From positions 62,001 through 126,000 of the forward strand of contig CAJOGI010000002.1 in assembly GCA_905234075.1 (NCBI GenBank): 64,000 nt of DNA, read 5' to 3'. The stretch comes from an uncultured Synergistales bacterium. Its GTDB lineage: Bacteria > Synergistota > Synergistia > Synergistales > Aminobacteriaceae. Each line of letters starts with the position of its first letter. The first letter of the stretch is position 1. Shown one piece after another: positions 1 to 64,000 of this stretch. The notes beneath the pieces were generated by a model. The model did no database searches. It saw only the letters and a program-made list of their open reading frames with translations, and was not told the DNA's origin. The position numbers and the translations under genes are program-made.

Positions 1-54
1 CATAAAAAAAGAATGAAGAAAAAAATTCCTCATTCCTAATTTTTCACTCATGTG

Positions 55-843
55 TTAATTTCCCCAGAAAGTAACTCCGCGCTTTGTGCCCTCGTAAAAT
101 TCTATAATTCTTTGAATTTCGGGAATGTACTCTGATTTTCTGCTAACGGCTTCGTTAAATGTATCCGTAAAGCGTTTTTCTTTATCGTAAAGATTTTTAT
201 AAAAACTATAAATTTCACGCCTCTTGGCCTCGTCAATTCCTGCGCGTTCGAGGCCGACTTTGTTTAAGCCGTTTAATCTCAAAGGATCCCCCGACGCAAG
301 CGTATAATGCGGAACATCTTTAACTACTCTATACATTCCGCCGATCATGCAGTATTCGCCGATTCTTACAAACTGATGAACTCCGGCCATGCCTCCGAAA
401 ACTGTATGGCTTCCGACCTCGACAAAGCCCGACATGCCGACTTTATTTGCAATCGTTACAAAATCGCCGACATGGACATTATGCGCAAAGTGAACGCCGT
501 CCATTATGAAACAGTCATTGCCGATTACGGTCTCGTTGCCCTCGCCGGTTGCGCGGTTGACGGTAACATTTTCTCTTAATAAATTATTGTCGCCTATCCT
601 GACATAAGAAACTTCGCCGTTAAAGCCGTGATCCTGAGGCTCTCCGCCGATCGCTGTGTATTCGCAGATTTTGCAATTTTTTCCGATTGTTACATAGTCG
701 TGAACACTAACGTAGGCGAGTAAATTTGTTCCGTCTCCGATTTTTACCTTGTCTTCAATCAGACAGAACGGCCCTATCGAAACGCCGTCGCCTAATTCGG
801 CCTTACTTGAAACTATTGCGGTAGGGTGTATTTTAACGCTCAC
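55..843 (-). CDS. lpxA: Acyl-ACP--UDP-N-acetylglucosamine O-acyltransferase (LpxA)
   Basis: First enzyme of lipid A synthesis: it moves a hydroxyacyl chain from acyl carrier protein to the 3-OH of UDP-GlcNAc in the cytosol. The 262-residue length is the usual one. The first two thirds is a left-handed beta-helix of hexapeptide repeats (patterns such as VSIGPF, VKIGDG, VRIGDN). The motif HFAH at residues 118-121 carries the expected catalytic histidine (H121), and GGMAGVHQF near residue 150 is typical of LpxA. The C-terminal third is the helical domain. The start overlaps the fabZ stop by 4 bp (ATGA), so the two are probably translationally coupled. Order lpxD-lpxC-fabZ-lpxA is seen. An ATG complementary to bases 1-3 could begin the next gene of the operon, but it cannot be read here. 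Confidence 0.97.
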   Translation of the reverse strand: MSVKIHPTAIVSSKAELGDGVSIGPFCLIEDKVKIGDGTNLLAYVSVHDYVTIGKNCKICEYTAIGGEPQDHGFNGEVSYVRIGDNNLLRENVTVNRATGEGNETVIGNDCFIMDGVHFAHNVHVGDFVTIANKVGMSGFVEVGSHTVFGGMAGVHQFVRIGEYCMIGGMYRVVKDVPHYTLASGDPLRLNGLNKVGLERAGIDEAKRREIYSFYKNLYDKEKRFTDTFNEAVSRKSEYIPEIQRIIEFYEGTKRGVTFWGN

Positions 844-1316
844 TTGTCCGCCTCCTCATCATGTTCTTTTTCTTTGTTAAGAGTGTCGCTGACTATGAAA
901 AGAAATTCAGCTTCCGCGACTTCTTCATCATCAACATAGCTGACGATTTTTGCTTTGCCCGACGTGCTGCGCTGCTTGAGGAGTTCGACTTTCGTAACAA
1001 GTTTGTCGCCCGGCCTGACAGGCCTCCTAAATCTGACCTTATCGGCTCCGGCGAAAAAGGCAATTTTATTTTTAGCTTCCTCGCCGAGTTTCAAGCCGAC
1101 CATGACCGAAGCAACCTGCCCCATGCTCTCTAAAATCATTACGCCCGGCATAGTCGGGTCGCCCGGAAAATGTCCCTGAAAGAACGCCTCGTTAATCGTA
1201 ACGTTTTTATAGCCCGTTATGTGAGTGTCATCGTAATCTGTAATTCTATCGACCATTAAAAACGGATAACGCTGCTTCAAAATTTTGCTGATTTCTTTTA
1301 TGTCAAGTTCAGGCAT
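840..1316 (-). CDS. fabZ: 3-hydroxyacyl-[acyl-carrier-protein] dehydratase FabZ
   Basis: Dehydrates (3R)-hydroxyacyl-ACP in fatty acid elongation, competing with LpxA for the same substrate; this is why the two genes commonly travel together. It is a single hot-dog fold of 158 residues. The active-site block GHFPGDPTMPGVMILESMGQ begins at residue 48, giving His49 and Glu63 as the catalytic pair. The C-terminal tail after about residue 143 is unusually acidic and lysine-rich and probably disordered. It lies 8 bp downstream of lpxC and overlaps lpxA by 4 bp, within one minus-strand operon. Confidence 0.97.
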   Translation of the reverse strand: MPELDIKEISKILKQRYPFLMVDRITDYDDTHITGYKNVTINEAFFQGHFPGDPTMPGVMILESMGQVASVMVGLKLGEEAKNKIAFFAGADKVRFRRPVRPGDKLVTKVELLKQRSTSGKAKIVSYVDDEEVAEAEFLFIVSDTLNKEKEHDEEADK

Positions 1317-1324
1317 GGAAATTT

Positions 1325-2179
1325 TTATTCTCCTTTCAAATTTTGCCTTAATTTTTCTGCTAATTTCAAATGAAGTTCATGACCGGCCCGACATGCAATT
1401 ATGTGAGCGTTTAACGGTCTGCCGATTGAAGCTAAATCGCCGATTAAATCAAGAACTTTGTGTCTTACAAATTCATCGGGCCAGCGGAGTCCGCCCTTAG
1501 CTTGGATTTTTTTACCGACTGCTATTGCGTTGTCGAGCGAACCGCCCAGTGCCATTCCGTGAGAACGCAGATAATTTATTTCCGACTCCATTGCGAATGT
1601 CCTTGCGCTTGCGATATTTTCATAATAATTTTCCGGCGAATGCTCATAATCAAAAATCTGCGTGCCTATAAAATCATATTCAACCGTGTAAGTTACGTGA
1701 AGCCTATCGCTTGGAAATGCCGCAACAAATCTTTTTTTATCTTCAGTCGATACGATAACGGAATTATTGATCATTAACCCCTCCGTCTCACTTTCCTGCG
1801 CCCCCTGACAATGGGGAGATGGCCATGAAATGGCGAGTGGGTCAACAGAATGTTTTTTTATTTCTTCGCTTAAAATTTTTCCGCAGCCGTCAAGCGCAGG
1901 CATCTCTCCGCCCTTTACAGTAATTCTTGCGCCCGACCATATGCCCATTCCCGTTAAAGCCGACAAAACATGCTCGCAGGTTTTAATTTTTGAGCCGTCA
2001 GGGAAAATATAATCGGAGCCGCGATTTGTTCCGTTAAGAGTAAACTTGCTCAAGGGCAGCTCTTTATCTCCCGACCGCATTAAAATTTCTTCGCAGTCAT
2101 ACGGCTCGATTAATAACTCGCATTCTTTGCCTGAATGAAGCCCAAGCCCTTTTAATAATATTTTCCCGTTAAGCTTCAT
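1325..2179 (-). CDS. lpxC: UDP-3-O-acyl-N-acetylglucosamine deacetylase LpxC, with an in-frame repeat insertion
   Basis: Zinc deacetylase for the committed step of lipid A synthesis. I chose the ATG at 2179, which puts [19 protein letters not shown] at the N terminus as in other LpxC proteins, over a start 30 bp upstream; it overlaps lpxD by 11 bp. Zinc and catalytic motifs are visible: [10 protein letters not shown], then [26 protein letters not shown] (His and Asp) and AGHELH near the end. Residues about 111-135 ([16 protein letters not shown] and flanks) do not belong to the family. They are encoded by a 70-bp palindromic repeat at 1775-1844 with relatives in polA and between genes. The insert falls after [17 protein letters not shown], in the linker between the two LpxC subdomains, keeps the frame and leaves every motif intact, so the enzyme is probably active. 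Confidence 0.95.
1775..1844. repeat. GC-rich palindromic element, copy 1 (inside lpxC)
   Basis: Begins TAACCCCTCCGTCTCACTT and ends with GGCCATGAAATGGCGAGTGG. It matches both ends of the intergenic copy at 60103-60223 but lacks that copy's central hairpin. The internal arms GCCAT/ATGGC replace GCCAAAC/GTTTGGC of the intergenic copy, so pairing is kept while sequence changes. It is read in frame through lpxC on the minus strand with no stop codon. Confidence 0.85.
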
Positions 2180-3218
2180 TTTTTTGCATTGCGTCAACTT
2201 TTTTCTCAAGCAAGCGCAATTTCCGCGACATTATAGGCAGATCGGCGGCAAGGACTAAGGCTCTTTTTGCGGCGTTGTGAGGACGCGCAGGAAAACCTGA
2301 AACTAAAGCTCCGGCCTCGATGTCATTCGTAACTCCCGTACGGCCTGCAAGAGTCGCACCTTTTCCGATTGTAACGTGATCAGTAATTCCGACTTGAACA
2401 GAAACAGTAACGTAATCTTCGAGAATTGAACTTCCTGCAATTCCTGACATTGAGCAAATTATGCAGTGATTTCCGATTTGAACGTTATGACCGATTTGAA
2501 CATGATTATCAATTTTTGTTCCGCTGCCGATTATAGTGTCGTGCATTGTGCCTCTGTCAATCGTAGTGCAGGCTCCTATCTCAACATCATCGCCGATCGT
2601 TACGCCTCCGGTCTGGGGAATTTTTACGACCGCTCCATTTTCACGGACAAAGCCGAAGCCGTCGCAGCCGATCACCGCGCCCGAATGAATGAGGCAGTTT
2701 TTCCCGACCTTTACGCCGGAAAGCAAAACGGCCTTCGGCTCAATGACGGTATTATTTCCGACAAAAGATTTTTTTCCTACAAAAGCTCCCGCGTGAATTT
2801 CTGCGCCGTCCTCAATCACCGCGCCGCTTTCAACAACTGCACACGCGCCTACATACGCACCGTCTTTAACTTTTGCGTCCGATGCAATGACTGCGGAAGG
2901 GTGAATCCCTTTGGGCTTTTCGACAGGCTCTGAGAAAAGCGCGATTAATTTCGGCAGCAAAGCTCTCGGCCCGTCAGTGATTAAACCGTCGCGGCCCTGA
3001 CCGTTCTCGCTCAAAAATAATTTTTCAGGCCCTGCAATGGGAATATCACGGCTTAAATTTTCGAGCTCTTTTTTCTCCCAGATTACGCAAAGAGAATTTT
3101 TATCAGCCTCTTCGGGCGATGCAATTCTGTTGATGACGTGCTTTGAATTTCCGGCTAAAGACACAGAAATTTTTTCGTTATTAAGTTTTTCACAAAGAGA
3201 AGCCAAAGTCATTTTCAT
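2169..3218 (-). CDS. lpxD: UDP-3-O-acylglucosamine N-acyltransferase LpxD
   Basis: Adds the N-linked hydroxyacyl chain in lipid A synthesis, acting on the product of LpxC. The start is the ATG at 3218 because GGAGGT at 3229-3234 lies 10 bases upstream; a TTG further out would overlap that site. It gives 349 residues, usual for the family. The N-terminal part (about 1-100) fits the LpxD uridine-binding domain. It is followed by a long left-handed beta-helix of hexapeptides ([32 protein letters not shown]), with the expected catalytic histidine in the DNHVQIGHN block. The C-terminal helix is rich in Lys and Arg. The gene overlaps lpxC by 11 bp, which suggests coupled translation. Confidence 0.96.
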
Positions 3219-3268
3219 GATAAAAAATACCTCCAAAGAAAATTTATTTTTTATTTAATAATTTTTTT

Positions 3269-3301
3269 AACTCCTGCCTCCTGCCTCCTAACTCCTGCCT
3301 G
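3269..3301. repeat. Heptamer (CTCCTGC/CTCCTAA) array between lpxD and the next gene
   Basis: The stretch is built of 7-bp units CTCCTGC, CTCCTGC, CTCCTAA, CTCCTGC. It ends exactly where the stop codon of the minus-strand gene at 3302 begins. It belongs to the array family seen across the window. Confidence 0.8.
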
Positions 3302-4570
3302 TTATAAGTTCCACGTTCCTTTTAAGCCTAATTTATCTTCTCCGCCGCTGTAATAATAAACTTCTAATGACATATGCTCGTCTATTCTATAGCCTAGAGC
3401 AGCTTCATGAACGTTAAGTTCGGGACTGTAACGCCATAAAGCATAGGGTCTTCGGATTTTTACAGGGCTGTATTGAACTCTGAAAAAATATTTATTTTCC
3501 GGCCATTGATTTTCAACGCCTGCCCAAAGATTTTCGATTAATTCAATTCTTCCGCCCCATCTGTGAGTTACGCTGAAGTTGTCCAGAGCTAAAACGACTT
3601 CCGCGTAAACTTCCGGGTGCAGTCTCCAATCCGGCCTAAAGCCGAAGAACGCGCCCAGCTCCGGGTAACGCCCTTCAATTCCGGCGTAAGCAGACACCCA
3701 TAACTGAAACATATAGTCCCGGCTGTCAACTCTGGCTTCAAGATTTGAAACTGTATCAGGCTTAAAATTTATCTTAACATCAGCACGCAAATTTTCTACG
3801 GCGTGGCGATCTTCTAAAAATTCACGCGCAAATTTTTCTATATCGGCTCTGTGATTTTCAGCCCATTTGACGGGGACTCCTATTAACGGCGAGAACGCGG
3901 GAATTAATTTCGCCTCTAAATCGCTTCTGAACATTACGGGAATTGTGTGCGAATATAGCGAAGGCTTTACAGCTAAAATCATTTTCGCGCTTGGCCTGAA
4001 CGTTACATTTATGAGCGTAGAATCTTGAGAAATATAAATCTGCAAAGTAAATTCCCAGCCGGGCAATTTTTTATTAATAATTTTTCCGAGCTCCTCGCGC
4101 AGTGCTTCATCGGCCCAAGAAAAAGCACTCTGCGGAAGATTTTTAATTAACTCAAAAATTTCTCCGTCCATGCCTTTAACGTCATTATTAAACCATTCGA
4201 GAGCAAGTCCGCGAAGTTCGGGAGAGTTTAATTTTATTTCGGGCTCAATAATTTTTCCGGCAGCATTAAAAAAAACAACAGGCTCGCGGCTGTCAGATAT
4301 GTTTTTAATCTCAACGCCGTAGCCTGTGAATAATCTTGAGGCAACAAGAATTAAAGTTCCTTCCCTGTCGATGTTGGCCTCTTCGGGAATTTCCGACCAT
4401 ACGGCATTGAGACTCCGAATAACGGCAGGCTCAAGCCACTTCGGTATCCCCGATACGGTCATGGCGCGGCAGGGGCGGACAAAAAAGACAAAAAAAATTA
4501 ACGCAGCAGCTGCGCTAAAACATTTCGCCGAAGCCAAAATATGTTCTGTTCTCGTCTTCACCTTTCGCAT
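3302..4570 (-). CDS. Secreted or outer-membrane protein of unknown function next to bamA
   Basis: I do not recognise a named family. The N terminus has a positive segment, a hydrophobic stretch (SAAAALIFFVFFV) and a plausible signal peptidase site around PCRAMT, so export is likely. The middle is mixed alpha/beta. The last 130 residues are rich in alternating aromatic and polar residues (for example YMFQLWVSAYAGIEG, YFFRVQYSPVKI, EVYYYSGG), the pattern of amphipathic beta-strands in an outer-membrane protein. The start is uncertain: the ATG at 4570 lies inside the 3' end of bamA with no clear ribosome site, so translation may be coupled to bamA. The position between bamA and lpxD, where many diderms keep the periplasmic chaperone gene skp, suggests an envelope role, but this is inference. 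Confidence 0.7.
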   Translation of the reverse strand: MRKVKTRTEHILASAKCFSAAAALIFFVFFVRPCRAMTVSGIPKWLEPAVIRSLNAVWSEIPEEANIDREGTLILVASRLFTGYGVEIKNISDSREPVVFFNAAGKIIEPEIKLNSPELRGLALEWFNNDVKGMDGEIFELIKNLPQSAFSWADEALREELGKIINKKLPGWEFTLQIYISQDSTLINVTFRPSAKMILAVKPSLYSHTIPVMFRSDLEAKLIPAFSPLIGVPVKWAENHRADIEKFAREFLEDRHAVENLRADVKINFKPDTVSNLEARVDSRDYMFQLWVSAYAGIEGRYPELGAFFGFRPDWRLHPEVYAEVVLALDNFSVTHRWGGRIELIENLWAGVENQWPENKYFFRVQYSPVKIRRPYALWRYSPELNVHEAALGYRIDEHMSLEVYYYSGGEDKLGLKGTWNL

Positions 4571-6284
4571 AATCAACACGCAGATTGCCGAACGGGGTTT
4601 TTACTCTTACTCCGATTCCGTAGTCATAGTGATAATTATTCCACTCAAATTTTTGATCGGCGTTTCCGATGTCATAGAAGCCTACAACAGATACGGCCGA
4701 ACTTACGGGAACTCGAAGCTCAAAGTTTCCTAAATACATGTTGCTTCCCTCGAATGAACGCGAATTATAACCGCGTAATGTGTTCATGCCTCCGAGCGAA
4801 TATCTTGCGAAAGCCGGCAGCTCGTCCTTTGTTGCCGAGCCGATACGGAGACGCGCCGCAAATAATAACGGGTTTTCATCAGTCCAGCTTAAATCAGTAT
4901 CAGCAAAGCCGTTCAAAATGCCATTAAGAGAAGCATAATATCTCGCCTGCGCCCAATATTTTAAGTAGTCATATTCTCCGCCGAGAACTTTTACTGCCTG
5001 CTCTAAATTCGTGTCAAGGACAAAGCCCTTAGGGTGCGGTGCGTACTCGTCGCGCTTGTCCCACATTAATGAAAGCTCTACGGTCTGGTTTATTCCGTCC
5101 CAAGGGGTTAAATCGTCAATATATCCTGGAATGGCGTTCTTAACGTCAGAGTATTTAGTATCTTCGCGGCGAAGCGTTAAGAACCAGCTCCAGTCCTCGT
5201 TTGAAAATTTTTTTCCGAAGCCTGCGAAAAACGCCAAACTTCTTTCGTCAAACTCGAACTGTCTGTGCCCCTGCCTGTAATAATATCTCTCGTCATAAGT
5301 TCTGTAGTTTACGCCGGCCCTCCAGCCGTATGTCTCGGAGTCCATGTAATTGCTTGCGAACGTCAGCCAGTATGAAGCTTCGTCGCCTTCGTTGAATCCG
5401 ACTTCAAAATTAACTCCGCGCCCAAATAAATTTGTGTCGCTATAAGTCAAGCCGCCGGACATTCCGCTTTCAGTTCCGTAAGCAAGGTTAAGTCCGACCG
5501 AAGCCGTGCGCTTTTCCTTGACGGTCAAAATTAAATCTACGGTGCTGTCGTCGTCTTCGGGAACGTCAAAACCGACGTTGACATCTTCAAAAAATCCAAG
5601 CCCCTGCAATTTTCCTAAATGATGACGGAATTTCGTTACGTTGAAAATATCGCCCTTCTTGAGTTTTAATTCGCGGCGGATTACATAAGTTTTTGTCTTT
5701 CTGTTTCCCTGAATGATAATGTCCCCGATTCGCGGCTCTAAAATAGTTACGTAGATATTTCCTTCTTGAATTTGAACGTCAGACACACGCGCCATAACGT
5801 AGCCGTCCTTGTGATAATGTTCCTGTATTCTGTCTAAATCATTGCGGAAGAATACGCGGTTAAAGACAGTCCCTTCCTGCGAAAAAACTTCTTTCATTAA
5901 CTGCTCAGTCGTGTATAACGTGTTGCCGGTGAAATTTATTGAAGCTATCATAGGATTTTCCTGCACGGAAAAAACTACGGCCGCTCCAAGATCATCTGGC
6001 CTTATGTCAACGTCAACATAAGAAAAAAAGCCCTGATTATAAATCGATTCGATGTCCGTCTGAATTTTTTCGCGGCTCAAAATCGAACCGGGCTTCGTGT
6101 CAACGACATTCAAAATATATTCGGAAGCTATGTTGGGATTTCCGATAACTCCGACCGTCGTAACCTTCACTTCCGGTGCCTTAGGCGCAACATCTTCTGA
6201 CTCTTCATCAGAAAAAGCACAAGCCGGAATAAAAATCAGAGCCAATGTTATTACTAAAAACAAAAATTTATTTCTTGCTGCCAC
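4515..6284 (-). CDS. bamA: Outer membrane protein assembly factor BamA, three-POTRA form
   Basis: Omp85-family barrel that inserts outer-membrane proteins. The start is GTG at 6284, preceded by GGGAGAG at good spacing. A signal peptide (hydrophobic FLFLVITLALIFIPACAF) is followed by three POTRA-like domains: about 38-110, 111-185 and 186-260, the last with IQGNRKTKTYVIRRELKLKKG. E. coli BamA has five. The C-terminal 330 residues form the barrel, with the SLGGMNTLRGYNSRSF signature (the family VRGF/Y loop 6 motif) and a terminal aromatic strand ending in GEMF. It sits directly upstream of a secreted protein and the lpx genes, an arrangement common in diderms. Confidence 0.95.
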   Translation of the reverse strand: MAARNKFLFLVITLALIFIPACAFSDEESEDVAPKAPEVKVTTVGVIGNPNIASEYILNVVDTKPGSILSREKIQTDIESIYNQGFFSYVDVDIRPDDLGAAVVFSVQENPMIASINFTGNTLYTTEQLMKEVFSQEGTVFNRVFFRNDLDRIQEHYHKDGYVMARVSDVQIQEGNIYVTILEPRIGDIIIQGNRKTKTYVIRRELKLKKGDIFNVTKFRHHLGKLQGLGFFEDVNVGFDVPEDDDSTVDLILTVKEKRTASVGLNLAYGTESGMSGGLTYSDTNLFGRGVNFEVGFNEGDEASYWLTFASNYMDSETYGWRAGVNYRTYDERYYYRQGHRQFEFDERSLAFFAGFGKKFSNEDWSWFLTLRREDTKYSDVKNAIPGYIDDLTPWDGINQTVELSLMWDKRDEYAPHPKGFVLDTNLEQAVKVLGGEYDYLKYWAQARYYASLNGILNGFADTDLSWTDENPLLFAARLRIGSATKDELPAFARYSLGGMNTLRGYNSRSFEGSNMYLGNFELRVPVSSAVSVVGFYDIGNADQKFEWNNYHYDYGIGVRVKTPFGNLRVDYAKGEDENRTYFGFGEMF

Positions 6285-6300
6285 TTAAAAATCTCTCCCT

Positions 6301-6888
6301 TTATTGAAGTTTTATCACGGAGCTGTTATTTTTCAAAGCTCTCTGCCCCGTCTGCATGAGCGAGAAAACTTTGTCATAAGCTACGGTCTTTTGAGTCCTT
6401 TCTGATGCTCTCGTCTTGGCCTGAATTATTTTTTCAGATGACGGAACAGCAGATTTTTTTATATTCGCAGTTTTTGCGGCGACTCTCTTGGGTTTCGTGT
6501 TATTTACTGCGCTAATCTCATTATTAATTTTTTCCTCGCGGATTATTATTATCGGTTCGGCGAGAGTTATCTCGCTTTTTTTATTAACGGCCGCAGGGGC
6601 TTGAACTTCTTTTGAAATCGGAAACACAGCCAGCAAAACTATTAGAACGGCCAGCGAAGCCACACGCGAAAAATTTATGACTCTCGAAAAAATTTTGCTG
6701 CCCGGCTGATTTTTAGGCTCCAAGTTTGCCCAGACATCAAGCCTTAAATTTTCGAGATCAGCCCTTGCGCACTCAGCGTCCATCAAAGCATTCTCCATAG
6801 CTCCGGAACTGTAAGACTTCTTTAATCTTTCAAGCCAGCGGATTATCCCCGCAACTTTTTTATCAACTAAAACAGCGGTTTGTTTCAA
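6301..6888 (-). CDS. Single-pass membrane protein next to a sigma factor; possible anti-sigma regulator
   Basis: I do not recognise a family. Starts at TTG with AGGAGG 9 bases upstream; that site overlaps the stop codon of the upstream sigma gene, indicating tight coupling. Residues 1-80 are charged and probably helical and cytosolic. One transmembrane helix follows (VASLAVLIVLLAVFPI, about 77-93). The rest is a Lys/Ala-rich, low-complexity, probably extracytoplasmic tail. A cytosolic N-terminal domain, one helix and a variable outer region, encoded straight after a sigma factor, is the usual architecture of membrane anti-sigma factors, so that role is plausible but unproven. bamA starts 16 bp downstream. 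Confidence 0.6.
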   Translation of the reverse strand: MKQTAVLVDKKVAGIIRWLERLKKSYSSGAMENALMDAECARADLENLRLDVWANLEPKNQPGSKIFSRVINFSRVASLAVLIVLLAVFPISKEVQAPAAVNKKSEITLAEPIIIIREEKINNEISAVNNTKPKRVAAKTANIKKSAVPSSEKIIQAKTRASERTQKTVAYDKVFSLMQTGQRALKNNSSVIKLQ

Positions 6889-6901
6889 AAATTATTTCCT
6901 C

Positions 6902-7462
6902 CTAAAATGCTCCTTCAAGGGCGAGCCATCCGCGAATTTTAGCGATAGCAGCCCTTCGGAGCCTGTACACGTGACTTACATCTAATTTTTTTTCTGCGGC
7001 AACTTCTTTCGGCTTTTTCCCCTCAAAGAATAAAGCCGAGACTATTTCAGCTTCGCGGCCCTCAAGTTTAGAAATGCTCTGGGCAACATCAAGCCATTCC
7101 TCGCCGCTTTCTTCGTCGTTGTCGTTGTCTTCAGCAATTTGCAGCCATTCATCAGGGACTGGCAGCGGAGCTCTTTTCTCGCCCCGTTCAAGCATGTTGA
7201 TAATCTGCCCGTGAATTTTATGATAAGCGTAAGTTGAAAACTTAAATTCTCTTTCCGGCTCAAATTTATCAACGGCATTAATCAAAGCCAGCATTCCTTC
7301 TTGAATAATATCCTGTTTTAATTCCGTATCGCTTATGTGAATTTTTCCTGCGATCCAGAAAACAAGCGGTCTGTACGCAACTATAAGCTCTTCGCGTGCT
7401 TCCATGTCGCCCTGAGAACATAAACGCCACAAATTTTTTTCCCGTTCAGGTTCGAGGCTCAT
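6902..7462 (-). CDS. Sigma-70 family RNA polymerase sigma factor (alternative, regions 2 and 4)
   Basis: 186 residues. Region 2 runs from about 25 to 95 and shows YRPLVFWIAGKI, DIIQEGMLALINAVDKFEPE and FSTYAYHKIHGQI, the core-binding and -10 recognition helices. A short acidic linker (EDNDNDEESGEEW) follows. Region 4, from about 130 to 180, has the helix-turn-helix KPKEVAAEKKLDVSHVYRLR. No region 1.1 or 3 is apparent, so this is an alternative sigma factor of the small SigF/SigI/FliA-like kind rather than the housekeeping one. It overlaps the upstream phosphatase gene by 4 bp and is followed by a membrane protein and bamA, which suggests it may respond to envelope state (inference). Confidence 0.88.
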   Translation of the reverse strand: MSLEPEREKNLWRLCSQGDMEAREELIVAYRPLVFWIAGKIHISDTELKQDIIQEGMLALINAVDKFEPEREFKFSTYAYHKIHGQIINMLERGEKRAPLPVPDEWLQIAEDNDNDEESGEEWLDVAQSISKLEGREAEIVSALFFEGKKPKEVAAEKKLDVSHVYRLRRAAIAKIRGWLALEGAF

Positions 7463-8133
7463 AAATCATTTTCCCCCCAGACAGGCAAATTTTCTCCTAA
7501 CTTTCCGGCGCGGACGTGAAGATCATCATTCGCGAAGACTAAACACGGCCTTCCGTGCCGCATTTCAACTCCGCTCATAGCGCAGTTAGATACGTCCATG
7601 TTCCAAACTTTGTGGGGATTTAAGCCGAGAAAGACAGCGTATAAAGCTCTCATTACTCCGCCGTGTGATACAACGACGATACGTTTATAAGAGCCCTGCA
7701 AAAAAGTTTTCACTGCTATTGAGAGACGCACATATAATTTTTCCCAAGTCTCTGCGCCGTCGGGAGGATAAAAGAACGGATCTGACCTCCAGCGCGAAAA
7801 AGTACTGCTCTGCTCTTTCTGGAGCTGAGGGATCGACTCGCCCTCCCAAGCGGCAAAATTTATTTCTTCAAGTTCGGGAAGTATCACGGGGGTTAAGTTA
7901 TGATATTCAGCAATCGCTGACGCTGTGTAATAGGCACGGTCTAAAGGACTTGTATAAATAATTTCGGGCGGCCATGATGAAAGCCTCGCTGCTAAGGCGT
8001 GCGCCTGACGTTTGCCCTCTTCAGTCAGCTTCGTGTTCGTTCTGCCTTGAAAGCGATACTGCATATTCCATTCTGTCTGTCCGTGCCTTGCTAAAATTAT
8101 TCGGCGGTGCCGGTCATTTTCCGTCAGGTTCAT
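7459..8133 (-). CDS. Histidine phosphatase family protein (phosphoglycerate mutase-like)
   Basis: Has the branch-1 histidine phosphatase signature IILARHGQTEWN near residues 13-24, with the phosphate-accepting His in RHG, a second basic motif (SPLDRAYYTA) and a C-terminal SHGGVMRALY with the second catalytic His. The 224-residue length fits CobC/GpmB-like phosphatases; the substrate cannot be read from the sequence (alpha-ribazole phosphate and small phosphosugars are both possible). AAGGGAAGG lies just upstream of the ATG. It is the first gene of the minus-strand envelope operon and overlaps the sigma factor gene by 4 bp. Confidence 0.88.
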   Translation of the reverse strand: MNLTENDRHRRIILARHGQTEWNMQYRFQGRTNTKLTEEGKRQAHALAARLSSWPPEIIYTSPLDRAYYTASAIAEYHNLTPVILPELEEINFAAWEGESIPQLQKEQSSTFSRWRSDPFFYPPDGAETWEKLYVRLSIAVKTFLQGSYKRIVVVSHGGVMRALYAVFLGLNPHKVWNMDVSNCAMSGVEMRHGRPCLVFANDDLHVRAGKLGENLPVWGENDL

Positions 8134-8200
8134 GATACCTTCCCTTCGTTTTTACAATTTTTTATTTTAATAATTTCTTTTAACGATTTTGTTCTAAGCA

Positions 8201-8209
8201 ATTATAGCA
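8201..8209 (-). promoter_or_regulatory. Extended -10 promoter for the phosphatase-sigma-bamA-lpx operon
   Basis: Minus strand reads TGCTATAAT, a perfect extended -10, 68 bases upstream of the phosphatase ATG. No good -35 is visible. Confidence 0.6.
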
Positions 8210-8256
8210 TTTTTACGGATAATTAAAATTTACTGGGGAGGCAAAAAATTTTTTTG

Positions 8257-8265
8257 TGCTATAAT
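8257..8265 (+). promoter_or_regulatory. Extended -10 promoter reading toward hisZ
   Basis: Reads TGCTATAAT about 230 bases before hisZ. Transcription from here would cross the 90-bp repeat in its antisense orientation. Confidence 0.5.
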
Positions 8266-8308
8266 ACTTTCATCAAGTTCAAAATTCAGACAAGATCATT
8301 TTTCTACA

Positions 8309-8399
8309 ACTACATTTACACCTACAAAAATTTTCAAATTTTTTTGACCTCATAAAATTTTACGGCGGAACTTTCAAAAATAGAATCAAAAATTTTTTT
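8309..8399 (-). repeat. 90-bp AT-rich intergenic repeat, copy C
   Basis: In minus orientation it ends with GTAGGTGTAAATGTAGT inside a 26-nt block identical to 54135-54160, and begins with a 23-nt block around GATTCTATTTTT identical to 54071-54093. The middle is diverged. A third, weaker relative is at 32313-32402. Confidence 0.8.
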
Positions 8400-8458
8400 C
8401 AGCCTCTTTGAAAAATTTTAGGCCCATTAAAATTTTTTGTCTTCAAACTTTTAGAGCG

Positions 8459-8467
8459 TGATATTAT
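8459..8467 (+). promoter_or_regulatory. Extended -10 promoter proximal to hisZ
   Basis: TGATATTAT lies 30 bases upstream of the hisZ ATG. GGAGAG precedes the start codon. Confidence 0.5.
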
Positions 8468-8496
8468 TTTTATAAAAAAAACGGAGAGACGAAAGC

Positions 8497-9345
8497 ATGT
8501 TAAATTTAAGACTTAGGCCCGAAGAAAAAGCTGCCTTAAAATTACGGAGCCTTTATGAAAATTACGGCTATTCTTTTTACAGAATGAGCAGGTTTGAAGA
8601 ATATGATTTTTACGCCGACAAAAAAGATTTCCTGACTTCAAAAAATATTCTTACTTTCACCGACACTAACGGAAAATTAATGGCACTGCGCCCGGACGTT
8701 ACGCTCTCGATAATTAAGCATATAAAAAATTCTGAGAGCGTCCAGAAATTTTATTATGATGAAAAAGTCTACAGGGTTCCCAAAAATGCCGGGACATTCC
8801 GCGAAATTTCGCAGGCAGGCGTTGAATGTGTCGGAAGCCTGACGGGCGAAAATATACGCGAAATTTTAGAGCTCGCTTTGTTAAGCCTCAAGACCTTAGC
8901 TGACGGAAAAAAATATATTCTTGACGTTGCGGACGCCGGAATAATTGCGGAATTATTAAAAGAAAATCCGAATAAAAAAGAAATTTTGAAATGTATCGCC
9001 GCAAAAAATATTCACGGCTTAAAAAATTTCAACGCGCCCGAAAAAATTATTGACTTAATGAAAATTGATGGCAGCATAAAAAATTCTTTGAACGAAATTG
9101 ACAGCAGCACCGCAGAAATTATTAACTCGCTCGAAAATTATCACGGCGAAATAAAAATTGACTTTTCAGCCGTAAATAATTTGAATTATTATAACGGAAT
9201 TGTCTTTCGCGGCTTCATTGAAGGTATCCCGGAAAGCATTTTATCCGGCGGACAGTATGACGGATTAATGGCCTCAATGGGACAGAAAAATTCAAAGGCT
9301 ATCGGCTTTGCCGTGTATCTTGACACAATAAGGAATGAGGAATGA
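8497..9345 (+). CDS. hisZ: ATP phosphoribosyltransferase regulatory subunit HisZ
   Basis: A histidyl-tRNA synthetase-like protein that activates the short form of HisG. It has the class II synthetase core motif 2 region (KFYYDEKVYRV followed by REISQAGVECVG) and LRPDVTLSIIKHI, but no anticodon-binding domain. At 282 residues it is about 100 shorter than typical HisZ, so the C-terminal part is reduced. The pairing with a 202-residue, short-form HisG 3 bp downstream strongly supports HisZ over a true HisS. Confidence 0.9.
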   Translation: MLNLRLRPEEKAALKLRSLYENYGYSFYRMSRFEEYDFYADKKDFLTSKNILTFTDTNGKLMALRPDVTLSIIKHIKNSESVQKFYYDEKVYRVPKNAGTFREISQAGVECVGSLTGENIREILELALLSLKTLADGKKYILDVADAGIIAELLKENPNKKEILKCIAAKNIHGLKNFNAPEKIIDLMKIDGSIKNSLNEIDSSTAEIINSLENYHGEIKIDFSAVNNLNYYNGIVFRGFIEGIPESILSGGQYDGLMASMGQKNSKAIGFAVYLDTIRNEE

Positions 9346-9348
9346 AAA

Positions 9349-9957
9349 ATGATTAATATTGCGCTTCCTAAGGGGAGACTTGGTGAAAAAGTTTATAAAT
9401 TATTTGCTGCGGCAGGCTATGAATTTCCCGGCATGTTAGACAATAACAGAAAACTCGTTTTTGAAAACGAAGAGTTAAATATGCGCTGCTTCTGGGTCAA
9501 GCCGTTTGATGTTCCTGTTTATGTTGAACGCGGAACGGCGGACATCGGCGCGGCCGGCAAAGATATTTTGCTAGAAAGAAATCCTGACGTTTACGAACTT
9601 TTAGACTTGAAGGCAGGATTTTGCAGAATGGCTGTGGCGGCGAAAAATAATTTTCAGGACGACCCGGAAAAAATTTTGAGAGTCGCTACGGAATTTCCGA
9701 ACATCGCAAAAAATTATTATTCGAGCATCGGACGAGAGATTGATATTATCACGCTTCGAGGATCGCTTGAGCTTGCCCCCGTGCTTGGCCTTTCTGATGT
9801 TATTGTTGACATTGTCGAGACGGGGACAACACTGCGCGAAAATAATTTAAGCGTTATAAATTTCATTGAGGATTTAAGCGCGAGATTAATTGCGAACAAA
9901 TCTGCATATAAATTCAAGGGAAATATAATCGACGAGATAATTAGAAAAGTGAGTTAG
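9349..9957 (+). CDS. hisG: ATP phosphoribosyltransferase catalytic subunit HisG, short form
   Basis: First enzyme of histidine synthesis: it joins ATP and PRPP. N-terminal IALPKGRLGEKVYKLF, central RGTADIGAAGKDIL and the PRPP-binding DVIVDIVETGTTLRENNL are all present. At 202 residues it lacks the C-terminal histidine-binding regulatory domain and therefore needs HisZ, encoded just upstream. Its ribosome site comes from the GGAATGAGGAATGA stretch at the end of hisZ. The last 4 bp overlap, tail to tail, the end of the cobA-hemD fusion on the other strand. Confidence 0.95.
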   Translation: MINIALPKGRLGEKVYKLFAAAGYEFPGMLDNNRKLVFENEELNMRCFWVKPFDVPVYVERGTADIGAAGKDILLERNPDVYELLDLKAGFCRMAVAAKNNFQDDPEKILRVATEFPNIAKNYYSSIGREIDIITLRGSLELAPVLGLSDVIVDIVETGTTLRENNLSVINFIEDLSARLIANKSAYKFKGNIIDEIIRKVS

Positions 9958-11405
9958 GAATTTACACAAGCCGTAAAAATTTCTTCCACTGTAGCCTTTT
10001 TCGCGGTTATAACGTCAGCAAAGCCGCAGTGCCTAGCTTCTTCGGCAGTCTGCCTCCCTATACATACGGCCTTTTGAACGCGGCTGGGGCCTGCGGACGC
10101 GCAAAAGCCTTTCACAGTTGAAGCCGACGTGAATATTATTATGTCAATAAATTTGGGAACGTGATTTAATTTTACGAAATCAGTTTTATAAATACAAATT
10201 TCATCATAAGGAATTTTATTTTCGCGAAAAATTTTTGCTATTTCCGGCGTGCCGTCCAAAGCCCGGAACATTAACAGGCAGGAGTTAGGAGGTAGGAGGT
10301 AGGAGGTATTTTTTATTTTTTCATTCCTAATTAAATTCACTAAGCCTAGTGCTAAATTTTCTCCGTCAAAAATTTCCGGGACAAAATCAACTCTCAAGCC
10401 GTGAACTTTCAAAGCCTCTGCTGTAGCCTGACCGATCGCGGCAATTTTAGCATTACCTATTTCCCTAACGTCGCGGCCGGTGTCGCGCAGTAACTCAAAA
10501 AAGGCTTCAACTCCCGTAACGCTCGTGAAGGCAGCCCACGAATAGCCCGAAATATTTTTGTTATTCAATGAATTTTTAATTACGCTCGTTTTTATCGTCG
10601 GCATTATGACAACCTCTGCGCCTGCGTCCCTTAACATCAATGCTAATTTTTCAGAACGCCCGGCCGGTCTCGTGATTAAAATTTTTTTGCCGTCAAGCGG
10701 TAAATTTTTCCGCCAGTCTAAATTTAATTCAGCGACTTTTCCGACGAGAATTACAGCCGGAGGATTAATTTTTTCGCATGACTGACTTAAATTTTTCAGC
10801 GGAGTTTTTATAATTTTCTGCCGTGCCGTAGTTCCGTTCGAGATTACCGCGCAGGGCATGTCGGGCGAAAATCTTTCGAGCAGTTCTTTTTGAAGTTCTT
10901 TTGAATTTCCAACGCCCATTAAAAAAATCGCGGTCGCGTCATTAAAATCCGGGATTAAATTATTCTTGTCGTGAGCAGTGAAAATATTAACGCCGCTTGA
11001 AAAATCTCTGTGAGTCGGCGGAACGCCTGCCCACGCCGGAACAGCAAGAGCAGAGCTTACGCCCGGCACGACTTCAAAATTTAATCCTGCTTTAATTATC
11101 GCTTGAGCTTCCTCGCCTCCGCGCCCGAATAAAAAAGGATCTCCGCCCTTGAGCCTTACGATATTTTTATTTTTATCGCTCATGGCTTTTTCGACAATTA
11201 AATTTTCAATTTCGCGCTGTGAAATTTTGTGAGAGCCTGCAATTTTCCCGGCGTCAATTTTTTCAGCCGTTTCGGGTATCATCGCTAAAATTCCGTCGCC
11301 TACGAGCCTGTCATAAATCACAACGTCAGCCCTTGATAAAACTTCAATCCCTCTTAACGTCAATAAGCCTGCATCGCCCGGCCCTGCGCCTACTAAAAAG
11401 ATCAT
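9954..11405 (-). CDS. cobA-hemD: Fused uroporphyrinogen-III C-methyltransferase / uroporphyrinogen-III synthase
   Basis: Two-domain tetrapyrrole enzyme of 483 residues. The N-terminal half (1 to about 240) is a SAM-dependent methylase: GAGPGD at 6-11, VRLKGGDPFLFGRGGEE, and the SUMT-type VPGVSSALAVPAWAGVPPTHRD. The C-terminal half is uroporphyrinogen-III synthase, which cyclises the HemC product (KILITRPAGRSEKLALMLRD, then SYSWAAFTSVTGVEAFF and TASTVKGF motifs). Fusion of the two activities is common in Clostridia and Synergistetes-like bacteria and channels flux toward sirohaem and cobalamin. Near residue 370 the run YLLPPNSCLLM is encoded by a heptamer repeat at 10276-10308 and looks like an in-frame insertion. 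It overlaps hemC by 4 bp. Confidence 0.93.
   Translation of the reverse strand: MIFLVGAGPGDAGLLTLRGIEVLSRADVVIYDRLVGDGILAMIPETAEKIDAGKIAGSHKISQREIENLIVEKAMSDKNKNIVRLKGGDPFLFGRGGEEAQAIIKAGLNFEVVPGVSSALAVPAWAGVPPTHRDFSSGVNIFTAHDKNNLIPDFNDATAIFLMGVGNSKELQKELLERFSPDMPCAVISNGTTARQKIIKTPLKNLSQSCEKINPPAVILVGKVAELNLDWRKNLPLDGKKILITRPAGRSEKLALMLRDAGAEVVIMPTIKTSVIKNSLNNKNISGYSWAAFTSVTGVEAFFELLRDTGRDVREIGNAKIAAIGQATAEALKVHGLRVDFVPEIFDGENLALGLVNLIRNEKIKNTSYLLPPNSCLLMFRALDGTPEIAKIFRENKIPYDEICIYKTDFVKLNHVPKFIDIIIFTSASTVKGFCASAGPSRVQKAVCIGRQTAEEARHCGFADVITAKKATVEEIFTACVNS
10276..10308. repeat. Heptamer array inside the hemD domain
   Basis: GGAGTTA, GGAGGTA, GGAGGTA, GGAGGTA in tandem, read on the other strand as part of cobA-hemD without a stop. 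One unit gained or lost would shift the frame. Confidence 0.85.
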
Positions 11406-12277
11406 GATTGAAAAATCCTTTCTGCTAAATTTATTCCTAGAATGTCAGCATTTTTGATGTCGCCTGATAATTTGTTTTTATAAAATTTTCCCGTCTTCTC
11501 GTCAATGTAAAGCCCCGTCAAAAAAATTTTTCCTCCTTCAATACGTGCATAAGCCCCTACAGGAACGTTACAGCCTGCGTTTAACGCCCGTGCAAAATTT
11601 CTTTCAGCAATGGCGCAAAATTTTGAGTCTTTGTCGTTCACGCAGTCAAGATAAAAATAATCCTCGCCGGCTCTTCCCTGACAAGCTAAAATTCCCTGTC
11701 CCGGAGCCGGTAAAATTTCGTCAACACTGAAAAATTTTTTTATTCTATCCGTAAGGCCAAGCCGTTCAAGCCCGGCAGCAGCAAGAACAAGCCCGTAAAA
11801 TTCCCCATCGTCAAGACGCTTTAATCTCGTGTTGATATTTCCGCGAACGGGAATAATTTTTTTCTCAGGAAAAATTTTTTCAAGCTGTAATCTTCGCCTC
11901 AATGACGACGAGCCTATAAAATTCCTCCTGCCTCCTAACTCCTCCCTCCTGCCTGTAACTAAAGCGTCTCTTGGGTCGGCGCGTTTTGAATAAGCTACGA
12001 CAGGCAGATTTTTATTTATATTCGCCGGTAAATCTTTGAGGCTGTGAACGGCGAAATCAATTTCATGATTTAGCAAAGCCTTCTCAAGTTCAAGCGTGAA
12101 CATTCCTTTAATGCCTTGAGGGTCTGACGAGAAGGGAGCCATATTTTTATCGCCGGAAGTTTTAATTTTTATTATTGAAATTTCAGCGTCCGGGTAAAAT
12201 TTCAAAATACCGTCCGAGATTATTTTTGTCTGGGCAAGTGCGAGAGGGCTTGACCTCGTTCCGATTTTTATTTTCAA
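11402..12277 (-). CDS. hemC: Hydroxymethylbilane synthase (porphobilinogen deaminase)
   Basis: Polymerises four porphobilinogens into hydroxymethylbilane, the substrate of the downstream HemD. N-terminal IGTRSSPLALAQ, GMFTLELEKALL, HSLKDLP and SSSLRRRLQL are family signatures; Cys236 in ALNAGCNVPVGAYA should hold the dipyrromethane cofactor. Residues 109-119 (GRREELGGRRN) replace the usual short loop before the IGSSSLRR motif and are encoded by a heptamer array at 11923-11955. The frame is kept and the catalytic residues are intact. It overlaps cobA-hemD by 4 bp. No promoter was assigned with confidence. Confidence 0.95.
   Translation of the reverse strand: MKIKIGTRSSPLALAQTKIISDGILKFYPDAEISIIKIKTSGDKNMAPFSSDPQGIKGMFTLELEKALLNHEIDFAVHSLKDLPANINKNLPVVAYSKRADPRDALVTGRREELGGRRNFIGSSSLRRRLQLEKIFPEKKIIPVRGNINTRLKRLDDGEFYGLVLAAAGLERLGLTDRIKKFFSVDEILPAPGQGILACQGRAGEDYFYLDCVNDKDSKFCAIAERNFARALNAGCNVPVGAYARIEGGKIFLTGLYIDEKTGKFYKNKLSGDIKNADILGINLAERIFQS
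11923..11955. repeat. Heptamer array inside hemC
   Basis: CTCCTGC, CTCCTAA, CTCCTCC, CTCCTGC units, 33 bp, the same length as the array in the hemD domain 1.6 kb away. It is read through in frame as GRREELGGRR. Confidence 0.85.
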
Positions 12278-12414
12278 GTTTATTTTCCTTTGTTTTATTA
12301 TGATTAAAAAACAGAAATAATTTTAGCAGTCGGGTAAAAAAAATACTTTTAATTTTTTATTTCAAAGTTTATAATTATTTTTAATAAAAATTTTTCAGAA
12401 AGGACATGGAAATA

Positions 12415-12443
12415 TTGACATCTTCAATGAACATCGCTAAAAT
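12415..12443 (+). promoter_or_regulatory. Strong sigma-70-type promoter for the zinc-ribbon/SPFH cluster
   Basis: TTGACA at 12415-12420, a 17-base spacer, then TAAAAT at 12438-12443. Transcription would start near 12450, about 70 bases before the first gene. It is one of the few promoters in the window with a perfect -35. Confidence 0.8.
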
Positions 12444-12520
12444 GGTTCAGCCGTTACAGCACTAACTGTATATAAATTTTCATTCCCAGTCAAAAATCTT
12501 AATTTGCGGGGGATTTCGTC

Positions 12521-13105
12521 ATGGTGAACGTTATCTGCCCCAAGTGTCCAAACTGCGGTGCGCCCGTTGAAAACGACGTTAAACGCTGCGAATATTGCAA
12601 TTCTCCGATTATAATCACGTCCTTTGCGGATTCTTTTCAGCTACCCGACATCAATAAATATACTTCGGCTTATAAAGGTGCTTTGACTTCTGCGCCTGAC
12701 GACCCAAATTTGAACGACGCTATAGGCTTCTGCTATATGCGCCTGAAAATGTACAGCCAAGCGCGGACATGTTTTCAAAAGGCCATTGACGGAGGTCTGA
12801 TAAACGCCGATACATTTTTTTACACGGCTGTGTGTCTGCTTGACGGGAAAAAAGCCTTTGTTGCTAAACGCCCAACGATAGATAAAATTCAGGAACTTAT
12901 CGAAGCCGCCCGCGCCATTGAAGATAAAGGCATTTACGCATATTTTCATGCTTACATTAAATTCGATTATTTCAAGCGGAAATCTTTAATCACGAGTCCG
13001 AATTACGTTGAACTTTTGAGGGAAGCTCAAAGGCTTGGCGTTTCGGAACATGACATCGGGATTCTATTTGACCTTTTGAGAGTTGAAAGGCCAAGTGAAT
13101 TATAA
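12521..13105 (+). CDS. Zinc-ribbon protein with TPR-like repeats
   Basis: N-terminal zinc ribbon with CPKCPNCGAPVENDVKRCEYC (shortened: paired Cys at about residues 6-12 and 27-30), of the kind seen in small ribbon proteins encoded beside SPFH proteins. After residue 45 there are helical repeats with TPR character (DPNLNDAIGFCYMRLKMYSQ, then ARTCFQKAIDGG). No signal peptide or membrane helix is present, so it is cytosolic. It is first in a four-gene cluster behind a consensus promoter. I cannot name a substrate; a regulatory or scaffolding role for the downstream SPFH protein is inferred only from position and the shared zinc ribbons. Confidence 0.7.
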   Translation: MVNVICPKCPNCGAPVENDVKRCEYCNSPIIITSFADSFQLPDINKYTSAYKGALTSAPDDPNLNDAIGFCYMRLKMYSQARTCFQKAIDGGLINADTFFYTAVCLLDGKKAFVAKRPTIDKIQELIEAARAIEDKGIYAYFHAYIKFDYFKRKSLITSPNYVELLREAQRLGVSEHDIGILFDLLRVERPSEL

Positions 13106-13134
13106 AAATTTTTTTGAAAGGCGATAAAAGTTTT

Positions 13135-13815
13135 ATGGATTATTCAAAAAATTTGCTTTATTTCACCGGTAAAGGCAGTACTGGTTTAATGATTTTTGGT
13201 GGAATTTTAGCACTCTTTGGAGTGATGTGTTTCGTCGATGTTAATGCACCTATTGCAGGATGTGTCTTGCTTGCATTAGGTATGTTGGCAGCCAGCGCAG
13301 GCGTGCAAAAATGGCCTGTGAGCGATTCTGATTATGACAAAGCGGTCAAAGATTATTTGTCAAATTTGAAGTCGATTGCGCTTGACAAACTCGGCGTTGA
13401 TGAAAGCGAAGTCAGCGAAGTCGCTCCGATTATTTTGGGCGGCTACGAATTTGAAGGCGTTGACCGTGTCAAAAAAGGCGAAGACGGAAAGTGGCGCAGT
13501 AACATTTATAAAGTCGTTGCGCTTTTCTTTTCACCGCACGAACTTCACGGCTACACGATGAGATTCAATACGCTCCGCGATGAAAAGACCGAAGGCACGG
13601 ACGTGTATTTTTATCAGGATATTGTTTCGGCTTCAACGTCATCATTAACAATCAAAACGACGGTTGATGGCAAGGAAATAACGGTCAATCCCGAAGCCTT
13701 TAAGCTCACAACAAAGGGCGGAACGTCTTTCACTGTCAACCTGTTAGACTCTGCATACGGCCAAGAATCAGTTAAGGCCATGCGTGCATTGTTACGCGAA
13801 AAGAAACAGGCTTAA
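13135..13815 (+). CDS. Two-helix membrane protein of unknown function in the SPFH cluster
   Basis: I chose the ATG at 13135 over a TTG 21 bases upstream, because GAAAGG sits between them. Two adjacent transmembrane helices are predicted at about residues 12-30 and 35-52 (TGLMIFGGILALFGVMCF; GCVLLALGMLAASAGV). They are followed by a soluble 170-residue domain of alternating strands, probably cytosolic. No known motif was recognised. It lies 29 bp after the zinc-ribbon gene and 100 bp before the coiled-coil gene, so it could be part of a membrane-associated complex with them. Confidence 0.65.
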   Translation: MDYSKNLLYFTGKGSTGLMIFGGILALFGVMCFVDVNAPIAGCVLLALGMLAASAGVQKWPVSDSDYDKAVKDYLSNLKSIALDKLGVDESEVSEVAPIILGGYEFEGVDRVKKGEDGKWRSNIYKVVALFFSPHELHGYTMRFNTLRDEKTEGTDVYFYQDIVSASTSSLTIKTTVDGKEITVNPEAFKLTTKGGTSFTVNLLDSAYGQESVKAMRALLREKKQA

Positions 13816-13816
13816 A

Positions 13817-13850
13817 AAAATCCCTAACTCCTCAAACTCCTCACTGCTTT
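13817..13850. repeat. Degenerate heptamer tract after a gene end
   Basis: Contains CCTAACTCCTCAAACTCCTC directly after the stop codon at 13815, a loose relative of the CTCCTAA arrays. Confidence 0.4.
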
Positions 13851-13862
13851 TTCTGCTCCTCT

Positions 13863-13871
13863 TGTTATAAT
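13863..13871 (+). promoter_or_regulatory. Extended -10 promoter before the coiled-coil gene
   Basis: TGTTATAAT 44 bases before the next ATG. AGGAG lies between, at good spacing. Confidence 0.5.
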
Positions 13872-13915
13872 TTTATAAAAAGAGAAAATAAATTTTAACA
13901 GGAGAATAAATTACC

Positions 13916-14719
13916 ATGCCCGACGAATTAGACCCGACTACGGCGCGGCTTGTTTCAGAGTTAAGCGCGAGTATTCTGCCGACGCTCTCAAAGTCTCTAA
14001 ACTCGGCCATACGTACCGAAGATTTTATAAATGCCATCGACCGTACTAACATGATTTCGCAGGATTTAAGAAATCAAATAGAAAAATCCATACGCTCCGG
14101 AATTGATGACAACCGCGCAGCAAGAAGCATGATGATGCAGTCAATGCGCAACGTATTTGATGAAATTTCGCTGTTGAGAAAAACTCTTGATAAAGTTCCC
14201 GAAGCCATTGACACGGCAATTAAAAATAATGCTCCCGAAGATAACAATACTCCCGAAATTTTAGCTGAGTTAGCGCGGATTTCTGAGTTAATCAACGAGC
14301 TTATAACCGGCATAAGAATGTTCAGCGAAGTTTACGCTCATGACAAAGAGCAAAAAGAAACAGAGGCCGTGAACGTTGGAACTTTCAGCGACGAGAACGC
14401 GACGAGGCTCGAAAAATTATTGAACTCATCGCTGCCGGGACTTGAAGGACTTGTCAAAGCTCACGAGAAAGCACAAAGCCATGAGCTTGAAGAATTTTCA
14501 AAGGAAATTTCAGCCCTTCATAAAGAAAACGACAAGGCAATAATTTTTAAGATTAAAGAAGCAATCAGCGAAGAACTGAACAAACATTCAGACGAAATAA
14601 TTTCGAGAATTAATGAAGAAATAGAAACCCGCAGCGAAAAAAATTTATTTTTTTTGAAAATCGTTGCAGGAATTTCGGGCGCGTGTTTGATTTTATCGCT
14701 GATTAAAATTTTTATATAA
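13916..14719 (+). CDS. Tail-anchored coiled-coil protein of unknown function
   Basis: 267 residues, almost entirely helical and highly charged, with long stretches of heptad-like spacing (about 20-160 and 170-245). A single C-terminal hydrophobic helix (FLKIVAGISGACLILSLIKI, about 246-265) marks it as tail-anchored with the coiled coil in the cytosol. No enzymatic motif was seen. It resembles methyl-accepting or scaffold-type helical proteins only in composition. Its place just before the SPFH gene suggests it helps organise the same membrane assembly (inference). Confidence 0.65.
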   Translation: MPDELDPTTARLVSELSASILPTLSKSLNSAIRTEDFINAIDRTNMISQDLRNQIEKSIRSGIDDNRAARSMMMQSMRNVFDEISLLRKTLDKVPEAIDTAIKNNAPEDNNTPEILAELARISELINELITGIRMFSEVYAHDKEQKETEAVNVGTFSDENATRLEKLLNSSLPGLEGLVKAHEKAQSHELEEFSKEISALHKENDKAIIFKIKEAISEELNKHSDEIISRINEEIETRSEKNLFFLKIVAGISGACLILSLIKIFI

Positions 14720-14753
14720 TTCTCAAGACCTAAGTAAGGAGGAAAAATAAAAA

Positions 14754-15866
14754 ATGGCAATAATTCAAATTGTTCAATGGGACGATAAATTAAATTCAAA
14801 TGACATTCTCGCTTGGCGTTACGTTGACAGCAAAAATCCCTCAAAGAGCGACGAGCTGGGCAACTGGACGCAGTTAATAGTCCGTGAAAATCAGGAGGCT
14901 ATTTTATTCCGTGACGGTCAGGCTCTAGATTTATTCAGAGCAGGAAGGCACTCTCTCTCGACTGATAATATTCCGATGCTGCGCAGGCTCATAAATATTC
15001 CTACGGGCGGCGAGAGTGCTTTCAAGGCCGGCGTGTGGTTCGTAAATAAAGTCAACGTTCTCGATATTAAATGGGGAACTCCCACGCCGATTTTGTTAAA
15101 AGATCCTGAGTATCAAATTCCGATTTATGTCCGCGCCTTCGGTCAGTTTGGTCTGCGTGTGAACGAGAGCAGGCAGTTTGTTTTGAAGCTCGCCGGAAAT
15201 AAAACCGAATTAACGCGAACGGATATTGAAAACTATTTTAAGGGTTTAATTCTTTCACGAATGGGCGATATGATTTCGACTTACATAGCCCACAAAAAAG
15301 TAAATATCTTCGAGATTAACGCATATCTTGAGGATATGTCGAACGAGGCCGTCGAAAAAATCCGTCCTGAGTTTATGAATTTCGGAATTGAACCGCTGAA
15401 TTTTTATTTTGGCTCGGTGAATATTCTTGACGACGACGAGGGCATTAAAAAACTCAAAGCCGCAATGAGCGAACGTGCAAGCATGAACGTTATCGGCTAT
15501 AACTATCAGCAGCAAAGGTCTTTTGACGTTCTCGAAGCAGCAGCGAAAAACGAGGGAGGTTCGTCATTAATCGGCGCAGGCGTGGGACTCGGCGCAGGAA
15601 TGGGAATGGCCGGGCCTATCGGTCAAATGGCCGCGCAGATGAACACGTATATAAATCCACAGGTTCAAGCCCAGCAGCCCTCGCAGCCTGTTGCCTCTTC
15701 AACTACAACTCCTAACTCATCTATCTGTCCCAACTGCGGTCAGCCTGTTATTAACGGTGCTAAATTCTGTCCCAACTGCGGAGCGAGGCTTGTATGTCCG
15801 AACTGCGGAAATGCTTTGATACCCGGCGCAAAATTCTGCCCGAACTGCGGAAATAAAATATCTTAA
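14754..15866 (+). CDS. SPFH (band 7) domain protein with two C-terminal zinc ribbons
   Basis: TAAGGAGG precedes the ATG. Residues about 30-270 have the SPFH-like layout of the YdjI / virion-core-like group: an early ESQA-type segment (VRENQEAILFRDGQALDLF), a beta-rich core and then helices with FGIEPLNFYFGSVNI. A glycine-rich linker (GAGVGLGAGMGMAGPIGQ) and a Gln/Pro/Thr-rich stretch follow. The protein ends in two zinc ribbons, CPNCGQ...CPNCGAR and CPNCGN...CPNCGNK. In Bacillus subtilis a comparable gene (ydjI) lies with a zinc-ribbon gene and is linked to membrane or phage-shock responses. The same pairing here, with a zinc-ribbon protein two genes upstream, supports a membrane-stress or scaffold role. 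Confidence 0.82.
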   Translation: MAIIQIVQWDDKLNSNDILAWRYVDSKNPSKSDELGNWTQLIVRENQEAILFRDGQALDLFRAGRHSLSTDNIPMLRRLINIPTGGESAFKAGVWFVNKVNVLDIKWGTPTPILLKDPEYQIPIYVRAFGQFGLRVNESRQFVLKLAGNKTELTRTDIENYFKGLILSRMGDMISTYIAHKKVNIFEINAYLEDMSNEAVEKIRPEFMNFGIEPLNFYFGSVNILDDDEGIKKLKAAMSERASMNVIGYNYQQQRSFDVLEAAAKNEGGSSLIGAGVGLGAGMGMAGPIGQMAAQMNTYINPQVQAQQPSQPVASSTTTPNSSICPNCGQPVINGAKFCPNCGARLVCPNCGNALIPGAKFCPNCGNKIS

Positions 15867-15873
15867 AAAAATC

Positions 15874-16635
15874 ATGATAATTTTTTGCAAGGATAAAATT
15901 CTTGTCAAAGGCCAAGCGTTTGAATTTGACGAAGATTATATAGTTGAACGCGGCAACATAAATATAATAAACACGTCAAAAAATCTTCCGGCTGTATGGC
16001 AGGTTATGCCGTCGTGGGCTGATGTTGACATGATAGAAAGTTTTTTGCACGGCGAGAAACTTATCTCAATCCGCGAAATGTTAGGCTTATGCGATAACGA
16101 AGGCAAAGCCTCAATCAGCAAGGCGTGGCAGTTCCGAAACTGGTTCAAAAATATTTCGTACTGCTCTCACTGCGGCGGAAGGCTCTCACCGAGCGAAAAG
16201 GATTTCGGCAGAATTTGCGATGAATGCGGAACGGAATTTTACGCCCCGATGTCTCCGGCTGTAATAACGGCGGTAGAAAAGCACGGAAAATTATTGCTTG
16301 CTCATAACGTTGCATGGAACAACGACAGGTACAGCATAATAGCAGGCTTTGTTGAACCCGGCGAAAGACTTGAGGACGCTGTGAGGCGCGAAATCCGCGA
16401 AGAAGTTTCGATCGAGGTCAAAAATATAAAATATTTCGGCTCGCAGACTTGGCCGTTTCCTAATTCATTAATGCTTGGCTTCACGGCTGAATACGATAGC
16501 GGAGAAGTAAAGCCCGACGGAGCAGAAATATCGCACGCTGATTTTTTCACGCCCTATGAAATTCGCAACATGAACATTCCCGACAGGGCAAGCATAGCGC
16601 GAAGGTTGATAGATAATTTTCTCGACACGTATTAA
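15874..16635 (+). CDS. nudC: NAD(+)/NADH pyrophosphatase (NudC family)
   Basis: Nudix hydrolase cleaving NAD(H), and in other bacteria NAD-capped RNA. A four-cysteine zinc ribbon (C97, C100, C115, C118) precedes the Nudix box at about 158-180 (GFVEPGERLEDAVRREIREE). The last part of the box reads EEVSI rather than the usual EEVGI. The SQTWPFPNS motif matches the SQPWPFPxS signature that separates NudC from other Nudix enzymes. Length is 253, usual for the family. No obvious ribosome site was seen, and it starts 7 bp after the SPFH gene. Confidence 0.92.
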   Translation: MIIFCKDKILVKGQAFEFDEDYIVERGNINIINTSKNLPAVWQVMPSWADVDMIESFLHGEKLISIREMLGLCDNEGKASISKAWQFRNWFKNISYCSHCGGRLSPSEKDFGRICDECGTEFYAPMSPAVITAVEKHGKLLLAHNVAWNNDRYSIIAGFVEPGERLEDAVRREIREEVSIEVKNIKYFGSQTWPFPNSLMLGFTAEYDSGEVKPDGAEISHADFFTPYEIRNMNIPDRASIARRLIDNFLDTY

Positions 16636-16650
16636 ATTTTGTGATATATT
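16622..16650 (+). promoter_or_regulatory. Promoter of the infC-rpmI-rplT-pheST operon
   Basis: TCGACA at 16622-16627, a 17-base spacer and TATATT at 16645-16650, overlapping the end of nudC. It would give a leader of about 155 nt. Confidence 0.6.
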
Positions 16651-16680
16651 TCCGCACGGCTCTCCCGATCGGTTTTCGTA

Positions 16681-16774
16681 CTGACGGGGTAAATCAAGAA
16701 GCTAAATCACTCTGAATCTATACATACGCATATAACGTCAGGGTAGCTTGATTAGGGCCGCCCTGATTTTTTTT
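16681..16774 (+). terminator. Attenuator-like leader of infC
   Basis: A terminator hairpin (TCAGGG 16738-16743 with CCCTGA 16761-16766, then eight T) lies 40 bases before the infC ribosome site. The left arm can instead pair upstream: CTGACG (16681-16686) with CGTCAG (16736-16741), and AATCAAG (16692-16698) with CTTGATT (16747-16753). The two folds exclude each other, the classic form of transcription attenuation. In Bacillus and others the same operon is controlled by L20 binding its leader. Confidence 0.75.
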
Positions 16775-16814
16775 ATGCATCGCTGCGGCAGAAGAATGAA
16801 AAGGAGGAGAAATA

Positions 16815-17339
16815 TTGCCCGGCAACGAAGAAAACGCCCCGCGCGTTAATTATGAAATAACTTCACCGCAAGTTTTATTAGTTGATGAAAACGGGGTCAA
16901 GGTGGGTATCACCAACACGAACGAAGCCATTAATATGGCACATGAACAGAACCTCGACTTGGTTGAGGTTGCTCCGATGGCACAGCCTCCCGTGTGCAGA
17001 ATTATGGATTACGGGAAGTACCGCTATCAGTTGCAGAAAAAAGAAAAGGACGCTCGCAAGAAGCAAAAGGTCCAAGCCCTGAAAGAAATCAAAATGCGCC
17101 CGAAAATCGACGAGCACGATTTTGATTTTAAGACGAAGGCCGTGAGAACTTTTTTAGAGAGCGGACACAGAGTAAAAGTGTCGGTGTTCTTCAGAGGCCG
17201 CGAGATGTCTTTTCTTGAGAGAGGCGAGGAAGTATTGAACCGCGTCATGGCAGAGTGCGAGGACGTTGGCAAATGCGAGTCTAAGCCCATGATGGAAGGG
17301 CGTTACATGAGGCTCTTATTAACACCGTTAAAGAGTTAG
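16815..17339 (+). CDS. infC: Translation initiation factor IF-3, with TTG start
   Basis: Prevents premature joining of ribosomal subunits and checks the start codon. It has 174 residues with the IF3 N-domain (VNYEITSPQVLLVDENGVKVG, abbreviated here) and the C-domain motif KEIKMRPKIDEHDFDFKTK, then VKVSVFFRGREM. The start is TTG, placed 8 bases after a strong AAGGAGGA site; no ATG or GTG is available before the conserved region. Since IF3 itself discriminates against non-AUG starts (E. coli infC uses AUU for autoregulation), a weak start here fits feedback control. The stop TAG is supplied by a heptamer array. Confidence 0.96.
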   Translation: MPGNEENAPRVNYEITSPQVLLVDENGVKVGITNTNEAINMAHEQNLDLVEVAPMAQPPVCRIMDYGKYRYQLQKKEKDARKKQKVQALKEIKMRPKIDEHDFDFKTKAVRTFLESGHRVKVSVFFRGREMSFLERGEEVLNRVMAECEDVGKCESKPMMEGRYMRLLLTPLKS

Positions 17340-17366
17340 GAGTTAGGAAGTAGGAGTTAGGAGGTT
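17334..17366. repeat. Heptamer array at the infC 3' end
   Basis: Units of GGAGTTA/GGAAGTA/GGAGTTA/GGAGG; the first TAG is the infC stop codon. Confidence 0.8.
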
Positions 17367-17429
17367 AAAAATCTCTGACATTTCTCATTAATAACTCATA
17401 AAAATCTTGAAAGGAGAAAAAATTTTCAA

Positions 17430-17633
17430 ATGGCAAAGCAGAAATTAAAATCACACAGCGGCGCAAAGAAAAGATTTTTCAAAACCGCTTCAGGCAAATT
17501 CGCGTATCGCAAGTGCAGCAGGTCGCATATTCTTGTTCACAAGAAGCCGTCAAGAATGCGCAGACTTAAAGAAACAGGCTACGTAACGGAAACTTTAACC
17601 GAGCAGATGAGACATTTGCTCCCCTATGATTAA
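17430..17633 (+). CDS. rpmI: 50S ribosomal protein bL35
   Basis: A 67-residue, very basic protein: KLKSHSGAKKRFFKTASGKF and HILVHKKPSRMRRL are typical of L35. It lies between infC and rplT, the standard order. AAAGGAG stands upstream of the ATG. Confidence 0.96.
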   Translation: MAKQKLKSHSGAKKRFFKTASGKFAYRKCSRSHILVHKKPSRMRRLKETGYVTETLTEQMRHLLPYD

Positions 17634-17657
17634 TTATTTTGAAAGGAGTATTAAATC

Positions 17658-18008
17658 ATGAGAGTTAAAGGCGCATCAGCAAGCGACAAGAAACGCGAGA
17701 AACTATTTAAGATTACAAAAGGCTACTGGGGACAGCGCAAGAACGTTTACCGCAGGGCACGTGAGGCATTTTTAGCGGCACTGTCAAGAGCATACGTTGA
17801 CCGCAAACGCAAGAAGCGCGACTTCCGCAGATTATGGATTACACGTATCAGCGCGGCAGTCAGAGCTGAGGGAATGAGCTACAGCGTATTCATGAACGGT
17901 TTGAAAAAAGCCGGTATCAACATGAACAGAAAGATGCTTTCAGAGCTTGCCATTCATGACGCAAACGCATTCAGAGAGCTTGTCGCAAAGGTGAAGGCTG
18001 TGAAATAA
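17658..18008 (+). CDS. rplT: 50S ribosomal protein bL20
   Basis: A 116-residue basic ribosomal protein: KLFKITKGYWGQRKNVYRRA, then RKRDFRRLWITRISAAVR and the C-terminal NRKMLSELA. In many bacteria L20 binds its own operon leader to repress it, which would suit the attenuator found before infC. The stop codon overlaps the pheS start by one base (TAATG). Confidence 0.97.
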   Translation: MRVKGASASDKKREKLFKITKGYWGQRKNVYRRAREAFLAALSRAYVDRKRKKRDFRRLWITRISAAVRAEGMSYSVFMNGLKKAGINMNRKMLSELAIHDANAFRELVAKVKAVK

Positions 18009-19060
18009 TGCCCGAAGTTAATGATTTGAATATTCAAGCCGTAAAAGAAAATTTCGATGCGGCATTGAGGGCTGTATCAAATCTCGAAGAACTTGATGAA
18101 ATTCGCGTAAGGTTTACCGGGAAAAAAGGAGACCTTACGCTTTTATTAAGGGGACTTGGAAAATTACCGCCCGAACAGCGCAAAGAAGCCGGCCAAGAAG
18201 TTAATAAATTACGCGATGAAATAGAACACGAGCTGGAAATTACCGGCAAAAAAATCCGCGACTCTGAGAACGAAAAAAAAGAAATCAACGAGCGCATTGA
18301 CGTAACTTTATCTGAAAAAGGACGCACCGCCGGAGCTTTTCACCCTGTAATGCAGACTATGCACGAGATAGCTAATATAATGCAGGGCTTGGGCTATTCA
18401 GTCGCAACAGGGCCGGAAAAAGAAGAAGAATTTTATAATTTCGAGTGTCTCAACGTTCCCTCATGGCACCCGGCACGCGATATGCAGGACACTTTTTATT
18501 TTCCTGACGGAACTTTATTACGAACTCATACATCGCCCGTGCAGATTCGTTCCATGCTGAAATACGGTGCGCCGCTTAGAATAATTTGTCCCGGAAAAGT
18601 TTACAGGCGTGACAACGACACGACACACTCTCCGATGTTTAATCAAATGGAGGGGTTATTGATCGATAAAAATGTCCCCTTCAGCGTCATGAAAGGCACA
18701 ATGTCGGAAATGTTAAACGCCTTCTTCGGACGCAGTCTGAAATACAGATTTCGCGCAAGCTATTTCCCGTTCACCGAGCCTTCAATGGAGCTTGATATTG
18801 AGTGCGTAGAATGTTCAGGGCATGACGAACACTGCCGCGTATGTCATGGAACAGGCTGGCTTGAAGTCGTCGGAATGGGCATGGTCCACCCGAACGTAAT
18901 ACGCGCCGGAAAGATCGATCCGGAAATTTATAACGGTTTTGCTTTTGGAATTGGCCTTGACCGAATGGCTATGCTTAAATATGGAATTTCGGATTTAAGA
19001 TTATTATTTGACGGCAACGTTTCTTATTTTATGTCGGGATTTAATTCAGGTAGGAGGTAG
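18008..19060 (+). CDS. pheS: Phenylalanine--tRNA ligase alpha subunit
   Basis: Catalytic subunit of PheRS (alpha2beta2). An N-terminal coiled coil (1-90) is followed by the class II core: motif 2 region with HPARDMQDTFYF and LLRTHTSPVQIRSM, then TEPSMELDIECVECSG, and motif 3 GFAFGIGLDRMAMLKYGI. A CxxC..CxxC knuckle (CVEC, CRVC at about 260-280) is present, as in many Firmicutes-type PheS. Length is 350. The final residues SGRR and the TAG stop are encoded by a heptamer repeat, which also supplies the pheT ribosome site. Confidence 0.97.
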   Translation: MPEVNDLNIQAVKENFDAALRAVSNLEELDEIRVRFTGKKGDLTLLLRGLGKLPPEQRKEAGQEVNKLRDEIEHELEITGKKIRDSENEKKEINERIDVTLSEKGRTAGAFHPVMQTMHEIANIMQGLGYSVATGPEKEEEFYNFECLNVPSWHPARDMQDTFYFPDGTLLRTHTSPVQIRSMLKYGAPLRIICPGKVYRRDNDTTHSPMFNQMEGLLIDKNVPFSVMKGTMSEMLNAFFGRSLKYRFRASYFPFTEPSMELDIECVECSGHDEHCRVCHGTGWLEVVGMGMVHPNVIRAGKIDPEIYNGFAFGIGLDRMAMLKYGISDLRLLFDGNVSYFMSGFNSGRR

Positions 19061-19064
19061 GAAG
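19047..19064. repeat. Short heptamer tract forming the pheS end and pheT ribosome site
   Basis: AGGTAGGAGGTAGGAAGTC spans the pheS TAG and places AGGAGG/GGAAG upstream of the pheT ATG at 19067. Confidence 0.6.
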
Positions 19065-19066
19065 TC

Positions 19067-21475
19067 ATGTTAGTTTCATGGGAATTGTTAAAAAATTTCA
19101 TTGACATTGAGCCTTTAGATTTAACTCCCGAAGCGTTGGCCGAGCGTTTAACTTTTTCCGGAGCTGAAGTCGAGGGAATTACATACACCGCCGGCAAAAT
19201 GAAGGGCGTTGTCGCTGCACGTGTTGACGCTTTAGAAAATCACACGGCAGAGAAAAAATATTTAGTTGCTCATCTTAATACGGGCAGCGGAGAACATGTC
19301 TGCGTTACAAGCGCAACGAACGTCAAAAAAGGCGATTTAGTTTTTTATGCAGGAGCCGGAGCAGTCCTTCCCAACGGAATGGAACTCGGCACAAGAGATT
19401 TTCACGGCGTTGAGAGTTCTGGAATGATGTTATCAGCCGAAGAGCTTGGCCTTCATGATGTTGATGATCCGTCGGGGCTTTTAATTCTGCCTAACGACGC
19501 GAAGCCGGGCGACAAAGCTGAAAATTTATATCATATCGGCGATGTTATTTTAGATGTATCGATAACTCCCAATCGCGGCGATTTGTTAAGCATTTTAGGA
19601 ATGGCACGCGAGATTAAAGGCTTATATCCTAAGTCAATATTAAAAAATCCTGAATGGCTCACCCCCCTGAAACAAGATAAAGAATGGCCCGAAGAGTTCG
19701 GAAATATATCGCTTCCTGATAAAGGCTGCTTGTGTTACCGTCTTGGCCTCGCGACCGGCGCGAAAATGGCTCCGTCTCCGCTTACGATAAAAATTGACTT
19801 GGCTCACTTGGGAATGAGGCCGATTATCAACGCCGTTGACGTTACTAATTACGTTATGATGATGTTGGGACAGCCCCTGCACGCCTTCGACTTAAATACG
19901 CTTCCTGCCCGTGAAATAACCGTGAGAGCAGCTCATGAGGGCGAAAAAATGATGACGCTTGACGGCAAGGAAAGATTATTGACCGAAAAAGATATGTTAA
20001 TAACAAGCGGCGGAGAAGCCATAGCCTTAGCAGGAGTAATGGGCGGTGAGCAGACTGGAATTAACGGCGACACAAGCACAATAGTTATCGAGAGCGCGTG
20101 TTTCTCGCCCGTCCGGGTCGGCCACACGTCAAGAAGATTAGGAATAAATTCAGAAGCAGCTTTCAGATTTTCAAGAACTGTTGACCCAAATTTAAGCAAG
20201 ACGGCTTTGCTTGCCGCTACGAATCTAATTAAAGAATGGTGCGGAGCTGAAGTCAGTTATAAGCCGTTAAGCGCAGAGAACGAAATCAGTGCGCCCAAGC
20301 CCGTTAAATTAACGCGCAAAAAATTATCGACTTATTTATCATGGGGCAACATGAGCGAGGCCGAGAAAATTCTTGACGGTTTCGGAATTAAATATATTAA
20401 GGGCAATAATGACGAAAAAATATTCATGCCTCCGACCTCGCGCCCTGATATTACGATTGAAGAGGATTTAATCGAAGAAGTCGGACGCTTCATAGGCTAT
20501 AACGATGTCGCTGAAAAATTGCCCGGTGAACTTCCAAGACGTGCCGATATCGGATCAGAAATGGAGCTTTCAGGCTTCGTCAGAAATTCTTTAATCGCAC
20601 GCGGATATACTGAAGTTGTTACGTATAGCTTTTTGCCCGAAGATTTTCCGGAAAAATTGAGGCTCTCAAGCGATGACGTTCGAGCAAAGCCGCTGAAAAT
20701 CGCTAACCCTATAAGCCGCGATCAGATGGCAATGAGAACAACTTTGCTGCCGGGACTTTTAATGGGATTGAAGACTGCTGTAACATCAGGATGGCGCGAC
20801 CCCGTGAGAATTTTTGAGCAGGGAAAAATATTTTTATTTGACAACACCGAAATTGAGCACGTCGCAGGAATTTTATTTAACGGTGCTGACACGCGCTCGC
20901 CGTTCGATAACAGAGCCGAGAATTTTTATAATATTAAGGCCGACGTTGAAGCGTTGATAATGTCGCGAGGATTTACGCCGGTATTCAAGGCAGGCCAAGA
21001 GCCCTTCACCCACGCAGGACAGACCGCAGATATTTTCATTAACGAAAATAAAATCGGTTTCGTTGCGCGGTTAAAGCCAAGCATAGAGCAGGAGCTTGAC
21101 GTTAGCGGCGTATATGCCTTTGAAATTGATTTAACGCTTCTCGTGAATAAAAACAAGCCCGTATTTACGCCATCGAGTCAGTTCCCTGCGTCCTTCCGCG
21201 ATATTTCGCTTTTAGTTTCGATTGATAAAAGCAACGACGAAGTTATGAGGGACATCAGCTCATCAGTAAGAGAGGCCGCAGGAAATGAATTAACGCTCGA
21301 AAAATTGAGGCTCTTTGATATTTACGAGGGCAAGGGTATTCCTGAAGGCTTCAGAAGTCTTGCATATTCTTTGGCTTATCTTTCGCATGAAAGGACGCTT
21401 AAAGACGAAGAGGTCGAGCATGTTCACAATAACGTCCGCGAGAGTCTGAAGAGAAAAGGCTACGTTATCCGTTAA
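19067..21475 (+). CDS. pheT: Phenylalanine--tRNA ligase beta subunit
   Basis: 802 residues, the full bacterial architecture: an EMAP-II-like tRNA-binding domain at about 40-150 (KYLVAHLNTGSGEHVCVTSA), a B3/B4 editing domain, the B5 domain near 400-470 (SRPDITIEEDLIEEVGRFIGYNDV), a pseudo-catalytic core, and a C-terminal FDX-ACB anticodon-binding domain (SQFPASFRDISLLVS). It is paired with pheS 6 bp upstream. It is the last gene of the operon and ends before a hairpin shared with a convergent gene. Confidence 0.97.
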   Translation: MLVSWELLKNFIDIEPLDLTPEALAERLTFSGAEVEGITYTAGKMKGVVAARVDALENHTAEKKYLVAHLNTGSGEHVCVTSATNVKKGDLVFYAGAGAVLPNGMELGTRDFHGVESSGMMLSAEELGLHDVDDPSGLLILPNDAKPGDKAENLYHIGDVILDVSITPNRGDLLSILGMAREIKGLYPKSILKNPEWLTPLKQDKEWPEEFGNISLPDKGCLCYRLGLATGAKMAPSPLTIKIDLAHLGMRPIINAVDVTNYVMMMLGQPLHAFDLNTLPAREITVRAAHEGEKMMTLDGKERLLTEKDMLITSGGEAIALAGVMGGEQTGINGDTSTIVIESACFSPVRVGHTSRRLGINSEAAFRFSRTVDPNLSKTALLAATNLIKEWCGAEVSYKPLSAENEISAPKPVKLTRKKLSTYLSWGNMSEAEKILDGFGIKYIKGNNDEKIFMPPTSRPDITIEEDLIEEVGRFIGYNDVAEKLPGELPRRADIGSEMELSGFVRNSLIARGYTEVVTYSFLPEDFPEKLRLSSDDVRAKPLKIANPISRDQMAMRTTLLPGLLMGLKTAVTSGWRDPVRIFEQGKIFLFDNTEIEHVAGILFNGADTRSPFDNRAENFYNIKADVEALIMSRGFTPVFKAGQEPFTHAGQTADIFINENKIGFVARLKPSIEQELDVSGVYAFEIDLTLLVNKNKPVFTPSSQFPASFRDISLLVSIDKSNDEVMRDISSSVREAAGNELTLEKLRLFDIYEGKGIPEGFRSLAYSLAYLSHERTLKDEEVEHVHNNVRESLKRKGYVIR

Positions 21476-21483
21476 ATTAAAAG

Positions 21484-21512
21484 CAGTCCCTCCGCAGTAC
21501 GCAGAGGGGCTA
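21484..21512. terminator. Hairpin between convergent pheT and a small membrane gene
   Basis: AGTCCCTCCGC, loop AGTAC, GCAGAGGGGCT: ten pairs and one mismatch. T/A-rich sequence flanks both sides, so it may act in both directions. Its right arm contains the stop codon of the minus-strand gene. Confidence 0.65.
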
Positions 21513-21752
21513 AAATTTTGTCTGATTTTCATTTTTTTGAAAGTTTTTTATGAAAAGCCACGCCTGCCATATTCCGAAGCCCGTTATTAATGGAATTGCA
21601 GAGAGCGAAATAAAAATATTAAATCCGTTTTCAGAAAGCCAGCCTGAACACCATACGCTCAAAAAAGCATAGCCGGCGATGACGAGCCCGGCCGATAGAA
21701 CTTTCCCGAACATAAAAACATCTTTAAGACCGTTAAAATTAAATTTTTTCAT
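21510..21752 (-). CDS. Small two-helix membrane protein (AtpZ/AtpI-like)
   Basis: About 80 residues with two transmembrane helices (KVLSAGLVIAGYAFLSVW and ISLSAIPLITGFGIWQAW) and a short, basic N terminus. The size, the hairpin layout and the SLSAIPLITGFGIW-type second helix recall AtpZ/AtpI, accessory proteins of F-type ATP synthases, but no ATP synthase genes are near, so the family call is tentative. The start is uncertain: the ATG at 21752 is preferred to a TTG 21 bases upstream that would overlap the rsmG end. It is last in the sugar kinase-to-rsmG operon. Confidence 0.55.
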   Translation of the reverse strand: MKKFNFNGLKDVFMFGKVLSAGLVIAGYAFLSVWCSGWLSENGFNIFISLSAIPLITGFGIWQAWLFIKNFQKNENQTKF

Positions 21753-21763
21753 TTTCTTATTTT

Positions 21764-22411
21764 TTATTCCCAAAATTTTTTATTGCCTGCGAGTCCCGGC
21801 CTTCGAGGAAAATTTTTAGGGCAGGGCGAAATTTTTTCCCACGTTACTAAGCATTTTGAAGAATTTTCATCGCCGTAGAAATTCAATGACGGCGTTTTAA
21901 GGCCAAGCCTGCGCCATTTATCATTTACTTCTGAAATTTCTTCGTGAACTTTTTCGCCCTTGAAAGTTAAAATTTTTCCGCCGGTTTTCACTAAAGGCGA
22001 TAATAATTCTGCTGTAACTCCTGCTGAAGCTAACGCACGCGCTCCGGCCAAGTCAAATTCTTCACGATGTAACGCTGCAAAATCTTCGCTTCTCGAGCAA
22101 ATTATACTTATGTTCTTAATTTCGAGGGCGTTAATAATTTCGCGAACTGCCTCGCATTTTTTATTAATGCTGTCGAGCAAAGTTATATTCAAGTCCGGCC
22201 TGTAGACCGCCCAGACAACTCCAGGAAGACCTCCGCCGCTTCCAACGTCAATAATTTTTCCTGATGCAGGCAAAAATTTTAACGAAGGCTCGCAGTCAAG
22301 AATTTGAAGATTAAAAATTTCTTCCGCTCCTCTTGTTCCCGTAAGCCTTGCGCGTTTGCAGTTCGCTAATAATTCGGCATATTTATATAACGTGGATTTT
22401 TGAGGGCTCAT
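21764..22411 (-). CDS. rsmG: 16S rRNA (guanine-527-N7)-methyltransferase RsmG
   Basis: SAM-dependent methylase for the 16S rRNA 530 loop. The glycine-rich IIDVGSGGGLPGVVWA SAM site at about 68-83, then ITLLDSINKKCEAV (acidic ligand), GARALASAGVTAEL and GGKILTFKG match RsmG. Length is 215. The start lies 29 bp inside the nitroreductase gene, suggesting translational coupling. The C-terminal segment (CPKNFPRRPGLAGNKKFW) has the usual PR-rich end. Confidence 0.93.
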   Translation of the reverse strand: MSPQKSTLYKYAELLANCKRARLTGTRGAEEIFNLQILDCEPSLKFLPASGKIIDVGSGGGLPGVVWAVYRPDLNITLLDSINKKCEAVREIINALEIKNISIICSRSEDFAALHREEFDLAGARALASAGVTAELLSPLVKTGGKILTFKGEKVHEEISEVNDKWRRLGLKTPSLNFYGDENSSKCLVTWEKISPCPKNFPRRPGLAGNKKFWE

Positions 22412-22877
22412 AGCGGTCTTCCTGAGGGTGTTTATTTTTAGGATAGCCTACGGGAATTAACGTGAATGCTCTGAAATTTTCAGGCGTTTTTAAGATTTCT
22501 TCGACTGCTTTCATTATCTCCTCGTGCGGAGCAACTCCAAGCATGACTGCACCAAGCCCAAGCTCTTCAGCTTCGAGCAAAATATTTTCAGTCGCTATAG
22601 CCATGTCTATTTGAACCATAGCAGGCGCGGCAAGATTATCAGTTCTATAGCAAGGGACGATTACGACTGGAGCATTTTTTGCCGGCGTTGCGTAGGGCGT
22701 AACCTGTGAAAGTTTTTCGATTATATTTTTGTCAGTCGTAACGTAAAATTCCCAAGGCTGCTGATTTACTGCCGACGGAGCTGCCATTGCAGCGCGTAAA
22801 ATTTTCACGATTAAACCGTTAGGAACTTCTTTGTCTTCAAACTGACGGACGCTTACTCGGCTAAATATTGCGTTCAT
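22383..22877 (-). CDS. Nitroreductase family flavoprotein
   Basis: 164 residues with the FMN-dependent nitroreductase fold: VSVRQFEDKEVP near the N terminus (Arg contacts FMN phosphate), AAPSAVNQQPWEFYV, and ENILLEAEELGLGAVMLG. The C-terminal IPVGYPKNKHPQEDRYEPSKIH is the standard end. The physiological substrate cannot be told. It overlaps both neighbours (rsmG by 29 bp, the HEPN gene by 17 bp), so it is part of one operon. Confidence 0.9.
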   Translation of the reverse strand: MNAIFSRVSVRQFEDKEVPNGLIVKILRAAMAAPSAVNQQPWEFYVTTDKNIIEKLSQVTPYATPAKNAPVVIVPCYRTDNLAAPAMVQIDMAIATENILLEAEELGLGAVMLGVAPHEEIMKAVEEILKTPENFRAFTLIPVGYPKNKHPQEDRYEPSKIHVI

Positions 22878-23295
22878 TAATTTTTTCCTCCATTTCTGCC
22901 CAGCATTTTTCTAAATACGGGCGTATTGTATCCAAAAATATTTTTGCATTGTCTATTTGCTTTTGTGCTTCTTCATTAGAGACCGTGTAAAATTCTCCAT
23001 AATCGGCTTCTGTTCTTACTTCAAAGGCTGTGCATATTATGTCAGAAAGAGTATCATCAAAAATTTTTGTTTTAATGTAATTTTTTCTGAAATAAGAAAT
23101 TATGCTTGAATGTTTTGAAGCGTTGAAGCCATTTAGTAACGTAACTGCCACCATGCCATAAAAAATAGCGTAATAAGACCTCGTGGCGGATTCATTATTA
23201 AAGCCATTATCAAGATTATTTATAGCCGCGTTCAATGTTTCTTCAGCTCGTTCAAAACGATATTTAGATAAATCTACGCCGCGTCGTGTGTCCAT
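22861..23295 (-). CDS. HEPN domain protein, partner of the upstream nucleotidyltransferase
   Basis: 144 residues, all-helical. ESATRSYYAIFYGM and NASKHSSIISYFRKNYIKT are the conserved blocks of the HEPN family usually paired with MNT nucleotidyltransferases. It is encoded directly after such a gene with a 22-bp overlap, the classic two-gene arrangement. In characterised HepT/MntA pairs the HEPN protein is an RNase kept inactive by adenylylation from the MNT protein. The exact Rx4-6H RNase motif of HepT is not clear here (the group looks more like the YYAxF type), so toxin activity is uncertain. Confidence 0.85.
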   Translation of the reverse strand: MDTRRGVDLSKYRFERAEETLNAAINNLDNGFNNESATRSYYAIFYGMVAVTLLNGFNASKHSSIISYFRKNYIKTKIFDDTLSDIICTAFEVRTEADYGEFYTVSNEEAQKQIDNAKIFLDTIRPYLEKCWAEMEEKINERNI

Positions 23296-23639
23296 AGAAC
23301 TATTCCCTCTTCATCAATATTAAAATAAAACGGAAGAGCGAAGAGCCATTCATTAAAATGATTGATTTCAATCGTTATTACAGAAAAAAGCACATCACAT
23401 TCCATTCCTAAATCCCACACAGTACGAGAAAGTTTTTTATGTATTTCACTGCCTAACCTGATTTCTCTTTTCGTCAACACTGCAATATCGACATCAGACT
23501 CCCAAGTGTTGTCGCCGCGAGCCACTGAGCCGTAAAGAATTATTTTTACAACATCATCGCCAAGCACTGACAAAATAGCTTTAACAACGTCATCAAAAAT
23601 TTCTTTATCGTCAAGAGTTATTCGCTTCGGCAATTCCAT
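23274..23639 (-). CDS. MNT-type nucleotidyltransferase (minimal pol-beta fold)
   Basis: 121 residues. The motif GSVARGDNTWESDVDIAVL starts at residue 37 and gives the GS..RG loop and the metal-binding Asp49 and Asp51 of the MNT/pol-beta fold. It starts 2 bp after the hisB stop and overlaps the HEPN gene by 22 bp. In known systems the protein AMPylates its HEPN partner and acts as the antitoxin. The pair is embedded in an operon of metabolic genes rather than on a mobile element. Confidence 0.88.
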   Translation of the reverse strand: MELPKRITLDDKEIFDDVVKAILSVLGDDVVKIILYGSVARGDNTWESDVDIAVLTKREIRLGSEIHKKLSRTVWDLGMECDVLFSVITIEINHFNEWLFALPFYFNIDEEGIVLWTHDAA

Positions 23640-23641
23640 TC

Positions 23642-24229
23642 TTATATCACTCCCTTTGTTGAAGGAATTTCGTTTTTATATTCAGGATTAATTTTAACGG
23701 CTTGGGCAATGCTCCTCGCGGCGGCCTTGAAAGCACATTCGATTATGTGATGAGCGTTAGTCCCTGCGAATTTTTTGAAGTGCAGAGTGCAAAGAGAATT
23801 TCTCACAAAGCCCAGCCAAAATTCCTGCGCAAGTTCCGTATCAAAATTCCCGACCTTTTGTGGCGTTATATTAATGTCCCAATTAAGATAAGCACGCCCG
23901 GAAAAATCAATCGCTGTCAAAATTAAAGCCTCGTCCATCGGCAAAATAATATTTCCGTAACGCGTTATGCCTTTTTTATCGCCAAGTGCCTGCGAAAATG
24001 CCTGCCCTAAACAAATTCCAACGTCCTCGACCGTGTGATGATAATCTACTTCAACATCGCCGGAGCAGTTTATTATTAAGTCAAAGCGTCCGTGCGCCGC
24101 AAACAACGTCAGCATATGATCAAGAAATCCGCAGCCCGTTTTAATTTTATTTTGTCCCGTGCCGTCAAGTTCGAGAAAAATTTTTATCTGTGTCTCTTTT
24201 GTGGCGCGTGAAATTTCTGCCTGCCTCAT
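23642..24229 (-). CDS. hisB: Imidazoleglycerol-phosphate dehydratase
   Basis: Histidine synthesis, dehydrating imidazole glycerol phosphate with Mn(II). FLDHMLTLFAAHGRFDL, the metal-binding DYHHTVEDVGICLGQA, and NAHHIIECAFKAAARSI are the family blocks. At 195 residues it is the monofunctional form, without a HisB phosphatase domain. It overlaps hisC by 4 bp. The first histidine genes (hisZ, hisG) lie 14 kb away on the other strand, so the pathway is split. Confidence 0.96.
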   Translation of the reverse strand: MRQAEISRATKETQIKIFLELDGTGQNKIKTGCGFLDHMLTLFAAHGRFDLIINCSGDVEVDYHHTVEDVGICLGQAFSQALGDKKGITRYGNIILPMDEALILTAIDFSGRAYLNWDINITPQKVGNFDTELAQEFWLGFVRNSLCTLHFKKFAGTNAHHIIECAFKAAARSIAQAVKINPEYKNEIPSTKGVI

Positions 24230-25290
24230 TCGCTCACAACTCCTTTAATAGCTTCAAGAAAAATTTTCATCTGTTCGGGCGTGCCGATTGTAATTCGATT
24301 GAAGTTTGAAATTCTTTCGGGCCGTGAAAAATGCCTTATCATTATTTTTTTTCGCTTGAGGGCCTCAAAAATTTCTTCGCCGCTGATTTTTTCATGACGG
24401 GCAAATAAAAAATTCGCTGACGAGTCCAAAACTTCAAAGCCAATTTCACGCAATTTATTTTTTGTGTCGTCCCTGATTTTTTTTATTGTGTCAATATTTT
24501 TTTGTGTGCTTTCTTCGTCCTCAAGTACTGCAAGAGCTACGGCCTGTGTCATTGCGTTAATGTTATAGGGCGTGATTGTGTTCTTGATGTTGTTCATGTC
24601 CCTTGCAATTTCTTCGCAGGTCATGCACCAGCCCAAACGAGCTCCGGCCATTGAGCGCGACTTTGAGAACGTCCGAACGACGATTAAGTTTTTATATTTG
24701 TGTATTAAATTTTTCGCGCTCCCGTCTCCAAAATCTATATATGCCTCGTCAATTATTATGAGGCTGTCGGGATTTTGATTGATGATTTTCTCGACGTCTT
24801 TTAATTCCAAAAAAATTCCCGTCGGAGCGTTCGGATTTGTAATAATAATCGTCCGTTCGTTAAAATTTTTATAATCATCGGGATTTGTTCTGAAATTTTC
24901 ATCAAGCGGAACGGTTAGGAAATCAACGCCGTGAAATTTTGCCAAGATTTTATAAAACGAGTAGGCTATATCAGGAAAGGCCGCGCCGTGCTCACAGAAA
25001 GCCATGAAAATAAAATTTAATATCTCGTCGGAGCCGTTGCCGAAAACTATTTCGGAGGGGTTTACCTGCATTAAGCCCGAAAGTTTTTCGCGCAGCCTTG
25101 TGCAGTCGGGATCAGAATAAAAATTCAAAGCCCTTGCCGCTTCGCCTGCATTGCTCATAACTTTTTCAGAAAGCTCAAAAGGCGACTCGTTAGTATTCAA
25201 ACGAATATAGCCGCCGTTCATGCTCTCAAGCTCTCCGCTTGTGTCGTAAGGGTCGAGCGCGTTAAATTTTGAATGTAAAAATCTTTTCAT
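24226..25290 (-). CDS. hisC: Histidinol-phosphate aminotransferase
   Basis: PLP-dependent class I/II aminotransferase converting imidazole-acetol phosphate to histidinol phosphate. LNTNESPFEL, GNGSDEILNFIF, ITNPNAPTGIF, IIDEAYIDF and the PLP-lysine motif TFSKSRSMAGARLGW (Lys210) are in order. 354 residues, usual size. It starts 9 bp after the sugar kinase stop and overlaps hisB by 4 bp. Confidence 0.95.
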   Translation of the reverse strand: MKRFLHSKFNALDPYDTSGELESMNGGYIRLNTNESPFELSEKVMSNAGEAARALNFYSDPDCTRLREKLSGLMQVNPSEIVFGNGSDEILNFIFMAFCEHGAAFPDIAYSFYKILAKFHGVDFLTVPLDENFRTNPDDYKNFNERTIIITNPNAPTGIFLELKDVEKIINQNPDSLIIIDEAYIDFGDGSAKNLIHKYKNLIVVRTFSKSRSMAGARLGWCMTCEEIARDMNNIKNTITPYNINAMTQAVALAVLEDEESTQKNIDTIKKIRDDTKNKLREIGFEVLDSSANFLFARHEKISGEEIFEALKRKKIMIRHFSRPERISNFNRITIGTPEQMKIFLEAIKGVVSE

Positions 25291-25299
25291 TATTTTTCT

Positions 25300-26769
25300 C
25301 TAAATCTTAAAAGGAATTTCAGGAAGCGTCAATTTTTCTTGAGGTTTATAAATTCCTGTTTCAGTCAAATTCTCGTTAATCTTTCCTTCGAGATCTTGCA
25401 AGTCTCCGACGGCGTGAGCAGCAACGACAGCATTAAGAGCCAACGCTCCGCCGGTCTTTAACGTAACTGTCTCGGCTTGAATCATGTCGGCTTTAATTTG
25501 ATTCCATAACGGGTCTTTGCTTCCGCCTTCGGTGATTATAACGCGGTCAACAGGAGTCCCGGCCTTGCGCGAGCGTTCAGCGATCTCTGAATATTCTCCT
25601 GCGATTGCCTCAAGAACTGCACGCCACAAAATAAATTGGTTAGTGTTTAAGGTCATGTTTATGAAACAGCCGTGAACATCGCGGAAACCTTCAGGGCCTC
25701 CCGTCAGCCATGCCAAAAACCTAACGCCTTCAGAGCCGTTCGGAAGTTTTGAAGCTCCGTCGCTGAGATATTTATAATAGCTGTCGTCGCCCGGCCTGTT
25801 GCAGACATTATCTCTAAACCAACGAAGCGCAAGTCCGCCCGTCCTTACAAAGCCCCAATAAAAATAAGTGCCCGGCAAAGTTCCTGAATTAAAAATTAAT
25901 CCGTTCCCTTTTTTGCTCAGGCCCGGAATAATTCCGCCCGTCGATATGCAGAACATTGAACAGGTCCCGGCAACGTCAACGGCATGGCCCGGCTCATAAA
26001 CTCCGCAGGCTAGAAGAGACTGCATTGTATCTCCTGCCCCTGCGCAGATTTTTATCCCTTCCGGAAGCCCCGTAAGCTCCGCACATTCTTTTGAGAGAGT
26101 GCCTATGATGTCATAAGGCTTTTTAATTTCGGGCATTAAATTTTTATCAATTCCTAAAATTTTTAACTGCTCGTCCGACCATTCTTTTTTAATGACGTTG
26201 TAGCCAAGCCCCCAGCCAGACATCGCGCCCCAGTCTATGAAAGCTGCATCGGCCTTTAATCCTGCAAGCCTCATCAAAATATACGGGGCATTATGAACAA
26301 ATTTTTTAACGTCTTTAATATTCGGCGAATTTTTTATCAGCCATCGGGCGTGCATTGCAGGGAACAAGCAAAGCGGTTCAGGGTTGCCCGTCTCCTCTGC
26401 CCATATGTCGAGATTTAATTTTGCGAGTTCGTCAGCGTCCTCCTGCGTTCTTGAGTCAAGATAATTTATATAGGGCGTTATCGCTATGCCTTCCTCATTA
26501 ATTCCGGCAATGCCGCAGATAATTCCATCGCCCATTATTGCGCGTATTGAATTAACGTCTAAATTTTTTTCGCGCATTATTTCAACACAGCGTTTCGCGC
26601 CCTTTAGTACAAGCTCGAAATATTCATGGACGTTCATTTGCACCCAGCCGCTTTGAGGATAATATAAAGTCGTGGGATTTACTGCGACTGCCGCCTGATT
26701 TCCTTTTTCATCATAAACTGCAACCTTAACGCTCTGCGTCCCTGCGTCAAAGCAAAGATAATAACTCAT
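25300..26769 (-). CDS. FGGY family carbohydrate kinase (xylulokinase-like)
   Basis: 489 residues with two actin-like ATPase domains. N-terminal FDAGTQSVKVAVYDEKG is the first phosphate-binding loop; a second glycine-rich motif, CAGAGDTMQSLLACGV, begins the C-terminal domain, with GTCSMFCISTGG and IITEGGSKDPLWNQIKADM as the FGGY signature region. Xylulokinase-type is the best guess; L-ribulokinase or a similar sugar kinase cannot be ruled out. It heads the operon leading into hisC. GGAGGTG stands upstream of the ATG. Confidence 0.88.
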   Translation of the reverse strand: MSYYLCFDAGTQSVKVAVYDEKGNQAAVAVNPTTLYYPQSGWVQMNVHEYFELVLKGAKRCVEIMREKNLDVNSIRAIMGDGIICGIAGINEEGIAITPYINYLDSRTQEDADELAKLNLDIWAEETGNPEPLCLFPAMHARWLIKNSPNIKDVKKFVHNAPYILMRLAGLKADAAFIDWGAMSGWGLGYNVIKKEWSDEQLKILGIDKNLMPEIKKPYDIIGTLSKECAELTGLPEGIKICAGAGDTMQSLLACGVYEPGHAVDVAGTCSMFCISTGGIIPGLSKKGNGLIFNSGTLPGTYFYWGFVRTGGLALRWFRDNVCNRPGDDSYYKYLSDGASKLPNGSEGVRFLAWLTGGPEGFRDVHGCFINMTLNTNQFILWRAVLEAIAGEYSEIAERSRKAGTPVDRVIITEGGSKDPLWNQIKADMIQAETVTLKTGGALALNAVVAAHAVGDLQDLEGKINENLTETGIYKPQEKLTLPEIPFKI

Positions 26770-26794
26770 TTAGAAAAAACACCTCCAAAATAAA

Positions 26795-26800
26795 ATTATA
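26795..26800 (-). promoter_or_regulatory. -10 element before the sugar kinase-his-rsmG operon
   Basis: Minus strand TATAAT about 25 bases before the ATG, just after a terminator hairpin. No clear -35; the TSS-to-ATG distance would be short. Confidence 0.4.
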
Positions 26801-26809
26801 TAATAAAAA

Positions 26810-26834
26810 CTCCCTTTAATAAGGGAGCTTTTTT
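26810..26834 (-). terminator. Rho-independent terminator after the surface-protein gene
   Basis: CTCCCTT, loop, AAGGGAG (26810-26816 with 26821-26827), followed on the minus strand by a T run. On the plus strand it is also followed by six T, so it could work both ways. Confidence 0.85.
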
Positions 26835-26866
26835 AGTACGTGTATGAATTTATGAAAGGAGTTTTG

Positions 26867-27946
26867 CTATCGTCTGCGTTTAATCAGAATTGCAAGGCCA
26901 AGCAGAATGCTCGAAGCAAAAAAACTACTACAGCCTCCGCCGCTTCCTCCTAAAGAAGCATTTGAATTTGCCGCCGCAGTTGTTATTAAAGGGGTATATT
27001 CAATGTCAGCCGACATATAAGCAGCCGCGTTAATATTGCCAGTTGCTGGTACTGTTTCAAGAATATTTCCGTCATCATCAACAAACACGCCTGCGCTGTT
27101 ACCGTTATTATCAGCAGCCGCGAGAACTTCATCGACGCTTGAGCCGTTAATAAGACTTGTAACAATCATGCGGATAAAAAATTTCATGCCCGTGAATGAT
27201 GAGAGAGCATTTCTATTAACTTTGAATAAATAAATTCCTGCTTTATCGACGCTCATCGGTTCAAGAGTTATCGGGTTATTTTCGTCAGTTCCGATAAATT
27301 TAGATAACTGGGAAGCTGTGTAACTCTTCGCCGTGCCTTTGTTGACGTTTGTTAAAATTGTGTCCGCAGCTCCACTGGGAAATGAAAAATTAGAAAAAAG
27401 TTCTTTCAGTGCATTTTCAAGAGCCGTAACAATTTTTGTCTTAGCTTCCGATTTGTTTACATTCTCCGTAACCGTTGCGCTCGGCGTTTCGGAAGTGCCG
27501 CTCTTGGGTTCTGTCAGAGCCTCCGTGCGTGTTCCGCTGCCGTTGTCCTCGTTATTGTTGTTATTGGCAGTTGTTGAGGCCGTCGCTAAATACCACGTTG
27601 CTTTAATGTGTCCGTCGGCAGTCCCGTCATTTATCAGCATTTCGCCTTCAGGTGAAAGGTCATAAACTTTTTCAGTTTCCGTAGAGCTGTCCGCAAGCAT
27701 AGCCCCGTAAGTCAGGCAAAGCGTTGCATCGTCAACAAAAAATGCTCCTGCGCTGGCTTTGTCCGTTAAATCGCGTTCGGGACTGTTGGATTTAACGCTA
27801 ATTCCAAGTTCTTTGAAGCCGTCAGCGTCAATTTTGTAATAAGTTATTCCGCCCTCTTCGACGCTCTCAAAAGTTTTCACTGTCGAAGCGATTTTATCAT
27901 AAAGATCCTGACTGCCTAAAGTTACGGCTGTAATCGGTGCAGTCAT
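26867..27946 (-). CDS. C-terminal part of a surface protein with Synerg-CTERM-like sorting signal
   Basis: This is the downstream part of the gene that begins at 30394. The frame is open from the in-frame TGA at 28034-28036 to the end, so the coding fragment really runs 26867-28033; the ATG at 27946 is only the first Met. The sequence contains an Asn/Thr-rich linker (TTANNNNNEDNGSGT), helical segments and a C terminus with GGSGGGCSSFF, a hydrophobic helix (SILLGLAILI) and KRRR. Glycines and a Cys before a helix and terminal arginines are the layout of the Synerg-CTERM protein-sorting signal of Synergistetes. Without its own signal peptide this part could not be exported alone. Confidence 0.75.
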   Translation of the reverse strand: MTAPITAVTLGSQDLYDKIASTVKTFESVEEGGITYYKIDADGFKELGISVKSNSPERDLTDKASAGAFFVDDATLCLTYGAMLADSSTETEKVYDLSPEGEMLINDGTADGHIKATWYLATASTTANNNNNEDNGSGTRTEALTEPKSGTSETPSATVTENVNKSEAKTKIVTALENALKELFSNFSFPSGAADTILTNVNKGTAKSYTASQLSKFIGTDENNPITLEPMSVDKAGIYLFKVNRNALSSFTGMKFFIRMIVTSLINGSSVDEVLAAADNNGNSAGVFVDDDGNILETVPATGNINAAAYMSADIEYTPLITTAAANSNASLGGSGGGCSSFFASSILLGLAILIKRRR

Positions 27947-28033
27947 GCTGAAGCCGAGAACGGCCGTTTTTCCTGAAGGTACATTGCTTAACGGAATATC
28001 AAAAGTGAAGCCTGAGTTTTGAATTTCGTTTGT

Positions 28034-28036
28034 TCA
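28034..28036 (-). other. In-frame TGA interrupting the surface-protein gene
   Basis: Upstream codons end ...AFYTS and the downstream codons continue TNEIQNSGFTFDIPLSNVPS in the same frame with no further stop. Only this TGA divides one reading frame of 1,176 codons. Confidence 0.9.
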
Positions 28037-30394
28037 GCTTGTGTAAAAAGCTGAAGTGCTTTCATTGACGTTTGCATAATCTGTCGCGTTTACCCAGTTA
28101 TTTTCTTCAAGTGCTTTATCAGTTCTTGATAGCGCGCCTTTCGGAGTAATCATAAATTGAAGTCCGCGATATGTTGAAAAATCAAAACCAGCCGCGTTTT
28201 TATCGCTCGAAATTACTTTATCAGCCGCGTCAGTAGTGTAAAGAGTAAAAGTTGTCTTAATGTCCACGTAACCGCTTTCCGTTGCGAAAACTACGGTGTA
28301 ATCTCCCGGCGTTGTCGGTGTCTTGAGAGTTAAAACATTTCCCGAATAATCACAGCTTGTTGTTATAACTGTTCTTGTGCGTCCGCTTCCGATATAAACT
28401 GAAGAAAGTTTATTATAAGTAACGCCGCTGGGAAGATTATCAAAAGAAATATCAAACGATAAATCTTTTCCCGTCAATAAAAATCCGTCTTGAGGTTCTT
28501 TGACCGTTGCTGTTGCGTCCGTCCAATCTGCTAATTTAACGTCGCAGCTAATAACAACATCAGGAAGATTTTTCAGCATGTAAGTTATTTTTTTGATTGT
28601 CTTGCCTGAAATATCTTTCGTATATTCATAAGGCCTGTTATCAGCTCCATGACCTTCGACGTATTCGTCATTAACTGTCAAAGCTATGGCAAGTTCTGAA
28701 AAAGTATTGCTGTTGGGTCTCATGCCGTAAATCGTGCCGTCGCTCGTCTCGATAGTAGCTCCAAGAAGATTTCTAGCTGTCCCGTGTCCGCTGTCGGTCG
28801 CCAGAACTCCTAAATCAACGTCCGCGTTTCTAATATTAAGAGTGTAGCTTCCCCATGTGCTTGAAGCTCCGCCCGTAACAGTTACGGTTGCGTCATTGAC
28901 TTCAGTAGTCTCTGTAACCATTTTTCCGAATGAGCCGTCCGCATTAACGGGTTTATATTCAGTGAAAGCTGTCTCGGAAGCATTAATGAAAGTATAGCGC
29001 GATTTATTGCTCAAATCCGCATAAACATCAGGGCTTATACGAACCTGAACATCTTTAACGCCGTAATACATAGTATAATTTTTATTATCTGCCGAAGTTA
29101 TTACATCAGCAGAAGCTAACGGAAAACTGCGATAATTATACGTAGTGGCTGATGAGTAAGCATCAAGCCCTAAGTCTTCGAGAGTTGTCGCAGTTTTTCC
29201 AATTTCGCCCGCGTAAAATTCCGCCCACGTCATATCCGTTGTCGCGTAGTAAGCGTCTTTAACGTAAAAAGAAGCCCTGATATTAGGAGCTTTTGTCGTA
29301 TCGCTTGACTTAAATGTTACTCTGTAAAATCCTGTTCCAGCATTTTTGAGCGTTACAATATTGTTGCTGTAGCTGTAATCAGTATCAGCAGACAAAGTTA
29401 CGGCTCCTCTTCCGCCTCCGCGCTGAACGGAAGCTATAGTGTAGGTAACTCCGCCCGGAACATTATCAAAAGAAATTGTTACTTTTAAGTCTCCGCCCGC
29501 TGCAACTAAACCGCCTTCAGGATTTACTGCTCGTGCTGTCGGGACAGCTTCAACTTTAAGATTAAGGCCGCTGATTACAACGTCAGGAGAATTTTTCAGC
29601 ATGTATTTTATTTCAGTGATTGTCTTTCCTACAATGCTTGCCGTGTAGTCATAATCGCGTGTAATGCCCGTTCCATGAATTTCCATGTAAGCGTCATCAA
29701 CTGTAATAGCTATATCTTTGGAACTTGACCATAAATTGCTGTCATGTCTCAAGCCATATACCGTTCCGTCGCTTGTCTTAATAGTTCCGCCGAGAAAATA
29801 TCTGGCTATTGAGTCAGGCGTTTGACTGCCGTTACGGCCTGTTACCATTGTTTGACCTGTTCCAATGTCAATCGGTACGCCGGAAATTTCTAGCATATAG
29901 CTGCCCCACGTGCTGTCCGCTCCGCTTTTAAGCGTTACCTTTGCTTCTGTCGTGTAAGTTTTTGTTGAAGGGTCAACCATTGCGCCGAATGTGTCAAGCG
30001 AAGTAACTTCTTTGTACTCTGTGAAAGTTTCATCAACGAAAGTAAAACGCGACAATCCTGTATCTGAACGCCCGACCCTGATTTTTTCAAGAGCGTTATA
30101 AACTTCATCGGTCATTTTAACCTGAACAGCTTTAACTCCCGTTATGGTACTGCCTGCGTCGTTTGAAGTACTCAAAAGCAATGGGAAGCGCGAAATCGCA
30201 TGGCTTGTCGCTGACGTTATTGCGTCGAGGCCAAGTCTTTCAAGCTCGCTTGAAGTTTGCCCTGTCTCACCCGCATAAAATTCCGCCCACGTCATATCTG
30301 TTGTTGCGTAATGGTCTGCTGCGCAGCTGATACTCGATAATGAGAGAATAAAAATAAAAATTACTGTAAAGAAAAACTTTTTACTTTTACCCAT
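28034..30394 (-). CDS. Secreted protein with two tandem Tp47-like modules (5' part of an interrupted gene)
   Basis: 786 residues with a signal peptide (FFFTVIFIFILSLSSISCAA) and AAGGAGATG before the ATG. It holds two homologous modules of about 350 residues, at about 29-380 and 382-715. Each opens YATTDMTWAEFYAGE and contains WGSYxLxI, YFLGGTIKTSDGTVYGLR-type and TGFYRVTF-type blocks. The opening motif and the later GxYRVTF strand recall the Treponema Tp47 penicillin-binding lipoprotein (YATLSYADYWAGELG, GYYRLTL), so Tp47-type domains are my call, from memory and at modest certainty. The frame is stopped by TGA at 28034 while the C-terminal anchoring part continues beyond it; unless read through, the product would be secreted but not anchored. 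A sequencing error is possible. Confidence 0.75.
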   Translation of the reverse strand: MGKSKKFFFTVIFIFILSLSSISCAADHYATTDMTWAEFYAGETGQTSSELERLGLDAITSATSHAISRFPLLLSTSNDAGSTITGVKAVQVKMTDEVYNALEKIRVGRSDTGLSRFTFVDETFTEYKEVTSLDTFGAMVDPSTKTYTTEAKVTLKSGADSTWGSYMLEISGVPIDIGTGQTMVTGRNGSQTPDSIARYFLGGTIKTSDGTVYGLRHDSNLWSSSKDIAITVDDAYMEIHGTGITRDYDYTASIVGKTITEIKYMLKNSPDVVISGLNLKVEAVPTARAVNPEGGLVAAGGDLKVTISFDNVPGGVTYTIASVQRGGGRGAVTLSADTDYSYSNNIVTLKNAGTGFYRVTFKSSDTTKAPNIRASFYVKDAYYATTDMTWAEFYAGEIGKTATTLEDLGLDAYSSATTYNYRSFPLASADVITSADNKNYTMYYGVKDVQVRISPDVYADLSNKSRYTFINASETAFTEYKPVNADGSFGKMVTETTEVNDATVTVTGGASSTWGSYTLNIRNADVDLGVLATDSGHGTARNLLGATIETSDGTIYGMRPNSNTFSELAIALTVNDEYVEGHGADNRPYEYTKDISGKTIKKITYMLKNLPDVVISCDVKLADWTDATATVKEPQDGFLLTGKDLSFDISFDNLPSGVTYNKLSSVYIGSGRTRTVITTSCDYSGNVLTLKTPTTPGDYTVVFATESGYVDIKTTFTLYTTDAADKVISSDKNAAGFDFSTYRGLQFMITPKGALSRTDKALEENNWVNATDYANVNESTSAFYTS

Positions 30395-30430
30395 ATAAAA
30401 TTACATCTCCTTATAAAAATTTGTTAGAGA

Positions 30431-30459
30431 ATTAAAACATAAAAAGTTTGTGGGGTCAA
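30431..30459 (-). promoter_or_regulatory. Promoter of the surface-protein gene
   Basis: Minus strand TTGACC (30459-30454), a 17-base spacer, TTTAAT (30436-30431), about 37 bases before the ATG. Confidence 0.6.
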
Positions 30460-30487
30460 ATAAAATTTTCTTGATAATTTTTATTTT

Positions 30488-32200
30488 TTAATGTGAAAGT
30501 AAATGAGCGAGCATTTGTCCGACTAGGGGAGCCGCAACGCTGCTTCCGTGCTTACCTGCCTCGACGACCGCGACGGCCACATATTTAGGGTCGTCAACGG
30601 GAGCGTAGCCTGCAAATAAAGCGTGGTCATCGCCGTGAGAATTTTGAGCCGTCCCCGTCTTTCCTGCAACGCGGACACCGAAACGCCCTGCCCTTGAGCC
30701 AGTTCCGCGACTGACAACGTAATCAAGACCCTTTTGAACGATAGCTAATTTTTCTTTATCTATTCCTATGTCTTCGGGAAGTTTATAGCCTTTTTGATTT
30801 AAGTGGGGCGTTACCATTTTTCCGCCGTTAGCTATGCAGGCATATACACGCGCAATTTGTAACGGTGTCATCAGCACATAGCCCTGACCGATTGAATAAT
30901 TAACCGTGTCGCCGTTCAGCCAGGAAGTTTTGAATCGCCGCATTTTCCATTCAGGCCCGGCTATATTTCCTCCGCTTTCTCCGGGAATGTCAATTCCTGT
31001 CGGCTCTCCTAAATGAAATTTTCTTCCCCATTTTATTAACCTGTCAATCCCTGCACGCAGGCCGACCTGATAAAAATAAACGTCGCAGGAATGCTGCAAG
31101 GCTCCGAGTACATTCAAGCCGCCGTGCCCGGAATGTTTCCAGCATTTGAAAAGATGCGCGCCCATTCGCAAGCCTCCGCGACATGAAATTACTGTTGAGG
31201 CTGTTATGATATTTTCTTCAAGAGCCGCAATCGACATAAAAGCCTTAAAAGTACTCGCAGGCGGATAAACTCCGGCTATTGCACGGTCAAGCATGGGACG
31301 GTCAGGATTATTTATAATTGCGTTCCATTCGCGGCCGGACACTCCCCAAGTTAAAGGGTTATTATCGTAAACGGGACTTGATGCCATTGCAAGCACCGCG
31401 CCCGTCTTTACGTCAAGAGCAACAATCGCGCCATTCTGTCCTCTTAAAAGTTCGACAGCTAATTTCTGCGCACCCATGTCCAACGTTAAATAAATATCTT
31501 CGCCCTTAACCGCCGGAGATTCGTCAATCGTCCTGACTTTTCGTCCGCGTGCGTCAACTTCAAGAGACTCTTGGCCCGGCTGCCCCCTTAAAATTTCTTC
31601 GTATGAACGTTCTATTCCCGACTTGCCGATTAAATCCCCAGCCATGTAGCCGTCTTCTGTCCGTGCTTCTAATTCTTTCTCTGAAATTTCGCTGACGTAG
31701 CCCAAAATATTTGCGGCCATACTTCCAGCCGGATACGTTCTGCGCCACACGCTTAACGGGAATAATTCGTGAGGAAATTCGTAATCGGCAACTAACTCCG
31801 CCATCTGCGGCATGGTCAGGTTAGGAACGATCTTCATTACGCGGTAGGGGGCAATTCTCTGTTGTTTTATGGTCTTTTCTAAATCCGGGACTGTTATCGG
31901 TATTCCGTGCCGTCTTAATATTTTGCTGAGGCGTTCAAGTTTTTCAGGAGTGTTCAAGTCTAAAGGATAGCCCATAATATTGAATGTAGTGTCATTGATT
32001 GCCAGCGGCAGTCCGTTGCGGTCAAAAATTTCTCCGCGAGGCGCAGGCGTTCTTATCATTCTGAGCCTGTTGTTGTGAGCGAGACGGATATATTTGTCGC
32101 CCTGTGCCACCTGACATAAATATAAGCCCCCTATGAGAATTAATATTGAGAGCGTCATTAAATATAAAAAAAATTTTAATCTTTCGTCTATGACTTCCAT
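30488..32200 (-). CDS. mrdA: Penicillin-binding protein 2 (peptidoglycan transpeptidase, MrdA type)
   Basis: Elongation-phase transpeptidase. An N-terminal membrane helix (about 11-31) is followed by the dimerisation domain with RGEIFDRNGLPLA at about 55-67, then the catalytic domain: STFK (Ser316, Lys319), SCD at 371-373 (the SxN-equivalent; PBP2 proteins commonly have SxD) and KTGTAQN from Lys514. Length is 570, within the PBP2 range. No RodA, MreB or other rod-shape gene is adjacent. The promoter lies almost on the start codon (see 32209-32217), so the mRNA may be nearly leaderless. Confidence 0.93.
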   Translation of the reverse strand: MEVIDERLKFFLYLMTLSILILIGGLYLCQVAQGDKYIRLAHNNRLRMIRTPAPRGEIFDRNGLPLAINDTTFNIMGYPLDLNTPEKLERLSKILRRHGIPITVPDLEKTIKQQRIAPYRVMKIVPNLTMPQMAELVADYEFPHELFPLSVWRRTYPAGSMAANILGYVSEISEKELEARTEDGYMAGDLIGKSGIERSYEEILRGQPGQESLEVDARGRKVRTIDESPAVKGEDIYLTLDMGAQKLAVELLRGQNGAIVALDVKTGAVLAMASSPVYDNNPLTWGVSGREWNAIINNPDRPMLDRAIAGVYPPASTFKAFMSIAALEENIITASTVISCRGGLRMGAHLFKCWKHSGHGGLNVLGALQHSCDVYFYQVGLRAGIDRLIKWGRKFHLGEPTGIDIPGESGGNIAGPEWKMRRFKTSWLNGDTVNYSIGQGYVLMTPLQIARVYACIANGGKMVTPHLNQKGYKLPEDIGIDKEKLAIVQKGLDYVVSRGTGSRAGRFGVRVAGKTGTAQNSHGDDHALFAGYAPVDDPKYVAVAVVEAGKHGSSVAAPLVGQMLAHLLSH

Positions 32201-32208
32201 AAAAAGGC

Positions 32209-32217
32209 ATTATAGCA
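32209..32217 (-). promoter_or_regulatory. Extended -10 promoter at the mrdA start
   Basis: Minus strand TGCTATAAT. The -10 ends only 8 bases before the ATG at 32200, so transcription would begin within a few bases of the start codon. Confidence 0.6.
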
Positions 32218-32224
32218 TTTTGAG

Positions 32225-32257
32225 CAGGTAGGAGTTAGGAGTTAGGAGGTAGGAAGT
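32225..32257. repeat. Heptamer array upstream of mrdA
   Basis: GGTAGGAGTTAGGAGTTAGG continues as GAGGTAGGAAG; four to five 7-bp units in the intergenic region. Confidence 0.8.
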
Positions 32258-32312
32258 TTTTCACGCGGTCCCGGAAAATTTTGAAGAGGCAGAAATTTTT
32301 TTGACACGCCCG

Positions 32313-32402
32313 AAAAATCTTGCGACTCTATTTTTTTAATTTGCTCTGTGAAATTTTGTGAAAGCTAAAAAATTTTGAAGTCTTTGTAGTCCCCATTGTA
32401 GT
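32313..32402 (+). repeat. 90-bp AT-rich intergenic repeat, copy B (diverged)
   Basis: Shows GACTCTATTTTTTTAAT, then GCTCTGTG and GCTAAAAAATTTTG, then TTTGTAGTCCCCATTGTAGT, in the same order and spacing as GATTCTATT, GGCTCT, CGCTTAAAAAAAT and TTTGTAGG...AATGTAGT of copy A. By-eye alignment only. Confidence 0.55.
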
Positions 32403-32511
32403 CCCCAAAAATAATTTTCTCATGAAAATTTTTTGACTTTAATTTTTTATGAATAGAATGAAAATATTCTAGCACAAAATTTTTTTATTTTCTCATTCTT
32501 AAATCATAAAA

Positions 32512-32520
32512 TGCTATAAT
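32512..32520 (+). promoter_or_regulatory. Extended -10 promoter of the nucleoside kinase gene
   Basis: TGCTATAAT 37 bases before the ATG. AAGGAG is at 32544-32549. Confidence 0.65.
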
Positions 32521-32557
32521 CTCAAATAAATTTTATTTTTTATAAGGAGCTAAATTA

Positions 32558-34237
32558 ATGGCATTTACAGTCTGCGTATTAACGCCGGCAGCTAAAAGAG
32601 ATACTTACGTCGCAAGCTACATAGCAGGAGAAACTCCCGTAACGGGCCACGATGTTATGAGCGAAATGATAACGAAGCACGACATGCCTCAGCGGAGAGT
32701 TATAGCATGGTTCGTGAATAATTATACCCGTCCGCTTGACTGGATCGTTGACGAGGACGCAACAGTCGAATTTATACCGACAACTTCTCCGACGGGACAA
32801 AGAATTTATAAAAGGTCTTTAGGTTTTATTTTAACGATAGCGTGTGCGCGTGTACTTGGCAAGAAAGCAATCTTGCGCCACTCGATCGCCGAGAGCAATT
32901 ACTGGGAATTTGAGGACAGAGCAGTAACTCAAACCGACATAGATAAAATAAAACTCGAAATGAATGAAATAATCCGGCGCGATTCGCCCATAGTCCGGGA
33001 AATTTTAACGATAGACAAGGCTCGGAGAGTTTTTCAGCGTCAGGGCGAGCCCGAAATAGCAGAGCTTTTTGTCCGCGCTAATCTTGACCCCGTTGAAGTC
33101 TACCGCTGCGGAGAACGCTACGGATATTTTTGCGGCGGGCCTCTGGCTTCATCGACAGGAATTTTGAGAATGTTCGACATAATTTTATACGAGCAGGGAA
33201 TGTTATTAAGATTTCCTAATCCTGACGCACCCGAAGAAATTCCTGAATTAAAACTTGAGCCTTCAATGGGAAAAATATTTTTTGACTATGCCCACTGGCT
33301 TCAAGTTCTTGACTTAAATTACTTAAATAAACTTCATCACAGAGTTACTGAAGGAAGAATACAGGAGCTTATATTAATTGCCGAAGCTTTTCACTCGCAG
33401 AGACTTGGAAATATTGCCGAAGACATAGCCTCGCGGTCTGTTAATTTCGTAACGATTGCAGGGCCTTCGGGGTCGGGCAAGACAACTTTTTCAGAAAGAT
33501 TAAAAGTTCAGTTAATGGTCTGCGGAAAAACGCCGGTAACTTTGCCGCTTGATAATTATTTCAAAGAACGCGAGGACTCTCCGAGAGACGAAACCGGCGA
33601 ATACGATTACGAACGCCTTGACGCGCTCGACTTGGATCTGCTCGAAGATAATTTAGTCAGAATGTTGGCCGGCGAAGAAGTTATCACTCCCGTTTATAAT
33701 TTCATAAAGGGCATGAAAGAACCGGGCAAAGTCATAAAATTAAAGCCCTCCGACGTTCTCATAATGGAGGGTATTCACGGACTTAATGACAGGATTTTAG
33801 CAATGCTCCCGGAAGACAAACGCTACGGAATTTTTGTTTCGCCCTTGACGGGAATTTGCATTGACCCTCACAACAGGACAAGCACCGGCGACAATAGATT
33901 ACTGCGCAGAATAATCCGCGATTACAGAACGAGAGGCAAGAGTGCGCAGGTAACTTTAGAAGTTTATCCGAAAGTCATAAGGGGCGCGAAAAAATATATT
34001 TTCCCCTACAGAAGCAGAGCCAACGCGATTTTTAATTCAGCACTGCCGTACGAACTCGGAGTCTTGAAACCTTACGTCGAGCCTTTATTACATACTGTCG
34101 ATGAAAATTCTTCGGTCTTCAGCGAGGCTTTGAGGCTGTTAAATATTCTGCGCTTCGTCCCGGCTTTGAACAATGACGGCATACCTAATAATTCAGTCAT
34201 TCGCGAGTTCATCGGCGGAAGCTGTCTTGACGTTTAG
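32558..34237 (+). CDS. Nucleoside (uridine-type) kinase with TGS/threonyl-tRNA synthetase-like N terminus
   Basis: 559 residues. The first part resembles the TGS and second-additional domain of threonyl-tRNA synthetase (VCVLTPAAKRDTYVASYIAG; SLGFILTIACARVLGKKAIL), a recurrent fusion in Clostridia and Synergistetes. The second half is a P-loop kinase of the uridine kinase/PRK family: FVTIAGPSGSGKTTFSERL from about residue 298, DNYFKEREDSPRDE, and DVLIMEGIHGLND as the Walker B region. The synthetase part is likely regulatory or vestigial, since no catalytic synthetase core is present. The gene stands alone on the plus strand with its own promoter. Confidence 0.88.
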   Translation: MAFTVCVLTPAAKRDTYVASYIAGETPVTGHDVMSEMITKHDMPQRRVIAWFVNNYTRPLDWIVDEDATVEFIPTTSPTGQRIYKRSLGFILTIACARVLGKKAILRHSIAESNYWEFEDRAVTQTDIDKIKLEMNEIIRRDSPIVREILTIDKARRVFQRQGEPEIAELFVRANLDPVEVYRCGERYGYFCGGPLASSTGILRMFDIILYEQGMLLRFPNPDAPEEIPELKLEPSMGKIFFDYAHWLQVLDLNYLNKLHHRVTEGRIQELILIAEAFHSQRLGNIAEDIASRSVNFVTIAGPSGSGKTTFSERLKVQLMVCGKTPVTLPLDNYFKEREDSPRDETGEYDYERLDALDLDLLEDNLVRMLAGEEVITPVYNFIKGMKEPGKVIKLKPSDVLIMEGIHGLNDRILAMLPEDKRYGIFVSPLTGICIDPHNRTSTGDNRLLRRIIRDYRTRGKSAQVTLEVYPKVIRGAKKYIFPYRSRANAIFNSALPYELGVLKPYVEPLLHTVDENSSVFSEALRLLNILRFVPALNNDGIPNNSVIREFIGGSCLDV

Positions 34238-34323
34238 GACTTAGGAATTTTACATTGACTTTCCATAATTCTAAACTAAAATAAACAGAACGAATTTTTT
34301 TCAGAAAGGTGAGATTCAATATT

Positions 34324-35253
34324 ATGGTAACTAAAAAAACTTTTCGCTTTGTTGTTGCGATGTTGATGCTCTGCGCGTTAATGTCTTCAGGGGCTTATGC
34401 GGCATTGGCACCAAGAGCAATTCACGGCGGCGTTTTAGGCTATCTTGGGACAACTGAAGACGAATTTCAGGCTGCCGTTGATAATTTCAGCAGAATGTTG
34501 CCTGCGTTCTCTTTCGGCTTAAATAATAGTCCCTTAGCTCAGGAGTTCGTAGAATTTTTAATAGCGTTCAGAGATCATCGCCACGTTATTCATTTTTATG
34601 ATAATTTAACTTCAATGTTAATGGCTCTTAACTCCGGGCGCGTTGATGAAATTTCATTGCCTGAAAGCACGGCAAGATACGTTATGAGGAGCGACCCTGC
34701 TTACAGGATAATTTTTACGATTCGTATGCCCTCAGCAATTTCTTTCGGTTTCCGCGCTGAAGACACGGGGCTTTGCGGAGATTTCAACAAAGTTATCGAA
34801 GCCATGAAAGAGGACGGAACTTTGAAAGCCCTTGAGGAAAAATACATCAAGGACGCTTCTGAAAATCCTGAGGCCGTCGCCTTTGAAAATTTCGGCGAGG
34901 ACGCAGGAAAAATAACAATCGCTATTACCGGCGACATGCCTCCGATCGATTTCGTAGCTGAAGACGGAAAACCTGCAGGCTATAACACCGCCGTATTATC
35001 TGAAATAGGCAAGAGGCTGAAGAAAAACATTAACGTTATAAACATCGAGGCCGGTGCGCGTTCATCAGCTCTCGTTTCAGGAAAAGCCGACGTAATTTTC
35101 TGGTATCGTTCGACAAAGGGAATGGACATTCCTGAAGAAACCGGCTTCAAGGGAGAAAATCCTCTTAACGCCGCAATAAAAGACTCTACAGAGGGCGTTA
35201 TTCTTTCAACTCCTTATTACGAGTGGGAAAGAACTTTAATGCTCACGAAATAA
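34324..35253 (+). CDS. Secreted substrate-binding-like protein with apparently swapped lobes
   Basis: The ATG at 34324 is chosen because GAAAGGTGAG is 11 bases upstream; an upstream GTG would lie inside that site. It has a signal peptide (VVAMLMLCALMSSGAYAA). The sequence is of the SBP_bac_3 kind (periplasmic amino-acid-binding). The order is odd: residues about 80-170 look like the second lobe and C terminus of such a domain (YDNLTSMLMALNSGRVDE, then DFNKVIEAMKEDGTLKALEEKY). Residues about 195-310 look like the first lobe (ITIAITGDMPPIDFVAEDGK, PAGYNTAVLSEIGKRL). It may be a permuted domain or two partial domains. No transporter genes are adjacent. Confidence 0.7.
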   Translation: MVTKKTFRFVVAMLMLCALMSSGAYAALAPRAIHGGVLGYLGTTEDEFQAAVDNFSRMLPAFSFGLNNSPLAQEFVEFLIAFRDHRHVIHFYDNLTSMLMALNSGRVDEISLPESTARYVMRSDPAYRIIFTIRMPSAISFGFRAEDTGLCGDFNKVIEAMKEDGTLKALEEKYIKDASENPEAVAFENFGEDAGKITIAITGDMPPIDFVAEDGKPAGYNTAVLSEIGKRLKKNINVINIEAGARSSALVSGKADVIFWYRSTKGMDIPEETGFKGENPLNAAIKDSTEGVILSTPYYEWERTLMLTK

Positions 35254-35276
35254 TTTAGCGCATTGAAAATTAATTT

Positions 35277-35314
35277 TAGCGGTGTCGTTTTTTAGCGGCA
35301 CTGCTATTTTTTTT
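35277..35314 (+). terminator. Rho-independent terminator after the binding-protein gene
   Basis: TAGCGGTGTCG pairs with GCGGCACTGCTA (with G-U pairs) over a T-rich loop, then eight T. Confidence 0.8.
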
Positions 35315-35318
35315 GTAA

Positions 35319-35324
35319 TATAAT
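35319..35324 (+). promoter_or_regulatory. -10 element before the first PAP2 gene
   Basis: TATAAT immediately after the terminator, 30 bases before the ATG at 35354; TAGGGAG lies between. Confidence 0.45.
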
Positions 35325-35353
35325 AAATTTTATTCTTTAGGGAGTGAATTTTT

Positions 35354-36298
35354 ATGGATATTGAATATTTACTTTTTCTTCAAAATTTCAGAAACAGCAT
35401 TAACGACGCTTTGACGCCGTTTATGGAGGCCATTTCGTTTTTCGCTATCAACTATATAATTCTTTTGCCTGCGTTTCTTTACTGGTGCATTGATAAAAGA
35501 AAAGGTCTTTTTGTTTTTTTTGCGATGAAAATAAGCCATTTAATTAACGCAGTGGTAAAACTTACGGCCTGCGTGTACCGTCCTTGGATTAGGGACGCGA
35601 GAGTCCTTCCGGCCGGAAATGCAATAGAGACGGCGACGGGCTATTCATTCCCCAGCGGTCATACTATGATGTTAGTTCCCATTTACGGAAGTTTAGCGAT
35701 CTTCACAAAAAAAAGAAAGCTGCTTTGCTCTTTATTTATTTTCGCGGCAGTGCTCACAATGTTCTCAAGAAATTATCTCGGAGTTCATACGCCGCAGGAC
35801 GTTCTAGTCGGCTGTGTGCTGGGAATTTTGGCAATTTACATTACGAGCCGCGTATTCAAATATATTGAGGCTTACCCTGAAAAAGAAAATAAAGTCATGG
35901 CAGTAATATTTATTTTAGCCCTCGCAGGCTTGCTCTATGTTAATTTGAAGTCCTACCCGATGGATTACGTCAACGGAAAATTATTAGTTGACCCGAATAA
36001 AATGACGGTAGACGCATGGGGCGACATAGGCGGCTTGATGGCTTTAATCGTTATGTGCTACATAGAAAAACGCTTCGTGAAATTTTCCGTAACCGGTTTG
36101 AACCCAAAAGGCGTTATGCTCGGCTTAATAGGCTTAATTCCTTTGGCCTTCATGATTTACGGGCTGAAGCCGATAATCGTCAGCTTCACGGGAGCGCATT
36201 TAGGCCGCATGATTTATGAGACCATGCTGACATTTTATATCATTGTGCTGTGGCCGGCAGTGTTGAAAATGTTTGCAGGGGGAAAAGAAAAAGTATGA
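35354..36298 (+). CDS. PAP2-family membrane phosphatase, paralogue 1
   Basis: Integral membrane phosphatase of 314 residues with about seven hydrophobic segments. The three PAP2 signature motifs are in order: KLTACVYRPW (KX6RP), SFPSGH (PSGH) and SRNYLGVHTPQDV (SRX5HX3D). Substrates of the family are lipid phosphates such as undecaprenyl pyrophosphate or phosphatidic acid; which one cannot be told. It has a close relative on the minus strand at 62014-62955 (313 residues) with the same N terminus (DIEYLLxLQNFR) and motifs. It is followed by signalling genes but separated from them by 122 bp. Confidence 0.88.
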   Translation: MDIEYLLFLQNFRNSINDALTPFMEAISFFAINYIILLPAFLYWCIDKRKGLFVFFAMKISHLINAVVKLTACVYRPWIRDARVLPAGNAIETATGYSFPSGHTMMLVPIYGSLAIFTKKRKLLCSLFIFAAVLTMFSRNYLGVHTPQDVLVGCVLGILAIYITSRVFKYIEAYPEKENKVMAVIFILALAGLLYVNLKSYPMDYVNGKLLVDPNKMTVDAWGDIGGLMALIVMCYIEKRFVKFSVTGLNPKGVMLGLIGLIPLAFMIYGLKPIIVSFTGAHLGRMIYETMLTFYIIVLWPAVLKMFAGGKEKV

Positions 36299-36420
36299 TA
36301 TTATACGGAAAAGCGCAGCTCGTTTCCTTCCCATAACGGCAGGAATATTCTTGCGGCTTATTGATAATAGATAATACATAGACTAAAAATAAATCTTCGT
36401 GCGAAGGAGCAATAAAAATT

Positions 36421-38349
36421 TTGGAAAATAATTATATTATAGAGTCAGAAATAGCCGTACTTTTTTTAAGCGTAATTCTTTGCGTATATCTTCAGCTGAT
36501 TTATTCCGGAACTTCATCAGAAAAGCGCGGTCTGCTGCGTTATTGTTACATGGCAGCTTTCAGCGGCGTTGTCGATGTAGTTTATTCAATAGTTATGGCA
36601 GCGAACGGCGGCTATTCGCTGGAAATAAAATATTTATGCTCGCTCGCGTGGCAGATTTCAAACTGCGGAGTTTACTTTATGTTCATGCGCTACATTGCAG
36701 GCTTCGGCATGAACACTCCGTCAAAAAGAAAAATGCTTTACGCTCAGAATATCGCACTCGGAATTTATTTTTATCTTCAATTAATAGGACTTTTCACCGG
36801 CGCAAATCTTTCAATTTCTCCCGACCGCTCTGGGCTTTCAACAGGTGCCTTATATGATCTCCTCAGCAAGGGTTTTTTAGCAATATGGTCCGCGTGGACA
36901 TGGAGCGAGCTTTACATATACCGCAGAGCCTTCACAAACGGTCAGATGTGGGCCTTAGTCATAAATCTGATCGTGTCGTGGGGCATTCAATTTGCGCAGT
37001 CTCAATTCTTCCCGGAAATTCCTGTTAATTTCATAATAATTTCGGTTAATTTATATTATTACTTCTTCCTTCTTGAGACACCGGCTTACAGAGAACTTGA
37101 AAAAACCCTATCGAGGCTCCGCAAGGCTAAAGAAATCGCCGACGAGGCCAACGAGACAGCTATAGCGGCTGACGCGGCGAAGAGCGAATTTTTAGCTAAC
37201 ATGTCCCACGAAATCCGAACGCCTCTGACAACGATTTTAGGAATGGACGAGGTAATTTTGCGTAAATACGAGGCCGGCCCGATTTATGAATACGCAAGAG
37301 ACATTCAAAGCGCGGGAAATACTTTGCTTCACATTATCAACGACATTTTAGACTTTTCAAAAATTGAATCCGGGCAGCTTGAATTAGCTTCAAGAAATTA
37401 TGATTTAGGGCAAGTCCTCAGAGACGTGGACAACATGGTAAAAATCAGAGCTGAGCAAAAAGGTCTGAAGTATATAACACAGATTGACGACTCTTTGCCG
37501 GATGAACTCTTCGGCGACAGAATACGAGTTCATCAGATAATGGTAAATATTCTCAACAACGCCGTAAAATATACTAAAAAAGGCAGCGTAAAATTTGTTT
37601 TAACCGGCGTAAGAGGCGATGACCCTTCATCAATCGTTCTGCATATCACCGTAACTGATACGGGGATCGGCATTCATGCGGAGGATATTCCGAAATTATT
37701 TAAGTCGTTCAGCAGAATTGATGCAAAAGAAACGCACAATATAGAGGGCACCGGACTCGGCCTCGCGATAACGGGGCGGCTTATCGAGCTCATGGGCGGA
37801 AGCGTTGAGGTAACTTCTACTTACGGCAGCGGCTCGACTTTCCATGTTGTAATTCCGCAGAAGATAGTAGGCTCAAAAACTATTAGGGACTACGAGCTTG
37901 AAGCCACTCACAAAAAGAAAGAGGCGCGGAAAATCTTAAAAGCACCCAACGCGCACGTTCTAATCGTTGATGACAACGACATGAACAGAATAGTCCTGCG
38001 GTCATTAATGAAAGAAACTGAAGTAAAAATCGATGATGCTGAGGGCGGTGAGCAGTGTCTTGAAAAGATAAAGAAAAATTCATACGACGTAATTTTAATG
38101 GATTACATGATGCCGAGAATGGACGGCAAAGAGACATTAGCTCACATAAAGGAAATGCCCGACGCTCCCGGAGCAAAAGCGAAAATTATCGTCTGCACCG
38201 CAAACGCGCTTGTTGGTGTGAGGGCTGAATTATTGTCAGCAGGTTTTGATGATTTTCTCAGTAAGCCCGTGAACGGCGCGGAGCTTGAAGAAATGCTAAC
38301 AAAATATATTCCTCCCGAAAAAATTACTCAAGGGGGGGGGTACAGATAG
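36421..38349 (+). CDS. Hybrid sensor histidine kinase with membrane sensor domain, paralogue 1
   Basis: Starts at TTG with GAAGGAG upstream; part of that site can pair in a CTTC/GAAG hairpin. 642 residues: about seven hydrophobic segments (1-220), a short coiled coil, the HisKA dimerisation domain with FLANMSHEIRTPLTTIL (phospho-acceptor His263), an ATP-binding domain (NNAVKYT, DTGIGI, GTGLGLAITGRL) and a C-terminal receiver domain (ILIVDD-type start; phospho-acceptor Asp561 in ILMDYMMPRMDG). No output domain. The next gene encodes a homologous kinase of identical length. Nine consecutive G near the 3' end (38332-38340) double as the ribosome site of that gene. Confidence 0.92.
   Translation: MENNYIIESEIAVLFLSVILCVYLQLIYSGTSSEKRGLLRYCYMAAFSGVVDVVYSIVMAANGGYSLEIKYLCSLAWQISNCGVYFMFMRYIAGFGMNTPSKRKMLYAQNIALGIYFYLQLIGLFTGANLSISPDRSGLSTGALYDLLSKGFLAIWSAWTWSELYIYRRAFTNGQMWALVINLIVSWGIQFAQSQFFPEIPVNFIIISVNLYYYFFLLETPAYRELEKTLSRLRKAKEIADEANETAIAADAAKSEFLANMSHEIRTPLTTILGMDEVILRKYEAGPIYEYARDIQSAGNTLLHIINDILDFSKIESGQLELASRNYDLGQVLRDVDNMVKIRAEQKGLKYITQIDDSLPDELFGDRIRVHQIMVNILNNAVKYTKKGSVKFVLTGVRGDDPSSIVLHITVTDTGIGIHAEDIPKLFKSFSRIDAKETHNIEGTGLGLAITGRLIELMGGSVEVTSTYGSGSTFHVVIPQKIVGSKTIRDYELEATHKKKEARKILKAPNAHVLIVDDNDMNRIVLRSLMKETEVKIDDAEGGEQCLEKIKKNSYDVILMDYMMPRMDGKETLAHIKEMPDAPGAKAKIIVCTANALVGVRAELLSAGFDDFLSKPVNGAELEEMLTKYIPPEKITQGGGYR
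38332..38340 (+). repeat. G9 homopolymer at the kinase 1 - kinase 2 junction
   Basis: Nine G preceded by A, 10 bases before the ATG at 38350; no other clear ribosome site is present, so the tract probably pairs with 16S rRNA. Slippage would alter SD strength and the last residues of kinase 1. Confidence 0.6.
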
Positions 38350-40278
38350 ATGCTGACATACGGATATAACGTGTGGATAGAAGCCACAGTAATTCCGTTT
38401 CTAGGAATTTTAGCGGCTTTTCTATACATTCGTTACGGCACAAAAGCTGAAGTAAATAAACGTTTTAGGCTTTTGGCTTTTTCGACGTTCGCAGCAGCTT
38501 TTTTGGAGGTTGCCTCAACGCTTTTAGTCGATGGCTGGGGACATCGGCACGCTGTAAATTTAGCCGTCAGGACGATTTATTATGCGGCTGTAAATTTCAA
38601 TGCTTATCATTTAATGCGCTATGTTGAAGCCTTTGTGAGAGTTGAAGATAAAAAATTTGACTCTTTCAATAAAGTTTTGATTATCTCAAGCCTTGTAATG
38701 TTAGCGTTAAATTTAGTGCCGGGTATATCAGGATTTTTCTTTGTAATATCGAGCGAAGGCGGCTTGTCTCGCGGAGCATATAATACTTTGTGGAGAAGTG
38801 TTTATGTTTTGTATTTTGTAGCGATGGCTTTATGGCTTCAAGTTACTCATAGGCAGTATTACACAGAAAAATCGCAGTATATAGTATTAAATTCTCTCGT
38901 TGCTCTTTTAATATTAGCGAACGTTGTGCAGTATCTTTTTGTAAGGACAGTTTTATTCAGTTACGCTGTCGCTTGCGTGGTGTTATTCGTAACGTTTTTT
39001 TACTACGAAGCTCCTGCCTACCGTCAAATGAATACAGTTGAAAAAGAACTTGAGGACGCAAGAATTTTAGTTGAGCGTTCAACAAGGATTACTAACGCCG
39101 CGAACAGGGCAAAGAGCGATTTTCTTGCAAACACATCTCACGAAATAAGGACACCGATGAACGCCATTTTAGGCATGAACGAGATGATATTGAAGGAGAG
39201 CAAAGACCCTGAAATTCATCAGGCAGCCTTAGATATTCGCAGAGCAGGCAATCATTTGCTGTCAATCATCAATAATATTTTAGATATTTCAAAAATAGAG
39301 TCCGGCAAAATGGAGCTTTACAGGACAGATTATCATCTTTGGCATTTACTGCGCGACATTGAAGAGAGCCATTTTGAGGCCATTCACGATAAAAAAATTG
39401 AATTTATCCTTGACGTTGATAAAAATTTGCCGGAGCATTTATATGGCGATGAAGACAGGCTGCGTCAAGTTATAGATAATCTTATTGAAAATGCCGTAAA
39501 ATATACAAATAAAGGCAAAATTATTTTAAGTGTCAAAGGCAATGCCGAAAGCCATTCGCGTGTGAAATTAATAATAGCTGTAAAAGATACCGGGATAGGC
39601 ATAAAGCAGGAAGACATAGGCAAATTATTTGTATCTTTTGAGCGCGTAAATTTGAGCGAGACGCAGAATATTCAAGGTGCCGGTCTTGGTCTTACGCTTA
39701 TAAAATATTTAATGGAGCTGATGGGCGGAAAGATAACGGCTGAAAGCGAATACGGCAAGGGAAGCACTTTCACTGTAGAGCTGCCGCAGTTGCTAGCTCA
39801 GGAGGGTTTTCAGGGCAGCATAAAAGAATACGAAGCCATGTTGGCTCATGAACACGAAAAATCACGCAGCGACGACCGTCCTTTTACATGTCCTAACGCA
39901 AAAATATTGGTAGTTGATGACACGCCGGTTAATCTTGTTGTTGCAAGGGGAATGCTGAAAGATTTTAAGGCATATGTACAAACGGCTGAAAGCGGCAAAG
40001 AATGTTTAGAACTGCTAAAAAATAATGCTTACGACATTGTATTTTTAGATCACAAAATGCCCGAAATGGACGGAATAGAAACACTAAACGCCGCAAGAGA
40101 AATTGACGGCCCTTCGAGGCTTGCTAAATACATAGCTCTTACAGCAAATTCTGGAGCGGGCTTGAGAGAAGAATATATTTCGCTGGGTTTCAGCGACTAT
40201 TTACCAAAACCTATAAAATCTGACGCAATGAGAAAAATCCTAGCCGAGTATTTACCTGAAAATCTGAAAATAAGATGA
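38350..40278 (+). CDS. Hybrid sensor histidine kinase with membrane sensor domain, paralogue 2
   Basis: 642 residues, same architecture as the preceding gene: about seven hydrophobic segments, coiled coil, HisKA (FLANTSHEIRTPMNAILGMN, His264), ATP-binding domain (ENAVKYT, DTGIGI, GAGLGLTLIKYL) and receiver (KILVVDDTPVNL; Asp567 in IVFLDHKMPEMDG). It begins directly after the stop of kinase 1 with no gap. Tandem duplication of an ancestral kinase is the simple explanation; the sensor halves have diverged more than the catalytic halves. Followed by a GGDEF/EAL protein, it could feed a c-di-GMP output (inference). Confidence 0.93.
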   Translation: MLTYGYNVWIEATVIPFLGILAAFLYIRYGTKAEVNKRFRLLAFSTFAAAFLEVASTLLVDGWGHRHAVNLAVRTIYYAAVNFNAYHLMRYVEAFVRVEDKKFDSFNKVLIISSLVMLALNLVPGISGFFFVISSEGGLSRGAYNTLWRSVYVLYFVAMALWLQVTHRQYYTEKSQYIVLNSLVALLILANVVQYLFVRTVLFSYAVACVVLFVTFFYYEAPAYRQMNTVEKELEDARILVERSTRITNAANRAKSDFLANTSHEIRTPMNAILGMNEMILKESKDPEIHQAALDIRRAGNHLLSIINNILDISKIESGKMELYRTDYHLWHLLRDIEESHFEAIHDKKIEFILDVDKNLPEHLYGDEDRLRQVIDNLIENAVKYTNKGKIILSVKGNAESHSRVKLIIAVKDTGIGIKQEDIGKLFVSFERVNLSETQNIQGAGLGLTLIKYLMELMGGKITAESEYGKGSTFTVELPQLLAQEGFQGSIKEYEAMLAHEHEKSRSDDRPFTCPNAKILVVDDTPVNLVVARGMLKDFKAYVQTAESGKECLELLKNNAYDIVFLDHKMPEMDGIETLNAAREIDGPSRLAKYIALTANSGAGLREEYISLGFSDYLPKPIKSDAMRKILAEYLPENLKIR

Positions 40279-40338
40279 GAAAAATTACTGATACTGATGG
40301 GAAATTTTTATTTTTTCACGAAAGGAAAAAAGTTTCAT

Positions 40339-42000
40339 ATGTTCAATGAAAATAATTGTATAACACTTGATAAAATCTCCGTGAACATGCCCGGCGCACT
40401 GCTTGTCTATAAAGCCAATGAAACTGAAGATATTATCTTTGCAAGCGAAGAAATTTCAGAAATTTTTGAATGCAGTTCCGTTCAGGATTTTATAAAATTC
40501 ACCGGCGGAAGTTTCATAACGATAGTTTATCCTGAAGATATTGACGAAGTTGAAAGCATAATCAAAAAACAAATTCAAAGCTCCAACGGTTATGACTACG
40601 TAACTTACAGGATAATCACTAAAAACGGCAACATCAAAAAAATTGAAGACTGGGGACATCTTGTCCATGATGAAGACCTCGGAGATTTATTTTATGTTTA
40701 TCTTCATGACATGGTTTTACGTGAAAACCTCACGGAAATTTCCGGCAGAACAAGCCTTCCTGAGCCTCATGCAAACATGATAGACGAGCTGACCGGCCTT
40801 GTTAATATGAAAGCGTTTAGGCTGCAGGCTCCTGATAAAATACGGGATTTTTTCAAGCGCGGCGGCCAGCCCCACTGCGTTTACTTCAACATCAGAAACT
40901 TTCATACTTACAACGAAACATACGGACTTACGGGCGGAGACAGAATGTTGAAATCAATCGCAAGAATTTTGCAGGAGACTTTTCCGTTTGGGTTAGTGTC
41001 CCGTTTTGGCGAGGATCATTTTGTAGTTATAGCCGTGCAGGACGATTTGCTCGAACGCATAAACCGCATGAGCATAAGGGTTAATAATATCAGGCGCGGC
41101 GTTGTTGTTGAGATAAAGGCCGGAATTTATACAATAAAAGATAAAAGCCTTGATATAAGCGTCATTTGCGATTGTGCAAAACTTGCATGTGATAATATCA
41201 AACATGATTACGGGACTGTAGCGCGATTTTATGACGGGAAAATGGACGAACAGGCACATTTGCAGGAATATATCGTAAGCACGTTTCAGCAGGCTATCGA
41301 TGAAGGAAGAATTAAAGTATATCTTCAGCCTGTTATCGATGTTAAGACGGGCAAAACGGCCTCAGCGGAGGCTCTGACACGGTGGGAAGACCCAAAATAC
41401 GGTCAATTTTCTCCGTTAAATTATATTTTTGTGCTTGAGGAGCAGCACTTAATTCACAGGCTCGACAGTTACGTAATCAACAAAGTCTGTGAAGAATTAA
41501 AGCGGCAAAAAGATAACGGGAAAGAAGTTGTGCCGGTGTCGCTAAATCTTTCGCGCTTAGACTTTGAATTAACTGATGTTGTGAAAGTTATCGAAGATGC
41601 CGTAGAAAAAAACGGAATATCGCACAATATGTTGAGGTTTGAATTAACTGAAAGCCTAATCGCTGTTGACATGGACGCAATGAAGCACGAGGCCGACAGA
41701 TTAAGGGCACACGGCTTTAACGTATGGATGGACGCTTTTGGGGCAGGATATTCTTCATTGAAAGTTCTCAAGGATTTTTCACTGGACGGCCTGAAAATCG
41801 ACATGGACATGATAAAATCAGTCGATAACAAACGCGCAAATATAATTATTTCTGCAGTAATAGAGATGGCAAAAAAATTGGGCATACCAGCACTTTCAAA
41901 AGGCGTTGAGACGCAAGAACAGCTAGATTTTCTAAAGAGTGTCGGCTGTGATTTAGCACAGGGATTTTTATTCGGACGGCCTGAACCTATACAAAAATAA
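40339..42000 (+). CDS. PAS-GGDEF-EAL protein with degenerate catalytic motifs
   Basis: The ATG at 40339 is preferred because AAAGGA lies 12 bases upstream; an earlier in-frame ATG lacks one. Residues 1-115 are a PAS-like sensor. The GGDEF domain (about 135-300) has RFGEDHF where GG(D/E)EF is expected, so it is probably inactive as a cyclase. The EAL domain (about 310-550) keeps EALTRW, SLNLSR, FELTES and KIDMDM, but the DDFG motif is MDAFGAG: the second Asp, a metal ligand, is Ala. Phosphodiesterase activity is therefore doubtful, and a c-di-GMP-binding or regulatory role is possible. It lies 6 bp before polA. Confidence 0.9.
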   Translation: MFNENNCITLDKISVNMPGALLVYKANETEDIIFASEEISEIFECSSVQDFIKFTGGSFITIVYPEDIDEVESIIKKQIQSSNGYDYVTYRIITKNGNIKKIEDWGHLVHDEDLGDLFYVYLHDMVLRENLTEISGRTSLPEPHANMIDELTGLVNMKAFRLQAPDKIRDFFKRGGQPHCVYFNIRNFHTYNETYGLTGGDRMLKSIARILQETFPFGLVSRFGEDHFVVIAVQDDLLERINRMSIRVNNIRRGVVVEIKAGIYTIKDKSLDISVICDCAKLACDNIKHDYGTVARFYDGKMDEQAHLQEYIVSTFQQAIDEGRIKVYLQPVIDVKTGKTASAEALTRWEDPKYGQFSPLNYIFVLEEQHLIHRLDSYVINKVCEELKRQKDNGKEVVPVSLNLSRLDFELTDVVKVIEDAVEKNGISHNMLRFELTESLIAVDMDAMKHEADRLRAHGFNVWMDAFGAGYSSLKVLKDFSLDGLKIDMDMIKSVDNKRANIIISAVIEMAKKLGIPALSKGVETQEQLDFLKSVGCDLAQGFLFGRPEPIQK

Positions 42001-42006
42001 ATAAAG

Positions 42007-44418
42007 ATGAACGAGCAAAAAACTTTTTTAATTATTGATGGTCATGGCTTGGCGTATCGCGGATATTACGCAATAAAAGCAAATCTTTCAGCCCCTGACG
42101 GCACGCCGACAAGAATGCTTGTAGGTGCCATGAATGCGCTGTTCAAAGTTCAAAAAGAGATACACCCGGATTGTACTGTTATAGTTTTTGATGCCGCAGG
42201 AAAAACTTTTCGCCATGAGCTTTTACCTGATTATAAAGCCAAGAGAGAAAAAACTCCCGACGATTTTAGAATACAGTTACCAATACTTAAAGATTTATTA
42301 AAATTTTCCGGCTATAAAATTATTTCGCGTGAGAGTGTTGAAGCTGATGATGTTATAGCATCGCTCGCTAAACACATACAAAACAAAGGTCATCATGCTG
42401 TAATATTTACATCGGATAAAGATTTATTTCAGCTTTTAGGAACAGGAGTAACAATGCTGCGCCCGGTTTCTAAAGGAAATGTAGAAATCTATGATGTATC
42501 GACCTTCGCGGAAGAATACAAATTTATGCCGTCATCGATGGCTGATTTTCTAGCAATCGCCGGAGACAGCGTAGATAATATCAAGGGTGTTGAGGGTATC
42601 GGCGATGATGGAGCTAAAAAACTTCTCGCTCAATTTCCGACCATTGAAGAAATTTACAAAAATATAGATAAAATCGATACAAGAAATAAGAATAAATTAA
42701 AAGCCTTCGGAATTGAAAAAACTTTATGGATTCGCGAAAATTTGACAAAACTTCGGGATAATCTTTTTGATGATGATGTAAATATTCTTGATGAGTGTCT
42801 GAATTGCAAATCGGATATAGAAAAAGCCATTGAGCTTGCTGAACGCCTCGCGCTTAAAAAAGTTCTCGAACATCTTAAAAAAAATCCTGATGATGAAGAC
42901 GACAAAACCCCTCCGTCTCACTTCATAAGTCACCTCCCCTTAGCAGGAGAGGCGAGTTCGGACACAACGTGGCAAGGGGAGGCTATAAAGCCTGAATGTG
43001 ATCTAATGACGCTTGATTTCAAGAACGAACTGAAAGATAATCCACAAAAATTTGCGGACAATCCAAAAATTTGGGACTTAAAGACTGCTTATTACATGCT
43101 TCACCCGGATACAACGGGCAAAAAATTTCCTGAGCTTCTCGAAGAATTAAAATCCCAAGATGAAATTGATAATTTAGCCGGAAAACTTGAGGGCGAAATT
43201 TTTTCTCATGACGGGCTTCACGAAGTCATGACGGAAATTGATTTACCGTTAATACCCGTGTTAAATTGCATGGAAGCTCACGGAGTGAGAATTGAACACG
43301 AAAAATTTTCGCTTGTTCAAAAAGAGCTTGAGGAAAAAATTTTAGAAATTGAGGAAGAAGTCATAAATGATGCCGGCGTTGACATTAACGTTAATTCGCC
43401 CAAACAGGTTTCTTGGCTTTTATTTGAGCGTCTCGGCTTCAAACCTGAGACAAAAACTAAGGGCAAAACTTCTTATTCAACTGATGCGGCAGTGCTTGAA
43501 AAATTATCGAAACTTCCTAACGGAAAAATTCCAGCCTTAATCTTAGAACATAGAGAATTAGCAAAAATGTTATCAGGTTTCGTCGTCCCTCTTCAAAGAG
43601 CCGCTGACGCTGACGGAATTATTCACACTACATTTTTGCCGGCCTCAACAGGGACGGGACGCTTGAGCAGCAGAGATCCGAACTTGCAGAATATTCCTGC
43701 TTACGGAAATTGGGCAGAAAAAATTAAATCGGGATTAATTCCTGTTGAGCCTGGAAATATTTTTGTCTCGGCAGATTATTCGCAGATCGAATTGCGCGTT
43801 CTTGCTTACATGTCGGGCGAGGAAAAATTAATAGAGGCTTTTAGAAATCAACGCGATATTCACACGGAGACGGCCTCATGGGTTTTTGACACCGCGCCTG
43901 AATTTGTTACGCCCGAGCTTAGAAGAGCCGCAAAGATGATTAACTTCGGACTGCTTTACGGCATGAGTTCATTCGGACTTGCTGAAAGGCTTGGAATATC
44001 GCGCAGAGAAGCGGCTGAAATCATGAAAAAATATTTTGACGCGCTGCCTGAAATTCAAAACTTTCTCGAAATTATAGTAAACGACGCAAAAGAGCGCGGC
44101 TATTCCCGGACGTTAGCAGGAAGAATCAGACCCGTTAATGAAATTCCTGCATGGGGGGCGGCACTTGACAGGGCGTTAATAAATTCTCCCGTGCAGGGGA
44201 CTGCGGCGGACATTGCGCGGCGTGCCATGATTAAATTTGCCGAAAAAGTTCCGGGAAAATTATTTTTACAGGTTCATGACTCGCTCGTCTGCGAATGTTC
44301 GGAGAAAGAAGCCGGAGAAATTGCGGATACATTGAGCGAAATTATGAAATCTTCCGGCGGTGAAATAAATCATCTCGAAGTGCAAATTAAGAGCGGTAAA
44401 TCTTTATGTGATGTGTGA
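42007..44418 (+). CDS. polA: DNA polymerase I, lacking a recognisable proofreading site, with an in-frame repeat insertion
   Basis: 803 residues. The N-terminal 5'-3' exonuclease is complete (DGHGLAYRGYYAI, VIVFDAAGKTFRHELLPDYK, FTSDKDLFQL). The polymerase has motif A (SADYSQIELRVLAYMSGE), motif B (RRAAKMINFGLLYG) and motif C (QVHDSLVCE). The intervening 3'-5' exonuclease is much shortened and its catalytic acidic motifs are not seen, as in several Gram-positive and thermophile Pol I. Residues about 301-327 (TPPSHFISHLPLAGEAS and following) are encoded by a palindromic repeat at 42905-42986 lying in the linker after the exonuclease. No strong ribosome site; the start follows the GGDEF/EAL stop by 6 bp. 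Confidence 0.95.
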   Translation: MNEQKTFLIIDGHGLAYRGYYAIKANLSAPDGTPTRMLVGAMNALFKVQKEIHPDCTVIVFDAAGKTFRHELLPDYKAKREKTPDDFRIQLPILKDLLKFSGYKIISRESVEADDVIASLAKHIQNKGHHAVIFTSDKDLFQLLGTGVTMLRPVSKGNVEIYDVSTFAEEYKFMPSSMADFLAIAGDSVDNIKGVEGIGDDGAKKLLAQFPTIEEIYKNIDKIDTRNKNKLKAFGIEKTLWIRENLTKLRDNLFDDDVNILDECLNCKSDIEKAIELAERLALKKVLEHLKKNPDDEDDKTPPSHFISHLPLAGEASSDTTWQGEAIKPECDLMTLDFKNELKDNPQKFADNPKIWDLKTAYYMLHPDTTGKKFPELLEELKSQDEIDNLAGKLEGEIFSHDGLHEVMTEIDLPLIPVLNCMEAHGVRIEHEKFSLVQKELEEKILEIEEEVINDAGVDINVNSPKQVSWLLFERLGFKPETKTKGKTSYSTDAAVLEKLSKLPNGKIPALILEHRELAKMLSGFVVPLQRAADADGIIHTTFLPASTGTGRLSSRDPNLQNIPAYGNWAEKIKSGLIPVEPGNIFVSADYSQIELRVLAYMSGEEKLIEAFRNQRDIHTETASWVFDTAPEFVTPELRRAAKMINFGLLYGMSSFGLAERLGISRREAAEIMKKYFDALPEIQNFLEIIVNDAKERGYSRTLAGRIRPVNEIPAWGAALDRALINSPVQGTAADIARRAMIKFAEKVPGKLFLQVHDSLVCECSEKEAGEIADTLSEIMKSSGGEINHLEVQIKSGKSLCDV
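42905..42986. repeat. GC-rich palindromic element, copy 2 (inside polA)
   Basis: Starts ACCCCTCCGTCTCACTT, then CACCTCCCCTTAGCAGG, GGCGAGTT and an end AAGGGGAGGCTATA. It matches the first half and the closing arm of the copy at 60103-60223, and it is in frame with no stop. Confidence 0.85.
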
Positions 44419-44432
44419 TTTTTTTCAGTATA

Positions 44433-44441
44433 TGCTAAAAT
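44433..44441 (+). promoter_or_regulatory. Extended -10 promoter before the PpiD-like gene
   Basis: TGCTAAAAT about 113 bases before the ATG at 44554. Confidence 0.4.
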
Positions 44442-44492
44442 TTATTTCGTAAAAAATACGGAGAAGAAATTAGTGATGATTTATGAATAAAA

Positions 44493-44524
44493 AATTCCTA
44501 ATCCCTAATTCCTAATCCCTAATT
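44493..44524. repeat. Degenerate heptamer-like tract (ATTCCTAATCCCTA)
   Basis: ATTCCTAATCCCTA occurs twice in tandem, a 14-bp period of two 7-bp units, in the leader before the PpiD-like gene. Confidence 0.65.
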
Positions 44525-44553
44525 AAAAATTAAGAGAGAGGGTTTTTTATACC

Positions 44554-45894
44554 ATGTTAGATTTCCTGCGCAAACAAATGAAATGGGTTATGGCAATAGT
44601 CGTCGTTGCTTTCCTGCTTTCAACGTTTTTTATGTATGAGGGCGGAACAAGACGCAAGCCGACCCGCAACGCCGACGGCACTATGAGCGATTATGAAGTC
44701 GCGCAGATTAACGGACGCTCTTTTATGCGTTCAGAGCTTGAGCAGAGACTTAGAAGCTATCTTGGCACATTCAGCTCGCGCAATACAGCCTCGCTTGACA
44801 TGCCGGCACTTTATCAGACAGTTCTCAATCAGGCCGTGCTTGAGTCTCAGCTTCTTAAAGAAATTGATGAACAGGGAATTAGAGTTTCCGATGCTGAAGC
44901 TGAAGAGGCCATGAAAAATTATGCAGACACATATTATCCTACACGCGAAACTTTTTATCAGGCCCTTGATCAGTCAGGAATTAAAGTTGAAGATTATAAA
45001 AGAAATTTAGCGCGGCAGATAGCGGTTGACCGCTTAATGAATAATGCTGTAGGCGAGATTAACATCAGCGAAGACAAGGCCGTAGAATTTTATGATTCGA
45101 TGAAGGAATTATTTTTCACGAAGCCCGAAGGCTTTATGGTACATATGGCAGACTTCAAAACGAGTGCTGACGCTGAAGCCTTCAGAGAAAAATTAGTCGG
45201 CGGCGCAAGCTGGGACGTTATAGCTTCTGACGATAACGTAAATTCGGGCGATGTAATTAACATTACAAAAGAGCCCGTATTCCTTCCGTCAAACGCGCTG
45301 AGATTAGGAACGTTCTCCGCTTTAGCATCGCTTGATATTTCCGAGCCTAGCGAAGTGCTTAATGTTTCAAGTTTTGATTTTGCTGTCGTAATGAAAACCA
45401 GCAGCGTTGACAAAGTTGTCAGACCTTATGATGAAGTCAGCGGCGATATAAGAAATCTTTTAACTCAAGAGGAACAGCGCGTGAGACTAGCAAAATATAA
45501 CGAGACTTTGACGGCTAAAGCCAATCTCGTCATCAATGACAAGGAATTATTTGAACGCCCTGCGGTATCTGACGACACAAAAGCAGAGCCGGAAGTTACT
45601 CTTGAAGACATCAGCGGAGATGTAACGCCCGAAAAACCTGAAGCAGTTGACGAAGTTAAAGAAGAGGCCAAGTCCGAAGAAATTAAAACTGAAGAGCAAA
45701 AATCAGAGGACATTCCTGCACCCGTTGAAGCTCCTGCGGAAGTCAAAGCCGAAGAAGTGAAGGAAGAAGCAGCTCATGAAGAGCCTGCAAAATCCGAAGA
45801 AGCTCCGAAAGTTTCTGAAGCAGTCGAAGAAGTTAAGGACGAGCCAAAATCTGAAGATGTCAAAGCAGAAATAATTTCAGAAGACAATGACTAA
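44554..45894 (+). CDS. Membrane-anchored SurA/PpiD-like periplasmic chaperone
   Basis: 446 residues: an N-terminal anchor (WVMAIVVVAFLLSTFFMY, about 11-28), then a SurA_N-like helical domain (DYEVAQINGRSFMRSELEQ, with NQAVLESQLLKEIDEQGI and VSDAEAEEAM). A following region of about 100 residues lies where the PpiC-type isomerase sits, but its signature is weak. The last 110 residues are a low-complexity Glu/Lys/Pro/Ala tail (KEEAKSEEIKTEEQKSED-like), very probably disordered. A role in folding outer-membrane proteins, beside bamA function, is inferred from the family. It stands alone with its own promoter. Confidence 0.82.
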   Translation: MLDFLRKQMKWVMAIVVVAFLLSTFFMYEGGTRRKPTRNADGTMSDYEVAQINGRSFMRSELEQRLRSYLGTFSSRNTASLDMPALYQTVLNQAVLESQLLKEIDEQGIRVSDAEAEEAMKNYADTYYPTRETFYQALDQSGIKVEDYKRNLARQIAVDRLMNNAVGEINISEDKAVEFYDSMKELFFTKPEGFMVHMADFKTSADAEAFREKLVGGASWDVIASDDNVNSGDVINITKEPVFLPSNALRLGTFSALASLDISEPSEVLNVSSFDFAVVMKTSSVDKVVRPYDEVSGDIRNLLTQEEQRVRLAKYNETLTAKANLVINDKELFERPAVSDDTKAEPEVTLEDISGDVTPEKPEAVDEVKEEAKSEEIKTEEQKSEDIPAPVEAPAEVKAEEVKEEAAHEEPAKSEEAPKVSEAVEEVKDEPKSEDVKAEIISEDND

Positions 45895-45899
45895 ATAAT

Positions 45900-45917
45900 T
45901 AATTCCTAACTCCTAGC
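45900..45917. repeat. Short CCTAACTCCTA tract after a gene end
   Basis: ATTCCTAACTCCTAGCTC shortly after the stop codon. It is followed by CTAATTTTTCACTC, which also occurs at 38-51 beside lpxA. Confidence 0.5.
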
Positions 45918-46004
45918 TCTTTTCTAATTTTTCACTCTAGGATAAAAAGTAAGTTACTGAGCATTCTTGAGTCTTTACATTATCAAGAGCAAGACCGTGA
46001 ATTG

Positions 46005-46013
46005 TGTTATACT
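46005..46013 (+). promoter_or_regulatory. Extended -10 promoter of asd
   Basis: TGTTATACT. It overlaps the first codons of any longer asd reading, which shows that translation must start downstream, at the TTG at 46044. Confidence 0.6.
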
Positions 46014-46043
46014 TTTCAGAAAATTTTTAGGAGTGAAGAAAAG

Positions 46044-47132
46044 TTGCAGAAAAAATTACGTGTCGGCGTTCTCGGAGCTACGGGAATGGTCGGGCAGCGT
46101 TTTATTCAAATTCTCCACAATCACGAATGGTTTGATATTAAAGTCATAGCCGCGTCACCTAACAGCAAGGGCAAAACTTACGATGAAGCAGTCGCGGGCC
46201 GCTGGCTTCTCGATGAAAAAATCCCGGAGAACGTCAAAAATATGAGACTTCACGATGTCAATGACGTTAAGGGAATTTCTGAAGAAGTTGATTTTGTTTT
46301 CAGCGCGGTCAATATGTCAAAAGACGAGATCAAAGCGATCGAAGAGGCCTACGCAAAATCAGAGACCCCCGTAGTCTCTAATAACAGCGCACACCGCTGG
46401 ACACCTGATGTCCCGATGATAATTCCCGAAATTAACCCTGAGCACGCGGAAATTATTAATGCTCAGAAAAAAAGATTAGGAACTTCGCGAGGATTTATTG
46501 CAGTAAAACCGAACTGCTCAATACAGAGCTATTCTCCGGCTTTTGCGGCTTGGCGCGAGTTTGAGCCGTATGAAGCAATCGTTACGACTTATCAGGCAAT
46601 TTCGGGAGCAGGAAAAAATTTCAATACTTGGCCCGAAATGGTAGGCAACGTCATTCCGTTTATAAGCGGCGAGGAAGAGAAGAGCGAGAAAGAGCCGCTG
46701 CGCATATTCGGAAAAGTTGAAGGCAATGAAATAATCCCGGCTAAAGAGCCTGTAATTTCTGCGCAGTGCGTAAGAATACCCGTGCTTTACGGACACACGG
46801 CGGCTGCCTTCGTGAAATTCAGAAAAGCTCCACCGAGCAAAGAAGTTTTAATCGAAAAGCTAAATAATTTCAGGGGCATTCCGCAGGAAGCTAATTTACC
46901 TACAGCTCCGAAACAGTTTATAAAATATTTTGAGGAAGATAACAGACCGCAAGTTGCTCTTGATGTAAATTACGAACACGGAATGGGCGTATCGATCGGC
47001 AGGCTTCGTCAGGATAATATTTACGACTGGAAATTTATCGGGCTTTCTCACAATACTTTGAGGGGCGCGGCCGGCGGTGCTGTTGAATGTGCCGAACTTC
47101 TTGTCCATCAGAAATATATCGAGGCAAAATAA
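46044..47132 (+). CDS. asd: Aspartate-semialdehyde dehydrogenase, long archaeal/fungal-like type
   Basis: Reduces aspartyl phosphate to the semialdehyde for lysine, threonine and methionine. The start is TTG at 46044, with AGGAGTG 8 bases upstream; the open frame continues upstream only through the promoter. NADP-binding VGVLGATGMVGQRFIQ begins the protein, VKPNCSIQSYS holds the catalytic Cys, and RIPVLYGHTAA the catalytic His. The size (362 residues) and the motifs KPNCSIQ and VLYGHT fit the group found in archaea, fungi and some bacteria rather than the E. coli type. It heads an asd-hom-lysC run. Confidence 0.94.
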   Translation: MQKKLRVGVLGATGMVGQRFIQILHNHEWFDIKVIAASPNSKGKTYDEAVAGRWLLDEKIPENVKNMRLHDVNDVKGISEEVDFVFSAVNMSKDEIKAIEEAYAKSETPVVSNNSAHRWTPDVPMIIPEINPEHAEIINAQKKRLGTSRGFIAVKPNCSIQSYSPAFAAWREFEPYEAIVTTYQAISGAGKNFNTWPEMVGNVIPFISGEEEKSEKEPLRIFGKVEGNEIIPAKEPVISAQCVRIPVLYGHTAAAFVKFRKAPPSKEVLIEKLNNFRGIPQEANLPTAPKQFIKYFEEDNRPQVALDVNYEHGMGVSIGRLRQDNIYDWKFIGLSHNTLRGAAGGAVECAELLVHQKYIEAK

Positions 47133-47134
47133 AA

Positions 47135-48157
47135 ATGATAAACATTGCAATTTTAGGACTTGGGACAGTCGGCGGCGGTGTTGCTGAAGTCGTTGAAAAA
47201 AATCAGCGCGAAATTAAAAAAGTTTTGGGCGAAGATCTGCATGTCAAATATATTCTCGACATTCGAGACCTGCCCGGCGTTGTCAAGGACATTAACACAA
47301 TCGTCAACGACCCGGATATTAAAGTCATCTGCGAAACAATGGGAGGCAAAGAGCCGGCCTGCACTTACACTCATTTAGCATTAGAGCACGGCATTTCCGT
47401 CTGCACTTCAAATAAAGAACTTGTTGACGCTCACGGCGTTGAATTAAGCACGATAGCCCGTGAACATCATTGCAGTTATTTATTTGAAGCAAGCGTCGGC
47501 GGAGGCATTCCTGTCTTGAGGACAATACGTGAGGCCTGCGGACATGAAAAAATTTCAAAAATCGCAGGAATTTTGAACGGCACCTGCAATTATATTTTAA
47601 CGAACATGAAAGCCGGAAGAGCTTTTAATGACGTTCTCAAGGAAGCTCAAGAAAAAGGCTTTGCCGAAAGAAATCCTGCAGCTGACGTTGAGGGCCACGA
47701 CACTGCGAGAAAAATTGCTATCCTTGCGTCGTTAGTATCAGGCAAAAAATTTTCTTATGAACAGGTTTCCTGCGAGGGCATCACGAATATTACTCCCGAA
47801 GATTTTGCCGAAGCTGAAGCAAAAGGAATGTCAATAAAACTGCTCGGAGTTTATGACGCTGAAAATAACAGCGTGCTCGTTGCTCCTCATCTAATTCCGA
47901 AAGAACACGCGCTTTATAACGTCAACGGAGTTTTCAACGGAATTTTAATTCACGGCAACATGGTTGACGATTTAATGTTCTACGGAAGAGGCGCAGGAAA
48001 ACTTCCGACAGCGAGTGCGGTTGTTTCTGACGTTATCGAATGTGCAAAGAACATCGGAAAAAATATTAATAACAACTTCGCCGACTTAGAGCCTGCTAAC
48101 GTCAACAAAGCACCTGAAAAACCGCAAGGACAAAAATTTAGAGTATTAGACAGTTAG
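47135..48157 (+). CDS. hom: Homoserine dehydrogenase, without ACT domain
   Basis: Reduces aspartate semialdehyde to homoserine. The start at 47135 gives INIAILGLGTVGGGVAEVVE, the NAD(P) fold. TSNKELVDAHG, FEASVGGGIPVLRTIRE and GILNGTCNYILTNM are the catalytic-domain signatures, followed by AADVEGHDTARKI. At 340 residues it lacks the C-terminal ACT domain for threonine feedback found in the roughly 430-residue form, so feedback must come from another enzyme such as the aspartokinase encoded next. It starts 2 bp after asd. The TAG stop belongs to a heptamer array. Confidence 0.95.
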   Translation: MINIAILGLGTVGGGVAEVVEKNQREIKKVLGEDLHVKYILDIRDLPGVVKDINTIVNDPDIKVICETMGGKEPACTYTHLALEHGISVCTSNKELVDAHGVELSTIAREHHCSYLFEASVGGGIPVLRTIREACGHEKISKIAGILNGTCNYILTNMKAGRAFNDVLKEAQEKGFAERNPAADVEGHDTARKIAILASLVSGKKFSYEQVSCEGITNITPEDFAEAEAKGMSIKLLGVYDAENNSVLVAPHLIPKEHALYNVNGVFNGILIHGNMVDDLMFYGRGAGKLPTASAVVSDVIECAKNIGKNINNNFADLEPANVNKAPEKPQGQKFRVLDS

Positions 48158-48220
48158 GAGGCAGAAATTAGGAGTTAGGAATTAAAAAAACTCCTGCTCC
48201 TCCCTCCTAACTCCTGCCTG
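48153..48220. repeat. Inverted pair of heptamer arrays between hom and lysC
   Basis: GTTAGGAGGCAG...AGGAGTTAGG on the left faces CTCCTGCTCCTCCCTCCTAAC on the right across a seven-A centre. The arms (for example GTTAGGAGG with CCTCCTAAC) can pair into a long hairpin that starts in the hom stop codon. Confidence 0.75.
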
Positions 48221-48226
48221 AATAAA

Positions 48227-49543
48227 ATGATTAAGGTTGTTAAATTTGGCGGAAGTTCATTAGCCGACGCGAAACAATTTCAAAAAGTCAGCAACATAAT
48301 TCACAGCGACGAGTCAAGAGTTTTTGTCGTTCCCTCAGCACCCGGAAAAAGATATGATGCAGACATAAAAGTTACGGATCTTTTGTACGAATGTTACGAG
48401 CTTGCAGCCGCCGGGAAAAATATTTATGAGCCGTTCTTGGCCGTCAAGGACAGATATAACGAGATAATTCAGGGGCTTGGCTTAAATTTTTCGTTGAAAG
48501 ACACTTTTGACGAGATAGAAAATAATTTACTTCAATCGCCCGAAAAAGATTACACTGCTTCACGCGGAGAATATCTCAACGGCTTAATAATGGCGAATTT
48601 TTTGGGCTATGATTTTATTGACGCGGCGGACGTGATTTTTTTTGACGAGCACGGAAATTTTGACGCGGTTAAAACAAATTCTATTTTGTCGGCCGAACTT
48701 GCAAAGCATGAACGCGCAGTCGTCCCGGGATTTTACGGAACGGACTTTGACGGAAAAATAAAAACTTTTTCACGCGGAGGCTCCGACATAACCGGCTCAA
48801 TCGTAGCGGCAGCGTGCCGGGCTGTAGTTTACGAGAACTGGACGGACGTTTCAGGACTTTTGATGGCCGACCCTCACATAGTTTCAAATCCCGCCGTGAT
48901 GAAAAGCATAACGTACAGAGAATTAAGAGAGCTTGCTTACATGGGCGCGAGCGTAATTCACGAGGACGCTATTTTTCCTGTCAAGAAGGCCGGGATACCT
49001 ATTAATATCCGCAACACTAACAGACCCGAAGACAGCGGAACATGGATCGTCGAAAACACAGCACGCCGTTCAAAATATACAATAACGGGAATAGCGGGAC
49101 GGAAAAATTTTTGTTCAATCGTAATCGCAAAAGATTTAATGCACTCGCAGCCGGATTTTTACAGAAAAGTCGTGCAGTGCTTTGAAGAAAAAAATATTCC
49201 GCTTGAGCATATATTATCCGGCATTGACACAATGACGGTCATCGTTCACGAGAGCAAATTTATTGAGCATGAGCAGGAAGTTTTGCGCCGTATCACAAAA
49301 TTAGCTCAGCCGGAATCGCTTGAGGTCGAGTCGGGAATTTCTTTAATAGCGGTCGTTGGCCGGAGCATGAAGTCTCAAGCCGGGACAGCCGCAAAAATTT
49401 TCAGCTCGCTGGCCGACGCAAGAATTAACGTCCGAATGATAGATCAGGGAGCTTCGGAATTAAATATAATCGTGGGAGTCCTTAACGAAGATTTTGAGCG
49501 AGCAATAAGATCAATTTATCACATTTTTGTTGACGTTATCTGA
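48227..49543 (+). CDS. lysC: Aspartate kinase
   Basis: Phosphorylates aspartate at the head of the pathway that asd and hom continue. VVKFGGSSLADA is the kinase N-terminal motif; FSRGGSDITGSIVA, VSGLLMADPHIVSNP and AYMGASVIHEDAIFP complete the catalytic domain. Two C-terminal ACT domains (about 305-438) include VVGRSMKSQAGTAAKIFS and MIDQGASELNIIVGV, the usual site of feedback by lysine or threonine. 438 residues. No clear ribosome site; the preceding sequence is the right arm of a repeat hairpin. Confidence 0.95.
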   Translation: MIKVVKFGGSSLADAKQFQKVSNIIHSDESRVFVVPSAPGKRYDADIKVTDLLYECYELAAAGKNIYEPFLAVKDRYNEIIQGLGLNFSLKDTFDEIENNLLQSPEKDYTASRGEYLNGLIMANFLGYDFIDAADVIFFDEHGNFDAVKTNSILSAELAKHERAVVPGFYGTDFDGKIKTFSRGGSDITGSIVAAACRAVVYENWTDVSGLLMADPHIVSNPAVMKSITYRELRELAYMGASVIHEDAIFPVKKAGIPINIRNTNRPEDSGTWIVENTARRSKYTITGIAGRKNFCSIVIAKDLMHSQPDFYRKVVQCFEEKNIPLEHILSGIDTMTVIVHESKFIEHEQEVLRRITKLAQPESLEVESGISLIAVVGRSMKSQAGTAAKIFSSLADARINVRMIDQGASELNIIVGVLNEDFERAIRSIYHIFVDVI

Positions 49544-49583
49544 ATAACACACACATAATTTTTTTGAAAAGGAGAAAATTTTT

Positions 49584-50141
49584 ATGCCACAAGATATTTT
49601 AGTCATTGACTGTCAGTATGATTTCATTAACGGGACTCTTGCCTGCCTTCATTCTGACAAGGCTGTAAAAAATATAATCGCCCTCATTAATTCAAGACCC
49701 GGCGCAAGAATTTTTTACTCCGCCGACAATCACAGCATAAATCACTGCAGTTATATTCAAAACGGCGGAACGTGGCCGGTACACTGCGAGGCAGGCACTC
49801 ACGGCGCAGAAATTCACGCGGATTTTTATTCTGACGTTAAAGACCCTTCACAGCGTCCTAACGAAAAAAATATTTATTACAAGGGCGAAAACGACGCACT
49901 CGAAGAATATTCAGCCTTCAACGCAAAAAATAAAGCAGGCCGCGAAATTAATCAGGACATTGGCAGCGATGTTTTAGCCTGCGGAATTGCGAGCGAGTTC
50001 TGCGTCCGTGAAAGCGTCTTAGCTTTGTTAAAGTCCGGGCGTTCTGTTGAAGTTGATGAGAATCTGCTCGGCTGGGTCGATGAAAAGAATCATCGTAAAA
50101 ATCTCGAAGAGTTAAAAACTTTGGGAGTAAAAATTTTATGA
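49584..50141 (+). CDS. pncA: Nicotinamidase-type isochorismatase-family hydrolase
   Basis: Hydrolyses nicotinamide to nicotinate in NAD salvage (family function). Catalytic triad candidates are Asp9 (ILVIDCQYDF), Lys100 (YYKGEND) and Cys140 (GIASEFCVRES). The metal site is D48-x-H50-x3-H54, and the nicotinamidase signature GTWPVHC is at about 62-68. Length is 185. AAAAGGAG is upstream. The end overlaps the HAD gene by 4 bp. Another isochorismatase-fold amidase is the alternative, but GTWPxHC favours nicotinamidase. Confidence 0.88.
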   Translation: MPQDILVIDCQYDFINGTLACLHSDKAVKNIIALINSRPGARIFYSADNHSINHCSYIQNGGTWPVHCEAGTHGAEIHADFYSDVKDPSQRPNEKNIYYKGENDALEEYSAFNAKNKAGREINQDIGSDVLACGIASEFCVRESVLALLKSGRSVEVDENLLGWVDEKNHRKNLEELKTLGVKIL

Positions 50142-50749
50142 TAACAACGATAATTTTTGACATCGGCAACGTTTTAATCGACTTCGACTGGGAAGGCTTC
50201 ATGGAAAGAGAATTTCCCGGCGCGGACAGAAATTTAATCGACAGGCTTGACGAGGCCGTATGGGGCAGCGGACGCTGGGACAGGCTCGACGCAGGCGACG
50301 AACCTGAAAAAGTTTTTAGGAGCATAATTGACTACGACCCCGAACACGAAAAAGAGTTGCGGAAAATTTTTGAGAACGTCGGCGATACTCTCAAGAAGCG
50401 CACTTCGACTCCGGCATGGCTCAAAGAAATGAAAGCAAGAGGCTACAGACTGCTCTATCTCTCAAATTATTCACGCTACGTAATGGAAAAGAATCCCGAA
50501 GTTTTAGATTTTTTGCCGTTGCTTGAGGGCGGAGTTTTTTCCTGCGACGTAAAATTAATCAAGCCGGATCCCAAAATTTATGAGTGCATAATAAAAAAAT
50601 ATAATCTTGTGCCTAGTGAGTGCGTTTTCATTGACGATTTAGAAAAAAATGTAAACGCCGCGAAAAAAATCGGCTTTCATGCTATTCAGTTTATAATATT
50701 CAAACAAGTTCAAGAGGACTTGAATAAATTTTTAACGGAGGAAAAATAA
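50138..50749 (+). CDS. HAD-superfamily phosphatase (YihX-like)
   Basis: 203 residues. FDIGNVLIDFDWEGF holds the nucleophile Asp motif (first Asp of the DxG variant). LLYLSNYSR is motif II, KPDPKIYECII has the motif III Lys, and FIDDLEKNVNAAKKIG is motif IV. The sequence is close in style to YihX/epoxide-hydrolase-type HAD subfamily IA proteins; the substrate is not known. In the same operon as pncA, overlapping it by 4 bp, and 2 bp before the DUF308 gene. Confidence 0.88.
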   Translation: MITTIIFDIGNVLIDFDWEGFMEREFPGADRNLIDRLDEAVWGSGRWDRLDAGDEPEKVFRSIIDYDPEHEKELRKIFENVGDTLKKRTSTPAWLKEMKARGYRLLYLSNYSRYVMEKNPEVLDFLPLLEGGVFSCDVKLIKPDPKIYECIIKKYNLVPSECVFIDDLEKNVNAAKKIGFHAIQFIIFKQVQEDLNKFLTEEK

Positions 50750-50751
50750 AA

Positions 50752-51252
50752 ATGCAGAAAATCCGCTGGAACTTTTATATCACAGGAGGAATTTTAATTC
50801 TTCTCGGTGCTTTAACGTTTTTTTATCCGCTTGAAGCAATAATGACGGTCGGTTTATTTATCGGCTGCGGCCTTGTTGCGTCAGGCTTGAATTATTTTTC
50901 GGGATTTTATTTTTTTGGGCTTAAAAGATTTATCGCGCTTGGCCTCTTGGATTTTATTGCGGGCGTGATAATGATTGCGCAGCCGGGAATTTCAGCTTTC
51001 TTTATGCCTTATGTAATAGGCTTGTGGTTTTTGCTGACGGGTCTTTCAAGAATGTGCGCGGCGTTCTGGCTCGGCGGTGCAGAAATTCGCGGCTGGTGGT
51101 ACATGTTAATTGACGGCATAGCTTTAATAATTTTTGCGTTCGCGATGTTCGCTGCGCCGTTAATAAGTTCGATCTCGCTCATGATGCTTTTAGCAGGAAT
51201 TTTAATAGCGTCAGGAGTGCTCTCGATTTTCGAGGGACGTTTGGTCAGGTAG
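50752..51252 (+). CDS. HdeD/DUF308 family membrane protein
   Basis: 166 residues with six short transmembrane helices in pairs (FYITGGILILLGALTFFYP; VGLFIGCGLVASGLNYFSG; LGLLDFIAGVIMI), the repeated architecture of HdeD/DUF308. In E. coli HdeD helps survive acid at high cell density; here the role is unknown. It follows the HAD gene by 2 bp. The final Arg and TAG are encoded in a heptamer array. Confidence 0.8.
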   Translation: MQKIRWNFYITGGILILLGALTFFYPLEAIMTVGLFIGCGLVASGLNYFSGFYFFGLKRFIALGLLDFIAGVIMIAQPGISAFFMPYVIGLWFLLTGLSRMCAAFWLGGAEIRGWWYMLIDGIALIIFAFAMFAAPLISSISLMMLLAGILIASGVLSIFEGRLVR

Positions 51253-51281
51253 GAATTAGGAGGTAGGAATTAGGAGGTTTT
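51246..51281. repeat. Heptamer array at the DUF308 gene end
   Basis: AGGTAGGAATTAGGAGGTAG continues GAATTAGGAGG; the first TAG is the stop codon. It is the mirror of the array at 51367-51400. Confidence 0.8.
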
Positions 51282-51366
51282 TATTAGGCAAAAGCTATCT
51301 TCAAAAAATCATGCGTTACTTGTTATCAAAAAGCAACGTAATCACAATAGTTAGAAAATATCTTTT

Positions 51367-51400
51367 TACCTCCTACCTTCTGCCTCCTAACTCCTACCTA
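51367..51400. repeat. Heptamer array at the clpB gene end
   Basis: ACCTCCTACCTTCTGCCTCC then TAACTCCTACCT; the clpB stop TAG (51394-51396) lies inside it. It can pair with 51246-51281 across an 85-base spacer between convergent genes, possibly ending both transcripts. Confidence 0.8.
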
Positions 51401-53979
51401 AAAATAAGTTCTCCGGCTTTTACGTCAACATTAACGACAGCTTTCTCCCTAATTCCTCCTGCAATTAATGCGCGTGCAAGTTTCGTCTCAACGTTGTGAG
51501 TTATATATCTCTTCAGCGGCCTCGCTCCGTAAACGGGATCATAGCCTGCCGAAGCTATAAAGCTCAAAGCCTCATCAGTAAATTTTAATTCTATCTGACG
51601 GTCGGCAAGTCTTTCAGAAAGATGACCGAGCAAAATTTTCACGATCTCTTTCACTTCGTCTTGGCTTAACGGCTTGAAGAAAACTATATCGTCAACTCTG
51701 TTCAAAAATTCCGGCCTGAAGTGTTCGCGCAACGCCCGCATGACTTCTTCACGAGCAGAAAGAGAAATCATGCCTCCGACAATTCCCTCAAGCAAAGCCT
51801 GCGAGCCTATATTACTCGTCATAATTATTACGGTGTTCTTAAAATCAACGACGCGGCCATGACTGTCTGTAACTCTTCCGTCATCGAGAACCTGAAGCAA
51901 AATATTAAAGACATCGGGGTGAGCCTTTTCGATCTCGTCAAATAATATGACACTGTACGGCCTGCGCCTGACTGCTTCAGTTAATTGTCCGCCCTCATCA
52001 TAGCCGACGTATCCGGGAGGAGCTCCGACCAAGCGCGACACTGAGTGCTTCTCCATATATTCGCTCATGTCGATTCTTATCATGTTGTCCTCGCTGTCGA
52101 ATAAAGCTTCAGCTAATGTCCGGGCAAGTTCCGTTTTTCCGACACCTGTCGGGCCGAGAAATATAAACGAACCGATCGGGCGTTTAGGGTCTTTAATTCC
52201 GCTCCTTGCTCTCAAAACCGCATCGGCAACTAAAGTAACGGCCTCGTCCTGACCGACAACGCGCTTGTGTAAAATTTCGTCGAGCTTCAATAATTTTTCG
52301 CGTTCGCCCTCAAGCAGCCTATTAACAGGAATACCCGTCCAGCGGCTTACGATGTCGGCTATCTCGTCTTCCGTAACTTCCTCGCGCAGTAATTTTTTCT
52401 CGTCAGGTTTTGCGGAGTCGGCTTTAACTTTTTCTTTCGCCATTAAAACATTTTCGAGCTCTCGTAATTTTCCGTAGCGTAATTCAGCGGCTCTGCTTAA
52501 ATCGTATGCGCGCTCGGCTTTTTCAATTTCGGCTTTAATATTTTCAATTTCGGCGCGTAAATTTCTAATCTCTGCGATTGATTTTTTCTCTGTCTCGTAT
52601 TGAGCGCGTAAAGTGTCGGCTTCGGCGCGTGCCTCCTGTAACTCTTTCTGAAGAGCTTTTAATCTCTCTTTGCTCGCTTCGTCCTCTTCGTGTTTTAACG
52701 CGGCCTCTTCGATTTCAAGCTGTAAAACTTTTCTTGAGGCGTTGTCGAGTTCCATAGGCTGTGAGTCAATTTCTGTCCTAATCATGGCACAAGCCTCGTC
52801 AACTAAATCAATAGCTTTATCAGGCAAAAATCTGTTCGTGATGTATCTGTTCGACAACACCGCCGCCGCAACAAGCGCATTATCGCGGATAGAAACGCCG
52901 TGATGAGCCTGTAACTTTTCGCTTATGCCTCTTAAAATTGAAATAGTATCTTCAACTGTCGGCTGTTCAACATCAACCGGCTGAAAGCGTCTTGCTAACG
53001 CCGCGTCCTTTTCGATATATTTCCTGTATTCATCAACTGTTGTCGCACCTATGCAGTGAAGTTCACCGCGTGCAAGCATAGGCTTTAACATGTTGCCTGC
53101 ATCAACGGCTCCTTCGGCGGCTCCGGCTCCGACTATAGTATGAAGCTCATCGATGAATAATAAAATTCTTCCGTCGCTGTTCTTAATTTCGTTGAGTACG
53201 GCTTTCAATCTTTCTTCAAATTCGCCTCTGTATTTTGCTCCGGCGACGAGAGAGCCCATATCGAGAGCAAAAACAGTCCTGTCCTTCAAACCTTCGGGGA
53301 CATCTCCGCGCACAATCCTTTGAGCAAGCCCCTCAACGATTGCCGTTTTTCCGACACCGGGATCGCCGATTAAGACGGGATTATTTTTAGTCTTGCGCGA
53401 CAAAATTCTAATCACTCTGCGAATTTCATCATCACGGCCTATGACTGGGTCGAGCTTGCCGTTTTTAGCCGCTTGAACTAAATCGCGCCCGTATTTTTCA
53501 AGAGCTTCATAAGTTGCTTCAGGGTCCGCGCTCTGAACGCGCTGAGAGCCTCTGACTTCGGTCAGCACTTTCAAAAATTTTTCTTCTGTTACGTTAAATT
53601 CTTTCAATGACTTTGAAATATTAATCATCGCCATGAATAAATGCTCAACCGAAATATATTCGTCTTTGAGATTTTTCGCGAGCTCTCCGGCCTTCGTGAA
53701 AACATTTTCAAGTCTGTTAGTTATGTAAATTTTTCCCTGCTCGACTCCGCCGCCGGTAACACGCGGAATTTTTGCAAGTTCTTCTTCAACGGATTTTTCC
53801 AGCATATCCGCGTTAATATCCATTTTCTTTAATAATTGAGGTATAAGTCCGCCGTTGTCTTTAATCAAAGCTAAGAGCAAATGCTCCGCGTCAACCTGCT
53901 GATGATTATATTCTGACGCTGTAGCCTGAGCGGCCGCCAGAGCCTCCTGACTCTTGCGCGTTAATTTGTTCATGTCCAT
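51394..53979 (-). CDS. clpB: ATP-dependent disaggregase ClpB
   Basis: Hsp104/ClpB disaggregase acting with DnaK. The ATG at 53979 is used because AAGGGAG lies 8 bases upstream; a GTG further out falls within that site. 861 residues: Clp N-domain (1-150), AAA+ domain 1 with [15 protein letters not shown], middle coiled-coil domain (about 400-530), AAA+ domain 2 with [16 protein letters not shown] and [20 protein letters not shown]. The last residues, including a terminal Arg, come from a heptamer array. No CIRCE element (TTAGCACTC type) was found upstream, so HrcA control is not apparent. Confidence 0.96.
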
Positions 53980-54070
53980 AATTTTCACTCCCTTATAAAA
54001 TTCTTAACTAACTTTGACTAATTTTAGAACTACTTAAAAAATTTTTCAATCCTTAAATTTTTTTGCGAGT

Positions 54071-54160
54071 AAAAAATTTTTGATTCTATTTTTTTTATCA
54101 GGCTCTTAAAAATTTATGGACGCTTAAAAAAATAAAAATTTTTGTAGGTGTAAATGTAGT
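54071..54160 (+). repeat. 90-bp AT-rich intergenic repeat, copy A
   Basis: Between clpB and a nuclease gene. Shares a 23-nt block (54071-54093) and a 26-nt block (54135-54160, ending GTAGGTGTAAATGTAGT) with copy C on the opposite strand at 8309-8399. Confidence 0.85.
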
Positions 54161-54163
54161 GGT

Positions 54164-54200
54164 AAAAAAAACAGTCCCGAAAAAAATTTTCGAGAACTGT
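54164..54200 (-). terminator. Rho-independent terminator of the nuclease gene
   Basis: Minus strand: ACAGTTCTCGAAAA pairs with the TTTTCGGGACTGT arm (54171-54200), followed by about eight T at 54163-54170. Confidence 0.85.
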
Positions 54201-54234
54201 TCTTTCAGAAATTTTATCAGATGACTTGATTATA

Positions 54235-54963
54235 TCACGTATATTTATGTTTTATATTTTTCCACAGCGGCATGAAAATTTCTTTGCCGTAATAATTTTT
54301 ATAAGCCCTCTTAAATTTTTTTTCCCATTGAGGAGCGCGGCTATACGTTTTTGAATCCATGTATAAACTTTCCCGGAAGGCCGACAAAAAATCTTCAAGG
54401 CAGTCGAAAACTTTTGAGCCTGTTCTTCGTGCGTACCAGTTACACGGGCGTATCTCGTTAGCTGTTCCGTTCCTGAACTGCACGGTCAGCGGCCACTCTG
54501 CCATAGTTTTCGTGATCTCCCAGATTTTTTTCAGCCATATGTCCGAAATTCTCAACATGCCGGTAGCATCGTTCAATGTGTAGCCAAAAATTAAATAGTC
54601 AGCATCAAGGTGCCAAGGACGCTCGATTAAATCCTTCGCGAAAAATTCAAACGCCGCGATGCTGAATCTTGGATTGTCGGCACGGTTGAAGGCTTTTATC
54701 TCCAGCCAGTCTTTTCTCAAATTTTTTTTATTCAGATAAATATCAGGTGGCATTTGAGGTATCGGATTAGCCATAAAATCAAAACGGCTTCTTCTAAGCC
54801 ACTCGCCGACCCACGCTTGAATGACATCGCCTATAACATCACGTCTTTTTATGACAACGTCTATGTCGCCGAGCTGAAATTTTATGAAGCCGCCGATCGA
54901 TTTAATTCTATAATCAAGAATAAGTGTTTTATAAATTTCTCGCGCTGTGATTACGTTTGCCAT
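54235..54963 (-). CDS. Solitary PD-(D/E)xK nuclease resembling NgoBV-type restriction enzymes
   Basis: 242 residues. DVIGDVIQAWVGEWLRRS, then PPDIYL (residues about 72-77) and DWLEIKAFN give the PD...ExK metal-binding catalytic core. The following AAFEFFAKDLIERPW and ADYLIFGYTL match what I recall of the NgoBV/NlaIV family of type II restriction endonucleases. No methyltransferase gene is present on either side (clpB and argG are the neighbours), so the host must be protected otherwise or the enzyme is inactive or has another role. It has its own terminator. Family assignment is from memory; the PD-(D/E)xK call is firmer. Confidence 0.7.
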   Translation of the reverse strand: MANVITAREIYKTLILDYRIKSIGGFIKFQLGDIDVVIKRRDVIGDVIQAWVGEWLRRSRFDFMANPIPQMPPDIYLNKKNLRKDWLEIKAFNRADNPRFSIAAFEFFAKDLIERPWHLDADYLIFGYTLNDATGMLRISDIWLKKIWEITKTMAEWPLTVQFRNGTANEIRPCNWYARRTGSKVFDCLEDFLSAFRESLYMDSKTYSRAPQWEKKFKRAYKNYYGKEIFMPLWKNIKHKYT

Positions 54964-55003
54964 GTTAGTATTTCTGAATTGATTTCGCTATGAAAAATTC
55001 GTG

Positions 55004-55012
55004 TGATATTAT
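55004..55012 (+). promoter_or_regulatory. Extended -10 promoter of argG
   Basis: TGATATTAT, 42 bases before the argG ATG; GAAGGA lies between. No clear -35. Confidence 0.5.
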
Positions 55013-55054
55013 CATACTTAGAAACAAATTTTTCCAGAAAGAAGGATTTTTTAT

Positions 55055-56287
55055 ATGTCCGAAAAAAAAGGAAAAGCAGTACTTGCCTACAGCGGAGGGC
55101 TTGACACTTCTGTAGCTGTCATGTGGCTCACCGAACAGGGCTATGACGTTATAACAATGACCGCCGACGTAGGACAAAAGGACGTAGACTTACAGGCGGC
55201 GAAATCAAAAGCTCTTCACAGCGGAGCTGTTAAGGCGTATATATTTGACCTCAAAAAAACTTTTGTTGAAAATTATGTCTACCCGTCATTGAAAGCTAAC
55301 GCGATGTATCAGGGGACTTATCCGCTTGTCTCGGCACTGTCGCGTCCGTTAATCGCAAAGACCCTCGTTGACATTGCAAATAAAGAAGGAGCTGTCGCAG
55401 TTGCTCACGGCTGCACAGGCAAGGGCCAAGACCAAGTTAGAATTGAAGTCTGCGCAACGGCGTTAAATCCTAAAATAAAAGTTCTTGCCCCCGTTCGTGA
55501 TTGGCACTTCACACGCGAGGCCGAGATTGAGTACGCTGCCAAGCACGGAATACCCGTAAGGGCTACTGCGGCTTCACCGTACAGCACTGACGATAATTTA
55601 TGGGGACGTTCAATCGAGTGCGGACTTCTCGAAGACCCTTGGAACGAACCGCCCGAAGACGCTTACGAGATGACTTCAAACCCGATCGAAGGCCCGGACG
55701 CTCCGGAATTTGTTGAGATAAGTTTTGAGGGAGGACTGCCGGTCGAGCTCAACGGAGAAAGAATGAACGGCGTTGAATTAATCCAGACGCTAAATAAAAT
55801 TGCAGGCCGTCATGGCATAGGGCGCGTCGATATGATTGAGGACAGGCTCGTCGGCTTTAAGTCCCGCGAAGTTTATGAGTGTCCCGGCTCGACAGCTTTA
55901 TTAGCGGCTCATAGAGCTATGGAAACTTTGACGCTTGATAAGCAGGTCTTGAAAACAAAGCGCGAACTTGAGACAAGATTTGCCGAGCTTACATATGAGG
56001 GCTACTGGTTCTCGCCGCTGCGCGATGCCATAAACGCTTTCATTGATGACACACAAAAATATGTCAACGGCACTGTAAAAATGCGTTTGTTCAAAGGTCA
56101 GGCTGTCGTACGCGGCTTGAAAACATCAAAGAGCATTTACAGGCACGATTTAGCAACTTACTCGGAAGGCGATGCGTTTGATCATTCGGCTGCTGTGGGC
56201 TTCATTAACATCTGGGGACTTCCAGTCAGAACATGGACATCGACATGGCCGCGTCAGGACGAAGCAGAAATTCCTATTGAAGCGTAA
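55055..56287 (+). CDS. argG: Argininosuccinate synthase
   Basis: Joins citrulline and aspartate using ATP in arginine synthesis. AYSGGLDTSVAVMWL is the PP-loop ATP motif at about residues 10-24; HGCTGKGQDQVRIE and SPYSTDDNLWGRSIECG are the substrate-binding blocks. Length is 410, the usual size. Single-gene unit with its own promoter and terminator; argH is not in the window. Confidence 0.97.
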   Translation: MSEKKGKAVLAYSGGLDTSVAVMWLTEQGYDVITMTADVGQKDVDLQAAKSKALHSGAVKAYIFDLKKTFVENYVYPSLKANAMYQGTYPLVSALSRPLIAKTLVDIANKEGAVAVAHGCTGKGQDQVRIEVCATALNPKIKVLAPVRDWHFTREAEIEYAAKHGIPVRATAASPYSTDDNLWGRSIECGLLEDPWNEPPEDAYEMTSNPIEGPDAPEFVEISFEGGLPVELNGERMNGVELIQTLNKIAGRHGIGRVDMIEDRLVGFKSREVYECPGSTALLAAHRAMETLTLDKQVLKTKRELETRFAELTYEGYWFSPLRDAINAFIDDTQKYVNGTVKMRLFKGQAVVRGLKTSKSIYRHDLATYSEGDAFDHSAAVGFINIWGLPVRTWTSTWPRQDEAEIPIEA

Positions 56288-56314
56288 AATTAAAAGTATG
56301 ATATAATTATCCGC

Positions 56315-56340
56315 GAGGAGTTAGGAAGGAATTAGGGAGT
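56315..56340. repeat. Degenerate heptamer tract forming part of the argG terminator
   Basis: GAGGAGTTAGGAAGGAATTA, continuing GGGAGT; its 3' part is the left arm of the terminator at 56332-56371. Confidence 0.6.
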
Positions 56341-56371
56341 TGGGTTTTTGCTCAGCTCCTTAATTTTTTTT
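56332..56371 (+). terminator. argG terminator
   Basis: TTAGGGAGTTGGG pairs with CTCAGCTCCTTAA through several G-U pairs, loop TTTTTG, followed by eight T. It overlaps the end of convergent tsaD. Confidence 0.8.
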
Positions 56372-57377
56372 ATAACTCATGAAGCGAAGGGTCAGGGATA
56401 ACATCAGTTTCAAAAAATTTTTTTCGAGTCCATGAATTTCTCCCGGCCATTGCGACCATGACGGCGTTGTCCGTACAGCGTTTTAATTCCGGGAGCCAAG
56501 CGCGGAAATTTTTATTATTTTTCAGAGCATCGCGCAGCGCACTATTAGCCGATACTCCGCCCGAAGCAGAAACTTTTTTTATTCCAGTAAGTTTTACAGC
56601 TAAATTTATTTTTGCGGTCAAAGCCTCCGTTACGGATTTTTGAAACGACGCACATAAATCATCAATGGGAATTTCTTTGCCTTCGTTTTCAAATTTTTTT
56701 ACCTGCCATAATAAAGCCGTCTTCAAACCGCTGAAGCTAAATTCTATTTTATCAGTATTTTTTAGCGGCACGGGAAAATTAAATGCGTGAGGGTCTCCGA
56801 TTTTTGCTCGCCTGTCAATTTCCGGGCCGCCCGGATATTTTAATCCGAGTATTCTCGCGGCTTTGTCGTAGGCTTCTCCGGCTGCATCGTCGCGTGTCTG
56901 TCCGAGCAGTTCATAATTTCCGAACGAATTTACTTTTATAATCTCCGTGTGTCCTCCCGACACTATGAGAGACAAAAACGGCGGCTCTAAATCCTGAGCA
57001 TCAACTAACGGAGCGAACAGGTGCCCCTCAAGATGATTAACGCCGATTAACGGAACGCCCCAGACTTGAGAGAGAGCCTTCGCGGTCTGCACGCCGACTA
57101 TTAAAGACCCCATGAGGCCGGGCCCTCGTGTTACGGCAATTAAATTTAATTCGCGGCCTGAAATATTAATTTCTTTTAACGCGGCATTAACTAAAGGCAA
57201 TAAATTTTCTAAATGCTTTCTTGCGGCAAATTCCGGGATAACTCCGCCGAAGCGCGAATGATCTTTAATTTGACTCGAAAGAAATTCGCACAAGACCTCG
57301 TTATCATTTTTTAGAATTGCCACGCCGGTATCGTCGCAGCTTGTCTCAATTCCAAGCGTCAAAAAATTTTTATTCAT
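56370..57377 (-). CDS. tsaD: tRNA N6-threonylcarbamoyladenosine transferase TsaD
   Basis: Transfers threonylcarbamoyl to A37 of ANN-decoding tRNAs with TsaB/TsaE. LGIETSCDDTGVAIL is the ASKHA N terminus, VNHLEGHLFAPL holds the two metal-binding histidines, IVSGGHTEI and DDAAGEAYDKAARILGL complete the signature. 335 residues. It overlaps the upstream NlpC/P60 gene by 8 bp. Other tsa genes are not in view. Confidence 0.96.
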   Translation of the reverse strand: MNKNFLTLGIETSCDDTGVAILKNDNEVLCEFLSSQIKDHSRFGGVIPEFAARKHLENLLPLVNAALKEINISGRELNLIAVTRGPGLMGSLIVGVQTAKALSQVWGVPLIGVNHLEGHLFAPLVDAQDLEPPFLSLIVSGGHTEIIKVNSFGNYELLGQTRDDAAGEAYDKAARILGLKYPGGPEIDRRAKIGDPHAFNFPVPLKNTDKIEFSFSGLKTALLWQVKKFENEGKEIPIDDLCASFQKSVTEALTAKINLAVKLTGIKKVSASGGVSANSALRDALKNNKNFRAWLPELKRCTDNAVMVAMAGRNSWTRKKFFETDVIPDPSLHEL

Positions 57378-58656
57378 TTACGATAATATATTCTTTCATT
57401 TCAAAAATATCAGTGCTTATTGTTTTCCCTGACGGCCTGTAACCTTCATCATTAATTAATTGCACGGCAGGTTTATATTTTCCGGGATTTTCATAAAAAT
57501 AATTAGGAGCGTATTCGCTGTCTCTCGCGGAGTATACAAAACGCCATAGGTCTATATCCTCGCTTATAGTCATTGAGATTTCTTTATGCTCTATGCCTTC
57601 GGGATAAATCACCGCTCTGTTGGGGGCATAACCGTCAACGCGAACATAAAAGCGGTATCCCGTTTTATCGCCTGAAGTAAAAGGAGCCGAGTAAAATTCT
57701 TTTATCTCTAATTTTTCCGGATTGTCGGGAAAAACTGTTCCGAACGTATTAATTGCGGACGGCCTTGCCAGATCTTCCCTGTAATCTTCGTCGCCTGAGA
57801 TCATTGAATTTATGACGGTGCTAAAGTCCCTGCCGTTAGCGTGAATAAATTTTCCGTTGCCGAGATACATTCCCACGTGACCGCTCCAGTGTATTGTATC
57901 GCCTGTTTTCAGTGCCTTTAATGTTTCGAGAGTATGATTATCATCTGAAGTTCCTTCGATGTGCTTTAATGCAATAGGAAAACCGTATTTCGGCCTCGAA
58001 TTTCTGAAAACTTCAAGCCCGTTTAGGTTATAAGCCATGTGAACAAGACCTGAGCAGTCAATGCCTTCGGGAGTTCTTCCGCCCCAGCGGTAAGACGTGC
58101 CCAGATATAATTTTGCGTCATCGGCGAGATTTTTGCGTGTCTGTTCTTCTCCGTAAGCGTTCCATGTTCTTATAGGACGTACTAAGGGACTGCGGACCCA
58201 GCCTTTAACTTTACCGAATAATTGAGCTTCCACGTAGCGATCATCTTCGGAATTTACCTGGCCTATTTTAAGATATGCTCCTCTTGGAAGAGTAATCAGA
58301 GGCGGAAAAGACGAAGTTCTAGGCTCGGACTGAATGTCGGCGAACGGGGCGATAACCTGATGAGTTACTAGATTTTTCCATTCTTCAGCAACGCTCTTAT
58401 ACACTAATTTAATATTTTTTTCGTCTATAGGGTCATAGCCGTAAGACATCTCAATAAAAACTCTGTCTTCAGATAAAATTACATTCCCCGTCATTCCGTA
58501 AACAACGTCATTATTTCGGGTTCCGCCGGGCGCAAATAACGGAGCTGAAGGAGCAGTTACGACCGCCATTATGTCCTCGTGTCTGCTTTCAGCAAAAACG
58601 GGAAGCAAAGAGCAGAAAATAAACGTCAGCAGTAAAAAAATTTTCCCTTTCTTCAA
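57370..58656 (-). CDS. Secreted NlpC/P60 peptidoglycan hydrolase with SH3-like domains
   Basis: 428 residues with a signal peptide (IFLLLTFIFCSLLPVFA). SH3-like segments occupy about 30-165, then the NlpC/P60 cysteine peptidase domain: RWGGRTPEGIDCSGLVHMAY (Cys201), HWSGHVGMYLGNGKFIHANG (His260, His272). The layout matches YkfC-like gamma-D-glutamyl-L-diamino acid endopeptidases used in cell-wall recycling. The last 100 residues form an extra beta-rich domain. Translationally coupled to tsaD (8-bp overlap). Confidence 0.9.
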   Translation of the reverse strand: MKKGKIFLLLTFIFCSLLPVFAESRHEDIMAVVTAPSAPLFAPGGTRNNDVVYGMTGNVILSEDRVFIEMSYGYDPIDEKNIKLVYKSVAEEWKNLVTHQVIAPFADIQSEPRTSSFPPLITLPRGAYLKIGQVNSEDDRYVEAQLFGKVKGWVRSPLVRPIRTWNAYGEEQTRKNLADDAKLYLGTSYRWGGRTPEGIDCSGLVHMAYNLNGLEVFRNSRPKYGFPIALKHIEGTSDDNHTLETLKALKTGDTIHWSGHVGMYLGNGKFIHANGRDFSTVINSMISGDEDYREDLARPSAINTFGTVFPDNPEKLEIKEFYSAPFTSGDKTGYRFYVRVDGYAPNRAVIYPEGIEHKEISMTISEDIDLWRFVYSARDSEYAPNYFYENPGKYKPAVQLINDEGYRPSGKTISTDIFEMKEYIIVNE

Positions 58657-58678
58657 TAAAACGACCTCCTAAAAATTT

Positions 58679-58861
58679 TTACATGAAAGAATTATCTTCA
58701 ACAAATTCAGGCCACGAATGATTTACAAAATCATCATAGCTGTCAAAAATCGGCGGCTGCATTGTCTCATCATTAAAAATAAATCTTTCAAAGCCGTTCA
58801 ACGCAAGTTCGCCGAACCATAATTTATTATCACATTCGCGATTATGAGAGAACATTAACAT
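58679..58861 (-). CDS. Small protein of unknown function (60 residues)
   Basis: An AAGGAG site 10 bases before the ATG makes translation likely. The product is short, acidic and aromatic (FGELALNGFERFIF, SWPEFVEDNSFM), with no signal peptide or membrane helix and no family I recognise. It lies 22 bp before the NlpC/P60 gene and 30 bp after the serpin gene, in the same orientation, so it belongs to that operon. Confidence 0.55.
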   Translation of the reverse strand: MLMFSHNRECDNKLWFGELALNGFERFIFNDETMQPPIFDSYDDFVNHSWPEFVEDNSFM

Positions 58862-58891
58862 AAAAAATTTTCTCCTTCTTAAACTTAGAGC

Positions 58892-60076
58892 CTATAGCCC
58901 AAAGGTTTGACGGCCGGCAAATAAAATCGTCCCCGTGTAATTATCAAGTATAAAATATCTGAACGGGTGATCCGCGTGAAATTCTGCCTGCGGTTTTTTT
59001 ACCGGAGCTATCGCCGTAGCCTTCATCATTTTTATGGCCGTCGCCGCAGCCGCTTCGGTCTTCTCTTCGTCAACGTCAATAAAAGTTTTGTGAATTACAG
59101 CGTCAATTTTTAATTTCTCGTCGCCGGTAATTCCTGAGAAGTCAGCAAAATCCGAGAACGCTAATTTAATTCCAAGCGCATCGAATAAATCTTTAAGCTC
59201 ATAACTTTTTTCAATTTTGAATTTCGGCAGCCATAAATCAACTTCATATTCGCTCATAGAGTCTAGCAGATTTTTGAAAATATCCGCGTCGAGCGTAATT
59301 GGCTTTGCGCCGTCCTCAAGCGTCCCGGGGTAGCCTGCAGTCTTAGGAGGCAGAAAAACGATTAACGAAAATCTTCCGCCCTTATACGGAATTTTTATAA
59401 TTTTGCTGCCGTCTCTTTCAGCGTAAAGAAAATCGCCGTGCTTTTTCATCATCGTAACCTTATCAACTATGCAGCCGTCTGAAAAAAAATCTTCTTCAGA
59501 CGTAAACTTTTTGTTAAATTTCGATTCCCATTCGGCATTAAAATAAACCGCGTTCGTCAAAATCATCTGAGTATCAGGCTCAAGTTGTTGAAGTAAGTTC
59601 AAAATTTTCCCGTTAGTTTTTTCGCTGACCCATGCATTAATTTTTTTGCGCGACGCTTCAGTCTTATTAAGAAAATCAAGTTTCTGCGCACTGCTTTTAT
59701 AATTCAACAATAAAATATCTTTGTAAGCGTCTTTAAGTTTCAATCCGTTCCGAAGCCACACGCGGTTTGCAGCTGAGAAGGCTTTTTCAACTTCAAAGTC
59801 CTGCATTAATTCTCCGAGCTGTGAATGAATCTGCGCAGTAAAGCCTAAATTTTCTTCAATCTCGCGTGCGGTATTGCCCTCTGCTCCGGCGTAGGCCATT
59901 CCGAAAGCTGAAAGAATACTGTACGGAGAAAAGAAATATTCGCCGTTTTCATATTCCAATATTTTTGCGGCATTGAAGGCAAAATTATTAATGCTCTCCG
60001 TCGCCGTTGAGGCAAACGACTGCGCCGAAAAAATTAAAATTAATGACAAAGATAAAATTATTTTTAACATCTTCAT
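58892..60076 (-). CDS. Secreted serpin (serine protease inhibitor)
   Basis: 394 residues with a signal peptide (IILSLSLILIFSAQSFA). The serpin fold is clear: NFAFNAAKIL, FFSPYSILSAFGMAYAGAEG, TNAVYFNAEWESKF, the hinge DVDEEKTEAAAATAIKM and HPFRYFILDNYTGTILFAGR. By alignment to alpha-1-antitrypsin the P1 residue of the reactive loop falls near the Lys-Ala-Thr of IKMMKATAIAP, so an elastase- or trypsin-like target is possible (inference). The alanine-rich hinge suggests an inhibitory serpin. Bacterial serpins are uncommon and often found in gut species that meet host or competitor proteases. Confidence 0.93.
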   Translation of the reverse strand: MKMLKIILSLSLILIFSAQSFASTATESINNFAFNAAKILEYENGEYFFSPYSILSAFGMAYAGAEGNTAREIEENLGFTAQIHSQLGELMQDFEVEKAFSAANRVWLRNGLKLKDAYKDILLLNYKSSAQKLDFLNKTEASRKKINAWVSEKTNGKILNLLQQLEPDTQMILTNAVYFNAEWESKFNKKFTSEEDFFSDGCIVDKVTMMKKHGDFLYAERDGSKIIKIPYKGGRFSLIVFLPPKTAGYPGTLEDGAKPITLDADIFKNLLDSMSEYEVDLWLPKFKIEKSYELKDLFDALGIKLAFSDFADFSGITGDEKLKIDAVIHKTFIDVDEEKTEAAAATAIKMMKATAIAPVKKPQAEFHADHPFRYFILDNYTGTILFAGRQTFGL

Positions 60077-60102
60077 AAAAAAATCTCCCTTCTAAACAAT
60101 AA

Positions 60103-60223
60103 TAACCCCTCCGCCTCACTTTGTTCGACACCTCCCCTTAACAGGGGCGGCAAGTTATATAGCAATATTTCTCGCGCCCCCTGACAAGGGGGAGAGGGCC
60201 AAACTTGTTTGGCGAGGAGGTTA
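60103..60223. repeat. GC-rich palindromic element, copy 3 (intergenic, full length)
   Basis: 121 bp between the serpin and uxaB. The ends TAACCCCTCCGCC and GGCGAGGAGGTTA are inverted copies. It contains internal hairpins CTCCCCTTAACAGGGG, CCCCCTGACAAGGGGG and GCCAAACTTGTTTGGC. Shorter relatives lie in lpxC and polA. It could also end transcription from uxaB or serve in both directions. Confidence 0.9.
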
Positions 60224-60259
60224 TCATAATAAATTATTAATGTGAAGAAATTAGGAAAA

Positions 60260-61750
60260 TTAAATTACGCTCTTGAAGGCTGCTTTTGCTCCGTCGGTGC
60301 GGATTTTTTTCAAGTCTGCGACGACTTGAGCCTCAAGACCTGCGATTTTCGTCAAGTCCTGTCCCCACATTTCCTGATTAGTCAAGACCGCGTGAACAAG
60401 TGCTTCGGGGGTGTCGTCCTTATGAGCGAAATAAAATTCTAACGCCCATCTGTCGTCGCTGATCGTGTAGTCGTTCGTTCCGCGTGAGCAGACGAGGCCC
60501 TTGTCATTTAATTCTTTGACGTTGCTTGAATAAAAAGCAATGTACGCGGCCAAGCTCATTGTTAAGCACGGAGGAAGAGCTTTCTTCTCCTCGACATATT
60601 CCAAGAAGCTGGGCATGTTGCGTGCACGCCACTTTGACGTTGAATTTAATGAGATGCTCATTAATTCATGATTGACGAAGGGATTATTAAATCTGTCGGA
60701 AACTGCTGCGGCAAAGTCGTTCAAGTCCTTCTTGTCAAGAGGCAGCGTCGGTATAATTTCATCATAGAGCATTTTGTTCATGAAGCCTTTAATAACTTCG
60801 TCGTGCATACAGTCACGCACGATGTCAAAGCCTGCGAGATAAGCTCCGGGAACAAAACCGGTGTGAGCTCCATTTAATATGCGGACCTTGCGTTTTTTGT
60901 AGGGCGTTACGTCCGGCACGACATGAACGGGAACTCCGGCCTTCTTGAACGGAAGTTTGTCTTCAAGTCCGGCAGGGCCTTCGATGATCCACACGCCAAA
61001 GACTTCTCCGACATCAAGCAGATTATCTTCGTAGCCGTTAGCTTTGTTGAGAGCTTCAAGTTCTTTCGGGTCGCGGATTCTGCCGGGAACGATTCTGTCA
61101 ACGAGCGTCGAGCAGAAAATATTTTTTGAATTAACCCATTCTTTGAAGGCAGGCTCAAGTTTCCAAGCGTCGATGTGTTTGTTGACGCAGGCTAATAATT
61201 CTTTGCCGTTGTTGTCGATTAACTCACAGCTCAAAATCACAAGCCCGTCAAGCCCGGCCTTAAATCTCTCATAAAGAACGCGAGTTAATTTCGCCGGAAA
61301 ACTGTTGGGCGGTGTCTGATCGAACGTGCTGCCCTCGTCGTAAACTATTCCGGCTTCGGTAGTGTTGCTTACGACAAATTCGAGGTCTTTGCTGCGTGCA
61401 AGTTTCAAAACTTCGTCCCAGCCGCCAGCGTCGTAGGGGTTAAGCCCTCTGCTGCATGAAGAGATCACGCGCTTGAGGTCAATTTTCTCGCCCTTTTCGC
61501 TTCCGCGTAAATAGAGCGTGTAGAGCCCTTCCTGCTCGTTAATCATTTTCGTGAGACCTGAAGCAATCGGCTGAACTAATACAACTTTGCCGTTGAAAAC
61601 GGCTTTTTCATTCGCTACATCAAAGAAATAATCAACGAATGCGCGAAGGAAATTTCCCTCGCCGAACTGCATAACTTTTTCCGGAGCGTCCTTGAGAACA
61701 TAGCCTTTATAGCCAGACTCAGCGAGCACTTTGTAATTTAATAATGCCAT
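60260..61750 (-). CDS. uxaB: Tagaturonate reductase / altronate oxidoreductase
   Basis: NAD-dependent polyol dehydrogenase of the mannitol dehydrogenase family, 496 residues. MQFGEGNFLRAFVDYFFD is the N-terminal nucleotide-binding motif; KRKVRILNGAHTGFVPGAYL carries the catalytic Lys/Asn/His block; SVSDRFNNPFVNHELMSISLN-type sequence (from about 365) fits UxaB. It would reduce tagaturonate to altronate in galacturonate breakdown; no other hexuronate genes are in the window. CTCCTTT reads on the minus strand as AAAGGAG before the ATG. Confidence 0.9.
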   Translation of the reverse strand: MALLNYKVLAESGYKGYVLKDAPEKVMQFGEGNFLRAFVDYFFDVANEKAVFNGKVVLVQPIASGLTKMINEQEGLYTLYLRGSEKGEKIDLKRVISSCSRGLNPYDAGGWDEVLKLARSKDLEFVVSNTTEAGIVYDEGSTFDQTPPNSFPAKLTRVLYERFKAGLDGLVILSCELIDNNGKELLACVNKHIDAWKLEPAFKEWVNSKNIFCSTLVDRIVPGRIRDPKELEALNKANGYEDNLLDVGEVFGVWIIEGPAGLEDKLPFKKAGVPVHVVPDVTPYKKRKVRILNGAHTGFVPGAYLAGFDIVRDCMHDEVIKGFMNKMLYDEIIPTLPLDKKDLNDFAAAVSDRFNNPFVNHELMSISLNSTSKWRARNMPSFLEYVEEKKALPPCLTMSLAAYIAFYSSNVKELNDKGLVCSRGTNDYTISDDRWALEFYFAHKDDTPEALVHAVLTNQEMWGQDLTKIAGLEAQVVADLKKIRTDGAKAAFKSVI

Positions 61751-61787
61751 AAAAATTTTTCTCCTTTCGTGATTTTGAAATGTTTAT

Positions 61788-61793
61788 ATTATA
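61788..61793 (-). promoter_or_regulatory. -10 element of uxaB
   Basis: Minus strand TATAAT 37 bases before the ATG; no clear -35. Confidence 0.45.
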
Positions 61794-61871
61794 AGTTAGG
61801 AGTAAAATTTCTGCTCTTTTTTGGGAAAATAAAAATGGAAAGCTGAATAAATATCGAAAGACAAAAAAAAA

Positions 61872-61947
61872 TGGCTCCACAACCAGGACTCGAACCTGGA
61901 ACCTAGTGATTAACAGTCACCCGCTCTGCCGATTGAGCTATTGTGGA
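61872..61947 (-). tRNA. tRNA-Asn (anticodon GTT)
   Basis: 76 nt with encoded CCA. The acceptor arms are TCCACAA and TTGTGGA; the anticodon loop CTGTTAA gives GTT; GGTTCGAGTCC is the T arm. A run of nine T follows on the minus strand. Confidence 0.97.
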
Positions 61948-61961
61948 ACACAACGAGGGGT

Positions 61962-61989
61962 ATTATATCGCTAACATTTTTTTTGTCAA
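61962..61989 (-). promoter_or_regulatory. Promoter of tRNA-Asn
   Basis: Minus strand TTGACA (61989-61984), a 16-base spacer, TATAAT (61967-61962). Transcription would start a few bases before the mature 5' end. Confidence 0.85.
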
Positions 61990-62013
61990 GAAATAATAAA
62001 AAAATAGTACTCT

Positions 62014-62955
62014 TTATTTTTTACACGTGAGCTTTATAACGATAGGCCAGAGGAATATTACAAAAAAGTTCCTGACGAAATTTGCGAGAAAACGGCTCAT
62101 ATTTGAGGGCATAAAGCCGCGAATCACTCCTCGAAATTCAAACATAATCCAGCAGTAAATGGCTATACCGACAGCGGAAATTAAAAGCCCCTTGAAATTA
62201 TTGAGGCCCGTCGGCGAAAACTTTACGAATTTTTTTTCAAGGTAACGCCCTATTAAAACTCCGGAAAAAAGTCCGACATCGCCGAAACTGTCATTCATCA
62301 TTGATTTCGGATTAACGATTAATTTGCCGTTGACATAATCCATCGGATAAGATTTCAAAAGTGCATACGCAACCGTAGCGACGCAGCAGAGCAGGCCCAA
62401 AATAATCAACTGATTTTCTTTTTCGGGATTTTTATCAAGATAGGCAAAAACTTTAGCCGTCAGATAAACAGCAAAAATTCCCATTAATGCGCCTACTATT
62501 ACATCTTGAGGAGTATGAACGCCTAAATAATTTCTTGAGAGTACCGTCAAAAAAAGTCCCAGACCGCACAGCCAAGTTATCAGCTTGAATTTTTTTCCGT
62601 ACAGCGCGGCAACGCTTGCATAAACCGGCGTAGCTGTCATAACGTGTCCGCTAGGAAATGAGTAGCCCGTAGCAGTCTTTATTGAGTCGCCGGCTGGAAT
62701 TATTCTGGCATCTCTTATCCACGGGCGGTAAGCACAGACCGTCAATTTTGAGACAGCATTAAGCACGCGGCTGACTCCGAGCGAAGTCATAGAAAAAAGC
62801 CCGTCTCTTTTATTTATGCACCAGTACAATACGACCGGGACAATCAAAAGCCACCTTATTGAAAAAACTGAAACCCACTCCATTAACGGTGTTAAAAAAT
62901 TTCCTGTAGCTTCTCGAAAATTTTGAAGCCATAAAAGATATTCAATGTCCAGCAA
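62014..62955 (-). CDS. PAP2-family membrane phosphatase, paralogue 2
   Basis: 313 residues, the same layout as the gene at 35354: DIEYLLWLQNFREATGNFLT N terminus, KLTVCAYRPW (KX6RP), SFPSGH and SRNYLGVHTPQDV (SRX5HX3D), and KSYPMDYVNGKLIVNPKSM near residue 210. The two share long identical stretches, so they come from a duplication, now 27 kb apart on opposite strands. Lipid phosphate phosphatase activity is expected; the substrate is unknown. No dedicated promoter was seen. Confidence 0.88.
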   Translation of the reverse strand: MLDIEYLLWLQNFREATGNFLTPLMEWVSVFSIRWLLIVPVVLYWCINKRDGLFSMTSLGVSRVLNAVSKLTVCAYRPWIRDARIIPAGDSIKTATGYSFPSGHVMTATPVYASVAALYGKKFKLITWLCGLGLFLTVLSRNYLGVHTPQDVIVGALMGIFAVYLTAKVFAYLDKNPEKENQLIILGLLCCVATVAYALLKSYPMDYVNGKLIVNPKSMMNDSFGDVGLFSGVLIGRYLEKKFVKFSPTGLNNFKGLLISAVGIAIYCWIMFEFRGVIRGFMPSNMSRFLANFVRNFFVIFLWPIVIKLTCKK

Positions 62956-63161
62956 TTAAAATTAAACCTCCGTGATAAAAATCAATAATCAATAAAATTT
63001 TAGCTTAATTAATATTTTTATCAAAATTTTTCATTCTTGCTGTGTAATATAATAGTTATTAACATCAAAGTATTTTTCAAATTTTTGAATTTTATTCCCT
63101 TTAATTTAAGGGCTTTATATATAAATATAAATAAAAATTTTTAATGAAGGAGGCTTTTTAT
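62956..63161. other. Divergent region between PAP2 and RNase J
   Basis: Very AT-rich, 206 bp. It holds a TATAAT for RNase J and a small hairpin CCCTT/AAGGG at 63098-63113 in its leader. Nothing else was seen. Confidence 0.55.
63048..63053 (+). promoter_or_regulatory. -10 element of the RNase J gene
   Basis: TATAAT, about 110 bases before the start codon, so the leader is long and contains a hairpin at 63098-63113. Confidence 0.5.
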
Positions 63162-64000
63162 TTGAGTCAAAAACACTCAAGACCCCGCCCAAAAAACAGT
63201 AATGCTTCAGAGCGTCTTAGTTTCATTCCGCTTGGCGGTCTTGGAGAAATCGGAAAGAACATGTACGTTCTTGAATATGAAGATGAAATTTTAGTAATCG
63301 ACAGCGGTTTGAAATTTCCCGACAGCGAACTTCCCGGCATTGACTATATAGTCCCGGACGTTTCGTATCTTGAAGCGAACAAGGAGAAAATACTCGCGAT
63401 TATCATAACTCACGGGCACGAAGATCACACTGGAGCTTTGCCGTATGTTTTGCCGCGCCTCGACGTGCCGTTATACGGGACGCAATTAACGCTTGGGCTT
63501 ATAAAAAATAAACTTCAGGACGATTTGCCAGGCTACAGGCCGACGACTTTTGAAGTTAAAGAGGGCGACGTTATAAAAATAGGCTCGTTCACTGTCAGAT
63601 TTATTGCAGTAGCTCATTCAATTCCCGACGGAGTTGCGCTCTCGATTGATACGCCGCTTGGACGCATTGTCCACACTGGAGATTTTAAGCTCGACAGCAC
63701 TCCTGTCGACGGCCGCGTTACGGATTACGGAGCGTTTGCTGAAGAAGGCGACAAGGGAGTTATGCTTCTGTGCTCCGACAGCACAAACGCAGAGAGAAAA
63801 GGTTTCACTCCGTCAGAAAAAATTATTGCAGGAACTCTTGATCAGCTTTTCAGAACTTATAAGAGCAAAAGAATAATAATATCTTCGTTTGCAAGCAACG
63901 TCCACAGAATACAGCAAGTCGCTGATGTAGCTACGCGCTTCAACCGAAAAATGGCTTTTCTTGGCCGAAGCATGATTAGGAACGTAGATTTAGCACGCGA
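63162..64000 (+). CDS. rnj: Ribonuclease J (5' part; runs off the window)
   Basis: Open frame continuing past the right edge; about 279 residues are visible. The start is TTG at 63162, with AAGGAGG 8 bases upstream. The metallo-beta-lactamase core is clear: FIPLGGLGEIGKNMYVLEY, then THGHEDHTGALPY (His84, His86, Asp88, His89), AVAHSIPDGVAL and HTGDFKLD, LCSDSTNAERKG and SSFASNVHRIQQ. RNase J degrades and matures mRNA from the 5' end and also cuts inside. The beta-CASP domain is only partly seen. RNase J with LPS genes is consistent with Synergistota. Confidence 0.95.
   Translation, partial: MSQKHSRPRPKNSNASERLSFIPLGGLGEIGKNMYVLEYEDEILVIDSGLKFPDSELPGIDYIVPDVSYLEANKEKILAIIITHGHEDHTGALPYVLPRLDVPLYGTQLTLGLIKNKLQDDLPGYRPTTFEVKEGDVIKIGSFTVRFIAVAHSIPDGVALSIDTPLGRIVHTGDFKLDSTPVDGRVTDYGAFAEEGDKGVMLLCSDSTNAERKGFTPSEKIIAGTLDQLFRTYKSKRIIISSFASNVHRIQQVADVATRFNRKMAFLGRSMIRNVDLAR

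What the first reader, a model, noticed from the sequence alone, without database searches (positions are those of the whole stretch)
12521..15866. Four-gene zinc-ribbon / membrane / coiled-coil / SPFH module
Behind one of the few full-consensus promoters lie a zinc-ribbon-TPR protein, a two-helix membrane protein, a tail-anchored coiled coil and an SPFH protein with two zinc ribbons. The set recalls the Bacillus ydjG-ydjH-ydjI group but with an added coiled-coil partner. It could be a membrane-domain scaffold or a stress or defence assembly; the middle two proteins are unrecognised.
Basis: inference. Interest (0 to 1): 0.52.

Follow-up and report, generated by a model that had tools for sequence, protein, structure and literature searches.

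The report
Composite SPFH membrane-platform gene cluster
The four neighbouring genes are real but were brought together recently from three separate sources; two of them (a zinc-ribbon/TPR protein and a membrane protein with a PH-like domain) appear to be a movable add-on to a membrane-scaffold protein whose closest partner gene lies elsewhere in the genome.

Summary
The four ORFs exist as described but are not a conserved four-gene module. D (SPFH, YdjI-type, two zinc ribbons) has one near-constant partner, a 4-TM membrane protein E: identical distributions (37 of 61 genomes have both, 24 neither), adjacent in 25 of the 32 genus genomes with both. In this genome E lies about 112 kb from D, outside the window. 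C is a genus-level tail-anchored helical protein normally divergent from hemC; it keeps its own conserved promoter element. A and B form a two-gene cassette, sporadic in Synergistota (B in 10 of 185 genomes), also in a Succinivibrionaceae MAG and Bacteroides. B has a PH-like domain.

I read A-B as an exchangeable accessory of an SPFH/4-TM membrane platform. PspA was not found in 37 genus genomes, so this is not the Bacillus PspA-YdjGHI system. Function is inferred, not shown. In one relative an SPFH-E pair sits beside a TIR-TPR protein, so an immune role is possible but unproven.

The parts
12415..12443 (+). Putative promoter of A-B (TTGACA-17-TAAAAT, 11 of 12)
   Evidence: a diverged counterpart in G092; match not beyond chance by itself
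12521..13105 (+). A: zinc-ribbon/TPR-like protein, 194 aa, soluble by hydropathy
   Evidence: four zinc-ribbon cysteines invariant in 5 of 5 aligned homologues
13147..13815 (+). B: two TM helices plus PH-like domain (about residues 73-222), 222 aa
   Evidence: no Pfam family
13863..13871 (+). Extended -10 element of C (TGTTATAAT), own promoter of C
   Evidence: TGNTATAMT in 20 of 24, TATAMT in 23 of 24 upstream regions
13916..14719 (+). C: all-helical protein with C-terminal membrane anchor, 267 aa; usually divergent from hemC
14754..15866 (+). D: SPFH (Band_7_1) protein with two C-terminal zinc ribbons, 370 aa, no TM helix; its usual partner E is outside the window (G000:C2:189908-190615)
15874..16635 (+). 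NudC-like NAD(+) diphosphatase right after D; not counted as part of the system
   Evidence: NCBIfam NF001299 219 bits over cut-off 158; also after D in G007 and G014

Best explanation
The locus is a recent composite. D is the soluble SPFH subunit of an SPFH/4-TM membrane platform: E (4 TM plus a helical part, encoded about 112 kb away in this genome) would dock D to the membrane, D would oligomerise under it, and D's zinc ribbons would hold client proteins. A-B is an exchangeable accessory pair: B is anchored by two TM helices and shows a PH-like adaptor domain to the cytoplasm, A is a zinc-ribbon/TPR adaptor, and together they tie a client or signal to the SPFH platform. C is a genus-specific tail-anchored helical protein that came to lie upstream of D by rearrangement. 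Shown here: gene content, distributions, neighbourhoods, C's conserved promoter element, the predicted PH-like fold of B. Inferred: docking, oligomerisation, client binding, topology, any contact between A, B, D and E, and a role in envelope upkeep or stress.
For: D and E have identical distributions in 61 genomes (37 both, 24 neither) and are adjacent in 25 of the 32 genus genomes with both. D has no TM helix, E has four. A and B stand side by side in 5 of the 10 phylum genomes with B, with traces of A beside B in 4 more. A and B share a gene cluster with an SPFH, a 4-TM and a YidD-like gene in Bacteroides finegoldii and G090, in different gene orders. Here the cassette lies one gene away from D. 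B's domain is PH-like. In Bacillus the soluble SPFH protein YdjI needs membrane partners for its localisation (PMC8581546, passages).
Against: A-B stands away from any recognised SPFH gene in G019, G092 and L033, and B does in G003, G005 and G016 within the stretches read. The cluster SPFH of G090 is a paralogue, 27% identical to D, and G090 has a closer D elsewhere. E resembles the Bacteroides 4-TM protein only weakly (probability 63). In the window's own lineage E has left D. No expression, interaction or phenotype data.
Confidence: 0.5

Rival explanations
1. The four genes are simply neighbours by rearrangement; A-B works on its own (or with another partner) and its place beside D here is chance.
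For: A-B or B has other neighbours in most of its genomes (rny-ymdB side in G003, G005, G092); C has its own promoter element; C and D came together only in a subset (G000, G007, G008, G014, G025, G094); the G000/G007 insertion counts as one event.
Against: Same gene set with SPFH in two distant places.
Confidence: 0.25
2. The four genes form one functional four-protein assembly including C.
For: Same strand, short gaps, C-D linked in six genomes.
Against: Only G000 and G007 have all four together among 61 genomes, and in G007 a RelB/YafQ pair separates C from D; C occurs in G003, G024 and G036 without D; C is absent from the Bacteroides and G090 clusters.
Confidence: 0.12
3. The cluster is an anti-phage or abortive-infection assembly.
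For: In G104 a TIR_2-TPR protein (TIR E 4.1e-11) stands directly before an SPFH zinc-ribbon gene and an E-like gene; a Vibrio plasmid SPFH gene lies about 3 kb from a TIR-annotated gene; A-B is patchy.
Against: No convincing PADLOC match for any member (best for C, 15.7 bits over coiled coil); no catalytic domain recognised in A, B, C or D; D-E is near-universal in the genus; no relative in phage records.
Confidence: 0.13

Closest known systems
Bacillus subtilis pspA-ydjG-ydjH-ydjI (PMC8581546 and PMC11237479, passages only)
   Same: SPFH Band_7 protein with C-terminal zinc ribbon, without TM helix, with membrane partners encoded nearby
   Different: No PspA in the genus; partner E is a 4-TM protein without a Pfam family, not a TPM protein; A has one zinc ribbon and TPR-like repeats, no TM and no NTF2-like match; B is PH-like
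SPFH (PF13421) proteins with SHOCT tails and bacterial PH domains (PMC3581485, passages only)
   Same: Same SPFH family with a small exchangeable C-terminal domain; G090's cluster SPFH has a weak SHOCT match; PH-like domains in bacteria that form rings are cited there
   Different: D carries zinc ribbons, the Bacteroides one GYF_2; B has no match to a Pfam PH family

Membership tests
YdjI-type SPFH protein (Band_7_1, PF13421) | SPFH domain over the curated cut-off plus C-terminal zinc ribbon | tested here: met
   149.6 bits against cut-off 24; two zinc-ribbon stretches
PspA-YdjGHI system | PspA encoded in the genome | tested here: not met
   PF04012: 0 of 37 genus genomes incl. own; 9 of 14 controls ring
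PspA-YdjGHI system | TPM-domain membrane partner (YdjH-like) next to the SPFH gene | tested here: not met
   No such Pfam match in A, B, C or E; the rest of the genome was not searched for TPM
PspA-YdjGHI system | YdjG-like protein: two zinc ribbons, NTF2-like domain, TM | tested here: not met
   A: one zinc ribbon, TPR-like repeats, no TM, no NTF2-like match
PH-like superfold (B) | PH-like beta-sandwich closed by a C-terminal helix | tested here: met
   AlphaFold2 model; VIA Z up to 9.1 (4tyz, 108 aligned, 3.6 A), 3hsa bacterial PH Z 8.3; rows nearly all PH/FERM/PTB; Foldseek alone had no E below 0.001
A-B/SPFH/4-TM/YidD-like cluster (Bacteroides, G090) | A and B in one cluster with an SPFH gene, a 4-TM gene and a second YidD-like gene | tested here: inconclusive
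   Window has A, B and SPFH; E is about 112 kb away; only one YidD in the genome
Known anti-phage systems | Match to a PADLOC-DB model | tested here: inconclusive
   Only weak matches; library of 2023

The most novel reading that the evidence does not exclude
A PspA-independent SPFH/4-TM membrane platform with exchangeable plug-in gene sets: A-B (zinc-ribbon/TPR plus PH-like membrane adaptor, with a YidD-like protein) in some lineages and a TIR-TPR protein in others, so that one scaffold serves envelope and immune functions by swapping clients recognised through small C-terminal tags (zinc ribbon, GYF, SHOCT).
Probability: 0.25. Interest if true: 0.7.

Novelty: new variant of a known kind. Interest (0 to 1): 0.42.

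Why it matters
YdjI-type SPFH proteins are widespread and poorly understood outside Bacillus (general knowledge). The identical distribution of D and a 4-TM protein without a named family gives a testable two-part core in a genus where PspA was not found. The A-B pair, shared by Synergistaceae, a Succinivibrionaceae MAG and Bacteroides, gives two unnamed families, one with a PH-like fold, and a predicted partner for them. No paper found here describes this gene set (searches; open-licence PMC papers only).

Tried and rejected
One operon behind one promoter: not the likeliest reading, because C has its own conserved -10 element. PspA-YdjGHI membership: rejected. A-B as phage genes: not found in 50,697 phage records and no convincing relative in viral contigs (one 27-residue zinc-ribbon match only). 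Solved relatives of D by sequence: only zinc-ribbon matches. C by structure: long helices, pTM 0.21; no fold search was run because the model has no defined fold. The Bacteroides 4-TM protein as an E orthologue: only weak support (probability 63), so called E-like. Transfer of A-B between species: A of G019 is 80% identical to the window's A while D of G019 is the least similar (67%) of the 28 full-length D matches within the genus; suggestive only, no tree was built. A survey of Bacteroidota or Bacillota was not possible: the genome centre must be a G handle and L033's genome was not held; in the plasmid collection only one record carries A-B. Other plasmid SPFH neighbours (Butyrivibrio, Vibrio, Paracoccus) showed no A, B or E homologue by blastp.

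Full report
Observation. A is a zinc-ribbon protein with TPR-like repeats, D a Band_7_1/SPFH protein with two zinc ribbons; B and C have no Pfam or NCBIfam family above cut-off. Hydropathy gives two helices in B (14-32, 35-53), one at the very end of C (249-267) and none in A or D. The promoter at 12415-12443 matches 11 of 12 positions; the window has two sites of 11 or more and block-shuffled windows have 2.0 on average, so the match is not beyond chance by itself. B's better start is the ATG at 13147.

Distribution. In the same 61 genomes (37 of the genus including the window's own, 24 others of the order), D matches 38; one of these (G036) is zinc ribbon only, leaving 37. C matches 34, all in the genus. 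B matches 7. A matches 10, of which 3 are full length (G000, G007, G019) and the rest fragments or zinc ribbons. Over 185 genomes of the phylum, A matches 22, of which 5 are full length (G000, G007, G019, G092, G090), and B matches 10. Of those 10, A stands next to B in 5; in G006 and G098 A's last residues lie at the contig start just before B, and in G016 a weak match does; G003 keeps a 34-residue remnant; in G005 none was found. In G019 B is broken into two ORFs.

Neighbourhoods. D is followed by E, a protein of 235-265 aa with four hydrophobic helices. E's distribution is the same as D's: 37 of 61 genomes have both, 24 neither. Inside the genus 32 genomes have both; by the coordinates, read by eye, they are adjacent in 25, apart in 4 (G000, G007, G014, G015) and undecided in 3 (G002, G005, G006; different contigs). 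In the window's genome E lies at G000:C2:189908-190615, about 112 kb beyond D and outside the window. C stands divergently beside hemC in 17 of 22 genomes whose C flanks I read, with A-B between in 2 more (G000, G007), and elsewhere in 3 (G015, G024, G025); the other C genomes were not read with flanks. C and D are adjacent in G000, G014, G094 and, by overlapping contig ends, G008, where E follows D; in G025 two small ORFs lie between C and D-E; in G007 a RelB/YafQ pair lies between C and D. A-B or B stands beside rny-ymdB-like and/or a polysaccharide-deacetylase-like gene in G003, G005, G016 and G092, and near the first pair in G019 (these gene names are my reading of the sequences, not family searches). 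So A-B most likely entered the hemC-C gap in the G000/G007 line.

Transcription. Upstream of C, TGNTATAMT is present in 20 of 24 distinct sequences and TATAMT in 23 of 24, about 39-55 bases before the start; single-base shuffles average 0.24 of 24 (maximum 2). The sequences are related and the region borders hemC, so the shuffle is a loose control. The element is intact in the window at 13863-13871. Thus A-B and C-D probably have separate starts.

Deeper links. In Bacteroides finegoldii (NZ_OY725907.1, listed as a plasmid but with housekeeping genes, so perhaps chromosomal) the order is HTH, B (37% over 171 residues), YidD-like, SPFH with GYF_2 (35% to D), a 251-aa 4-TM protein, A (46%). In G090, another genus of the family, the order is SPFH (weak SHOCT match at its end), 4-TM protein, A (47%), B (35%), YidD-like, then a protein with a TcaA NTF2-like domain. 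E's profile matches the G090 4-TM protein with probability 92 and the Bacteroides one with 63. G090 also has a closer D homologue (53% over 193 residues) on another contig, so its cluster SPFH is a paralogue. In G104 an SPFH gene with zinc ribbons and an E-like gene follow a TIR_2-TPR protein. A Succinivibrionaceae MAG (L033) has A-B with no SPFH gene recognised in the stretch held.

Structures. B's model (pLDDT 72.8, 7 sequences) has helices followed by beta-strands closed by a C-terminal helix. Foldseek gave no E below 0.001; the second look gave Z up to 9.1 with rows almost all of PH, FERM, PTB or DCP1 type over about residues 73-222, including a bacterial PH domain (3hsa, Z 8.3, 108 aligned, rmsd 4.2). 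The tool warns that Z under 8 can be a common arrangement; 12 of 997 chains reach 8. C is modelled as long helices with pTM 0.21.

Mechanism. PspA was not found in the genus (0 of 37). Passages of PMC8581546 report that YdjI is likely soluble and that its membrane foci are lost without YdjG or YdjH; passages of PMC11237479 describe YdjG as two zinc ribbons plus an NTF2-like domain and a TM segment and link YdjH to TPM. D is YdjI-like and has no TM helix; E is its constant companion. I therefore infer E as D's membrane dock and A-B as an optional add-on, joined to this kind of platform in at least two other gene clusters. The inference rests on gene order and domain make-up; nothing here shows contact or function.

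Literature. YidD with SPFH, 0 papers; SPFH with Bacteroides and zinc ribbon, 0; SPFH with TIR domain and zinc ribbon, 1, where SPFH occurs only in a reference; five of six terms on SPFH, zinc ribbon, operon, tetratricopeptide, bacteria, pleckstrin homology, 1, the same paper; at least two of SPFH domain, virion core protein, zinc ribbon, 5, judged by title and abstract start, one of them (PMC3581485) also read in passages; a wider defence query gave 106, of which 12 were listed and none opened. Only open-licence PMC papers are searched.

Noticed in passing
L176:5474-9352 (G104): A TIR_2-TPR protein (625 aa), an SPFH protein with zinc ribbons and an E-like 4-TM protein in a row: a possible immune version of the SPFH/4-TM pair.
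   Followed up: partly
L085:7369-7927 (G007): A RelB/YafQ toxin-antitoxin pair sits between C and D in the sister genome (97% identical D).
   Followed up: partly
L092:7945-8722 (G025): Two related small coiled-coil proteins with a hydrophobic end (131 and 120 aa) lie between C and D.
   Followed up: no
L142:1060-7121: Vibrio plasmid: SPFH gene followed by a protein with a weak zinc-finger match and, about 3 kb away, a TIR-annotated gene and a WD40-like protein.
   Followed up: no
window 61989-61962 (minus strand): The only 12-of-12 sigma-70-type site in the window (TTGACA-16-TATAAT).
   Followed up: no
window 15874-16635: NudC-like NAD(+) diphosphatase starts 8 bases after D; it also follows D in G007 and G014.
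   Followed up: no
L163:986-1819 (G090): A protein with a TcaA NTF2-like domain and hydrophobic stretches follows the YidD-like gene of the cluster.
   Followed up: no
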